Positions 1 through 46,111 of a stretch of DNA of 46,111 nt are shown in pieces. Location: positions 1-46,111 of the forward strand of contig JAAXWQ010000012.1 in the NCBI GenBank assembly GCA_013335115.1, in the 5' to 3' direction. The DNA is from Chlorobiaceae bacterium (GTDB taxonomy: Bacteria > Bacteroidota > Chlorobiia > Chlorobiales > Chlorobiaceae). Within the stretch, counting starts at the first letter, position 1. Each line of letters starts with the position of its first letter. A program made the position numbers and the translations under genes. A model generated the notes under the pieces. The model was not told the origin of the DNA, made no database searches, and saw only the letters and a list, made by a program, of their open reading frames with translations.

Positions 1-86
1 AGGAGAAAATGATCGTCGAAAAAGCCCAGTGGATTGATGTTCTTCATGGCAGTAGGAATGATGGAATGGCAACTGCCCTAAAATAC

Positions 87-120
87 GGAATATCCAGCTT
101 TTATCTAAGCGCTATATTCC
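87..120. promoter_or_regulatory. Inverted repeat upstream of sulfate-binding protein gene
   Basis: GGAATAT (87-93) and ATATTCC (114-120) form a 7-bp inverted repeat with a 20-bp spacer in an AT-rich stretch about 70 bp before the sbp start. The size and place fit a dimeric repressor or activator site for the uptake operon, but no matching regulator gene is in the window. The rest of 1-189 shows nothing else I can name. Confidence 0.3.
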
Positions 121-189
121 TTTATCACAATAACTTATGGCTTATCGGGCTTTTTAGAGGTCCCCTTTAATCCGAACTGACAAAATACC

Positions 190-1212
190 ATGAAACACAT
201 TCTTTCTTCTACCTACCGCATCACGGCAGGAATAGCACTGTTTTCGAGCCTCCTGGGCACTGCGGCACAGGCTGCAGCCCCTGCCGGCGCGCCCCTGCTG
301 AACGTCTCCTACGACCCGACCAGGGAACTCTACCAGAGTGAAAACGCAGCTTTCTCCAGCTACTGGAAGCAGAAGACCGGCCAGGCGATCACCATCAACC
401 AGTCGCACGGCGGTTCCGGCAAGCAGGCCCGCGCCGTCATCGACGGCCTTGAGGCCGACGTCGTCACCCTGGCGCTCGCCTACGACATCGATGCGATCGC
501 CGACAGCAAGCTCCTGGCGACCAACTGGCAGCAGCGCCTTGCCCAGAACAGCACGCCCTACACTTCGACCATCGTCTTCGTGGTCCGCAAGGGCAACCCG
601 AAAGGTATCAGGAACTGGGACGATTTGGTCAAGCCCGGAATTTCGGTGATCACCCCGAACCCCAAGACCTCTGGCGGAGCGCGTTGGAACTACCTGGCCG
701 CATGGGGGTACAAACAGAAGCAGACCGGATCGGCTGACAAGGCCAAGGCCTTCGTCAAGGCGATCTACAAGAACGTCCCCGTGCTCGACACCGGCGCCAG
801 GGGCTCGACCCTCACCTTCACCCAGCGAGGCCTTGGCGACGTGCTGATCGCCTGGGAGAACGAGGCGCACCTGATCCTGAAGGAGTTCGGCGCCGACAAG
901 TACGAGATCGTGGCTCCGCCGATCAGCATCCTGGCTGAACCGCCGGTCGCCATCGTCGACAAGAATGTCGAGAAGCATGGGACCAGGAAGCTCGCCGAGG
1001 CCTACCTGAACTTCCTCTACACCCCGCAGGCGCAGGAGATCATTGCCCAGAACTCCTACAGGCCGAGGAGCGCGGCTGCCTTCAAGAAACATGCCGCCAC
1101 CTTCCCGGCCATCAAGCTCTTCACGGTGAAGGATCAGTTCGGGACCTGGCGCCAGGCTCAGAAGACGCACTTCAGCGATGGCGGAACCTTCGACCAGATC
1201 TACACGCCCTGA
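190..1212 (+). CDS. sbp: Sulfate ABC transporter periplasmic sulfate-binding protein
   Basis: This 340-residue protein has a Sec signal peptide (hydrophobic stretch about residues 12-28, cleavage after a run of Ala near TAAQA). It then shows the Sbp/CysP pattern: an [13 protein letters not shown] start to the mature part, a [25 protein letters not shown] region that binds the oxyanion in this family, and [19 protein letters not shown]. It delivers sulfate (or thiosulfate) to the CysTWA permease encoded directly downstream. Length is normal for the family. No strong ribosome binding site is visible before the ATG. A strong hairpin between this gene and cysT should raise binding-protein output over permease. 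Sbp and CysP cannot be told apart by eye, but the family call is firm. Confidence 0.93.
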
Positions 1213-1233
1213 TTACTGATACATCACCCATAA

Positions 1234-1287
1234 CCGCAGGTGAAAACGGGACATCTTCCCCATCCCGTTTTCACCTGCGGTTTTTTT
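1234..1287 (+). terminator. Rho-independent terminator/attenuator between sbp and cysT
   Basis: A perfect 18-bp stem (arms 1234-1251 and 1263-1280, CCGCAGGTGAAAACGGGA and its complement) with an 11-nt loop is followed directly by seven T (1281-1287). It lies between sbp and the first permease gene of the same operon, so it probably gives partial termination and makes binding protein in excess. Any cysT start inside the hairpin (an ATG-frame extension to 1240 exists) is unlikely. Confidence 0.85.
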
Positions 1288-1302
1288 AAGGACTCAAGAG
1301 CA

Positions 1303-2136
1303 ATGCCGCCGTTCAACCGCAACAAACGACACATCCTTCCCGGATTCGGCCTCTCGATGGGCTACACGGTCTTCTACCTGTCGGCTATCGTCATCGTACC
1401 ACTCGCAACCATTGTCATCGGCGCCTTCAGGATGGACCCGCAGGCATTCTTCGCCACGGTGACCTCCCCGCGGGTGCTCGCCTCCTATCGCCTGAGCATC
1501 TCGACCGCCGTCTTCGCGGCACTCTTCAACGCCCTCTTCGGCTTCCTGGCAGCGTGGACACTCGTCCGCTACCGCTTTCCGGGCAGGCGCGTGCTCGATG
1601 CGCTGGTCGACCTGCCCTTCGCGCTCCCGACCGCCGTTGCCGGCATCTGCTTTGCGACGCTCTATTCGCCGGTCGGCTGGATCGGCCACTACCTCGACAA
1701 GACCGGCATACAGGTCATCAACGCACCGTCCGGCATCGTCATAGCCCTGATCTTCATCGGCTTCCCTTTCGTCGTCCGGACGGTCCAGCCGGTCCTCGCA
1801 GAACTGGAGCCTGAAATCGAAGAATCGGCTCAGAGCCTCGGGGCAACCAGGTGGCAGACCTTCCGCAGGATCCTGCTCCCGCACCTGTTCCCCGCGCTGC
1901 TGACCGGCGTGACGCTCTCGTTCGCACGGGCGATCGGCGAATACGGCTCGGTGATCTTCATCGCCGGCAACCTGCCATTGAAGACCGAGATCGCCCCGCT
2001 GATGATCATGAGCAAGCTCGACCAGTTCGACTACGACGGAGCCTCGGCGGTCGCATTCGTGCTGCTCCTCATCTCCTTTTCGATGCTCCTCGTGCTCAAC
2101 GCGGTACAGCGCTGGCAGCAGAAATCCTACCGGTAA
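1303..2136 (+). CDS. cysT: Sulfate ABC transporter permease CysT (CysU)
   Basis: A 277-residue inner-membrane permease with about six hydrophobic segments and the binding-protein-dependent permease loop (EEAA-like EESAQSLGATRWQTFRRILLPHLFPALLTG, residues about 170-205) that docks on the ATPase. LPFALPTAVAGI and ARAIGEYGSVIFIAGN are typical of sulfate permeases. The ATG at 1303 is chosen because it follows an AAGGA site (1288-1292) and the terminator hairpin; an upstream in-frame extension would run through the hairpin. It pairs with CysW and CysA to import sulfate with ATP. Spacing to cysW is 18 bp, so they are co-transcribed. Confidence 0.93.
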   Translation: MPPFNRNKRHILPGFGLSMGYTVFYLSAIVIVPLATIVIGAFRMDPQAFFATVTSPRVLASYRLSISTAVFAALFNALFGFLAAWTLVRYRFPGRRVLDALVDLPFALPTAVAGICFATLYSPVGWIGHYLDKTGIQVINAPSGIVIALIFIGFPFVVRTVQPVLAELEPEIEESAQSLGATRWQTFRRILLPHLFPALLTGVTLSFARAIGEYGSVIFIAGNLPLKTEIAPLMIMSKLDQFDYDGASAVAFVLLLISFSMLLVLNAVQRWQQKSYR

Positions 2137-2154
2137 CTTCCCGAACCTACGAAC

Positions 2155-3024
2155 ATGCAGACGAATACCGACACACCGAAGCAGAACCGCGCGCCCCTGA
2201 AACGGAACGATCCACCGGCGGTCCAGGCCATCCTGATCCTGCTGACGTTCCTTTTTTTCGCGAGCTTCATCTTCATGCCTTTAGGACTGGTCTTTGCCGA
2301 AGGATTCAGGAAGGGCGCCCAGGTCTACCTGGATGCCATCCGCGAACCATTCGCGCTCGCCGCCGTGAAGCTCACCCTCGTCACCGCCGCCATCGTGGTA
2401 CCGGTGAACGCCATATTCGGCATGACGGCGGCATGGGCCATATCAAAATTCAGCTTCAAGGGGAAGACCATGCTGGTCAGCCTGCTCGACCTGCCGTTCG
2501 CGGTCTCGCCGGTGGTCGCCGGCCTCATCTTCGTGCTCTTGCTGGGCACCAGGACCGGCTTCGGATCCTGGCTCGGGGAGCACGGCATCAAGATCATCTT
2601 CTCGACGCCGGGCATCGTCATCGCCACCCTCTTCGTCACCTTCCCGTTCGTCGCGCGGGAACTGATCCCGCTCATGGAGGCACAGGGCCGGGAGGAGGAG
2701 GAGGCTGCCATCACCCTCGGGGCAAAGGGCTGGCAGGTGTTCGCCAGGATCACCCTGCCCAACATCCGCTGGGGGCTCATGTACGGCATGATCCTCTGCA
2801 TGGCGCGATCGATCGGCGAATTCGGCGCGGTCTCGGTCGTCTCCGGCCACATCCGGGGCATGACCAACACCATCCCGCTGCACGTCGAGATCCTCTACAG
2901 CGAATACAATTACACGGCCTCGTTCGCCGTCTCGTCCATCCTGGTATTCCTGGCCGTCGCCACCATCGCGGTCAAGTCCGTGATGGAGAAGAACGTGCAC
3001 AACCATCAACACACCCAACACTGA
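2155..3024 (+). CDS. cysW: Sulfate ABC transporter permease CysW
   Basis: A 289-residue permease, the second half of the CysT/CysW heterodimer. After a hydrophilic N-terminus of about 22 residues there are six predicted membrane segments. The coupling loop EEEEAAITLGAKGWQVFARI is followed by ARSIGEFGAVSVVSGHIRG, both characteristic of CysW. The C-terminus is His-rich (NVHNHQHTQH), which is not part of the family core. The gene is 18 bp after cysT and 6 bp before cysA. It forms the transmembrane path for sulfate together with CysT. Confidence 0.93.
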   Translation: MQTNTDTPKQNRAPLKRNDPPAVQAILILLTFLFFASFIFMPLGLVFAEGFRKGAQVYLDAIREPFALAAVKLTLVTAAIVVPVNAIFGMTAAWAISKFSFKGKTMLVSLLDLPFAVSPVVAGLIFVLLLGTRTGFGSWLGEHGIKIIFSTPGIVIATLFVTFPFVARELIPLMEAQGREEEEAAITLGAKGWQVFARITLPNIRWGLMYGMILCMARSIGEFGAVSVVSGHIRGMTNTIPLHVEILYSEYNYTASFAVSSILVFLAVATIAVKSVMEKNVHNHQHTQH

Positions 3025-3030
3025 GCCGCC

Positions 3031-4104
<1,074 letters not shown>

Positions 4105-4145
4105 GGTGCCTTTGAGGGGGTGGGCAGCAAGAAGGTATGGGGAGG

Positions 4146-5123
4146 TCAACCGGGTTGGATGATGCGAACCACGCCGGAAGCGTTGAGGAACGCTGCTGCT
4201 TCCTGCCCATAGGCGTATAACCTGGGCATCGGCGGGATTTCGCCGAACAGTTCCAGCACCTCACGGCCATCCCCGACGCTTTCGACCACGATTCCATCGA
4301 AAAGAGACAATTCCACTCCAGGCTTTAACTTCCCGCCCTGCCGGAGGGCGCCGACCGGCACGATCCGCCCCGGGACGAGGCAGCTCCAGGGGCGTTTCCC
4401 GGCATAAAGGATCGACGGGCGCTTCCGGTACATCCCTGCCGTCCGGCCGACGATTGCCAGGAGCGGGGAGGGCGGCGTGTCGGTTCCAAGGTCGTCCACC
4501 GTGGTCATGACGACGGCCTCGTCATGGAAACCCGCACGGCTCACCAGCGCGGCCGGTACCGAGGGCTCGACCCCGCGTTCGAGCAGGGCGATGCGAAGGG
4601 ATGGGAGCCTGGTTGCGCACATGTAGTAAACGTAAGTCTGATCGGAAACCCCGAAGGGCAGGTGGTGGCCGTTGAGGAGTTGCACCGCGTTGGACTCCCC
4701 CCGGTGGGTGAGCGGGATGCCGCAGGATGCGGCGGCAGTCTGCATGGCCGAGAGGCCGGGAACGATGTCGACCTCGATGCCCCGCTCGAGCAGGTAGACC
4801 ATCTCTTCGCCGCCACGCCCGAAAATGAATGGGTCGCCCCCTTTCAGCCGCGCCACGACATGTGGGCTCCGGGCCGCTTCAAACAGCTGCTCGTTGATCA
4901 GGCCCTGGTCTGCATGGTGGCGCCCTTTGCGCTTGCCAACGTAGACCGGTTCAGCATCGTAGCGGTCCAGGATGGATGGATCGATCAGGTCGTCGTAAAG
5001 GATGATCGAGGACGCCTTCAGCACGGCGTCTGCCCTGAGGGTGAGGCAGTCGGCACAGCCAGCGCCGGCGCCGACCAGGTAGACCCTGCCCCGCAACTCG
5101 GGATGAAGGTCAGGCGCGGGCAT
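4146..5123 (-). CDS. cobA: Uroporphyrinogen-III C-methyltransferase (SUMT)
   Basis: A 325-residue S-adenosylmethionine-dependent methyltransferase that converts uroporphyrinogen III to precorrin-2, the first step to siroheme (and cobalamin). Family motifs are VYLVGAGAGCADCLTLRA near the N-terminus (usually VGAGPGD, here slightly altered), LYDDLI, the conserved ARLKGGDPFIFGRGGEE block, and VPGLSA. The C-terminus is about 60 residues longer than minimal SUMT and is not recognised. The gene overlaps the precorrin-2 dehydrogenase gene by 14 bp at the end of the sulfite reductase operon, so its job here is probably siroheme for the sulfite reductase. It could also feed cobalamin synthesis. Confidence 0.9.
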   Translation of the reverse strand: MPAPDLHPELRGRVYLVGAGAGCADCLTLRADAVLKASSIILYDDLIDPSILDRYDAEPVYVGKRKGRHHADQGLINEQLFEAARSPHVVARLKGGDPFIFGRGGEEMVYLLERGIEVDIVPGLSAMQTAAASCGIPLTHRGESNAVQLLNGHHLPFGVSDQTYVYYMCATRLPSLRIALLERGVEPSVPAALVSRAGFHDEAVVMTTVDDLGTDTPPSPLLAIVGRTAGMYRKRPSILYAGKRPWSCLVPGRIVPVGALRQGGKLKPGVELSLFDGIVVESVGDGREVLELFGEIPPMPRLYAYGQEAAAFLNASGVVRIIQPG

Positions 5124-5562
5124 CGGGGCCTTCGAAAAGCTGCCGGATCCTGTCCCTCCATTCGATCGCCCTCCTGACGTCGGCGCCGCCGGATGAAACG
5201 GCGACCGTCATGCCGCCTTGCCGGTGGATTGCCGGGGAGAGGAAATCGCAGAGTCCGGGGTCATCCGGTGTGTTGACCAGGATGCCCCTGGCGTTCGCTG
5301 CGCTTTTGAGCCGGGCGTTGTCATCGCGTTCCTCGCCGCAAGCATAGACGAGGCCCACGCCTTCCAGGTCGCCATCCTGCCAGCGGCGAAGGCGGCAGTC
5401 CGCACCGCTGGCGACGATCCGCTCGTCGAGCGGTTCGCCGACCACCGTGAACCCGGCACCGAAGCGCTGCAGGAGTTCGACTTTCTCAACGGCGGCCTTC
5501 CCTCCACCGACGACAAGTACCCGCCGGTTTTCAAGGTTGATGCAGACCGGAAGGCAGTTCAT
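5110..5562 (-). CDS. Precorrin-2 dehydrogenase (SirC/Met8/CysG-N type)
   Basis: A short 150-residue protein with the N-terminal NAD-binding motif [17 protein letters not shown] and the family block [32 protein letters not shown]. It should oxidise precorrin-2 to sirohydrochlorin. CysG-N and Met8 domains are usually about 200 residues or more and include a dimerisation/chelatase tail; that tail is missing here. Iron insertion may therefore be done by another protein. It overlaps cysN by 4 bp and cobA by 14 bp, which implies translational coupling. Function is well supported by sequence and context. Confidence 0.85.
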
Positions 5563-7385
5563 ATCTGGTAATCCTCGATGACCTCTTTCAAGAGCAGCAG
5601 GTCGGCGATGAGGGCGATCTCGTTGGCGATGTCCTCGACCGAAGGGATGAAGAGGTCCGGAGCCGTCCGGTGGAAACGGTTTTCGCCGACACTGACGACC
5701 AGGATCTCGTTCGGTGCGTTCAGGAGCTTGAGCGACTCGATGTCGTCGTCATCAGGGTCATCGACGATCGTGATGAAGATGAGGCCGGCATCGGTCATGA
5801 TACGCGCCAGTTCGCCGATCCGCCGGAGCTTCTCTTCGGCGCTTCCCTCATCTGTTCGAAGGTCGGCCTCAAGGCCGTGCTCGATGGCCGCCATGCCGAG
5901 GTAATAGGTGCTGCAGCGGTTCCTGAAAAGCATCCCCTCGAGCTCCCTGGCAAGGGCGCGTTTGCCGGTATGCGGCGGTCCGGTGATGACGATGAACTTC
6001 GCGCGGTGGCGGTTGGCCCGCTCGCGGTCGGTGACGAGCACGTTGCCGGTCTCCCAGTGGCTTTCCCGCTCCCGGATATGGCGTTCGAGGATGGTCTCCC
6101 CGCCGGAGAGGTTCTCGAGGACGATGCCGCCGCCGGCGATCTCGTAGTTGTCCACGATGACGAAGCGTCCGGTCGTTTCGCTCGTCGATGCGAGGTCGAA
6201 GGCGATCGGGCGCGTGGTCTCCAGGATGCATTCGCCGACGTCCCGGTTGTCGAGTTGCTGCTTGGTGCGGCTCAGTCGCAGGTCGGAGGCATCGAGGGTG
6301 CTGACGATCCCGGCGAGCCGCACCGTGGCGCGCGCCGTGCCGAGCTTCAGTTTGTACTCCTTCTCGGGGGACATGGGCACGCGGCCGACCCAGAAGATGT
6401 TCGCCCTGAAACGGGTGCCTACCTCCGGCTGCGGGTCGTCCGGTCGCACCATGAGCTCGCCCGGCCGGATGTAGATCTGGGTGGCAAGGGTGAACCCGGT
6501 CGCTTCGCCAGCTTCGGCCGAATGCTTTGCTGTGGTGTTGAACGATTCGATGGAAGCGATCGACGAGCGTTTGCCGGAGGGCAGGAAGAGTACCTCCTCC
6601 CCGACGTTCACGGAGCCGGCTTCGATCGTGCCGGCCACGATGCGCCGGTCGTCGCCGGACCCGGTGAACTTGTAGATATCCTGCACCGGGAGGCGGAACG
6701 GCTTTTCCCTGAGCTCTCCCCCGGTGCGGAACCGGTCGAGCTGGCCGAGCACGGTCGGACCTTCGTACCAGGGCATGGCGGCTGAAGGCGAGGCGATATT
6801 GTCGCCCTCGCGCGCGCTGACGGGGATGAAGCTGACCGGTTCGACGTCGATCTGGCTGAGGTACGCGGTGTATTCGGCCTTCAGCGCTTCGAAGTCGGCC
6901 TGTCGGTAGCCGGCGAGGTCCATCTTGTTGACCAGCACGGTCACCTGCCGGACGCCGAGCATGGCGACCATGTGGCCGTGGCGCTTTGAATTCTCGCGGA
7001 TGCCTTCGTGGGCATCGATCACGAGCAGCGCGGCCTCAGCCCGGGAGGCGCCGGTGATCATGTTCTTGAGGAACTCGATATGGCCCGGGGCGTCGATGAT
7101 GATGTAGTCCCTTTGGGCGGTCTTGAAGAAGCAGCGCGCCGTGTCGATGGTGATGCCCTGCGCCTGCTCGTCCTTGAGGGCATCGAGCAGGAAAGCGTAC
7201 TCGAATGGCTTCGAGTTCCTGCGGCAGGACTCCCGGACATCGTCCAGCTTGCCTTCCGGAAGCGAACCCGTGTCGGCCAGGAGCCGCCCGATGACCGTAC
7301 TCTTCCCGTGGTCAACGTGGCCGACGATGACGATGTTCATCTGCGAGCGTTCCTGTTTAATGCCGTTGGTGTCGATATTCTGCAT
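5559..7385 (-). CDS. cysN: Sulfate adenylyltransferase GTPase subunit with degenerate APS-kinase-like tail
   Basis: A 608-residue protein. The N-terminal part is an EF-Tu-like GTPase: GHVDHGKST (residues 22-30), the switch region ending GITID, DAPGH and NKMD. Elongation-factor-like beta-barrel domains follow to about residue 460. It couples GTP hydrolysis to APS formation by CysD. Residues 464-608 resemble CysC (APS kinase) but are short. The P-loop reads [10 protein letters not shown] instead of the usual GLSGSGKST, and the DGDN motif position reads LGMA in [17 protein letters not shown]. Kinase activity is probably lost, which fits a pathway that reduces APS directly. The start at 7385 is taken; an internal ATG at 7340 (MNIVIVG), with AGGA before it, is an alternative. 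Confidence 0.92.
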
Positions 7386-7400
7386 GTCGAAAGCGAAAGA

Positions 7401-8279
7401 TTACATATAGCCGTCGCGACGGAGGGTCTCCAACCCACCGTCCTCCTTGTCCTGGGCCCGTCCGGAGCGTTCGGCAACGCTGGAAAGGCTGCCGCTGCCG
7501 AGCTCGCCGATGATATCCGAACCCGTCCTGGATGCGGAGGCTATCGGGTTGGTGCACGGCCAGCAGCCGAGCGACCGGTAGCGGGTGCCGTCTCCCTGGT
7601 CGAAGTAGAGCGACACCATCGGAATCTGCTCACGCTCGATATACTCCCAGATGTTAAGTTCCGTCCAGTCCAGCAGCGGGTGGATCCTGACATGGGTACC
7701 CGGGGCGAAATCGGTCTTGAACTGGTTCCAGAACTCGGGCGGCTGGTCGCCGACATCCCATGAGTTGCCGCTGTCGCGCGGCGAGAAGTAACGCTCCTTC
7801 GAGCGGCTCCCCTCCTCGTCCGCACGCACGCCGACGATCACGCCGGTGTAGGGCTCGTTCTTTTCGTCAGGCACGTAGCGCTTCAGGTCATGGTTCATCC
7901 GGTATCGCGGCCACTCGCCGGAGAGAGTGCGCTTCAGCGCCTCGCTCTTGAGGTGGCGGCAGCAGGTAATCCGGTCGGTGTTGCCGTCCGGGAAGGTCTG
8001 CTTCGCCTCGATGGCCTCGCGGTTCTCCCCGTAGATCATGTTCAGGTTCCACTCGAGCGCCATACGGTCCCGGTACTCGATCATTTCGGGGATCTTGAAG
8101 TGGGTGTCGATGTGCACGAGCGGAATGGGGACGTGGCCGAAGAATGCCTTGCGGGCGAGCCAGAGCAGCACGGTGCTGTCCTTGCCGATGGACCAGAGCA
8201 TGCAGAGGCTCTTGAATTCACGGTATGCTTCCCTCAGGATATAGACGCTCTGCGCTTCGAGTTTGTCAAGATGATTCAT
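7401..8279 (-). CDS. cysD: Sulfate adenylyltransferase subunit 2 (CysD)
   Basis: A 292-residue PP-loop ATP pyrophosphatase-type enzyme that makes APS from ATP and sulfate together with CysN. Visible are [30 protein letters not shown] (the PP-loop; SGGKDS in most relatives, SIGKDS in CysD), [11 protein letters not shown], and the C-terminal [14 protein letters not shown] and RRDGYM motifs. The ATG at 8279 begins [11 protein letters not shown], matching the family's start; the open frame extends 101 codons further upstream, overlapping cysH, and that part is not real. It lies 16 bp after cysH and 15 bp before cysN in the leftward operon. Confidence 0.95.
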
Positions 8280-8295
8280 CTTACGGGGTTCCGGG

Positions 8296-9012
8296 TTAGT
8301 GATCCTTGTGCCGATGCAGGCCGCATTCGCGGTGTTCTGCCTGTTCCCACCACCAGCGCCCGGCGCGGACATCCTCGCCCGGTTCGACCGCCCTGGTGCA
8401 GGGGGCACACCCGATGCTCGGGAAGCCCCGGTCGTGGAGGCGATTGCAGGGGACGCCGTGCGTCCTGATGTACTCCCAGACCCACGCCTCGGTGGCATCG
8501 ACCAGCGGATTGAGCTTGAACAGGCCGAAAGCCTCGTCCCACTCGACGATATCGACCCCCAGCCGGGTGACCGACTGTTCACGACGGAGGCCGCAGATCC
8601 AGGCGTCGAGGGTCGAAAGCTTCCGCCGCAGCGGTTCGATCTTCCTGACGCGGCAGCACTCCCTGCGCTTCTCGACGCTCAGGTAGAATAAGTTCGGGCC
8701 GTACTCCGTCACCAGGCTTTCCACCATGGAGGCTTCCGGGAAGAGCACGTCGATCCGCAGGCCGTAATGGTGCCGGGTGGCATCGAGCACGTCGTAGGTC
8801 TCCTGGTGCAGCCGGCCGGTATCAAGGGTGAATATCGGCACATCGAGCCCATCCCGGTGCAGCAGGTCGGTGATGACCTGGTCCTCGGCCCCGAGGCTGG
8901 TCGAAAAGGCGATCCTTCCGGTGCCGAAGGTCTCGGCTGCCAGGCGGAGGAGCTCATGCGGCTCCTTTCCCGCCCACTCCCGGCTCAGCTGCAATGCGCG
9001 TTCCTTTCCCAT
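8296..9012 (-). CDS. cysH: Assimilatory APS reductase (iron-sulfur CysH type)
   Basis: A 238-residue thiol-dependent reductase giving sulfite and [18 protein letters not shown] is the substrate-binding PP-like loop and [14 protein letters not shown] follows. Four cysteines that ligate a 4Fe-4S cluster are present as Cys119-Cys120 ([13 protein letters not shown]) and Cys202-x2-Cys205 (GCAPC). The catalytic ECGLH motif (Cys230) is near the C-terminus. The CC...CxxC set marks an APS reductase rather than a PAPS reductase, which agrees with the broken APS kinase domain in CysN. It sits 11 bp after tusA. Confidence 0.95.
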
Positions 9013-9023
9013 CCTCTCCTGTG

Positions 9024-9284
9024 TTATGGCCTGCAGGCCGTTTTGCCCTTGCCGGCTACGATGGCGACGGCGTTGTCGAGCGGTTCGCTTTTGACGATGT
9101 GGTACCCGGCGTCCTTGATCGAACGGACGGCACGTATCAGTGACTCTCCCGCGTCAAGCAGCAACCGGATGTGTTCGTCTTCGCCAAGCACTTCGATTGC
9201 CCGCTTCGCCATGATTGCGTTCACCGGACACGAGACCCCGCGAAGGTCGACGCTTTCAATCTTTCCCTGATACTGCTTTCCCAA
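9024..9284 (-). CDS. TusA-family sulfur carrier protein
   Basis: An 86-residue TusA/SirA-fold protein. The N-terminal DLRGVSCPVN holds the single conserved cysteine (Cys19), but the motif is CPVN where TusA has CPxP. The start is TTG at 9284, fixed by a perfect AAGGAGG site (complement of 9291-9297) eight bases upstream; it overlaps the end of the sulfite reductase gene by 29 bp. Between sulfite reductase and APS reductase it may carry sulfur or help sulfite reduction. The family role is known for tRNA thiolation and dissimilatory sulfur flow; its role here is inferred. Confidence 0.85.
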   Translation of the reverse strand: MGKQYQGKIESVDLRGVSCPVNAIMAKRAIEVLGEDEHIRLLLDAGESLIRAVRSIKDAGYHIVKSEPLDNAVAIVAGKGKTACRP

Positions 9285-10161
9285 TGATCTCCTCCTTGCA
9301 TTTTTCGAGGCCGACGCGGTCGATCGTATGGCCGAACCGCTCTTTCTTCAAACCGTTATCGCGGTACCACGAAATCGATGCATCCACCAGCGCGTACACC
9401 TCTTCATCGGACTCCACGATGCGCTTCAGCACCGAGGCGAAGCGAGGCTTGCGCCCCATCGTGCCCCCGATGAGGACCGTGTGGCCCTTTCTGCCGACGG
9501 CCCATGCCCCCGTCGGGCAGAGCGAGGTGCAGATGGTGCAGTTGATGCAGGCAGCCTCGTCGATCGCATAGTGGTAATCGCTTCCCTGGCCGTCGTCGCC
9601 GTCGCGGCGGCCGATGGCTTCAAGCGGGCAGATGCTGACGCACAGGCCGCAGTCGGTGCACTCGTCGGCAACCCATCTGGGTTCGATGGCTCCCCTGACG
9701 CCGATATCGTTCTCGTTGGCCTTGGTGCAGTTGCTCGAGCATCCGGTGACGGCGAGCTTGAACTTGGCCGGCATGTCCTGCTTGAAATAACGCGCATCGA
9801 ATTCGCGGCTCATCGCCTTGGTGTCGATCACCCCCAGACGGCAGGTCTCGGCACCCGGGCAGGCCACGACGCTCCTGACGCGAGGCCCGCAGGCCCCCAT
9901 TTCCACACCGGCTTCGGCAAGTTCGACGCGAGCGGCTTCCAGGTTGTCCTTGTTGACGTAGTGGATCTCGATCCCCTGGCGGGTCGAAAGGTGGACGTGG
10001 CCACGTCCGTATTTTTCCGCGACTTCGACGATCCTCGCAAGCTGCAGGACGTTCATGTCTCCGCCTACGGCCTTCAGGCGCATGACGTAATAATCGGGTT
10101 GCACCTGGCGCATCATGCCGGTCTTCTTCAGCGCAGCCTGGTCCAGCGTCTTTCCTGACAT
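9256..10161 (-). CDS. Siroheme sulfite reductase with built-in ferredoxin domain
   Basis: A 301-residue nitrite/sulfite reductase-family protein. The siroheme/4Fe-4S ligand pattern Cys101-x5-Cys107 (CPGAETC) and Cys141-x3-Cys145 (CSSNC) is complete. Two 4Fe-4S ferredoxin motifs are inserted after it: Cys168, 171, 174, 178 and Cys205, 208, 211, 215. This resembles the small AsrC-like enzymes rather than the large NADPH-linked CysI. Electrons probably come from reduced ferredoxin, since no flavoprotein subunit is nearby. ATG 10161 (MSGKTLDQ) is preferred: it has GGGAAG upstream, and the open frame beyond it lacks family similarity. It is the first gene of the leftward operon, and its product makes sulfide for cysteine synthesis. 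Confidence 0.88.
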   Translation of the reverse strand: MSGKTLDQAALKKTGMMRQVQPDYYVMRLKAVGGDMNVLQLARIVEVAEKYGRGHVHLSTRQGIEIHYVNKDNLEAARVELAEAGVEMGACGPRVRSVVACPGAETCRLGVIDTKAMSREFDARYFKQDMPAKFKLAVTGCSSNCTKANENDIGVRGAIEPRWVADECTDCGLCVSICPLEAIGRRDGDDGQGSDYHYAIDEAACINCTICTSLCPTGAWAVGRKGHTVLIGGTMGRKPRFASVLKRIVESDEEVYALVDASISWYRDNGLKKERFGHTIDRVGLEKCKEEIIGKAVSGKD

Positions 10162-10226
10162 CGTCTTCCCGTGTTTACCTTTAATAATATTACCGTGAGC
10201 GCAGCGCCATCCGGCAGGATAGCTCC

Positions 10227-10279
10227 CCGACATGCCTGTCGGCGACGGCAAGATTCGAAAGCCACCCACCCACGTCGCC
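10227..10279 (-). promoter_or_regulatory. Structured leader upstream of sulfite reductase gene
   Basis: In the leader of the leftward sulfur operon two stems compete. CCGAC (10227-10231) can pair with GTCGG (10238-10242). GGCGAC (10241-10246) can pair with GTCGCC (10274-10279). They share bases 10241-10242, so both cannot form fully. The remaining part of 10162-10612 (451 bp, divergent control region of asr and the cystathionine gene) holds an AT-rich box TAATATTATTA close to asr and the two palindromes listed separately. No known riboswitch class was recognised. Confidence 0.3.
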
Positions 10280-10361
10280 GAACGCCTGGGTCCTGACGAC
10301 CGGAGCAGACAGCGACAAAAAAGGCCACAAAACACGTAAATCCAACTAAATCCCCTCAAAA

Positions 10362-10377
10362 TACCGCAAATGCGGTA
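10362..10377. promoter_or_regulatory. Palindromic operator candidate TACCGCA-AA-TGCGGTA
   Basis: A perfect 7-bp inverted repeat with a 2-bp centre lies in the asr / cystathionine-gene intergenic region, about 200 bp before the asr start and 236 bp before the divergent start. The size and symmetry fit a dimeric repressor such as an Rrf2/CymR-type sulfur regulator. No regulator gene is present in the window, so the binding protein is unknown. Confidence 0.4.
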
Positions 10378-10480
10378 GACTTTATCAGGGAGCCGGGCCG
10401 GCGTCAAGGGCCGTCGATCATGCCCCGTTCAAGGAATGAGTTAAATGGCAAAGAATATATTTGGAAATAAACGGCCCGAT

Positions 10481-10498
10481 CAGTAACAATTGTTACTG
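10481..10498. promoter_or_regulatory. Perfect 18-bp palindrome upstream of cystathionine gene
   Basis: CAGTAACAATTGTTACTG is perfectly symmetric and lies 115 bp before the start of the cystathionine synthase/lyase gene. A related imperfect sequence, AATAACGATTGTTAAT, occurs near 21237 upstream of sucA. It is a candidate operator for a dimeric regulator. Confidence 0.4.
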
Positions 10499-10612
10499 TT
10501 CAGCACGGGATTGCTGTATGAGGCATCCTGTATCGATAGCCGGCCAGGTTCAACCGTGCCGGCATTTTTTTATATCTTCACCGTACGGACTTGTCACCAT
10601 TTCCAGTTATCC

Positions 10613-11755
10613 ATGCAATTCGAGACACTCGCCATCCATGACGGGCAGGCGCCCGATCCCCTGACCGGCGCCGTGACCGTGCCGGTCTACCAGACTTCCA
10701 CTTTCGGTCGGGAAAGCCTTGACAGCCGGCCGGAGTTCTTCTATTCGAGGATTGGCAACCCGACCCGTGCCGCGCTCGAATCCACCCTCGCCCTGCTCGA
10801 GAACGGCAGGCACGGGCTCGCATTCGCTTCGGGTGTCGCGGCCATCACCGCGGCGCTCCAGGTACTGAAACCCGGCGACCACATCGTCGCCGGCTGCGAC
10901 ATCTACGGCGGCAGCTACCGGATATTCGAGCAGCTCATGAGGCCGTGGGGCGTGGAGACGAGCTACGCCGAAAGCGAGGCGACCGGCAGCTACGAGGCCT
11001 GCATCAGGCCGAACACGCGCATGATCTGGATCGAGACTCCGTCGAACCCGCTGCTGCAGGTGACCGACATCAGGGCCGTGGCCAGGATTGCCCGCGAGCG
11101 GGGCATCGTGACCGCCGTGGACAACACCTTCCCGAGCCCCTACTTCCAGCGCCCCCTGGAGCTTGGTGCCGACATCGTCGTGCACAGCACCACCAAGTAC
11201 CTCGGCGGCCATAGCGACGTGATCGGCGGAGCGGTCGTGACCTCGGACGACCGGTTGCACCATACGATCAAGAACTACCAGGCTGCGGCCGGGGCTATCC
11301 CGGGACCGTGGGACTGCTGGCTGGTGCTCCGCGGCCTCAAGACGCTGAAGATCCGGATGCGTGAACATGAAGCCACGGCACTGCACCTGGCCCGAGCACT
11401 CCAGTCCCATCCCAAGGTCGCGAAAGTGTTCCATCCCGGCCTGCCCGACCATCCCGGCCATGAGCTGGCCAAAAGCCAGATGCACGGCTTCGGCGGCATG
11501 CTCACCATCGCCCTCGACGGGGGGCTGCCCGCCGTCAGGAAGCTGATCGCCGGCACGAAGCTCTTTGTGCTCGCCGACAGCCTCGGCGGGGTGGAGTCGC
11601 TGATCGCCTCGCCGGCAAAGATGACCCTCGGCGCCCTCTCACCAGAAGAGCGGCGGCGGCGTGGCTGCACCGACGACCTGGTGCGGCTTTCGATAGGCCT
11701 CGAAAACGCCGGCGACCTGGAAGAGGATCTCATGAACGCCCTTGCAACCATTTAA
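10613..11755 (+). CDS. Cystathionine gamma-synthase/lyase family PLP enzyme
   Basis: A 380-residue Cys/Met-metabolism PLP enzyme. The PLP lysine is Lys195 in [25 protein letters not shown] (residues 45-52), [10 protein letters not shown], and the C-terminal [16 protein letters not shown] are all family hallmarks. It either joins an activated homoserine ester to cysteine (MetB) or splits cystathionine to cysteine (MccB-like); sequence alone does not decide. The ATG at 10613 ([12 protein letters not shown]) is chosen because relatives begin here; an upstream in-frame start at 10490 lies over the palindrome and encodes unrelated residues. It is 11 bp before cysK, so the two act together in sulfur amino acid synthesis. 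Confidence 0.9.
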
Positions 11756-11766
11756 CCCCGATCGCC

Positions 11767-12696
11767 ATGCCCATCTTCCCGAACATCACGAACACCGTCG
11801 GCCGGACCCCGCTACTCAAGCTGAACCGCATGGCCGAAGGCCTCGAAGCGGAAATCCTGCTCAAGCTCGAATACTTCAACCCACTGGGCAGCGTCAAGGA
11901 CCGCATCGGGCGTGCCATGATCGAAGCGGCTGAAGCCGAAGGCAGGATCGGGCCGAAAACGCTGATCGTCGAGCCGACCAGTGGCAACACCGGCATCGCC
12001 CTGGCCTTCGTCTGCGCACAGCGCGGCTACCGGCTGCTGCTCACCATGCCGGAGACCATGAGCCTCGAGCGCCGGAAACTCCTCCGCTACCTCGGCGCCG
12101 AACTGGTGCTGACACCCGGGCCGAAAGGCATGAAGGGGGCGATCAAGGAGGCGGAACGGATCAACGAAACCGAAAAAGGGAGCTTCATGCCCGCCCAGTT
12201 CCAGAACCCCGCCAACCCCAGGGTGCACCAGGCCACCACGGGTCCGGAGATCTGGAACGACACCGAAGGCAGGGCCGACATCCTCGTCGCCGGCGTCGGC
12301 ACGGGGGGTACCATCACCGGCGTCTCACGCTTCATCAAGCCGCTCAAGCCGGGATTCAGGACCATCGCCGTCGAGCCGGCGGCATCACCGGTGCTGTCGG
12401 GAGGCTCGCCCGGCCCCCACAAGATCCAGGGTATCGGTGCGGGCTTCATCCCGGCCGTGCTCGACGTGTCGCTGATCGACGACGTGTCCACGGTGAGCAA
12501 CGAAGACGCAATCTCGACGGCGCGCGACCTCGCCCTGAAGGAGGGCGTGCTCTGCGGCATCTCGTCTGGCGCAGCCGTGCATGCGGCACTCGAGATCGCC
12601 AGGCGCCCCGAAAGCCGCGGCAAGACCATCGTCGCGGTCATCCCGAGCACCGGCGAACGCTACCTCAGCACCGACCTCTTCCTCGGCATCGAATAA
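11767..12696 (+). CDS. cysK: Cysteine synthase (O-acetylserine sulfhydrylase)
   Basis: A 309-residue PLP enzyme that makes cysteine from O-acetylserine and sulfide. The PLP lysine is Lys44 in [23 protein letters not shown] binds substrate; [14 protein letters not shown] anchors the cofactor phosphate; and GIGAGFIP and GISSGAA are conserved. Full length. As the sink for the sulfide made by the divergent operon it completes the sulfate assimilation module. It could also act as a cystathionine beta-synthase, as in mccA-mccB pairs, given its neighbour, but CysK is the simpler call. Confidence 0.92.
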
Positions 12697-12789
12697 CAAC
12701 TTCGGGGACGTTCCTGAATACGTTAACTTAGTTTTTCAAAGCACAGAGCAAACAGGGAGCCGTCTTCGCCATTTTCCCCCCGGAATCTA

Positions 12790-12821
12790 CCCCCGCATGT
12801 TGACGTGGGAAACGGCGGGGG
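12790..12821. terminator. GC-rich hairpin between convergent cysK and recQ
   Basis: CCCCCGC (12790-12796) pairs with GCGGGGG (12815-12821) around an 18-base loop, in the 182-bp gap between the convergent cysK and recQ genes. There is no T-run, so a classical rho-independent terminator is not certain. Nothing else was recognised in this gap. Confidence 0.35.
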
Positions 12822-12878
12822 CTGAAGCCTGAGGCAATGAGTGTGGGAGGCTGAATGTCTATCGTCCGGCAGAACGGA

Positions 12879-14708
<1,830 letters not shown>

Positions 14709-14717
14709 GGAGCGTGG

Positions 14718-15365
14718 TCAGGGACGGGCCAAGTGGCGGATGTCGACGTCGGAAGGGGCGACCTCGACCGGCTGTGGGGCTACATCTTCTTTTCCGGAAA
14801 CCACCAGCAGTTCCGGGCGGATCGTAATCTCCACCCCCTGCATGATGCTGTCGAAGAAGACCACGAGCCGGTGGTCACGGCCCTCCTTGAGGGCCGTGCC
14901 TTCGAAATCCTTGAACGGCCCGGCAAGAACTCGCACCTTCTTTCCCAGGGGGATCGAGCCGACCGTGCGGGCTATTGCTTCTGGCTCTCGTACCAGGCGC
15001 CGCAACCATTCGATGTCACGATCGGCGATCACCGACGGCTTGCGGCCGATGCCGATGTACTTCACCACCCCATCGACTTCGAGCACTTTTACGTGGTCAT
15101 GACGGTAGTCGATCTGCACGAACACGTACCCGCGAAAGAGGGGTTCGGCTACCTTTTTTGTACGGTCGCTCCACTTCCTGACCGTTTCGAGCAGCGGAAG
15201 GAAACTCTCAATCCCTCGCTCGAGCAGTTGCAGATAGACCTTCTTTTCATACCGTGAGCGGACATAGACTGCGTACCAATGCGGATTACATGTTTCTTCC
15301 ATTGGCTTGGCGCCGAATTCTAATTGGTTTTGGAACGGCCCGAACAGGCGCCTTGACGAATGCAT
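14718..15365 (-). CDS. NusG-like transcription antiterminator (UpxY/RfaH family)
   Basis: A 215-residue NusG paralogue. After the start comes the NGN fold: HWYAVYVRSRYEKKVYLQLLERGIESFLP, then PLFRGYVFVQIDYRHD and GVVKYIG. The C-terminal KOW region reads GKKVRVLAGPFKDFEGTALKEG. Such paralogues bind RNA polymerase and let it read through long operons, often polysaccharide loci; none is in this window. The start at 15365 is preferred because GGGGAG lies six bases upstream. An ATG at 15302 (MEETCNPHWYAV) is closer to where homology begins but has no ribosome binding site. It lies between lpd and recQ on the same strand. Confidence 0.85.
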   Translation of the reverse strand: MHSSRRLFGPFQNQLEFGAKPMEETCNPHWYAVYVRSRYEKKVYLQLLERGIESFLPLLETVRKWSDRTKKVAEPLFRGYVFVQIDYRHDHVKVLEVDGVVKYIGIGRKPSVIADRDIEWLRRLVREPEAIARTVGSIPLGKKVRVLAGPFKDFEGTALKEGRDHRLVVFFDSIMQGVEITIRPELLVVSGKEDVAPQPVEVAPSDVDIRHLARP

Positions 15366-15411
15366 CCGTCGCTCCCCGTCAGAGGATGCGGGAGCGGCGG
15401 ATGGTTTGTCC

Positions 15412-16848
15412 TCAGATGTTCAACGCCCGACCGTCGGTGGCGAGGGCTGCTTCACGAATCACCTCCGAGAGGCTCGGGTGCGGATGGCAGGTACGGGCAA
15501 CGTCTTCGGCGGAGGCCCGGAACTCCATGGCCAGCGCGGCTTCGGCAATCAGGTCGGAGGCTTCGCTGCCGATGATGTGCACGCCGAGGATCTCGTCCGT
15601 CGATGCATCCACGAGCATCTTCACGAATCCCTCCACCTTGCCGAGGCCGAGGGCCCGGCCGTTGGCGATGAACGGGAACTTGCCTGCCTTGTAGCCGCGC
15701 CCTTCAGCCTTGAGCTGCTGCTCGGTCTTGCCGACCCAGGCGATCTCGGGGGAGGTGTAGATGACCCAGGGCATGCAGTTGTAATCGATGTGCGAGCGCT
15801 GGCCGGCGATCTCTTCGGCGACCATGACGCCTTCGTCTTCAGCCTTGTGGGCAAGCATGGGCCCGCGCACGACGTCGCCGATCGCGTAGACGCCGGGAGC
15901 CGCCGTGGCACACTGGGTGTTGACGGGAATGAAGCCCCGCTCGTCGGTCTTGAGGCCGATCGCTTCGAGGTTGAGCTTTTCGGTGTTGGGGATGCGGCCG
16001 ATCGAAATGATCATGCGGTCGCACTCAAGCTTCTGGCCGGCTCCCTGTGCGTCGGTGTAGCTGACCGTGACGCCGTTGCGTCCTTTCTTGATTTCGTTGA
16101 TGGTGATGCCGAGCACGATGTTGACGCCCTGCTTCGGGAAGAGCTTGCCGGCCTCCTTGGCAATGCTTTCGTCACTGGCTGCCAGGAAGGTGGGCATCGA
16201 TTCGAGGATCGTGACCTCCGAGCCGAGCCGGCGCCAGACGGAGCCGAGTTCGAGGCCGATGACGCCGGCGCCGATGACGCACAGGCGTTTCGGGACGCTT
16301 TCGAACTTGAGGCCGCCTTCGTTGTCGCAGATGACGACGTTGTCCACCTCCACGTCCGACATGTGGCGTGCTTTCGAACCGGTCGCGATGATGACGTTGG
16401 CGGCCACGACCTCTTCGTCGCCAGTGGCGGTGCCGATGTTCACCTGGTAGCCGTCATCGGTACGCCCGACGAACGATCCGTGCCCCTTGAGCAGCGTGAT
16501 GTGGTTTTTGCGGAAGAGCATCTTGATGCCGCTGGTCATGCGCGTGACGACGTCGGCCTTGCGCTTGATCATCTGCTTGACGTCCATGGTGACGTCGCTG
16601 GCGGTGATGCCATGCTCCGCGTACTGGTTTTTCACCCGTTCGTATGCTTCCGAGGAGGCCACGAGCGCCTTGAGCGGAATGCAGCCGGCGTTCAGGCAGG
16701 TTCCGCCGAGGCGGGGCTCGCCGTCCGGGTCGTCGTAGGCTTTGGATTCGCAGCAGGCGACGCTGAAGCCGAGCTGGGCAGCGCGGATTGCGGCGATGTA
16801 GCCGCCGGGTCCGGCGCCGATGACAAGCACATCGTATTTCTTGATCAT
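15412..16848 (-). CDS. lpdA: Dihydrolipoyl dehydrogenase (E3)
   Basis: A 478-residue FAD/NAD flavoprotein. FAD-binding VLVIGAGPGGYIAAIRAAQLG is at the N-terminus. The redox disulfide is Cys51/Cys56 in GGTCLNAGCIPLK. The NAD-binding GAGVIGLELGSVWRRLG, the central FAD motif YAIGDVV, and the C-terminal catalytic HPHPSLSE are intact. It reoxidises the lipoyl arm of the E2 encoded 15 bp upstream, making NADH. Gene order E1-E2-E3 indicates a dedicated 2-oxoglutarate dehydrogenase complex. Confidence 0.96.
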   Translation of the reverse strand: MIKKYDVLVIGAGPGGYIAAIRAAQLGFSVACCESKAYDDPDGEPRLGGTCLNAGCIPLKALVASSEAYERVKNQYAEHGITASDVTMDVKQMIKRKADVVTRMTSGIKMLFRKNHITLLKGHGSFVGRTDDGYQVNIGTATGDEEVVAANVIIATGSKARHMSDVEVDNVVICDNEGGLKFESVPKRLCVIGAGVIGLELGSVWRRLGSEVTILESMPTFLAASDESIAKEAGKLFPKQGVNIVLGITINEIKKGRNGVTVSYTDAQGAGQKLECDRMIISIGRIPNTEKLNLEAIGLKTDERGFIPVNTQCATAAPGVYAIGDVVRGPMLAHKAEDEGVMVAEEIAGQRSHIDYNCMPWVIYTSPEIAWVGKTEQQLKAEGRGYKAGKFPFIANGRALGLGKVEGFVKMLVDASTDEILGVHIIGSEASDLIAEAALAMEFRASAEDVARTCHPHPSLSEVIREAALATDGRALNI

Positions 16849-16863
16849 GGTCTTTTCAAGGGT

Positions 16864-18270
16864 TTAAAGGTCGAACAGCAGTCGTGACGGGTCTTCGATG
16901 GCCTCTTTCATGGCGACGAGACCCAGCACGGCTTCCCTGCCGTCGATGATCCTGTGGTCGTACGAGAGCGCAAAATAGTTCATCGGCCGGATGACGATCT
17001 GGCCGTTCTCCACTACAGGGCGCTCCTTGGTGGCATGGATGCCGAGGATGGCCGATTGCGGCGGATTGATGATGGGCGTCGAGAGCATCGAGCCGAAGGT
17101 GCCGCCATTCGAGATCGAGAAGGTGCCGCCGGTAAGTTCCTCAAGCGAGAGCTTGCCTGCCTTTGCCTTCTCACCATAAACGGCGATCTGCTTTTCGATG
17201 TCGGCGAAGCTCATCTGGTCGATATTGCGCAGCACCGGCACGACAAGGCCGCGTGGCGAACCGACGGCAATGCCGATATCGAAGTAGCCGTGGTAGATGA
17301 TGTCGGTGCCGTCGACCGAGGAGTTCAGGACCGGGTACTTGCGAAGCGCATGTACGGCCGCCTTGACGAAGAAGGACATGAACCCGAGCTTGACGCCGTG
17401 CTCCTTCTCGAACTTGTCTTTGTAGCGGTTCCGCAGCTCGATGACCGCCTGCATGTTGACCTCGTTGAAGGTGGTCAGGATGGCGTTGGACTGCTGGGAC
17501 TGCAGCAGGCGCTCGGCGATGCGGGCGCGCAGGCGTGACATCGGCACACGCTCTTCCGGCCGGCTGTCGAGCAGTGAGGTGTCCATGACGGCCTCGACGG
17601 TCGGCAGGGAGGGTCTGGCGGAGAACTCGGGCCCCATCGGGGTCCAGGAGGGCGATGTGGCGACGACCGGCGCTGCGTATGCGGCCGTGGCAACCGGCGC
17701 GGTCGGCGCGGCCGGAATGGCGCCGCCTGAAAGCGTGGCGAGCACATCACCTTTCGTGATGCGGCCTCCCCTGCCGGTGCCGGTAATCGCGCCGGCAACC
17801 AGGTTCTTCTCCTCGATCAGCCTTGCGGCCGCAGGCATCGGCGCCATCGACGGACCGCCGACGAGCGGCTGCACCGGCTGGGGCTGCGTGCGGGGCGCGG
17901 GAGGAGGGAGGGGCTCGGCGGCCCTGGCCGGAGCCGGAGGAGCCGGAGGAGCCGCAGGGGCCGGTGCTGGTACCGGCGCCGGCTCGGGAACCGGGGTCGG
18001 CGGAGGGGCAGGCGTTGCGGCTGCCGTGGCTTCGGTGTCGATCGATGCCACCGACTGGCCCGAAACGACACTGTCGCCGTCGACTGCCGTTATCGCCGAA
18101 AGCACGCCCGAAGCGGGGGCGGGCACTTCGAACACGACCTTGTCGGTCTCGATTTCAAACAGGGTTTCATCCTGGACGACGGGGTCGCCCGGCTGCTTGC
18201 GCCAGCCGAGCATGGTTGCCTCGGCTACGGACTCCGAAAGCGGGGGTATTGTTACGTCGACGATTGCCAT
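16864..18270 (-). CDS. sucB: 2-oxoglutarate dehydrogenase E2 (dihydrolipoyl succinyltransferase)
   Basis: A 468-residue protein. An N-terminal lipoyl domain carries Lys44 ([12 protein letters not shown]). A long Pro/Ala linker of about 60 residues follows, then a peripheral-subunit-binding domain ([34 protein letters not shown] split around the linker). The C-terminal catalytic domain has [15 protein letters not shown] and the active-site [25 protein letters not shown] is typical of SucB. The ATG at 18270 (MAIVDVT) has AAGGA upstream; the open frame beyond it has no family similarity. It forms the core of the complex with SucA and Lpd. Confidence 0.95.
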
Positions 18271-18298
18271 ACCAGATCCTTGGTGCCTTGAGTTTGGT

Positions 18299-21163
18299 TT
18301 ATTTGCTGATGACGGTTCCCTGCAGCTTGCCGAAAGCCGCATCAAGGAGGGCTTTCAGCTGCTCGGTATGCTTGGAATAGTAGCCGACGGCGGGCGATGC
18401 CGAAGCCGGGCGGCCAGCGTAGCCGAGCTTCTGGCCCGGCTTCATGAGGTCCATCAGGTACTGGAGCATGAACATCCAGTAACCCTGGTTCTGCGGTTCG
18501 TCCTGCGACCAGACGATCTCCTTGAGTGCCGGGTAGCGGCTGAGTTCAGCCTTGAGGGTCTTCTGCGGGAACGGGTAGAGCTGCTCCATCCTGATGATCG
18601 GAACATCCTTCTTGCCGTTCTCCTTGCGGCGGGCCAGGAGGTCGTAGTAAACTTTGCCCGAGCAGAGGACGGCGCGGGTTACCTTCTCCGGGCGTATCGT
18701 GTCGTCGCCGATGACGGTCCTGAAGGTTCCCTCGGTGAGGTCCTCGAGCGGTGAAACGGCCTCCTTGTGGCGGAGCACCGACTTTGGCGTGAGGATCACG
18801 AGCGGCTTACGGATCGTGCGGATCATCTGTCGCCGTATCAGGTGGAAGATCTGCGCCGGGTTGGTCGGCTGGCAGACCTGGATGTTGTCGTCCACGCAGA
18901 GCTGCAGGAATCGTTCGGGCCGCGCGGAGGAGTGCTCGGGGCCCTGTCCTTCATACCCGTGCGGGAGCATCATGACGAGCCCCGACGACAGGCCCCACTT
19001 GACCTCGGCCGAGGTGATGAACTGGTCGATGACCACCTGGGCGCCATTGACGAAGTCGCCGAACTGCGCCTCCCAGATGACCAGGGTGTTCGGCTCGGCA
19101 ATCGAGTAGCCGTATTCGAAGCCGAGCACGGCCTCTTCGGAGAGCACCGAATCGATGACCGTGAAGGGTGCCTGGTTGTCGGCGATGTTCTGCAGCGGGA
19201 TGTAGGCGCCCATGTCCCAGCGCTCGCGGTTCTGGTCGTGCAGCACGGCATGGCGGTGCGAGAAGGTGGCGCGGCCGGAGTCCTGGCCGGTGATGCGCAC
19301 CGGGTAGCCACCCGAAACGAGGGACGCGAAGGCAAGGTGCTCGCCCATGCCCCAGTCGAGCAGCATCGCCCCTTCGCCCATGGAGGCGCGGTCGCGCACC
19401 ACTTTCTCGACCAGCGGATGCAGCTTCATGTTGAGCGGTATCGAGGTGATACGCTCCGAGAGCCGCTTGAGTTCGGGGGCCGGCACGCCGGTTTCGGCAT
19501 CGTCGGTCCAGGTCCGGTTGCGGAAAGGCCGCCAGTCGACGGCGTACTTGTTCATGGCGTTCGAAAGCACCGGGTCGACTTTGTGCCGGCCGGCGTCCAG
19601 CGCCTGGCGGTACTCCCTGATGAGCCCGTCGCCAAAAGCGTCGTCGGTGCTGCCCTGGGCCTTGAGCCGGTCGGCGTAGAGCTGGCGGGTGCCGGGATGC
19701 CCACCGATCTTCTTGTACATGAGCGGCTGGGTGATCGACGGCGTATCCTGTTCGTTGTGGCCGTGCTTGCGGAAGCAGACGATATCGATGGCCACGTCGT
19801 GGTGGAAGGTCTGGCGGTACTCGAGCGCCAGGCGGACGGCGAGGATCACCGCTTCCGGGTCGTCGCCGTTGACGTGCAGCACCGGGGACTTGATGATCTT
19901 GACCGCGTCGGTGCAGTAGATCGACGAACGGGCGTCGCGGGGGTCCGAGGTGGTGAAGCCGATCTGGTTGTTGATGACGATGTGCACCGTGCCGCCCGTG
20001 CCGTAGCCGCGGGTCTGCGAGAGGTTCAGCGTCTCCATGACGACACCCTGGCCGATGAATGCGGCGTCGCCGTGCACGAGGATCGGGAGCACCTGGCAGC
20101 CTTCGGCGTCGCCGCGGCTCTCCTGGCGGGCCTTGACCGAACCTTCGACTACCGGGTCGACGATCTCGAGGTGCGAAGGGTTGAACGCAAGCGAAAGGTT
20201 GACCGGGCCGGACGGGGTCGAGACGTCGCTCGAGAATCCCATGTGGTATTTCACGTCGCCGGAAGGCAACTCGTCGCCATGCTTGCCCTCGAACTCCGCG
20301 AAGAGGTCGGCCGGGCTCTTGCCGAGGATGTTCACCAGGACGTTCAGGCGGCCGCGGTGGGCCATGCCGATCACCACCTCTTCCACGCCGTAGGACCTGG
20401 CCGAGCGGACGAGCTCGTCGAGCGCGGCGATGAAGCTCTCACCACCCTCGAGCGAGAAGCGCTTCTGGCCGACGTAGCGGGTGTGCAGGAAGCGTTCGAA
20501 ACCTTCCGCAGCCGTCAGGCGCTCGAGGAGGTGCTTCTTTTCGTCGACGGTGAAATCGGGTTTCGAGCGGATCGACTCGAGCTTCTGCTGCCACCACCGC
20601 TTGCGGTTGCCGTCGGTGACGTACATGTACTCGATGCCGATCGTACTGCAATAGGTCTCACGAAGGTTCTGGAGCAGTTCGCGCAGGCTCATCGACTCCT
20701 TGCCGAAACCGGTGTCGCTGGTGTTGAACACGGTCTCCATGTCGGCGTCGGAGAAGCCGTAGAAGGAGGGTTCGAGGTCCGGCAACTGGGGTCGCTGCTG
20801 GCGCTTCAGCGGATCGAGGTCGGCCCAGTGCGTGCCGAGCGAACGATACGCCGCAATCAGTTTCTGGACTGCCACCCGCTTCCTGCCGAGGTCAGTGTCC
20901 GCCCCATAGGCGAGGACCTGGCGGATGGGGCCGCTCTTTGCCCGCTCGGCGAACGAGGCAACCACGGGGGCATGTGCCACATCACGGGCATCGCTGCCGT
21001 CACCGGCAGGAACATGCTGCATGGCGTCGAACCAGCTCCGCCAGTTGTCGGGCACCGAAGACGGGTCGTTAAGGTAGGCTTCGTAAAGCTCTTCGATGTA
21101 CGGGGCATTGCCGCCGTAGAGATAAGAGTTGCGCTGGTATTGCGACATCCTGGACATGGTCAC
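18299..21163 (-). CDS. sucA: 2-oxoglutarate dehydrogenase E1 component
   Basis: A 954-residue thiamin-diphosphate enzyme that decarboxylates 2-oxoglutarate. The N-terminal [21 protein letters not shown] matches SucA, where this segment binds E2. Further motifs are [66 protein letters not shown] (cofactor binding) and [23 protein letters not shown]. Full length. The first codon could be GTG 21163 or ATG 21157; neither has a clear ribosome binding site. If the host is a green sulfur bacterium, this NAD-linked complex is unexpected beside the ferredoxin-dependent enzyme used there for CO2 fixation. Confidence 0.95.
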
Positions 21164-21381
21164 TTGGCCGTAAGCAGGTTAAGATGGCAACCCTCTCCGG
21201 CTGACTGTACCATGACAGGAATACCGCGGGGCGACGAATAACGATTGTTAATCCATAAGAGGGACAGAAGATAGGAATCTACACGAAAAATCCTGCCGAC
21301 TGCTCCATCAAGACTGGGAAAGATAGCATTTTTCACAGAAAACAGACAGCGGATATTTGCCAAATCTTCATCTCCTGAAGT
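21164..21381. other. Intergenic region upstream of sucA
   Basis: This is the AT-rich control region of the sucA operon; with the small open frame to its right it makes a 355-bp gap between recognised genes. It includes an imperfect palindrome AATAACGATTGTTAAT at about 21236-21251, similar in core (AACAATTGTT type) to the palindrome at 10481-10498. No promoter can be assigned with certainty. Confidence 0.3.
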
Positions 21382-21507
21382 TCAAAGCCTTGCAGAAGTG
21401 GCCATTCGGCGGCGCGAAGCATTGGCCAACGGGGTAAGGCGGGCAATGAGGAACCTGCCGGCGCGGTCGATGATGGCGAAAACCACGCCGCAGCTCTGAC
21501 TGGCCAT
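21382..21507 (-). CDS. Small open frame, possible Nudix N-terminal remnant
   Basis: A 41-codon frame starts at ATG 21507, 11 bp after the epimerase gene on the same strand. Its product begins MASQSCGVVFAIIDRAG and continues RFLIARL. This resembles the first strand of Nudix/MutT domains (hydrophobic strand, D-x-x-G-R, LLAR), but the Nudix box is absent and the frame stops soon after. It may be a truncated pseudogene or a chance frame. Confidence 0.22.
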   Translation of the reverse strand: MASQSCGVVFAIIDRAGRFLIARLTPLANASRRRMATSARL

Positions 21508-21518
21508 GGATTATCGCG

Positions 21519-22577
21519 TTAATTCTTCCTCAACAGGCCGTGATCGACTATTTGCTGAAAGTGCTCAACCATGGACTCCTGCAGCGGACGATAGGCCAAC
21601 CCCAATTCGCGGACGCCCCTGCTGTTGTCGCCGATCCAGGGGATGTTGACATTGCGGGCGATCATTTTCCTTGTTGTCGATTTTACCATTATCGGGAAAA
21701 ACAGCCACACCAGCCACTTGGGCAGTGCCCATCGGGGAATGGGAAAATCCTTGCCGTACACCGGCAGCAGTGCCGCCGCCATCTCCATGAAATCGGAATT
21801 ATGGCCGGACACGATATACCGCCCCGCGGCTTCAGGAGTAAAGCCCGCCTTGAAGTGCGCTTCGGCGAGGTCACGGACATCCACCACGCCCATACCCCAA
21901 TGCGATCCACCAAACCTCATGGTGCCGTCGCCAAAAAGCTTGACGATACTGAAACTCTCCGAGGTCGCGAACGGATTGATACCGGGACCGATGACCATCG
22001 AGGGATTGAGCATGACCAGATCCCAACGATGTTGCCTGCCCTGGATCTCCCAGGCCTCTTTTTCGGCAAGGGTCTTGGAATACGGATACGGCTGATGGTC
22101 GATGGAGGAGCTGGTATTCCAGATGTCTTCCGTAAACATGCCATTCGGGGTATTTTTGATATCGGCATTGTCTCCACTGATGGCGACGATGCTGCCGGTC
22201 ACGACGACCCGCTTGACCGTCGGCGTCCGGTTGGCCTGCTCCAGCACGTTGCGGGTGCCGAGTTTGGCGGGCTCGACGAGTTCCTTCTGCGGATCCTTGA
22301 CATTGATCTTGAAGGGTGAGGCCGTATGGAACACCAGTTCGCAGCCCTGCATGGCCTCGGCATAGGAGCCGTCGTCGAGAAGGTCCGCCGTGAAGAACCT
22401 GATCTTCCCCGGTGCATTTTCCTGCAACCTGTTGAGGTATTTCAGCTTTTCCGCGTTCTGTGCATCGCGCACGGTTGCGTGGACCGTGAACCCTTCGTCA
22501 AGAAGCTTCTTGACAATCCTGCCTGCGACATAGCCTGTAGCCCCGGTTACCATCACCGGGCTTTGTCTGTTGATCAT
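21519..22577 (-). CDS. NAD(P)-dependent epimerase/dehydrogenase (dihydroflavonol-reductase-like extended SDR)
   Basis: A 352-residue extended short-chain dehydrogenase. VMVTGATGYVAGRIVKKLLDEGFTVHATVRD is the Rossmann TGxxGxxA motif with the Arg typical of NADP users. The catalytic Tyr-x3-Lys is YPYSKTLAE. VFHTASPF and VKRVVVTGSIVAI are as in the 4-dihydromethyl-trisporate/dihydroflavonol reductase-like group. Substrate unknown; these enzymes act on sugars, isoprenoids or other carbonyls. No neighbour clarifies its role: an unrelated thiamin operon lies upstream and sucA downstream. Confidence 0.85.
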   Translation of the reverse strand: MINRQSPVMVTGATGYVAGRIVKKLLDEGFTVHATVRDAQNAEKLKYLNRLQENAPGKIRFFTADLLDDGSYAEAMQGCELVFHTASPFKINVKDPQKELVEPAKLGTRNVLEQANRTPTVKRVVVTGSIVAISGDNADIKNTPNGMFTEDIWNTSSSIDHQPYPYSKTLAEKEAWEIQGRQHRWDLVMLNPSMVIGPGINPFATSESFSIVKLFGDGTMRFGGSHWGMGVVDVRDLAEAHFKAGFTPEAAGRYIVSGHNSDFMEMAAALLPVYGKDFPIPRWALPKWLVWLFFPIMVKSTTRKMIARNVNIPWIGDNSRGVRELGLAYRPLQESMVEHFQQIVDHGLLRKN

Positions 22578-22744
22578 GGTAGGGTTACGCCGTTAAAAAG
22601 GTTACTGTTGGCATGTGTGACCGATCGCCATAGGGATATCCCGCCATCAATACAAGATAACATAACTGGATGGGTATGCCATTTCAGGATGGCTATGAGG
22701 AGTGAAGCAAATCCAGGGTGCTACCTGAAACAGGATCAGTTTCA

Positions 22745-23482
22745 TCAAGAGCAGACAGGACAGTCGGGAGCTCGGCGAACTTGGATCCTGCGGAACGATG
22801 CCGTGAGCGCGTCGAAGGTGAGAAGGGCGTTGGCAAGAGGCGTGCCGATACCGAGGAGGTACTTGACCGCTTCGATGGCCTGTATCGAGCCAATAACGCC
22901 GGGAAGTGCGCCAACGGGGCCTTGCGGTGTGGCGCTGTCCATGATGCCATCTTCATGGAAAACACAACGGTAGCAGGCAGTACTTCCAGGTATGACCGTC
23001 ATGGTCTGTCCGTGGAAATTACGGATGCCGGCATGGGAGTATGCTTTGCCGGCATTATGGCAAACGCGGGCAATCAGGAATTTCGACTCGAAGTTGTCGG
23101 TTGCATCGACCACGAAATCATAGTGTGAGAGAATGTCGGGAGCATGCTCTTCGGTCAACCTGAACGGATAGGGTTCAACAGTGATATCGGGATTGAGTGA
23201 GCAAATGCGTTGCTGCGCCGAACCGGTCTTCATGCTACCAAGTGAGGATGTGGTATGGAGAATCTGGCGCTGGAGGTTCGAGAGGTCGATCGTATCACCA
23301 TCCATGATGCCAAGGGAGCCAACACCGGCAGCTGCAAGGTAGAGCGCTACCGGCGAACCCAGCCCCCCCGCACCGATGACGAGCACTTTTGATGCGAGCA
23401 GTTTCTCCTGGCCCATTTCGCCGATCTCGGGAAGCACCAGATGGCGCGCGTAACGTTTGCGCTGGCTATCGTTCAACGGCAT
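22745..23482 (-). CDS. thiF: ThiF/MoeB-family sulfur carrier adenylyltransferase
   Basis: A 245-residue E1-like enzyme. ATP-binding VLVIGAGGLGSPVALYLAAAGVG, the DGDTIDLSNLQRQ signature with the key Arg, and two zinc-binding pairs (CYRC about residues 170-173, CPVC at the C-terminus) are intact. It adenylates the C-terminal glycine of ThiS so a thiocarboxylate can form for thiazole synthesis. MoeB proteins look alike, but the operon with thiS, thiG and thiH makes ThiF the better call. It overlaps thiH by 10 bp. Confidence 0.9.
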   Translation of the reverse strand: MPLNDSQRKRYARHLVLPEIGEMGQEKLLASKVLVIGAGGLGSPVALYLAAAGVGSLGIMDGDTIDLSNLQRQILHTTSSLGSMKTGSAQQRICSLNPDITVEPYPFRLTEEHAPDILSHYDFVVDATDNFESKFLIARVCHNAGKAYSHAGIRNFHGQTMTVIPGSTACYRCVFHEDGIMDSATPQGPVGALPGVIGSIQAIEAVKYLLGIGTPLANALLTFDALTASFRRIQVRRAPDCPVCS

Positions 23483-24549
23483 GCGACCTCCTCTTGCAGG
23501 ATCGGCCCATTGAAAGCCGGATCCCAGTTCTTGAAAACAGGTTCAATCTCCTTCGACCTCAGCGCATGGCAGAACTCCTCAGCGTTCCGGTTATCAGAAA
23601 CCTCGAACTGCGTGGCACCTGCCCCATCAGGGCTATGATAGCCGCCGACCGTCGTTCTGCTCGCAATGCTCATTCGTGTAATGCCGAGCCCGGCCATGCC
23701 ATCGCGGAAGGCCGGCTTTTCCCGGGTTGAGAGTACAAGGTCCACATCAGGCATGCCGACCCTGAAGGCGAAGATCATCCTGGCAAGAAAACGATCATCG
23801 ACCGGCCAAGCCGGCTGGTAACCGCCCTCTTGCGGGCGGATGCGAGGAAATGAGACCGAGATCCCTGCCTTCCAGTAGGTTTGGCAAAGGTGCCTGACGT
23901 GACGTGCAAGTGCAAGTGCTTCGGCAACCGGTTCTGAAAGCCCGAGCAGCGCGCCAATCCCCACACTCCTGATGCCACCTTGCAGTGCACGTTCCGGGAT
24001 TTCGAGCCGTTCAAGGAAGTCCTTCTTCGGACCCCAGCGGTGAAGTTCCCGATAGTTTTCGGGGTCGTAGGTTTCCTGATAGATCGTTATGCCGGTACAC
24101 CCGCATTCCGCAAGAGCCCGGTACTCGGCCACCGTCATGGGAAAAGCTTCGACGGAGACTCGGGGCATGATCTTTGCGGCTGCATCTACCGCCCGGCACA
24201 GGTAGCTGAACCCGGCCGCTCCAGTACGTTCACCGGTCAGGAGCAGCACGTCGCCGATACCCAAAGACCTCATGGCGGCCAGCTCTTTTTCGATTTCGTT
24301 AGACTCGAGCCGACGGCGGGATGTCTTTCGATCAGAGGCAAAGCCACAATAAACGCAGCCGCTTGAACAGAAATTAGAGAGGTAAAGCGGCGCATAAAGC
24401 GACATGACGCGCCCGAACCGTCGCAAGGTGGCAGCCTGCGCCTCGGCGGCAAGCTGCTCGAGCGACACTGCGTCTCCTTGATCGAGCATCGGAACGATGT
24501 CCGACGAAAGTTGTTCGTCCGTCAGCCAGGCTGGCAGCGCGTTCCTCAT
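23473..24549 (-). CDS. thiH: 2-iminoacetate synthase (tyrosine lyase) ThiH
   Basis: A 358-residue radical SAM enzyme with Cys61-x3-Cys65-x2-Cys68 ([10 protein letters not shown]) preceded by APLYLSNF, the ThiH form of the motif. It cleaves tyrosine to p-cresol and dehydroglycine for the thiazole ring, the anaerobic route in place of Thi[30 protein letters not shown] and [14 protein letters not shown] are strongly conserved in ThiH. It overlaps thiG by 4 bp and thiF by 10 bp. Fits an anaerobe. Confidence 0.95.
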
Positions 24550-25322
24550 GGGGTGCCGAGGAATGAGGTCAGAGGACTGGTGGCGACAGCCGTACCAGAT
24601 TTCGGCATGATACCGGCGATCCTTGCCTGACGGCCAGCATCGACCGCGCGAGCAAAGGCCCCTGCCATAGCGGCCGGGTCACGCGCTACGGCGACAGCGC
24701 TGTTGACGAGCACTGCGTCACATCCCATCTCCATAGCAGCACAGGCTTCCGATGGAGAGCGAAGACCTGCATCGATGATGACAGGAATGCCGCTTTCACG
24801 GATGATGATACTCACCATTCCTGCCGTCGAAAGCCCCTGGCCGCTGCCGATAGCCGAACCGAGCGGCATGACAGAAGCGCAACCGACATCTTCGAGCCGC
24901 TTGGCGAGCACAGGATCGGCAGGGATATAGGGCATGACGAGAAACCCTTCCGATGCGAGAACTCTGGAGGCCTCGTAGGTTTCGATCGGATCGGGCATCA
25001 AATGAAGCGGATTAGGATGGATTTCGACCTTGACGAAGAGACTTCCGGAGAGCTCCCTGGATATGTGAGCCGCCCTTACCGCCTCTTTTGCCGTAGCCGC
25101 CCCGGAGGTGTTCGGCATCAGTGTGAGCCCCTTGATTTCCGAAAGGGGTCCGAATAGGTCGTCTTCAGCCTGATCGCGGTTGAATCGCCGCAGCGCGACT
25201 GTCACCAGTTGCGTGCCGGACGAGCGCACCGCATCAATCATGGCGCGAGTGCTGCTGAATTTGCCCGTCCCGAGGATCAGACGGGATGAGAGGCCATATC
25301 CACCTAACTGAAATAAATCCAT
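24546..25322 (-). CDS. thiG: Thiazole synthase ThiG
   Basis: A 258-residue TIM-barrel enzyme that joins deoxyxylulose phosphate, dehydroglycine and ThiS-borne sulfur into thiazole phosphate. [12 protein letters not shown] at the N-terminus, [17 protein letters not shown]-like [18 protein letters not shown] (catalytic Lys), [14 protein letters not shown] and [21 protein letters not shown] are conserved. ATG 25322 ([10 protein letters not shown]) is chosen; a TTG two codons upstream is also open. It is followed by thiH with a 4-bp overlap. Confidence 0.95.
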
Positions 25323-25359
25323 GATCAAGTTTTATTGAAAACAAGCGGGCTGCCGGCGG

Positions 25360-25569
25360 TCATCCACCCCCTGCAAATACAAGCACGTCAACCTGATCGC
25401 CCTTCCGGAGTATGTGCGCCGATCGGTCGTCTGGCCTGATGACCAGTTCGTTGACCACTACGGCCACCTGCCGACGGTCGGCACCATCAATGGCGAGAAG
25501 GTCGGTGATCGACGATCCGTCAGGGATCTCCCGCGGTTGACCGTTCAACTCGATGCGAATCATGGGCAT
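25360..25569 (-). CDS. thiS: Sulfur carrier protein ThiS
   Basis: A 69-residue ubiquitin-fold protein: IRIELNGQPREIPDGSSITDLL, VAVVVNELVIRPD, and RKGDQVDVLVFAGGG. The C-terminal Gly-Gly needed for thiocarboxylation is present with one extra Gly (GGG). First gene of the leftward thiSGHF operon. The start may be ATG 25569 or the next ATG at 25563 (MIRIELNG). Confidence 0.92.
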   Translation of the reverse strand: MPMIRIELNGQPREIPDGSSITDLLAIDGADRRQVAVVVNELVIRPDDRSAHILRKGDQVDVLVFAGGG

Positions 25570-25710
25570 GTCATCTTGTTTCGGAGACAGGGTTACTGTT
25601 CGAGGGTGTGCAATGCTAAGAATACGTGCGCCCTTAAAGCATGAAAGCTACCAGATGTCTTGCCCAGTTGCAAGTACCGCAATACCGGTACCCATCATGA
25701 AGTTTATGGT

Positions 25711-25770
25711 CCGGGGTGGCCTGTTGAACCTGTCGGTTGCCGGCAGAGGTCATTGCGTTGCAATTACCTC
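25711..25770 (+). promoter_or_regulatory. Possible degenerate TPP riboswitch before thiE
   Basis: In the 234-bp gap between the divergent thiS and thiE, the plus strand reads GGGGTGGCC (25713-25721), then TTGAACCTGTCGGTTGCCGG and AGAGG. This resembles the GGGGTG and TTGAACCTGATCxGG...CCGGC-AGGG parts of a thiamin-pyrophosphate riboswitch. The diagnostic CTGAGA loop is missing. A hairpin follows (GAGGT 25746-25750 with ACCTC 25766-25770, extended by ATTGC/GCAAT). It could be a decayed or minimal riboswitch, or chance. Confidence 0.25.
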
Positions 25771-25803
25771 TGAAAATAAGTATCGTGCCTGAAAATCGAA
25801 CCC

Positions 25804-26442
25804 ATGAAAAAGCCTTTGAAACAACTTCCCCGGATCATGGTCGTCAGCAGCGGCAATGAACACCTGGAGAACAGAGGCCTCGCGATGCAGCAGGCGAAAG
25901 CGATAGCCCGATCGGAACCAGTCATGTTCCAACTGCGTGAAAAAGGGATCGAAGCCGCTCACCTGTTCCATCTCGCCTGCAACATCAGAACAGTGCTCGA
26001 GGACTGCGACTCCCTGCTCCTCGTCAACGAAAGGGCAGATATCACCCTTGCGTCACATGCCGACGGAATTCACCTACCTGAATCTTCCTGCCCTGCAGTC
26101 AGCATCAGGAAGGCCTTTCCGGGAGTGCTCTCAGGACAGAGTGTCCACAGCCTTCAGTCCGCCATGGATGCCGCAAAATCCGGAATCGATTACCTGCTGT
26201 TCGGCCCCGTGTTCGCGACCCCTTCCAAACAGGCGTTCGGCCCGCCACAGGGCCTTAATGAACTTGAAAAAGTGTGCCGATCGGTGACGCTGCCGGTCTT
26301 CGCCGTCGGCGGCATCACCCCCGAAAGAAGCCTGGCCTGCATCGAGAATGGCGCTTGGGGCATAGCGGCCATCAAGCCCTTCCTCAACATAAGCCTCCTG
26401 CCCGAGACGATCGAATCATTCAGGTCATACCTGCCCACATGA
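25804..26442 (+). CDS. thiE: Thiamin-phosphate synthase (ThiE/TenI family)
   Basis: A 212-residue TIM-barrel protein. FQLREKG (usually QLR-K), LLVNERADITLASHADGIHLPES, DYLLFGPVFATPSKQAFGP and LPVFAVGGITPER are the pyrophosphate- and thiazole-phosphate-binding blocks of ThiE. It couples the thiazole made by the divergent thiSGHF operon to the pyrimidine. TenI aminotransferase-like relatives share these motifs, so TenI is a small alternative; context supports ThiE. Confidence 0.85.
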   Translation: MKKPLKQLPRIMVVSSGNEHLENRGLAMQQAKAIARSEPVMFQLREKGIEAAHLFHLACNIRTVLEDCDSLLLVNERADITLASHADGIHLPESSCPAVSIRKAFPGVLSGQSVHSLQSAMDAAKSGIDYLLFGPVFATPSKQAFGPPQGLNELEKVCRSVTLPVFAVGGITPERSLACIENGAWGIAAIKPFLNISLLPETIESFRSYLPT

Positions 26443-26705
26443 AACAACTTAAACCGCAGTCTAAAATTCGGGGTCCACTCTCCAGAAGCCCTCAGTCAAT
26501 AAACAAAGGCAAGCCCTTGCGTGTATCCCCGTAATCGGTCACCTCAAAAGTGGAAATTCTGGCGTCACGGAGGTGTGCTAATATTGTTACCGCTATCCAT
26601 AAATGCGCGGTATGTAGCCGAAACGACAAAACCCGTTGCTTTCAATCCCAAACAGCCCCGCGTCGCCCCAGACACGGTATCAACCAACGCTGGGCCCGAC
26701 CCATT
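26443..26705 (+). repeat. Degenerate precursor-repeat remnant (unit A)
   Basis: This is the left part of the 393-bp gap between thiE and the autotransporter gene. GGCGTCACGGAGGTGTG (26561-26577) repeats the sequence that follows the RT gene at 44154-44170 and recurs near intact precursor genes. Together with the degenerate precursor next to it, it marks the leftmost copy of the repeated unit. The remaining bases show nothing recognisable. Confidence 0.5.
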
Positions 26706-26827
26706 GATCCCGTCCACTGAGCAGTCGTATCCTGCTTCATGATGGTTTCCAGCCAGCCCTCCGGTGTTTCTATCGCCATAACCTGCTCGCAGTACGCCGG
26801 GTACGGCTTCATCCTCTCAATGAATCC
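26706..26827 (-). pseudogene. Degenerate Nif11-type precursor gene
   Basis: Read leftward, the frame gives GFIERMKPYPAYCEQVMAI and then ETPEGWLETIMKQDTTA. This aligns along its length with the intact leaders (AFIEKMKTDEAFREKIMAI, ETPEERLKAI). The MSVEQAKA start is missing: the sequence runs straight into the stop codon of the autotransporter gene, 8 bp away and in another frame. The GG cleavage site and a core cannot be seen. It is a decayed copy, apparently cut at its 5' end where the autotransporter gene abuts. Confidence 0.7.
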
Positions 26828-26835
26828 ATTACGGG

Positions 26836-28914
26836 CTACAACTTCACATCAATGCCGGCAAGCACCGTATGCTGCTTGCCATTCTGCTGGATTCTGCCTT
26901 GGTAGCCGAGGAAGCCAGAGGCCACGCGACCGATCTTAGCGTAGTTCAGCCGCCCACCGAAGTTGAATACGTCGCGGCCGATCATGGTGGTGGAACCTTG
27001 AATCATGCGGCCCAGTAGCGTGACCTGGGTGGAGTGGTCACGGTCGCCGAGCAACAACGAATAGCCTAGGTCCATGGAGAGCCACAGCGTCCCGTACGGT
27101 TTAACCAGGGGCACCGATTTCCAGCGGAAACCGACGCCAGGCTCGAACTGGTTCAGCATACTTTGCGATACCTTCAGGTTGAAAATCCGGGCCTCTGATT
27201 CATCGAATGCATCGGTTTTCTGCCAGCGGCAGCTCAGCGAAGCGTAGGGGGCGATACTCCAGCCGCTCTCATGCGTGTACTTCCGTATCACGTTCAACGC
27301 CATCTCAATGCCTTGCGACTTATAGTCGCTTTGCCCTACCGGCAGTCTGGCGGTACCAGCGGTACCGGCGATCTCATGCCGCGACAGCGTCTGACCCATC
27401 CATGCAAACTGCCCACTTCCTTCCAGCAACCAGTCTTCCCATGATCTAGAACCGAAGATACCCAAATGCATCGAATCGGCCAGACCGTTGTCTGCTGAGG
27501 TGGTGGTGTTCAGGTCGGTGCGAGATAGGCCTGCGGCGAGGCCGAACTGTGCGGTGTTCTGGTTGACCAGGTCAATACCGAACCAAGCGCCGGTGGTAAC
27601 AGCGTGGGCGGGTTGGGAAGCTGATCCCAAATCGAGCGAGGCATCGCCGTAGATCGGCACAACCCAAACCGCCGCAGCCTTCGTGGCTGAGATATTCGCG
27701 CCTCCCTGGCCTTGGCCACCCAACAGCGTGATGGCCGGATCCGATGCGGCATTGCCAGGGACGGACGACGCCGTCGCCAGATGTTGGCGAAGCCCCTTTC
27801 CCATATGGTCCATGGTGACGAAGCGCGACCATGTGGCGTTGGCGAACGACCCGGCAGTACGGGGTTCGATGGTAGCGACGATATTGCCAAGGTTCAGCAG
27901 GCCCCAGCCGTAAACCGGGTCCACGCCAGGTTCACCAAGGTCAGTCGCGGTCTGGAGCACCATCTGCACCACTTCAGGGCTGGTAGCCTTCGGGAAAATC
28001 TCGTAGGTCACCGCGACGGTGCCCGTGACATGCGGAGTGGCCATCGAAGTGCCACTCTGACTCCCGTATTGATTACTTTGCATTGATGACCATATCGCAG
28101 TATCGGATCCATTGTTTCCAATTCCGCCCGGTGCTGATATACTCCATTCCGCCCCAACTCCAGCTTTGTTGGAATACCATGTTATTTTCCTGTCAGGTCC
28201 TACGGCCACAACGGCAATCCAATAGGGTTGAAGTTCGGGAAAGTAATAGGGCAAACCGGCGGGTAATGCCGGTTGTGACTGGGAACTGTTGCCTGCGCCC
28301 AACACGAGTACGCTTCCTGATGCCGTGGTGTTGCGATAAGCTTGCAACATGCCAGGATATTGGCTTTGAAACATCTCGGCGGTTAAGCCATCAAAGAACT
28401 CACCGAGTATCCAGGAATTATTGAACACCTGGACCCCATTGCTGAGGCCAAATGCATAACTGGAGGCAGTGTTTGCATCGAATATGTGATAGTCGACATT
28501 GCCATTTGCATCAATTGCTCCGGAAATAACATTGATTCCCACCATCCCGCTCTTTGTCGCCACACCGACGTTTTTCCCTACTGCAATACCGGCCACATGG
28601 GTACTGTGGTAGTCGGTGTTGCCCGGCTCATAAGGTGTTCCGTAGCTGTTGTAGGTCGCGATGACCCTATCGCTGAATTCCGGATGGTTGACATAGATGA
28701 TATCGTCGACTACCCCCACGACGATCCCATTGCCTGTAAACCCGGCCTCAACAGCGCGATCATGGCCAATCATGCGGAGGCCCCAGAGTTGCTCGGGAGT
28801 TGGCGCAGTTGTTGTGAGCGGAATATCTGTGGCGAGGGCACTGAATGCAATCATGGTGAGGGCGAATCCGCTGAACACAATCCTCAACACCAGACGGAAG
28901 AAATGCTTTGACAT
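26836..28914 (-). CDS. Subtilase (S8) autotransporter serine protease
   Basis: A 692-residue protein: signal peptide (residues about 8-28, cleavage near ALA-TD), then an S8 protease domain with Asp70 (VVGVVDD), His103 (YHSTHVAGIAVG), the oxyanion Asn209 (GAGN) and catalytic Ser290 (SGTSMATPHVTG). A C-terminal region from about residue 430 has the alternating pattern of an autotransporter beta-barrel and ends AGIDVKL rather than in the usual aromatic residue. It should be exported across the outer membrane and act outside or at the cell surface. It is last in the leftward RiPP gene row, so it might process or destroy peptides, but this is inference. Codon use looks less GC-rich than the housekeeping genes to the left, suggesting transfer. 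Confidence 0.88.
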   Translation of the reverse strand: MSKHFFRLVLRIVFSGFALTMIAFSALATDIPLTTTAPTPEQLWGLRMIGHDRAVEAGFTGNGIVVGVVDDIIYVNHPEFSDRVIATYNSYGTPYEPGNTDYHSTHVAGIAVGKNVGVATKSGMVGINVISGAIDANGNVDYHIFDANTASSYAFGLSNGVQVFNNSWILGEFFDGLTAEMFQSQYPGMLQAYRNTTASGSVLVLGAGNSSQSQPALPAGLPYYFPELQPYWIAVVAVGPDRKITWYSNKAGVGAEWSISAPGGIGNNGSDTAIWSSMQSNQYGSQSGTSMATPHVTGTVAVTYEIFPKATSPEVVQMVLQTATDLGEPGVDPVYGWGLLNLGNIVATIEPRTAGSFANATWSRFVTMDHMGKGLRQHLATASSVPGNAASDPAITLLGGQGQGGANISATKAAAVWVVPIYGDASLDLGSASQPAHAVTTGAWFGIDLVNQNTAQFGLAAGLSRTDLNTTTSADNGLADSMHLGIFGSRSWEDWLLEGSGQFAWMGQTLSRHEIAGTAGTARLPVGQSDYKSQGIEMALNVIRKYTHESGWSIAPYASLSCRWQKTDAFDESEARIFNLKVSQSMLNQFEPGVGFRWKSVPLVKPYGTLWLSMDLGYSLLLGDRDHSTQVTLLGRMIQGSTTMIGRDVFNFGGRLNYAKIGRVASGFLGYQGRIQQNGKQHTVLAGIDVKL

Positions 28915-29317
28915 CTAATATGGCTGAATGGTAATAATTATCATACACCGAGCATAATACTTAAATACTGCTGTATTGAGGCCATGCAATGACTGGCTCT
29001 TGATAATTAATTACATACTTATGAGTCGCTTTCTGTTCTCTTGGTTGTGGTGAAGTCGTGACCGAGCGGATTGTCATGTGCTGTTAGGTTTGATGGGTAC
29101 GCAATTTATCGGCAGGAATAAGTCACAACGAGTTTTGAAAAACAATCACCGTATTTCTTGGTATTGGCACTTCATCAATCGATAGCATCGCTGACAGGAG
29201 AAACGGCTGGTAACACAGAAAGGCGGCATCAGGTACTGTGGGCATCAGAGAGCAAGTCTGGCTGAGCTAACGCCCCAAACATGGACGTCACGGCGATGTG
29301 TTCTACCCCTCAACATC
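28915..29317 (+). repeat. Intergenic region with repeated RT-tail-type element (unit B)
   Basis: This 403-bp gap lies between the first precursor gene and the autotransporter. The AT-rich end (28918-28985) should hold the autotransporter promoter. From TTCTTGGTATTGGC (29155) onward it resembles unit C (from about 31632), and later has GCAAGTCTGGCTGAG, CGCCCCAAACATGGACGTCACGG (about 29270-29293) matching the hairpin region behind the RT gene. No RT codons are recognisable in this copy. Confidence 0.55.
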
Positions 29318-29545
29318 TTAGTGGTATCGTACGACATCCTTGCACGGACATAGACTACGCCCCCCGCCCGCCGCTGAACCAACCGCAGCGCCCGCCTCGT
29401 TAATTTCCTCTCCGGTGCATTCAAATCCTGCTTTTTCGATAGCTTTCAGCCGCTCCTCAGGCGTTTCGGTCGCCATGATCTGCTCGCGGAACGCCTCATC
29501 CGTCTTCATCTTCTCGATGAACGCCTTTGCCTGTTCTACTGACAT
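29318..29545 (-). CDS. Nif11-type RiPP precursor peptide 1
   Basis: A 75-residue precursor. The leader begins MSVEQAKAFIEKMKTDEAFR and contains ETPEERLKAIEKAGFECTGEEINEA, the Nif11-like leader pattern. The leader ends AAGGG (to residue 62), a double-glycine type site for the C39 protease encoded in the cluster. The core is RSLCPCKDVVRYH, with two Cys that could carry thioether or disulfide links. A ribosome binding site (AAGGA, in CCTTGGGG-side complement) lies before the ATG. It sits between the SbmA-like transporter and the autotransporter. Confidence 0.88.
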   Translation of the reverse strand: MSVEQAKAFIEKMKTDEAFREQIMATETPEERLKAIEKAGFECTGEEINEAGAAVGSAAGGGRSLCPCKDVVRYH

Positions 29546-29639
29546 GAGGACATCCTTGGGGTTGAATGAAAAATCTTCTCGAGTAACATCGTCACTCCAG
29601 GTTTATGGCAAAATCGGCCATAGGTACCAGCAGGCCCGT

Positions 29640-31373
29640 TCATGCGCTTTTTGCAGGACGCACAACCCATGCACCCGAACCCATAAGTTCCAGCACCGAG
29701 TCATGGTAATCAACCAGGTTCGGACGATGACCAACACTGATGAAGGTCATCCCGGATCCTAACATGTACTCGTAGAGCCTGGCTTCATTATGCACGTCGA
29801 GGGCGCTGGTGGCTTCGTCGAGAATAGCATAGCGGGGTTGGGTGAGTAGCAGCCGTGCAAAGGAAAGCCGCTGCTGCTCGCCCAATGACAGGAATTCACC
29901 CCATGGCTGGACGGCATCGAGTCCCCCCACGCGTTCCACCAACCCGGAAAGATTCACCTGGTCAAGGGTCACAAGAAAAACTTCGTCGCTTACCGGTCCG
30001 CTCTGGCCAGGATAGATCAACTGGTCCCTGAGCGAACCGAGGATCATGTACGGCCGTTGCGGAAGGAAAAGAATCTGTTCCACCGGAGGCCGGTGAACCA
30101 CCCCGCTACCGACAGTCCATAATCCTGCGAATGCCCTCAGAATAGAGCTTTTACCGGCTCCACTCGGCCCGACTATGATCAACCCGCCACCTGAGGGCAC
30201 TTCCGCCGTCGCATCAACAAGGAGCGTCTGCTCCCCATGCGGCGTCATGAGTGTGACGTTTTCAAGGGCAAGTCGGCCGGTCTCGTTCATTCCGATCCGG
30301 GATGAAACGGGCAACGAATCACCAGAAAGCGTTAAAGATTCTCCTGCAGATTGGAGCAGCGCCTCTTTGAAGGACTGCAAACGGGTTATTCCTGCCGCAA
30401 ACTGGCTGAGGCTTTCCATTTTCGAGACAATGATCGTCAACGAGGCCAACACTGCAGAGAAAGCGGTTGCTGCCTGGGTGATAACTCCAAATTTAATCTG
30501 TTGATCGAAGTAAAGCGGTGCCATGACGGCAAAAGGCAGGACCTGAATAAAATATTGATAACCGTAAGTGAAAAAGGCAAGATTCCTCTGCCATTTGATC
30601 AGGTTTTGGAAGTTGATCACCGCGCGATCGAATCTGGAGAGGACATGATCATTCTCCTGTTGTTCTCCTCGATAGAATGCGATGGACTCGGTATTGTTGC
30701 GAACATGGACCAGCCCGTACCTGAAATCCGCCTCACTCCTGAGCTGCAGAAAATTCAGCCCAACCAGTTTCTTGCCGAACAGGGCAACAACTATAGTGCC
30801 TATCACAGCATAGGTGACCAGGATATACACCAACAGCCGTGAAATACTCCACAGCACGGCAATAAACGCCAAGAGCTGGATCAGGGCGTTCAGTATTTCA
30901 ATGAAAAAATCGAGACTGGTCGACGTGAATGAGTTGATATCCTGCGAGATACGCTGATCGGGGTTGTCGATTTCAGGTTCATCGTTGATCTGGTAGTAGG
31001 CACGGTTGCCGAAGTAACCGGAAAGGTAATGCGTTGTCAACCACTGGCGCCAGTTAATGCCGAACAAACGTCGTACATAATCGAAAAGCGCGCTCACCGG
31101 CGTAGCGACAACAAACACGACAAGGCAGACGAGCAGGCTATGGTTGAAATCCGAAAGGTCTCGTTCGGCCAGGGCAGTCATAAAATCCCTGACGGCATAA
31201 CTGATGGTAAGGTTCATCCCGGTGAACCCTACCAGAAGCAAGGCGAGGGCCATGGTCAGCAGTCGAGCCCTCCTTTTTTCGTCACCGAACCAGTAGGGTT
31301 TTGAAATATGCCAGAAACTGCTCCAAAGCTTCAAGTCGAATATATTAACCTGGCTCTGTACGTCACGGTCCAT
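29640..31373 (-). CDS. SbmA/YddA-type ABC transporter (fused permease and ATPase)
   Basis: A 577-residue half transporter of the ABC_membrane_2 (ABCD/YddA/SbmA-like) group. About six membrane segments include the family signature INDEPEIDNPDQRISQDINSF. The ATPase domain has Walker A GPSGAGKSS, FLPQRPYMILGSLRDQLIYP, signature LSLGEQQRLSFARLL and Walker B YAILDEATSALD. Such proteins import or export peptides and cobalamin. Lying among precursor genes, it may give self-immunity or take up matured peptide. ATG 31373 (MDRDVQSQ) is preferred over an in-frame TTG 12 codons earlier. No strong ribosome binding site is seen for either. Confidence 0.88.
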   Translation of the reverse strand: MDRDVQSQVNIFDLKLWSSFWHISKPYWFGDEKRRARLLTMALALLLVGFTGMNLTISYAVRDFMTALAERDLSDFNHSLLVCLVVFVVATPVSALFDYVRRLFGINWRQWLTTHYLSGYFGNRAYYQINDEPEIDNPDQRISQDINSFTSTSLDFFIEILNALIQLLAFIAVLWSISRLLVYILVTYAVIGTIVVALFGKKLVGLNFLQLRSEADFRYGLVHVRNNTESIAFYRGEQQENDHVLSRFDRAVINFQNLIKWQRNLAFFTYGYQYFIQVLPFAVMAPLYFDQQIKFGVITQAATAFSAVLASLTIIVSKMESLSQFAAGITRLQSFKEALLQSAGESLTLSGDSLPVSSRIGMNETGRLALENVTLMTPHGEQTLLVDATAEVPSGGGLIIVGPSGAGKSSILRAFAGLWTVGSGVVHRPPVEQILFLPQRPYMILGSLRDQLIYPGQSGPVSDEVFLVTLDQVNLSGLVERVGGLDAVQPWGEFLSLGEQQRLSFARLLLTQPRYAILDEATSALDVHNEARLYEYMLGSGMTFISVGHRPNLVDYHDSVLELMGSGAWVVRPAKSA

Positions 31374-31585
31374 AAGTTTTAGGCTGAGGGATTGAGAATC
31401 CAATAGCAAGGCAAAGCACCTGCTTTCCTGTTAAATGTACACTTCCATGGCGGATAACCATTCGAATCACCGTAATTATAAAGTCAAGCAATAACTCCAT
31501 TGACAAAACAAAAAACGGCTACATTACAGCCGACCCTATGACTTTCAATATTTCCTGACTTCACCAAATGTCGCCGAAATCGCAC

Positions 31586-31617
31586 CCTCTGAAAAATAAG
31601 TCATCATTTTTCAGAGG
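31586..31617. repeat. Perfect 12-bp inverted repeat
   Basis: CCTCTGAAAAAT (31586-31597) and ATTTTTCAGAGG (31606-31617) form a perfect stem with an 8-nt loop. It lies in the 427-bp gap between the SbmA-like gene start and precursor 2. It could stop transcription coming from precursor 2, or be a regulator site of the transporter gene; no long T-run follows. Confidence 0.5.
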
Positions 31618-31631
31618 CTAAGTCTTTTCGG

Positions 31632-31790
31632 ATTCTTGGTATTGGCTCTTCATCAGCCGATAGCATCGATGGCTGTATGGATAAGATGGGAATCACGAAA
31701 GGCGGTTTATGACCGTTCCGGTATCGCACAGGCAAGTCTGGCAGAGAATACGCCCCATGGATGGGGGTTACCGAGGGGTGGTCAGAAAAT
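31632..31790 (+). repeat. Repeated structured element (unit C) beside precursor 2
   Basis: The first part matches unit B (CTTGGTATTGGC, TCATCA..CGATAGCATCG). The second part matches the sequence after the RT gene: GGCGGTTTATGACCG...CCGGTATCGCACAGG, then CCCC (31753-31756) ATGGAT GGGG (31763-31766) and GTTACCGAGG. RT codons are not recognisable. The hairpin lies 35-50 bp beyond the stop codon of precursor 2, antisense to it. Confidence 0.6.
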
Positions 31791-31800
31791 CAACATTGCC

Positions 31801-32022
31801 CTAGGCAAGTCGTCCACACCATCTTCCGTGGGGCTTGCCCCCTCCCACCACCTGGCGTACGTCCTCAGCGGCATCATTTATCTCTTCGCCAGTGCACTCG
31901 AATCCCGCTTCTCCGATTGCTTTCAGCCGTTCCTCCGGCGTTTCGATTGCCATGATCTTTTCACGGAACGCTTCATCCGTCTTCATCTTCTCGATGAACG
32001 CTTTTGCGTGTTCTACTGACAT
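31801..32022 (-). CDS. Nif11-type RiPP precursor peptide 2
   Basis: A 73-residue precursor with the leader MSVEHAKAFIEKMKTDEAFR... and FECTGEEINDA; the fifth residue is His where the other copies have Gln. The leader ends VVGGG at residue 62. The core is short: KPHGRWCGRLA, with a single Cys. AAGGAG lies ahead of the ATG. Immediately upstream (on its 5' side) is the RT-tail remnant of the next unit. Confidence 0.85.
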   Translation of the reverse strand: MSVEHAKAFIEKMKTDEAFREKIMAIETPEERLKAIGEAGFECTGEEINDAAEDVRQVVGGGKPHGRWCGRLA

Positions 32023-32060
32023 GAGGAATCTCCTTGGGGTTGATTAATTGAGTAACGCGA

Positions 32061-32117
32061 TACTGGGTCTATGTCCTGAAACACCTCCACATTTCGGGAG
32101 CCACGGTTCGAGCTTGA
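32061..32117 (+). pseudogene. RT gene 3'-end fragment (18 codons plus stop)
   Basis: The frame reads YWVYVLKHLHISGATVRA and stop. This matches the last residues of the reverse transcriptase encoded at 43209-44084 (YWVYVLKHLHISGATVRT), with mostly silent base changes. No other part of the gene is here, so the copy is truncated from the 5' side. It directly follows the 5' region of precursor 2. Confidence 0.85.
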
Positions 32118-32205
32118 TACCGAAACGGTTTACGACCACTCCGACACACGGCAAGTCGGGCAGAGAATCCACCCCTGGAACGGGGAGTTCTAGAGGTATT
32201 ATCAA
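32118..32205 (+). repeat. Repeated structured element (unit D) beside precursor 3
   Basis: After the RT stop the sequence TACCGAAACGGTTTACGACC...GGCAAGTCGGGCAGAGAAT aligns with that behind the full RT gene. The CCCC (32172-32175) TGGAAC GGGG (32182-32185) hairpin is kept although its loop has changed. It ends just before precursor 3's stop codon. Confidence 0.65.
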
Positions 32206-32219
32206 CAGGCCAAGGTCAT

Positions 32220-32459
32220 TTACGAAATAGATGGCATGAAGCGAACACTAGCCCCCATACCGTTCATCATAAATGCCCCTGCAGTCACGTCCGTGGTCAC
32301 CTCAGTGATTTCGTTAATTTCTTCTCCGGTGCACTCGAATCCTGCTGCTCCGATGGCTTTCAACCGCTCCTCCGGCGTTTCAATCGCCATGATCTTTTCA
32401 AAGAATGCTTCATCCGTTTTCATCCTCTCGATGAACGCTTTTGCCTGTTCTACTGACAT
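32220..32459 (-). CDS. Nif11-type RiPP precursor peptide 3
   Basis: A 79-residue precursor, leader MSVEQAKAFIERMKTDEAFF with FECTGEEINE. Unlike the others it lacks Gly-Gly and ends its leader in TAG (Ala60-Gly61). The probable core AFMMNGMGASVRFMPSIS has no Cys and is rich in Met. ATG 32459 is chosen because AGGAAGG lies just upstream; the frame is open 14 codons further. It is the first precursor after the acetyltransferase gene and likely shares the export operon transcript. Confidence 0.87.
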   Translation of the reverse strand: MSVEQAKAFIERMKTDEAFFEKIMAIETPEERLKAIGAAGFECTGEEINEITEVTTDVTAGAFMMNGMGASVRFMPSIS

Positions 32460-32546
32460 GGAGCCTTCCTGGCTTTGGATTGTATTGATCTTGGAATACA
32501 CACAAAACTACTGCACCAATATCTTGGGAAAGAAAACCCGCCTTGA

Positions 32547-33575
32547 TCAGGCACTCGAAGATGGCCGAAGAACAAGATGTGATGATCTGAACGCATAGGT
32601 GTCAAAACAGCAGGGCAACAGCCGTTTCCTCACGAAGTTCATCTGCTTGGTCGCCGTATGATGGGTGTTGAAGATTCCTTTCGGGCGCTCTTCAGCAATC
32701 GGGTTTGCGGCATGTCGGCGAACAGCCTCGGCCGCTACGATCGGGCCGAGCCCATTGGCCGTTCGAAGGGATGGATCGACGTAGAGGCTTCGGTAACAGA
32801 GTGCGTCATGGACTACCGGTGAACGCAGAAGGCTCATCCAGGCAACGATCTTACCGTCATGACGCAATCCGACGCTGAGTTCCGGCACCAGATGTTCTTC
32901 TTCAGCGAAAGGCGAAAGGCCCTGTGGAATGTCATCTGAATTCAGGCGTACGTGAAGACCTGCCCGATCTGCTTCGGTCAGTTGATCAAACGTTACCAGC
33001 TCATAATCGCTTGGGAGTTGAGGGACTCGTTTAAGCCAGTCCCCATCAACCATATCCTTGATCCAAAACAAGGACTCCTCCATAAAGAGCTGAGGACTTC
33101 CCCACCCTGCCGAAGCGAGGAGTCGCTCGAAGGCCTCGAAAGATTCGAGTTTGGGAGTATACTCGGTCTGGATGGACGAATAGCCCGAGTCTCGAGCGGC
33201 AGTTTCCAGGGATGCTATCAACAACTTGCCGATTCCCTTGTGCTGCCAGAGCAGATTGCTGAAAACGGAACGGAGCAACAGGCGCTTCTGACCCGTCGCG
33301 TTGCCGTCGTCCCTCGGTCGCATTGGTTCTGCCAGAACCAGGCCGACCGGCCGGCCGTCAGCACGGGCAACCAACGCCACCACGCCCTCATTATCCGCCG
33401 GGCCATTGCCGGCAGTTTCAAGGAGTTCACGGCAGGATTTGAAAGTAAGGTATGCCAGCTCGGCGGCCTCGCCCGCCTGCAATCGGTCGACGATGACGGA
33501 TGCCGACGGCGAATACGGGGTTGCAAACAGTTGCTCCCAGGAAGCGGCAGGCAAAATTGACGGCAAGGAAGGCAT
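32547..33575 (-). CDS. GNAT-family N-acetyltransferase (tandem domains)
   Basis: A 342-residue protein. Residues about 25-170 form a GNAT fold with the acetyl-CoA loop NLLWQHKGIGKLLIASLE. The second half (about 185-330) looks like another, weaker acetyltransferase-like domain (LVTFDQLTEADRAGLHVRLN, SLYVDPSLRTANGLGPIVAAEA). It starts 2 bp after the cache-domain gene and lies 87 bp before precursor 3, so it is part of the operon. It could acetylate the mature peptide (tailoring or self-resistance). Function inferred from context. Confidence 0.8.
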   Translation of the reverse strand: MPSLPSILPAASWEQLFATPYSPSASVIVDRLQAGEAAELAYLTFKSCRELLETAGNGPADNEGVVALVARADGRPVGLVLAEPMRPRDDGNATGQKRLLLRSVFSNLLWQHKGIGKLLIASLETAARDSGYSSIQTEYTPKLESFEAFERLLASAGWGSPQLFMEESLFWIKDMVDGDWLKRVPQLPSDYELVTFDQLTEADRAGLHVRLNSDDIPQGLSPFAEEEHLVPELSVGLRHDGKIVAWMSLLRSPVVHDALCYRSLYVDPSLRTANGLGPIVAAEAVRRHAANPIAEERPKGIFNTHHTATKQMNFVRKRLLPCCFDTYAFRSSHLVLRPSSSA

Positions 33576-33577
33576 GC

Positions 33578-34555
33578 CTATTTGACCTCCTCTTGATACC
33601 CCACGCTCCTGCGCCTTGAGGCCAACGCCGCTGCGCCCGAAAGTGCGAGCACACTGAAGAGCAACATGATGAGAAAATTGGTGTTCCGTTCGCTGTAGAT
33701 CTCATCCTCGGGAACGGAAGCGATGACGAGGAACTTGTCGACAAAACGGTACATGAAAAGGCTGGACTGCCCCTTTACTGTGGCCGTAAACTCCCCTTCC
33801 GAACCGTTGAATGCTTTTTCGGGGAATCCGTATGCCGTCAGGCCCTGACCGAGATGCTTTCCGTCGAAGGTGCTGAGTAGCCTACCGTCGAAATCAGCAA
33901 TCATGGCCTGCCCCTTCGCACCAATCCGCCACTCCCTGGCGACTTTGCTGATATCGGCAGTCTGCATGACGCGTTCGAGCCGTTCAGGCTTGAAGCCGAC
34001 CTGGACGATTCCCGGCTGGTCGAGGCGAGCAACCCCGGCATACTGGAACAGGGTCTGGTCGACACCCTTGGGTTGCGGTTTCTGCGCGAGCTCGAAGTCC
34101 TTGTAATAGATGGCGAGCATGAACTCCTTCGACTGGGGAGACGAAGCCATGTCGTACCCGAGGGAACTACCGATGGTGCTGCCCACGATAATCCCGTTTT
34201 TGTTGGAAACGTGGATTTCATCAACATCGAGGAGCTTTCGGATCCGTTCAAGTTCCTGTGTATCACCGATGATGGAGGGTTTGAGTTCAATCATGTAGGC
34301 CAGGGCGTGGGCCTTGGCGACGGCCTGTTCGCCTGACTCGAGGCGGATGGTGGTCGTCGATTTCCCGTACTCCCCTATGGTGCTTGAGACGTCCTCGATG
34401 TTCAGCCGGATGATCTTGTTTACGGCCTTAAGCGACTGGCTCGACTGAAGGGCGAAGGAGACGCCGGTCATCAATGCAAGGACTACGGCCAGGTACCAGA
34501 CGGATGCAGGTATTGATTTAAGCGAGCGTGTGGTTATGGCGTTCCTGATATCCAT
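33578..34555 (-). CDS. Membrane-anchored cache-domain protein
   Basis: A 325-residue protein with a transmembrane segment at residues about 20-37, a periplasmic region of about 250 residues and a second segment near 295-313 followed by a short basic tail. The periplasmic part matches cache sensor domains (ELKPSIIGDTQELERIRKLLDVDEIHVSNKNGIIVGSTIG; VDQTLFQYAGVARLDQPGIVQVGFKPERL). No HAMP, kinase or methyl-accepting domain follows, so it cannot signal alone. It lies within the export operon, 18 bp after the ABC gene. It could sense the peptide or act as an accessory or immunity protein. Confidence 0.82.
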   Translation of the reverse strand: MDIRNAITTRSLKSIPASVWYLAVVLALMTGVSFALQSSQSLKAVNKIIRLNIEDVSSTIGEYGKSTTTIRLESGEQAVAKAHALAYMIELKPSIIGDTQELERIRKLLDVDEIHVSNKNGIIVGSTIGSSLGYDMASSPQSKEFMLAIYYKDFELAQKPQPKGVDQTLFQYAGVARLDQPGIVQVGFKPERLERVMQTADISKVAREWRIGAKGQAMIADFDGRLLSTFDGKHLGQGLTAYGFPEKAFNGSEGEFTATVKGQSSLFMYRFVDKFLVIASVPEDEIYSERNTNFLIMLLFSVLALSGAAALASRRRSVGYQEEVK

Positions 34556-34573
34556 GGTGTTCGTTGTTAAGGA

Positions 34574-36805
34574 TTATGCAATCTGTCGGGAGGCCAACTC
34601 CTTGAAGAAACCCTCCTGCGCCATGAGCTCTTCGTATGAGCCCTCCTGGACGATACGTCCGTTGTCGAGACAATAGATCCTGTCGGCGTTGCGGATGGTG
34701 CTGAGCCGGTGGGCGATGACGACCCTCGTGGCCCTAAGACCTTCGAGGCTTTCGCTAACCACCTCCTGCGTCCTGTTGTCGAGGGCGCTGGTGGCTTCGT
34801 CGAAAAAGATGATGCCTGGCTTGCGGACCAGAGCACCGGCAATGAGCAGGCGCTGTTTCTGGCCTCCGGAGATCGTCTCGCTCCCTTCGCTGATGACGGT
34901 GTACATCCCCATCGGCATGTTGCGGATGTCTTCGTCGATACCTGCCATCTTCGCGGCCTCCCAAGCGTCGTCGACCGTCAAGGTTGAGGAGCCGATGATG
35001 GTTTGGAGCACGAAGCCCGGCTGCAGCTGCCCGTTCTGCATGACGACCCCCATCTGGCGGCGCACCGCCTGCACGTTCAGGGTGGAAAGGTCGATACCAT
35101 CGTAAGCAACCGTTCCGATAGCCGGTTTTTCAAAGCCGAGCAACAGCCGCAATAAGGTGGACTTGCCAGAGCCTGAGCCGCCAACCAGGGCGATGAACTC
35201 CCCCGGTTCGGCTTTAAGTGAGACGTTGTGGAGAATCTTGGGAGAATCGTTCGTGTAACTGAAATCGACATTCTGCACCTCGATCCTGCCCTGCAACTTC
35301 CCCGGTTGCGTCTGCGCATCGGTTGCTTCGGGAACGGCCTCGAAGAGCGGCTTGATGCGTTCGTACAGCGGCACGACGTTCAGGCTGGCGATCAAGGTCA
35401 AGGCCGATTGCATGAGGGTCGCCTGAAAGGTCGTGAATGCGGTGGTGAAGGCAATAAACGAACCGCTGTCGAGATTGGCCCCGGTCAGCATCCCTCCCGC
35501 AGAAACGATGATGACGGCCATGGCGACGACCGGGAAAAAGGCCGTGGTGGTGGCAACAATGTTCTGGAGCCCTCCTGCCTGGAAGGCCATGCCCCGCTCC
35601 CGGGTAAAGAGTCCCGCCCACTGGCTGAAAGCGGGCTTCTCCGTACCGGTGACCCTGATTTTGGCGATGCCCGTCAGCAGGTTGCCGAGAAGCCCGGAGA
35701 TCTTGCCCTGCATCGCCAGCATCTCTTTGTTCAGCGTCAGCTGGCGGTAGCTTACCCATGCGGTTAGGCCGACAAGCAGCGAGGTCATAAGCGTCGCCAC
35801 CAGGGCGAGCTGCCAGCTGTACGTGAAGAGCAGGATGAGGTTCGAGAGTCCGAACAGGAAGCCGAGGGCGGCCGTCATGACGGCACTGCTGAGGATCTCC
35901 TTGATCTGCGAAACGCCGAGGACCCGCATGGTGAGGTCACCCGAAGAGAAGTTCCGGAAAAAAGCACTCGGGAGGTTGAGCAGACGGTCGATCAGCGCCG
36001 GCTGGATGAGCATGTCCATACGCGTCTGCAGGCGCATGACGACGATCTGGCGGGCAAGGTCGAAACCTGATGTGGCAATGACGCTCGCCATGAGGATTAG
36101 CGCAAGCTGAAGGAGCTGGCCCCTCGAAGACTGCGGAATGACCGTTCCGAACAGGACACCGGTAAGGATGGGGGTCAGGAGCCCGAGAAGCGCCCCGGCA
36201 AGTCCGTAGAGGATTGTCAAGGCAAGGTCGCCGGCGCCTCCGCGAATCCCGAAGGCGATGATATCCTTCCCACCAAGCGCCCTTGACGGAAGCGGCCGGT
36301 AGAACATCCAGGCCTGCTCGCTGTCGATCTGTCCCGCAAGCAATCCGGTCAGGGGCTGTTCTTCATTGCCTGACGGATCAACCATCCGGTAGCCGCCGGT
36401 AATCTCTGGCAGAAGCGCCAGCGGGCTTTTCCCCTCTTTCCGAAATGCGAGGATCGGACCGTTTTCCGCCTCCCACCAGCGAGTATCGCTGTGAAGGGTG
36501 ATTTTCCTTGCCCGGACCCCGGAATGTCGGCAAATGGCTTGCAGCGGCTCTTCATGCGAAGCCCCCGCATCAGGCGGGGGCGGCACAATCCGGATTCCTG
36601 TAGCACCGCCGACCAGGATACATGCCGAAAGCAACGGATCTGACACCTGCGGAAGCATGCCCGCGCCCGAATCGGTGATAACGCCCGCAAGCCCGGCCAG
36701 GGCGCTTCGATATCCCTCCCGATGGAACCGCGACTTCTCCCGGACCCGTTCCGAAAACGGCATCGATCCTGTCGGACCCTGTTGCTGTACATCTTCCATC
36801 ATCAC
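34574..36805 (-). CDS. NHLM-type ABC transporter, ATP-binding/permease (no peptidase)
   Basis: A 743-residue protein. The first 170 residues are a soluble domain unlike C39 (no catalytic Cys motif), then six membrane segments (about 190-460) and an ATPase with Walker A GGSGSGKST, signature SGGQKQRLLIAGAL and Walker B IIFFDEATSALD. This is the second ABC protein of Nif11/NHLP peptide clusters. It probably pairs with the peptidase-containing transporter whose gene overlaps by 4 bp. Full length. Confidence 0.88.
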   Translation of the reverse strand: MMMEDVQQQGPTGSMPFSERVREKSRFHREGYRSALAGLAGVITDSGAGMLPQVSDPLLSACILVGGATGIRIVPPPPDAGASHEEPLQAICRHSGVRARKITLHSDTRWWEAENGPILAFRKEGKSPLALLPEITGGYRMVDPSGNEEQPLTGLLAGQIDSEQAWMFYRPLPSRALGGKDIIAFGIRGGAGDLALTILYGLAGALLGLLTPILTGVLFGTVIPQSSRGQLLQLALILMASVIATSGFDLARQIVVMRLQTRMDMLIQPALIDRLLNLPSAFFRNFSSGDLTMRVLGVSQIKEILSSAVMTAALGFLFGLSNLILLFTYSWQLALVATLMTSLLVGLTAWVSYRQLTLNKEMLAMQGKISGLLGNLLTGIAKIRVTGTEKPAFSQWAGLFTRERGMAFQAGGLQNIVATTTAFFPVVAMAVIIVSAGGMLTGANLDSGSFIAFTTAFTTFQATLMQSALTLIASLNVVPLYERIKPLFEAVPEATDAQTQPGKLQGRIEVQNVDFSYTNDSPKILHNVSLKAEPGEFIALVGGSGSGKSTLLRLLLGFEKPAIGTVAYDGIDLSTLNVQAVRRQMGVVMQNGQLQPGFVLQTIIGSSTLTVDDAWEAAKMAGIDEDIRNMPMGMYTVISEGSETISGGQKQRLLIAGALVRKPGIIFFDEATSALDNRTQEVVSESLEGLRATRVVIAHRLSTIRNADRIYCLDNGRIVQEGSYEELMAQEGFFKELASRQIA

Positions 36806-38979
36806 CCCGTCTTGATTAATCCGGCATACACCCCGCCAAGGGCCATGAGCGATGCATGGGTACCCCGTTCCATCACCTTGCCGTACTCGAGGACGATGAT
36901 TTCATCACAGTCGCGGATGGTGCTCAGCCGGTGCGCCACAATCAGGCAGGTGCATCCCCGCCTGCGGATGTTTTCGTCGATCAGCTTCTCGGTCGTCGGG
37001 TCCAGCGCGCTGGTGGCTTCGTCGAGAATCAAGACTGAAGGACTGGTCGCTAACGCCCGGGCAATCTCGATGCGCTGGCGCTGTCCGCCGCTGAAGTTCG
37101 CACCTCCCTCGGAAAGCACGGCCTGGTAACCACCCGTTCGGGACGCGATGACGTCGTGGATGGCCGCATCCCTTGCCGCCTGTTCGATCTCATCCTGCGG
37201 CATGGTCCCGTCCCACATGGAGATGTTCTCGGCAATGGCCCCCTCGAACAGACTGATCTCCTGATCGACCATGCTGACCGATGCCGTCAGGCGTTTGCGC
37301 GGCAGCTCGTTGCGGGGAGTGCCGTCGAACAGCAGATTCCCCGACCAGGGCTCGTACAGACCTGCCACGAGCTTCGAGATCGTCGATTTACCGGAACCCG
37401 ATCCGCCGACCAGGGCCACCCGCTGCCCCGGCTCGACTTTCAGCGAAAAGTTCTCGATCAGCGGCGGTTCGAGGAGGTTGTAACCGAACGTGATGTCGCG
37501 CAGCTCAACATGGCCTCGCAGGGGCTCGTAAACCGCATCGGTATCCTCGTCATCCGCTGCAAGTTCGATATCGTTGTCCATCACGTCGTCGAGCCGCTGC
37601 ATGTTGCCTTCAGCGTCCTGGAGCTTCTGGCCGAGGGTCACCATCTGGTTGACCGGCGCGAGGAACGACATCAACAGACTCTGGAAGGCGACGAGCATGC
37701 CCATGGTCAGCTGCCCGTCCATCACGCGAAGCCCGCCGACCGAGAGGATGGCGATGTTTCCGAACGACTGTAGGAATGGCGGCAAGGCCAAAAGGAAAAC
37801 CGTGGCCACCTGCAACTGTTGCTGGCCGTTGACCATGTTGGCGAAAAGCCCCGACCAGCGGGCGAAGAAGTCCGGCTCCGAGCCTGACGCCTTCAGGCTT
37901 TCGATCGTCTTGATCCCATAGAAGGTCGTTCCCATGAGCTTGCCTGAATCCTGCTGGAACTTCTGGTTCAGCACGACACGCTGCCGCGACACATAAAGCA
38001 ATGCGGAAGCATTGACGACGGCGATAAGAATGGCGCCGAGGGTCAGGACGGCATCGTACCGCAGCATCAAAAGGGCGTAAAAGAAGATCAGCAGGAAGTT
38101 GAGGGCATTGGAGGTGAGGTCTCCGGCAACCAGCGTGGCGACCTGGTCGTTGAGCTGGACCCGTCCGGAAATCTCGCCGGCCTGGCGCATCGTAAAGAAG
38201 CGCATCGGCATGGCGAAGACATGGTTGAAGAACTTCGCCGACGAGGTCAGGGCGAGCTTGGTCTCCGCACGCAGAAGGTAATACTGCTGCAACCAGGTCA
38301 GTCCCCCCTGCAGGAGCGCGGTGAGGAGCATGCCGATCAGCAGCGGGCGCAACCAGTCGGTCTCGCCCTGTACAAGGACGTAGTCGATGAAGATGCGCAG
38401 GAATGAGGGGACGACCAGGCCCGGAACCACGAGCAGAATGCTGGCGAGCACAATGTAGGTGAGCGCCCGCTCGAGGCCCGGCAGGCGTTTGTTCAGCGCA
38501 CCAGCAAGGCTGAAGGGCCTGCCACCGGGAGTGAACGCATCGGTCTTTTCAAAGGAGATGGCCACGCCGGAATAGGACTCGCTGAACTCCTGCGGAGTCA
38601 CCTTGCGCTGGCCGGAAGCCGGGTCATTGATATAGTAGAGGCCTTTGCGGTACCCCTCGAACACCACGAAATGGTACATGTTCCAGAACAGGATCATCGG
38701 TAGCTTCTTTCGATGAAGGTCATCGAGGTCGAGGCGCGCCCCCTTGGCGTCAAGGCCGTATTTCTTCCCGGCCGAAATCAGGCTGCTCGCCTTGCTGCCG
38801 TCTCGCGACACACCGCAATCGACCCGCAACTGTTCAAGCGGAACGTACTTTCCGAAATACGCCAGGATCATGCCGAACGATGCCGCACCGCACTCCACCG
38901 CCTCCATCTGCAGGATGGTGGGGGTCTTGACCCGTGCCTCCTTCCAGAGGATCTCGGTGGGAAAGAGCATGAAACTCAT
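36802..38979 (-). CDS. Peptidase-containing ABC transporter (C39, NHLM type)
   Basis: A 725-residue transporter that cuts leaders and exports cores. The N-terminal C39 domain has Cys30 in QMEAVECGAASFGMILAYFG, His103 in WNMYHFVVFEGY and Asp119 in INDPASG, a complete triad. Membrane segments occupy about 160-450. The ATPase has GGSGSGKST, FSGGQRQRIEIARAL and VLILDEATSALD. Gly-Gly sites in most precursors match its expected cleavage. Its start overlaps the TolC-type gene by 4 bp, and its end overlaps the next ABC gene by 4 bp. Confidence 0.93.
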   Translation of the reverse strand: MSFMLFPTEILWKEARVKTPTILQMEAVECGAASFGMILAYFGKYVPLEQLRVDCGVSRDGSKASSLISAGKKYGLDAKGARLDLDDLHRKKLPMILFWNMYHFVVFEGYRKGLYYINDPASGQRKVTPQEFSESYSGVAISFEKTDAFTPGGRPFSLAGALNKRLPGLERALTYIVLASILLVVPGLVVPSFLRIFIDYVLVQGETDWLRPLLIGMLLTALLQGGLTWLQQYYLLRAETKLALTSSAKFFNHVFAMPMRFFTMRQAGEISGRVQLNDQVATLVAGDLTSNALNFLLIFFYALLMLRYDAVLTLGAILIAVVNASALLYVSRQRVVLNQKFQQDSGKLMGTTFYGIKTIESLKASGSEPDFFARWSGLFANMVNGQQQLQVATVFLLALPPFLQSFGNIAILSVGGLRVMDGQLTMGMLVAFQSLLMSFLAPVNQMVTLGQKLQDAEGNMQRLDDVMDNDIELAADDEDTDAVYEPLRGHVELRDITFGYNLLEPPLIENFSLKVEPGQRVALVGGSGSGKSTISKLVAGLYEPWSGNLLFDGTPRNELPRKRLTASVSMVDQEISLFEGAIAENISMWDGTMPQDEIEQAARDAAIHDVIASRTGGYQAVLSEGGANFSGGQRQRIEIARALATSPSVLILDEATSALDPTTEKLIDENIRRRGCTCLIVAHRLSTIRDCDEIIVLEYGKVMERGTHASLMALGGVYAGLIKTG

Positions 38980-40529
38980 GGGCGACCTCCTGCCGGCTGC
39001 GGCACGGTGAGCAGATTGGCCGCCGCGATGTTGGCCAGACCATCACGCTCTTCGACAAGCGTCCCAGTGGCTCGCCTCAGGCCGAGCACCGCCAGGGCGA
39101 ACGACTTTTCGGCAGACAGCAGTTGTTGCTCGGCCGAGGCCAGGTTATTGCTCGTAGTCTGGAGGTTGAAGATATTGGACATGCCCATTCTGAATTTCTG
39201 CAGCTCCCCGTCCCGCAACCGGCGATAGGCCTCGGTGCTCTTGAGGTTCAAACGGTAGACCTCTGCGGCATTCCTGACTGCGGAAAGGGCAATGACAACC
39301 GCGCTTCTCGCCGTACGCTCCAGTTCCGACTCCCTGATCCTCGTCTGCTCCAATTGTGCCTGCTGGCGGAGGTAAGCCGCATGGTCGGCGCGGTTACCCG
39401 CGTCGATCGTCCAGGTAAGGGTCGCGCCGAGGTTCGGTCCCGGGATTTGCTGCATGGCCGACGAGAAATAATCGCCGAAACCATCTCCGATGCTCGATCC
39501 GCTGTACCCACCCCAGAGCTGCAGGGATATATCGGGCTTGAGCTGGTTCCGATAACCATCAAGCAACGTGGCAGCTGACGCCGAACTGAGCCGCACCGCT
39601 TGAAGGTCTGCTCGCTCCATCGTAGCGAGCGCCTGCAGGGAATCGATGGCCGGCAGGGTCATTTCGAGCCTTCCGGCAGGAATGGGAAACCCGTCGATCG
39701 GTGGTTCAGGGATCGGGTTACTTGCCGGATCGAGGCCCATGGCAAGCAGGAGCCCATGCCAGGACTCCTCGACGGCGAGTCGAGCGATCACCTCCAAAGC
39801 CTGGGACTGCTGGAGGTACGCACTCGCCTGTTCAATCATGAATGAGGCGATCTGGTCGGCCTCGGCCAGCGCCCGGGTAGCCTTGAGCTGGCCTTCGGCG
39901 CTTTCCGTCAACCGACGGGCCAGATCGCGCTGACGCCAGGCCTGGAGATAGTCCCAATAGGCGCTGGTCGTGCCATAAATGCTCGTTTCCAGCACGCTGA
40001 CCAGCGTTTGCTTTTCGGCCTCAAGCGACTGGGCTGCGGCCTGGCGGGTCGTCCGGTAGATATTGTCCTTCCCCAGCCCTTTGAACAGTGGCACGGTGAC
40101 GGTCAGCCCGGCCGTTGTCCGGCTTGCGGGTATCGATCCGAATTCGTTGGTGGCGGAGCGGTCGACGGTGATGGCAGGCGCCAAGGCGATGCCAGAAGGA
40201 AGTCGTTGGGTCGCCGAAAGTGCTGAAGAGAGGGTATGCAGGTTGCCTCCGGCCGACAAGTCCCGTGCATCTTTCCTGTATGCCGAGTTCAGGGATATGG
40301 TCGGATCGTACCAGGATTGCGCGGTCTGAAGCGCCGCCGCACTGCTTCGCAGCACCTGTTTTTCCTGCAGAATGGCGGGGGCGTGCTCCAGTCCTGTCTT
40401 GACGCTGTGCAACAAGGAAATGCCCTTGCTGCCGTCCCCGACGGACCCGAGCGTGGGTTGCGCGAAACCCACGCCTGCGCCAGACAGGAGAATGAAGATG
40501 AAATTCCGTGCACTACGGGGGCGGAGCAT
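38976..40529 (-). CDS. TolC-family outer membrane efflux protein
   Basis: A 517-residue protein. Starting at ATG 40529 it has a standard signal peptide (MLRPRSARN then FIFILLSGAGVGFA). Long helical repeats follow, with outer-membrane-factor features such as ALQTAQSWYDPTISLNSAY, GLTVTVPLFKGLGKDN, and the second repeat ATLTWTIDAGNRADHAAY. It forms the outer-membrane duct for the tripartite exporter. An upstream in-frame ATG at 40571 would overlap the HlyD gene and bury the signal peptide, so it is rejected. Confidence 0.88.
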   Translation of the reverse strand: MLRPRSARNFIFILLSGAGVGFAQPTLGSVGDGSKGISLLHSVKTGLEHAPAILQEKQVLRSSAAALQTAQSWYDPTISLNSAYRKDARDLSAGGNLHTLSSALSATQRLPSGIALAPAITVDRSATNEFGSIPASRTTAGLTVTVPLFKGLGKDNIYRTTRQAAAQSLEAEKQTLVSVLETSIYGTTSAYWDYLQAWRQRDLARRLTESAEGQLKATRALAEADQIASFMIEQASAYLQQSQALEVIARLAVEESWHGLLLAMGLDPASNPIPEPPIDGFPIPAGRLEMTLPAIDSLQALATMERADLQAVRLSSASAATLLDGYRNQLKPDISLQLWGGYSGSSIGDGFGDYFSSAMQQIPGPNLGATLTWTIDAGNRADHAAYLRQQAQLEQTRIRESELERTARSAVVIALSAVRNAAEVYRLNLKSTEAYRRLRDGELQKFRMGMSNIFNLQTTSNNLASAEQQLLSAEKSFALAVLGLRRATGTLVEERDGLANIAAANLLTVPQPAGGRP

Positions 40530-40548
40530 ACACCATACGCTTTGTGGG

Positions 40549-41667
40549 TTAACCTGCTTCGCCGAACACATATTTCTTCAGCATGGGAACAACCAGTTCA
40601 ACCGGACGCTGCTCTTCGACGATGATCTTCCCGTTGCAGAGCATGCCGGAGGTGATCTTCACGTTGGGGCCTTTCCCGGAGGTCCACCGATAGCCGCTGA
40701 ACGACCGATGATCGACAAGCAGTTTCACCTTGACCTTATAGGGCGGGCTGGCAGAGGCAAATGCGGTAGCAAGTTGCTGGTTCTTGATGTCGGAGGCGAT
40801 GGCATCGACCGAAACGGGATATTCGCTCACCGAATAGACGCGCCCGATGATATATCCATGCTGTTCCGGCTTGACCGTTGCCGGAGAGACATAGGCAAAC
40901 ATGCCGTTTCGGATCTTCTTGGCGTCGCCCGAGGCAACATAGAGATCGATCCGGAGCGATTCGGCTTCGGCCTCATTGAGCGGTTCGATCTGGAGCAATT
41001 GCTGCCCCGGCGACACCTGATCGCCGTTGCCTGCCTGAACTTCGGTCACGATGCCGTTGAACGGTGCGATAAGCGCGGAACGCCATTTGTAGTCCTCCCG
41101 TGCCTTTTCAAGCTGGCGGCTTGCGTCCGAAAGGTTTTCGTCCAGGCTGTAGAGGCTGTTCTTCAAATCCATGACCTCACGCTCGGTCGCATTGAGCAGC
41201 GACTTTTCGACAAGGCCCTGCTGGTAGAGGCTCCTGAGCTTGGCGAGCCGCTCTTCCTGCAGGCCTATCTGCTGCTGGAGGAACGAGCTCCGTTCGGTCT
41301 GGTGGGATGTAAGGTAATCGTATTTGGAAAACGACTCAAGAAATAGCTGCTTGAGTTCCGGTTGCTCAATAACGGCAAGCAACTGCCCCTTCTGCACCGG
41401 ATCGCCCCCCTTGAGCTCGAATCCCGACACGACCCCGCCAGTTCGGGCTGTGATACTCCGGATGGCGCCAGTGGCCATGGTGATGCCCCGGCCGTCGACG
41501 GAGGTGTGCACACTCCCCATCAAGCCCCAGACGACAGCGGAAACGATGAAGACTCCAATGGCAGTAAGGGCGATCCAACCTCGCCGGTCAGTCACCGGCA
41601 TCAACCGGTCGAGATCGTCGGGTGAACTGAGCTTTTTGAGCGCCTCTTTGCGGAATTCAATAGCCAT
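40549..41667 (-). CDS. HlyD-family periplasmic adaptor (NHLM secretion protein)
   Basis: A 372-residue protein with a short cytoplasmic tail, one membrane segment at residues 31-50 (WIALTAIGVFIVSAVVWGLM), a biotinyl-lipoyl-like half (ITARTGGVVSGFELKGGDPVQKGQLLAVIEQPEL), a coiled-coil hairpin (about 120-195) and the second half (LIAPFNGIVTEVQAGNGDQVSPGQQLLQIEPL). It links the ABC transporters to the TolC-type channel. First gene of the leftward export operon, divergent from the radical SAM gene. Confidence 0.92.
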   Translation of the reverse strand: MAIEFRKEALKKLSSPDDLDRLMPVTDRRGWIALTAIGVFIVSAVVWGLMGSVHTSVDGRGITMATGAIRSITARTGGVVSGFELKGGDPVQKGQLLAVIEQPELKQLFLESFSKYDYLTSHQTERSSFLQQQIGLQEERLAKLRSLYQQGLVEKSLLNATEREVMDLKNSLYSLDENLSDASRQLEKAREDYKWRSALIAPFNGIVTEVQAGNGDQVSPGQQLLQIEPLNEAEAESLRIDLYVASGDAKKIRNGMFAYVSPATVKPEQHGYIIGRVYSVSEYPVSVDAIASDIKNQQLATAFASASPPYKVKVKLLVDHRSFSGYRWTSGKGPNVKITSGMLCNGKIIVEEQRPVELVVPMLKKYVFGEAG

Positions 41668-41753
41668 GGAGGGGGGCGGGTTGGGATATTTTAAGTAAAT
41701 CTAAAGTTATATCTTACGGAATACAAACTTTACGAATCTGTTTCGGTACCCCC
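41668..41753. promoter_or_regulatory. Divergent promoter region of exporter and maturase genes
   Basis: An 86-bp AT-rich gap (for example AGTAAATCTAAAGTTATATC) separates the divergent HlyD and radical SAM genes and must hold both promoters. No clear operator palindrome is visible. Confidence 0.5.
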
Positions 41754-43205
41754 ATGAAAACCTGGTCACGCTACAATACCCTGTTTCGTTCAGAACGCTA
41801 CGGCTGGTTCCTGCACAACACGCTCAACGGCATGATGCTCGAACTCGACGAGCCCCACCGTAAGATTGCCAAATCTTTCCGCGACGGAAATCCTGATTTT
41901 GACGTCGATTCCGATGCCGAATTCATCGCCCTGCTCGAAGAGCACGGATTCCTTGCTGAACCGGCTGACGAACGGCTCAAGCTCATGATCCTGCGCTATC
42001 AGCGCAACGCTGCCTGCTTCAGCACGGGCTTCGTCGGCCTGACCATCTGCCCGACGCTCGCCTGCAACTTCGCCTGCCCCTACTGCTTCGAGCACAGCCA
42101 AGCGGATGCGACCGTGATGGACAACGGGACGATTGAGGCGCTTGTCGCGTTCATCAAAAAGCACCACGAAGCCAAACAGCTCTCGGTCAGTTGGTACGGT
42201 GGCGAACCCACGCTCGCGTTCAGCGTCATCGAGACCCTCACCGAAAAGTTCATCAAGCTGTTTCCCGACTACGCCGACGCCGGTATCGTCACCAACGGCT
42301 ACCTGCTCGATCAAAAGAAAATCGACCGGCTCGACGATCTCCGGATCACCTCCATCCAGATCACGCTCGACGGCAGCGAAAAGACCCACAACCAGCGCCG
42401 CACGCTCAGAAACGGCGGAGCGACCTATGAGCAGATCCTTCGGAACATCGACATTCTCATGGGTTCGTCATGGAAGGGGCAATGCGCCATCCGCGTCAAT
42501 GTCGACAAGACCAACCGCCATGAATACGCCGCGCTACACAAGGAACTCCTCGACCGATACAAAGGCAAAAACCTCTCCGTCTATCCCGGCCATGTGAACA
42601 CCTTCGAGGGGCATGAATACGACCAGCAGTGCGGCCTCTGCAACAGCGACTGGAGCACCTTCCAGTTCGACGGGTACACGAAGGATGGCATCACCCCTCG
42701 CGGCGGCTTCTTCCCCGGCAGCGGCGCCCAGAACATCTGCATCGCCACCAGCCATCAGGGCTATGTGGTCGGACCAAAAGGCGAACTCTACAAATGCTGG
42801 GAGGATGTCGGCAAACAGGATATGGTCATCGGCTCGGTGCATGAGGAGCCGTTCCTCACCAGCCCCGAGCTTCTCACCCGCTACACCATCGGCACCGACC
42901 CCCACAGCGACAGCGAGTGCCTGGAGTGCAAGGTGTTCCCGGTCTGCGGAGGCGGATGCGTCAACAAGCGGATGCGGGTGCAGCAGTTCGGCGAAGGCGG
43001 CCTCGACTACTGTTCCCCGCTGAATGAATCCCTGGAGCAGTACCTTGACCTGTACATGGATGTCTGGCACACCAACCAGATCTGCAGTGCCGTGCTCGGC
43101 AAGGGCAGCGCCCCGTCGATGGAGAAGGGCTACCGCATGATGCAGCCGGAGAAGAAAGCGGAAGCGGCGAAGAACCCGCTTGAAAGCCTGACAACACAGG
43201 AGTAG
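41754..43205 (+). CDS. Radical SAM/SPASM peptide maturase
   Basis: A 483-residue enzyme. The N-terminal 80 residues (WSRYNTLFRSERYGWFLHN) may bind the leader. The radical SAM motif is Cys104-x3-Cys108-x2-Cys111 (CNFACPYC), with WYGGEPTL and TNGYLLD following. Extra Cys293, 296, 329 and 348 precede a SPASM domain with Cys389-x2-Cys392-x5-Cys398-x3-Cys402 and Cys420. SPASM proteins of this kind make thioether or carbon-carbon links in RiPPs. Divergent from the exporter and followed after 3 bp by the RT gene. Its substrates are presumably the Nif11-type precursors. Confidence 0.92.
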   Translation: MKTWSRYNTLFRSERYGWFLHNTLNGMMLELDEPHRKIAKSFRDGNPDFDVDSDAEFIALLEEHGFLAEPADERLKLMILRYQRNAACFSTGFVGLTICPTLACNFACPYCFEHSQADATVMDNGTIEALVAFIKKHHEAKQLSVSWYGGEPTLAFSVIETLTEKFIKLFPDYADAGIVTNGYLLDQKKIDRLDDLRITSIQITLDGSEKTHNQRRTLRNGGATYEQILRNIDILMGSSWKGQCAIRVNVDKTNRHEYAALHKELLDRYKGKNLSVYPGHVNTFEGHEYDQQCGLCNSDWSTFQFDGYTKDGITPRGGFFPGSGAQNICIATSHQGYVVGPKGELYKCWEDVGKQDMVIGSVHEEPFLTSPELLTRYTIGTDPHSDSECLECKVFPVCGGGCVNKRMRVQQFGEGGLDYCSPLNESLEQYLDLYMDVWHTNQICSAVLGKGSAPSMEKGYRMMQPEKKAEAAKNPLESLTTQE

Positions 43206-43208
43206 ACG

Positions 43209-44084
43209 GTGCTGCCGGTGCTGGCGCTCCGGAACCTCTGGCGTAAGGATGGCCATCGGTTCGCCCGATGGTCTGCCCGAAGCGGGAGACTGCTGCGAAA
43301 CGCCAAACAGCCCCTCCTGCGGACCCTGCAACCGGCACTTTGCCGCACCTGCATGCATGTCAAAGGCAGCGGAGGCGTCAAACGGGCGGTGCGGATCGTC
43401 AGGCTGCAAGCCAGACACTACCCATGGGCGGTAAAGTTCGATATCGCATCCTATTACAAGTCCATCGACCACCATGTACTTCTTGACCTGTTGACCGCTA
43501 CAGGTACGAGCCCGCACATGCAGGCACTTGTTGCCGACTACCTGCAACTGCCCGACAAAAGCAAGAGTGGCAAAGGCATGGTGGCCGGCGGGGCCATCAG
43601 CCCGCTCCTCGGGGCCCTCTACCTCTACCCGCTCGACAAGGCCATGGAGCAGCCAGAAAAGAAGGGGCGCATCCTCTACCGGCGGTTCATGGACGACTTC
43701 ATCATCCTTGCCAAGTCACGCCATACCTTCAAAAGCGCCATCCGGACAGTCCACCGTGTGCTCGCCGACCTCAAACTGACCCTGCACCCGGTAAAGCGGT
43801 TCATCGGCAGAACTGAAAAAGGCTTTGACTTCCTCGGTTACCAGATTCACCCCGACCGCAAACTCTGCCCCTCGGCAACGAGCCTGCACCGCCTCACGGA
43901 ACGCGCACGCCGGCTTTACGAGCAAGGAGCCTCGATCAAGAGGCTCCGGCAGTACGTCACCCGTTGGCACCGCTGGCTCCTTGGCGGTTTGGACGAACTG
44001 GTAACCACCAAAGGCGGCGTCACCAAATACTGGGTCTATGTCCTGAAACACCTCCACATCTCAGGAGCCACTGTACGAACCTGA
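43209..44084 (+). CDS. Short reverse transcriptase of unassigned group
   Basis: A 291-residue RT. GTG start at 43209 with AGGAG (43198-43202) six bases upstream, 3 bp after the radical SAM stop, so probably translationally coupled. Palm motif A is VKFDIASYYKSIDH (Asp78); the QG-like block reads GGAISPLLGALYLYPLD (128-143); the catalytic box is FMDD (160-163), where most RTs have YADD or YVDD. FIGRTEKGFDFLGYQI and RRLYEQGASIKRLRQYVTRWHRWLLGGL belong to the thumb. The fingers are short: only 75 residues precede motif A. GSGGVKRAVR is a group-specific feature. No intron maturase or endonuclease domain is present. It may act on the structured RNA behind it. Diversity-generating, retron and group II RTs are related but do not match fully. 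Confidence 0.85.
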   Translation: MLPVLALRNLWRKDGHRFARWSARSGRLLRNAKQPLLRTLQPALCRTCMHVKGSGGVKRAVRIVRLQARHYPWAVKFDIASYYKSIDHHVLLDLLTATGTSPHMQALVADYLQLPDKSKSGKGMVAGGAISPLLGALYLYPLDKAMEQPEKKGRILYRRFMDDFIILAKSRHTFKSAIRTVHRVLADLKLTLHPVKRFIGRTEKGFDFLGYQIHPDRKLCPSATSLHRLTERARRLYEQGASIKRLRQYVTRWHRWLLGGLDELVTTKGGVTKYWVYVLKHLHISGATVRT

Positions 44085-44172
44085 TGCCGGAGCGGTTTAT
44101 GATCGCTCCGGCATCGCACAGGTAAGGCTGGCGGAAAAAATCGCCCAAGCATGGGCGTCACGGAGGTGTGGT
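44085..44172 (+). ncRNA. Structured element directly behind RT gene (unit F)
   Basis: Right after the RT stop TGCCGGAGCG (44085-44094) pairs perfectly with CGCTCCGGCA (44104-44113) around a 9-nt loop. A second hairpin is GCCC (44143-44146) AAGCAT GGGC (44153-44156), then GTCACGGAGGTGTGGTC. The same element occurs in several copies, and the second stem shows a compensatory change in unit G. It ends at the 3' side of precursor 4 and could be an RT template or recognition RNA, or a bidirectional terminator. Confidence 0.5.
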
Positions 44173-44179
44173 CTGAAGA

Positions 44180-44407
44180 TCAACACTGACTGGTAACACT
44201 CCAAAAGTACCATCGCCCACCAACGGCCACCGCGCACTCATGGACGTCAGACGAGGCATCATTTAATTCTGAAGCGCTGCACTCGAATCCCGCTTCTACG
44301 ATGGCTTTCAGCCGCTCCTCCGGCGTTTCAATAGCCATGATCTTTTCACGGAACGCTTCATCCGTCTTCATCTTCTCGATGAATGCTTTTGCCTGTTCTA
44401 CTGACAT
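44180..44407 (-). CDS. Nif11-type RiPP precursor peptide 4
   Basis: A 75-residue precursor. Leader MSVEQAKAFIEKMKTDEAFR, then KIMAIETPEERLKAIVEAG, FECSASELND, ending AVGG at residue 64. Core RWYFWSVTSQC: aromatic, with a C-terminal Cys. It lies between the RT gene and a near-identical truncated RT copy. Its leader DNA is identical to that of precursor 5 over about 108 bases while the core is different. Confidence 0.87.
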   Translation of the reverse strand: MSVEQAKAFIEKMKTDEAFREKIMAIETPEERLKAIVEAGFECSASELNDASSDVHECAVAVGGRWYFWSVTSQC

Positions 44408-44524
44408 GGTGAGGGTCTCCCTTATCTAACGTTATATGGAATTGGAATATCACTTGGGTACTACGTTGAAATGTATCACGGGCAGAGGGGTAAACAAAAG
44501 AGAAAAGCCCGAAAGGGCGGGGGG

Positions 44525-44830
44525 ACCCTGCACCCAGTGAAGCGCTTCATCGGCAGAACTGAAAAAGGCTTTGACTTCCTCGGTTACCAGATTCACCCCG
44601 ACCGCAAACTCTGCCCCTCGGCAACGAGCCTGCACCGCCTCACGGAACGCGCACGCCGGCTTTACGAGCAAGGAGCCTCGATCAAGAGGCTCCGGCAGTA
44701 CGTCACCCGTTGGCACCGCTGGCTCCTTGGCGGTTTGGACGAACTGGTAACCACCAAAGGCGGCGTCACCAGATACTGGGTTTATGTCCTGAAGCACCTC
44801 CACATCTCAGGAGCCACCGTACGAACCTGA
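44525..44830 (+). pseudogene. 5'-truncated second copy of RT gene
   Basis: From ACCCTGCACCC (44525) to the stop at 44830 this is a near-identical copy of RT codons 191 to the end (FIGRTEKGFDFLGYQ... to SGATVRT), with only a handful of base differences, one changing Lys to Arg. Everything upstream, including the catalytic FMDD, is missing; the joined sequence (44471-44524) is unrelated and holds a GCCC-GAAA-GGGC tetraloop hairpin. It cannot be active as an RT. Confidence 0.9.
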
Positions 44831-44922
44831 TGCCGGAGCGGTTTATGATCGCTCCGGCATCGCGTAGGTAAGACGGGCGGAGAAGATGCCCCAAGGATGG
44901 GGGTTACCGAGGTGTGGTCAGG
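44831..44922 (+). ncRNA. Structured element behind truncated RT copy (unit G)
   Basis: TGCCGGAGCG (44831-44840) and CGCTCCGGCA (44850-44859) repeat the first hairpin exactly. The second hairpin is CCCC (44889-44892) AAGGAT GGGG (44899-44902), a C:G for G:C exchange at the outer pair relative to unit F. Then GTTACCGAGGTGTGGTCAG, and the antisense precursor 5. Confidence 0.55.
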
Positions 44923-45162
44923 CTACCTACAGTAGGAAATATATAAACCTAAACGCAAACCCGCACCCATTAACCCCCACCCCCCTGCCGACTCTCCGAC
45001 ATCCGCCGCCGCCTCGTTAATTTCCACTCCGTTGCAAGGGAATCCTGCTGCACCGATGGCTTTCAGCCGCTCCTCCGGCGTTTCAATAGCCATGATCTTT
45101 TCACGGAACGCTTCATCCGTCTTCATCTTCTCGATGAATGCTTTTGCCTGTTCTACTGACAT
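44923..45162 (-). CDS. Nif11-type RiPP precursor peptide 5
   Basis: A 79-residue precursor. Leader as in copy 4 to residue 36, then GAAG-FPCNGVEINEAAADV and the cleavage site SAGG at residue 61. Core WGLMGAGLRLGLYISYCR: Gly/Leu-rich with one Cys. AAGGAAGG precedes the ATG. It belongs to unit G, which otherwise nearly duplicates unit F. Confidence 0.87.
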   Translation of the reverse strand: MSVEQAKAFIEKMKTDEAFREKIMAIETPEERLKAIGAAGFPCNGVEINEAAADVGESAGGWGLMGAGLRLGLYISYCR

Positions 45163-45229
45163 GGGGGCCTTCCTTTGGTTGAATAACTAAAATTCTCAAA
45201 CTATTAAAGCGCAACTACTGACAAACATC

Positions 45230-45345
45230 CACATCTCCGGAGCTACGGTACGAACCTAATACCGAAGTGGTTTATAATCGCTCCCGTACCGCACATTCTA
45301 CCACGAAACCATGACTCTCTCATGGGCGATACCGGAGGTACGGGT
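45230..45345 (+). repeat. Short RT 3'-end fragment and diverged element (unit H)
   Basis: HISGATVRT and a TAA stop (45230-45259) repeat the last nine RT codons. The following ACCGAAGTGGTTTATAATCG...CGTACCGCAC and CATGGGCGATACCGGAGGTACGG align with the element behind the RT gene, but the first stem is no longer perfect. It lies before a core remnant. Confidence 0.65.
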
Positions 45346-45349
45346 GATG

Positions 45350-45479
45350 TCAATACATTGACGGATGTCCGGGATCGACCCACCGATAATGCTTCCATCC
45401 CGCACCAACGACCCCGAATTCTGCGCCAAAACTGGCCACCTCATTGATTTCCTCGGCCGTGCATGAGAACCCTTCATTC
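45350..45479 (-). pseudogene. Nif11-type precursor remnant lacking leader
   Basis: Read leftward the frame gives NEGFSCTAEEINEVASFGAE, then FGVVGAGWKHYRWVDPGHPSMY and stop. GFSCTAEEINE aligns with GFECTGEEINE of the intact copies. The N-terminal 38 residues are gone; a stop codon lies about 20 codons upstream and precursor 6 follows. So a leaderless core remains, apparently left behind by recombination. Confidence 0.65.
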
Positions 45480-45517
45480 TGGTAGCAGGCTGTTCGTCCC
45501 ACTTCAGCGAGGTGAGC

Positions 45518-45787
45518 TCAACAGTGACTGCCATTACATGGAAATAGGTGGTCATTCCCGCCCCAGCTCCCCATATACTTACTGCCATAACCAACGAAGT
45601 GTCCCCCTGATGCGTCTTCAACGCGAGCCGCACCCGCCTCATTGACTTCATCTGCGCTGCAGTCATATCCTGCTTCTTTGATGGCTTTCAGCCGCTCCTC
45701 CGGTGTTTCGATTGCCATGATCTTTTCGCGGAACGCTTCGTCCGTCTTCATCTTCTCGATGAACGCTTTTGCCTGCTCTACTGACAT
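45518..45787 (-). CDS. Nif11-type RiPP precursor peptide 6
   Basis: An 89-residue precursor, the longest. Leader MSVEQAKAFIEKMKTDEAFR to KEAGYDCSADEVNEAGAARV, cleavage site DASGG at residue 62. The 27-residue core starts HFVGYGSKYMGSWGG and ends FPCNGSHC; Gly- and aromatic-rich with two Cys near the end. Strong purine-rich ribosome binding site (AAGGAAGGGG) before the ATG. Confidence 0.87.
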   Translation of the reverse strand: MSVEQAKAFIEKMKTDEAFREKIMAIETPEERLKAIKEAGYDCSADEVNEAGAARVEDASGGHFVGYGSKYMGSWGGNDHLFPCNGSHC

Positions 45788-45827
45788 GGGGGCCCCTTCC
45801 TTTTATTTTGATTGATTGAGTGATGCA

Positions 45828-45965
45828 GATACCGGGGCTAAGTCCCGAATCACATCCACATCATGGCGCCATGGTTCAAACCTGATATAGGATCGATTGC
45901 TGGCCACACTGACATAGCTCGATACGAGTGGCGTTGAATGATCCCCGATTCACGGGAGGAGGGTG
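45828..45965 (+). repeat. Diverged RT-tail element (unit I)
   Basis: GATACCGGGGCTAAGTCC and CACATCCACATCATGGCGCC then GGTTCAAACCTGATA align with the RT tail and its stop (TACTGGGTCTATGTCC, CACCTCCACATCTCAGGAGCC, CGAACCTGATGCC). As in unit D, the RT part begins about 15 bases after TGATTGAG of the preceding precursor's 5' region. Part of the 324-bp gap to the window end; no precursor follows before the possible insertion sequence end. Confidence 0.55.
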
Positions 45966-45984
45966 TCACTATAAATCAACACCC

Positions 45985-46111
45985 TCTAGCAGCCTGTCGG
46001 CCTTGCGACAGATAGGCCGGTTGAAAAAAAGTCACTGAAAATCATCTGGGCGAACATTTTGAGATCGTTTTTCACTTTCAAAGCAAAAATACGCTGAAAA
46101 AGGCCCGTTTG
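45985..46111. mobile_element. Possible insertion sequence end, cut by window edge
   Basis: From CTAGCAGCCTGTCGGCCTTGC the sequence resembles the terminal region of IS1182/IS5-like elements (AGCCTGTCGG, then A/T-rich sequence). An internal hairpin CTGTCG-GCCTTG-CGACAG is visible. No transposase codons are within the window and the other end cannot be checked. Confidence 0.3.

What the first reader, a model, noticed from the sequence alone, without database searches (positions are those of the whole stretch)
43209..45965. RT gene with a family of 5'-truncated copies, each tied to a RiPP precursor
The RT gene (43209-44084) is followed by a hairpin element and an antisense Nif11-type precursor. 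The same order recurs with RT parts of 102 codons (44525-44830), 18 codons (32061-32117) and 9 codons (45230-45259), and a weak copy (45828-45885). All share the RT 3' end and differ at the 5' end. Progressive 5' truncation with a fixed 3' end is typical of copies made by target-primed reverse transcription. Such an RT-linked amplification of peptide precursors is, to my knowledge, not described. Ordinary tandem duplication with deletion is the main alternative.
Basis: partly seen in the sequence, partly recalled or inferred. Interest (0 to 1): 0.88.

Follow-up and report, generated by a model that had tools for sequence, protein, structure and literature searches.

The report
RT-bordered hypervariable peptide gene cassettes
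In green sulfur bacteria, small peptide-precursor genes sit tail-to-tail with the last part of a little-studied reverse transcriptase gene, and the stretch between the peptide's constant leader and that RT end is swapped wholesale between copies; related RTs elsewhere also lie beside genes for exported products, which suggests, but does not prove, that this RT class helps diversify its neighbours.

Summary
A UG4-class RT (43209-44084) and 5'-shortened copies of its 3' end each lie tail-to-tail with a Nif11 RiPP precursor. The pattern recurs widely: a conserved ~100-nt element after the RT stop has 60 copies in 14 of 86 Chlorobiaceae genomes, 44 with a convergent Nif11 gene close by. Of the RT-derived segments, 28 keep only the 3' part and 1 only the 5' part.

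Target-primed retrocopying is not supported. The window's main truncation junctions are shared with other species, RT 3' ends are homogenised within genomes by gene conversion, junctions abut the next precursor's 5' UTR, and no target-site duplication could be shown.

What stands out is that the RT end borders a hypervariable cassette: near-identical leaders and elements flank unrelated cores. Other UG4 RTs, some reduced to 3' stubs, abut genes for NHLP precursors, PEP-CTERM proteins, an inverse autotransporter, unrelated adhesin-like proteins in fimbrial operons, and eCIS-linked proteins.

Best explanation: recombination swaps cores between two arms, the 5'UTR/leader and the RT 3' end/element; whether the RT drives it is open. 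I found no description of this in the papers searched.

The parts
41754..43205 (+). radical SAM/SPASM RiPP maturase directly upstream of the RT
   Evidence: Radical_SAM 1e-17; NCBIfam RiPP maturase models, best rSAM_Clo7bot 2e-64, below its equivalog cutoff
43209..44084 (+). UG4-class reverse transcriptase, FMDD catalytic motif; lacks the ~55-60 N-terminal residues of other UG4 RTs
   Evidence: PADLOC RT_UG4 8.7e-65, model positions 56-305 of 307; alignment A3
44074..44190 (+). conserved element after the RT stop: hairpin 1 (44083-44115) plus hairpin 2; on the precursor strand hairpin 2 plus T-run is terminator-like (44157-44142)
   Evidence: 60 family-wide copies; covariation of hairpin 1; terminator scan
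44180..44407 (-). Nif11 precursor n1
   Evidence: TIGR03798 1.7e-22
44188..44300 (-). variable stretch of n1 between the copied RT/element side and the copied leader
   Evidence: alignment of units a and b
44524..44830 (+). RT 3' fragment (residues 191-291); junction shared with G013 and G024
44820..44936 (+). element copy, identical over more than 100 nt to the G013 copy L049:3089-3205
44923..45162 (-). Nif11 precursor n2; first 109 nt identical to n1, core different
   Evidence: TIGR03798 2.6e-22
44934..45054 (-). variable stretch of n2
45218..45259 (+). RT 3' fragment (from nt 835); junction shared with G013
45249..45362 (+). element copy
   Evidence: model R1 hit, E 4e-9
45350..45508 (-). 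decapitated old precursor (leader tail plus core, no start); intact orthologue in G013 L049:4457-4696
45518..45787 (-). Nif11 precursor n3, no element directly at its own 3' end
   Evidence: TIGR03798 1.1e-23
45826..45982 (+). weak RT 3' end plus element copy
   Evidence: blastn 65%, E 2e-9
32052..32220 (+). RT 3' fragment (residues 271-291) plus element; junction shared with G013
32220..32501 (-). Nif11 precursor n5
   Evidence: TIGR03798 4e-22
31801..32022 (-). Nif11 precursor n4
   Evidence: TIGR03798 3e-23
29318..29545 (-). Nif11 precursor paired with the 29.2-kb remnant
   Evidence: TIGR03798 5e-23

Best explanation
This is an array of hypervariable RiPP-precursor cassettes whose downstream border is the 3' end of a UG4 reverse transcriptase gene. 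SHOWN: each complete cassette is 5'UTR - constant Nif11 leader - core - stop, followed in antisense by the element (a terminator-like hairpin on the precursor strand plus a conserved hairpin) and an RT 3' fragment of varying length. The sequence between leader and element is exchanged wholesale between copies and species, including non-coding bases after early stop codons, while both flanks stay nearly identical. RT 3' ends are homogenised within genomes. Truncation junctions are inherited. INFERRED: cassettes duplicated together with the RT end. RT bodies then eroded from the 5' side, while the end next to the precursor was kept as terminator and as a homology arm. Homologous recombination and gene conversion between the arms (5'UTR/leader on one side, RT 3' end/element on the other) shuffle cores within and between genomes. 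The RT's own enzymatic contribution is open. That UG4 RTs recur beside other exported-product genes makes a role in diversification plausible.
For: 44 of 60 elements have a convergent Nif11 gene in the next 400 nt, leader end usually 14-105 nt away. Element end within -42 to +40 nt of the precursor stop, apart from one unit at 166 nt. Window units a/b: long 100% stretches in the RT part, 109 nt of leader identical, core and 5'UTR dissimilar. n2 vs G013: element side 100% over >100 nt, leader near-identical, core scrambled. G062/G085/G055: unrelated sequence of about 30-120 nt between near-identical leaders and near-identical elements. G024: two units identical over ~270 nt of 5'UTR plus leader, then different cores. 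One RT570|5'UTR junction is followed by four different precursors in three genomes. Own RT vs own truncated copy 97.9%, same-junction relatives 91-92.5%. In G024 a divergent RT carries a 100%-identical ~250-nt tract from the other RT. RT dS between window and G024 is 0.10 against 0.40 for rSAM and about 1.0-2.2 for most other cluster genes; the last 400 nt of rSAM are about 96% identical, so this border has been exchanged between species.
Against: Homologous recombination does not explain why a UG4 RT, rather than any other gene, marks the border in several phyla. No donor for any given core was found, so the exchange is inferred from flanks. In n2/G013 the two ends of the core remain similar, which looks more like local scrambling than whole-cassette replacement. 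RT fragments start mostly at residues 186-226, not spread evenly as random deletion would give; part of this is the detection limit.
Confidence: 0.55

Rival explanations
1. RT-driven cassette exchange. The UG4 RT makes cDNA from RNA that spans its own 3' end/element and the adjacent gene. The cDNA recombines into homologous sites and replaces the variable stretch, bringing a variable length of RT sequence with it. It would work like mutagenic retrohoming of DGRs but exchange whole cassettes.
For: UG4 RTs in several phyla abut genes for exported products: NHLP precursors (L069 Desulfobacteraceae; L159 and the G024 chimera), PEP-CTERM proteins (L092, L102, L093), an annotated inverse autotransporter (L146), unrelated adhesin-like ORFs in fimbrial operons (L149, L205-L214), an eCIS_core protein and a further variable ORF (L084). 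RT 3' end retention 28 vs 1. A conserved hairpin after the RT stop. Genomes with the element have a median of 7 Nif11 genes against 2.
Against: Only four of the 14 element-bearing genomes show a full-length RT; nine have fragments only, yet their arrays persist. The Chlorobi RT lacks about 55 N-terminal residues of UG4. No template RNA identified. The converted tract in the G024 chimera does not reach the RT 3' end. Differences between copies are not confined to one base.
Confidence: 0.25
2. Passive linkage. The element is simply the precursor's terminator that happens to overlap the RT 3' end. RT copies are decaying by-products of tandem duplication, and cores differ because of diversifying selection and horizontal transfer.
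For: Hairpin 2 followed by T-rich sequence on the precursor strand in many copies, 11 of 27 with at least 5 T in 7. Nif11 arrays without RT exist. Shared old junctions.
Against: Flanks 97-100% identical around unrelated cores exceed what selection on a diverging gene gives. Non-coding bases between early stop codons and the element are exchanged too. The same RT class recurs beside unrelated exported-product genes.
Confidence: 0.12
3. One reading: 5'-truncated retrotransposition by target-primed reverse transcription of an RNA ending at a fixed 3' end, each copy landing at a precursor.
For: 28 3'-only against 1 5'-only segment; many different truncation points; starts skewed to the last ~100 codons.
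Against: Junctions shared between species, gene conversion, cores differ between copies sharing both flanks, no target-site duplication could be shown. The occupied site at the hydrolase (G024, G025; G028 lacks the element) looks like a piece of a precursor array, with a Nif11 start on its far side.
Confidence: 0.08

Closest known systems
Diversity-generating retroelements (DGRs)
   Same: RT next to genes for variable, often exported proteins; variability confined to a segment beside a constant downstream sequence
   Different: RT is UG4, not DGR. No template repeat found. Changes include indels, transitions and whole-cassette replacement, not adenine-specific substitution. Whole segments are exchanged.
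UG4 reverse transcriptases (unknown function; 66% next to fimbrial genes, PMC8934634)
   Same: The RT here is UG4 by the PADLOC model; the fimbrial association is seen again in Enterobacteria
   Different: Not described in the papers read: RT 3' end as border of variable genes, 5'-truncated stubs beside adhesin-like ORFs and RiPP precursors, links to Nif11/NHLP, PEP-CTERM and eCIS proteins. A 2014 survey placed UG4 in Proteobacteria only (PMC4244168).
Nif11/NHLP natural combinatorial RiPP precursor families (PMC2887384; prochlorosins)
   Same: Constant leader, hypervariable core, many precursors per maturase
   Different: The mechanism of core variation is not addressed there (no mention of reverse transcriptase); here cores lie between two conserved arms, one of them RT-derived
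5'-truncated non-LTR (LINE-type) retrocopies
   Same: Fixed 3' end, variable 5' ends
   Different: Inherited junctions, tandem order, gene conversion, no demonstrable target-site duplications
Integron gene-cassette arrays (from memory)
   Same: Head-to-tail small ORF cassettes each with a 3' hairpin element, enzyme gene at the array edge in the opposite orientation
   Different: No integrase; the element overlaps the enzyme's own 3' end; exchange appears homology-based. Functional analogy only.

Membership tests
UG4 reverse transcriptase | best match to the UG4 RT profile | tested here: met
   8.7e-65 against 9.3e-32 for the next model; relatives 1e-49 to 1e-131
UG4 reverse transcriptase | full-length UG4 domain and catalytic YxDD/FxDD | tested here: inconclusive
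   FMDD present, but model positions 1-55 are absent in the Chlorobi RTs
UG4 reverse transcriptase | neighbouring fimbrial genes (reported 66%; an association, not a strict definition) | tested here: not met
   Not in Chlorobi, where the neighbours are RiPP genes; met in Enterobacteria, Aeromonas and Burkholderia loci
Diversity-generating retroelement | DGR-class RT | tested here: not met
   RT_UG4 is the best model by more than 30 orders of magnitude
Diversity-generating retroelement | template repeat / variable repeat pair with adenine-specific differences | tested here: not met
   No such pair among the repeats found; differences include indels and are not base-specific by inspection
Target-primed (LINE-like) retrotransposon | common 3' end, variable 5' truncation | tested here: met
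   28 3'-only against 1 5'-only
Target-primed (LINE-like) retrotransposon | independent insertion sites with target-site duplication and empty sites | tested here: not met
   Window junctions shared between species; the one occupied/empty comparison shows an array piece, not a clean insertion
Nif11-leader RiPP precursor | TIGR03798 leader above cutoff | tested here: met
   all window precursors scanned, 78-83 bits against cutoff 32.3
Group II intron | intron RNA domains V/VI and intron-type maturase | tested here: not met
   no Rfam match in the window; group II maturase model 97 bits against cutoff 300

The most novel reading that the evidence does not exclude
UG4 reverse transcriptases are a distinct class of diversification machine: their RNA 3' end/element is a cis-acting border, and the RT drives, through cDNA, replacement of whole variable segments in the adjacent exported-product gene (RiPP core, tip adhesin, PEP-CTERM or eCIS-linked protein), independent of adenine mutagenesis.
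Probability: 0.27. Interest if true: 0.93.

Novelty: new variant of a known kind. Interest (0 to 1): 0.7.

Why it matters
UG4 RTs have had no proposed function beyond 'next to fimbriae'. A shared anatomy (RT 3' end abutting the gene of an exported product, with RT bodies often lost but the 3' stub kept) in RiPP clusters, fimbrial operons and eCIS-linked loci gives the class a testable role. It also offers a handle on how bacteria replace peptide cores or adhesins while keeping leaders, ushers and maturases constant. If the RT drives the exchange, it would be a non-DGR route to targeted gene diversification and a possible tool for making peptide libraries.

Tried and rejected
Rfam search of the window: nothing at gathering score. 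RNAalifold on the 27-copy element alignment gave almost no consensus structure; naming hairpin 1 by hand gave modest covariation (84.6% paired, 4 pairs with two-sided changes, mostly above shuffles and slid controls). DGR reading rejected (no template/variable pair, no base-specific changes). Group II intron reading rejected. Empty-site test at the hydrolase (L041/L059 against G028): not a clean insertion. Core composition: G-rich (GC skew 0.37 against 0.29 in leaders), not striking. I first took the L044 neighbour for an inverse autotransporter, but no family model matched, so it is only 'an exported-looking protein'. Literature: no paper found linking UG4 or any RT to RiPP precursors; the library lacks most subscription journals.
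Full report
CHECK OF THE OBSERVATION. Self-comparison gives the copies at 44524, 32060, 45218 and 45826 with E-values from 6e-147 to 2e-9. Two further units (31633-31800 and 29155-29315) were missed. The constant end of the copies lies about 95 nt beyond the RT stop, at the precursor stop codon. The RT is a UG4-class enzyme (PADLOC RT_UG4 8.7e-65, next model 9.3e-32). The Chlorobi members lack about 55 N-terminal model positions. All copies in the genome lie in this one RiPP locus.

HOW GENERAL IT IS. In 86 Chlorobiaceae genomes, 37 RT-derived segments of this type were merged from the search table: 5 full-length, 28 with only the 3' part, 1 with only the 5' part, 3 internal (binomial p 1e-7). 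The N-terminus is less conserved, so 5' pieces are somewhat harder to find, and some segments share an inherited junction, so they are not all independent. The element after the RT stop (model R1) has 60 copies in 14 genomes. 44 of them have a convergent Nif11 gene in the next 400 nt. Several others lie at contig ends, beside NHLP precursors, or beside a hydrolase. Genomes with the element carry a median of 7 Nif11 genes, the others 2 (Mann-Whitney p 3e-7, not corrected for relatedness). But G042, G076 and G035 have arrays without RT or element of this type, so the RT is not required for an array.

WHY THESE ARE NOT SIMPLE RETROCOPIES. The junctions at RT nt 570, 811-819 and 835-840 recur in G013, and 570 also in G024. 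They are therefore inherited. Despite this, the window RT and its 570 copy are 97.9% identical while same-junction copies in the relatives are 91-92.5% identical to the window copy. In G024 a second RT with a 70%-identical 5' half carries a tract of about 250 nt that is 100% identical to the first RT. Both mean gene conversion. In tandem units the truncated RT end is followed, on the precursor strand, by the 5'UTR of the next precursor. The only occupied/empty comparison, downstream of a hydrolase, shows a piece of a precursor array (element, RT stub, start of a Nif11 gene) rather than an insertion with duplications. The 5'-truncation pattern can equally come from erosion of duplicated RT genes whose 3' end is protected by the adjacent precursor.

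THE HYPERVARIABLE CASSETTE. The striking fact is at the fixed end. Window units a and b are 100% identical over most of the RT part and over 109 nt of the leader, but dissimilar in the core and upstream of the start codon. n2 and its G013 counterpart are 100% identical for more than 100 nt on the element side and nearly so in the leader, with a scrambled core of about 60 nt. In G062, G085 and G055, near-identical leaders and near-identical elements enclose unrelated sequence of about 30-120 nt. In G062b the exchanged stretch continues past an early stop codon up to the element. In G024 two units are identical for about 270 nt of 5'UTR and leader and then carry different cores. The same RT570|5'UTR junction precedes four different precursors in three genomes. 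In the window itself an old precursor (45350-45508, intact in G013) has lost its start to a newer one, n3. The rSAM 3' end and RT are far less diverged from G024 (RT dS 0.10) than most other cluster genes (dS about 1 to 2; rSAM 0.40, GNAT 0.41), so this border has been exchanged between species.

WHAT THE ELEMENT MAY DO. On the precursor strand, hairpin 2 lies just after the stop codon and is followed by T-rich sequence (at least 5 T in 7 in 11 of 27 copies). It is a plausible terminator. Hairpin 1 shows modest covariation. This gives the element a simple reason to be kept, and it can serve as a homology arm at the same time.

OTHER UG4 RTs. More distant UG4 RTs also sit against genes for exported products. 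A Desulfobacteraceae RT is convergent with an NHLP precursor (72.7 bits, cutoff 50.9); the G024 chimeric RT and a G072 RT fragment are convergent with NHLP precursors too. Myxococcota and Paraglaciecola RTs or RT fragments are convergent with PEP-CTERM proteins. A Salmonella plasmid RT is convergent with an annotated inverse autotransporter. In Marinomonas and Oceanospirillum loci the RT follows short ORFs, one an eCIS_core protein, and precedes ORFs sharing a constant N-terminus. In enterobacterial fimbrial operons RT stubs with the same 3' end (RT nt 364-818, 445-827, 589-835, 763-838, 529-809) or full RTs stand directly upstream of adhesin-like ORFs that share no significant BLASTP similarity between loci, while the RT parts are 67-98% identical; homology between full-length loci stops at the RT C-terminus. 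The exception pair, L149/L211, shares 97.8% in the RT and the first 11 adhesin codons, then drops to about 65%. RT 3' ends are also repeated in tandem in Marinomonas and Thiotrichales loci. That these ORFs are tip adhesins is inferred from operon position; no family model named them.

JUDGEMENT. Shown: the units, their generality, inherited junctions, gene conversion, and cores exchanged between constant flanks with the RT end as border. Inferred: homologous recombination between the two arms as the immediate process (0.55). Possible: direct action of the RT through cDNA (0.25). The published record found gives UG4 no function, only a 66% association with fimbrial genes (PMC8934634) and a restriction to Proteobacteria in 2014 (PMC4244168); no paper on RT and RiPP precursors was found, in a library without most subscription journals.

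Noticed in passing
L039:17605-18455 (G024): Mosaic RT: 5' half only ~70% identical to the other RT in that genome, then ~250 nt 100% identical, convergent with an NHLP precursor at L039:17108-17500.
   Followed up: partly
L205-L214, L149 (enterobacterial plasmids and chromosomes): UG4 RT or 5'-truncated RT stub between the minor-subunit genes and an unrelated adhesin-like ORF in PefC/FedE-type and other fimbrial operons.
   Followed up: partly
L083:7328-8317, L084:7271-8104: ORFs downstream of UG4 RTs share a constant N-terminus (..KPxENKS..FVDNR..) and differ afterwards; an eCIS_core gene lies just upstream of the RT in L084.
   Followed up: partly
L075:6605-7924, L076:6646-7135: RT 3'-end segments repeated in tandem downstream of the RT (66-91% identity).
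   Followed up: no
window 42800-44180: rSAM 3' end plus RT is far less diverged from G024 (other genus group) than most of the cluster: RT dS 0.10 against ~1-2. A recent cross-species exchange tract.
   Followed up: partly
L044:4103-4282 (Chlorobium sp. N1): The only clear 5'-end-only RT fragment, 89% identical to the start of the full RT 2.5 kb downstream.
   Followed up: no
window 26642-26839: A further weak Nif11-like ORF on the minus strand without element.
   Followed up: no
G042, G076, G035 (L198-L201): Nif11 arrays with another leader/core style (..SGG-CCGHTCE..) and no RT or element.
   Followed up: partly
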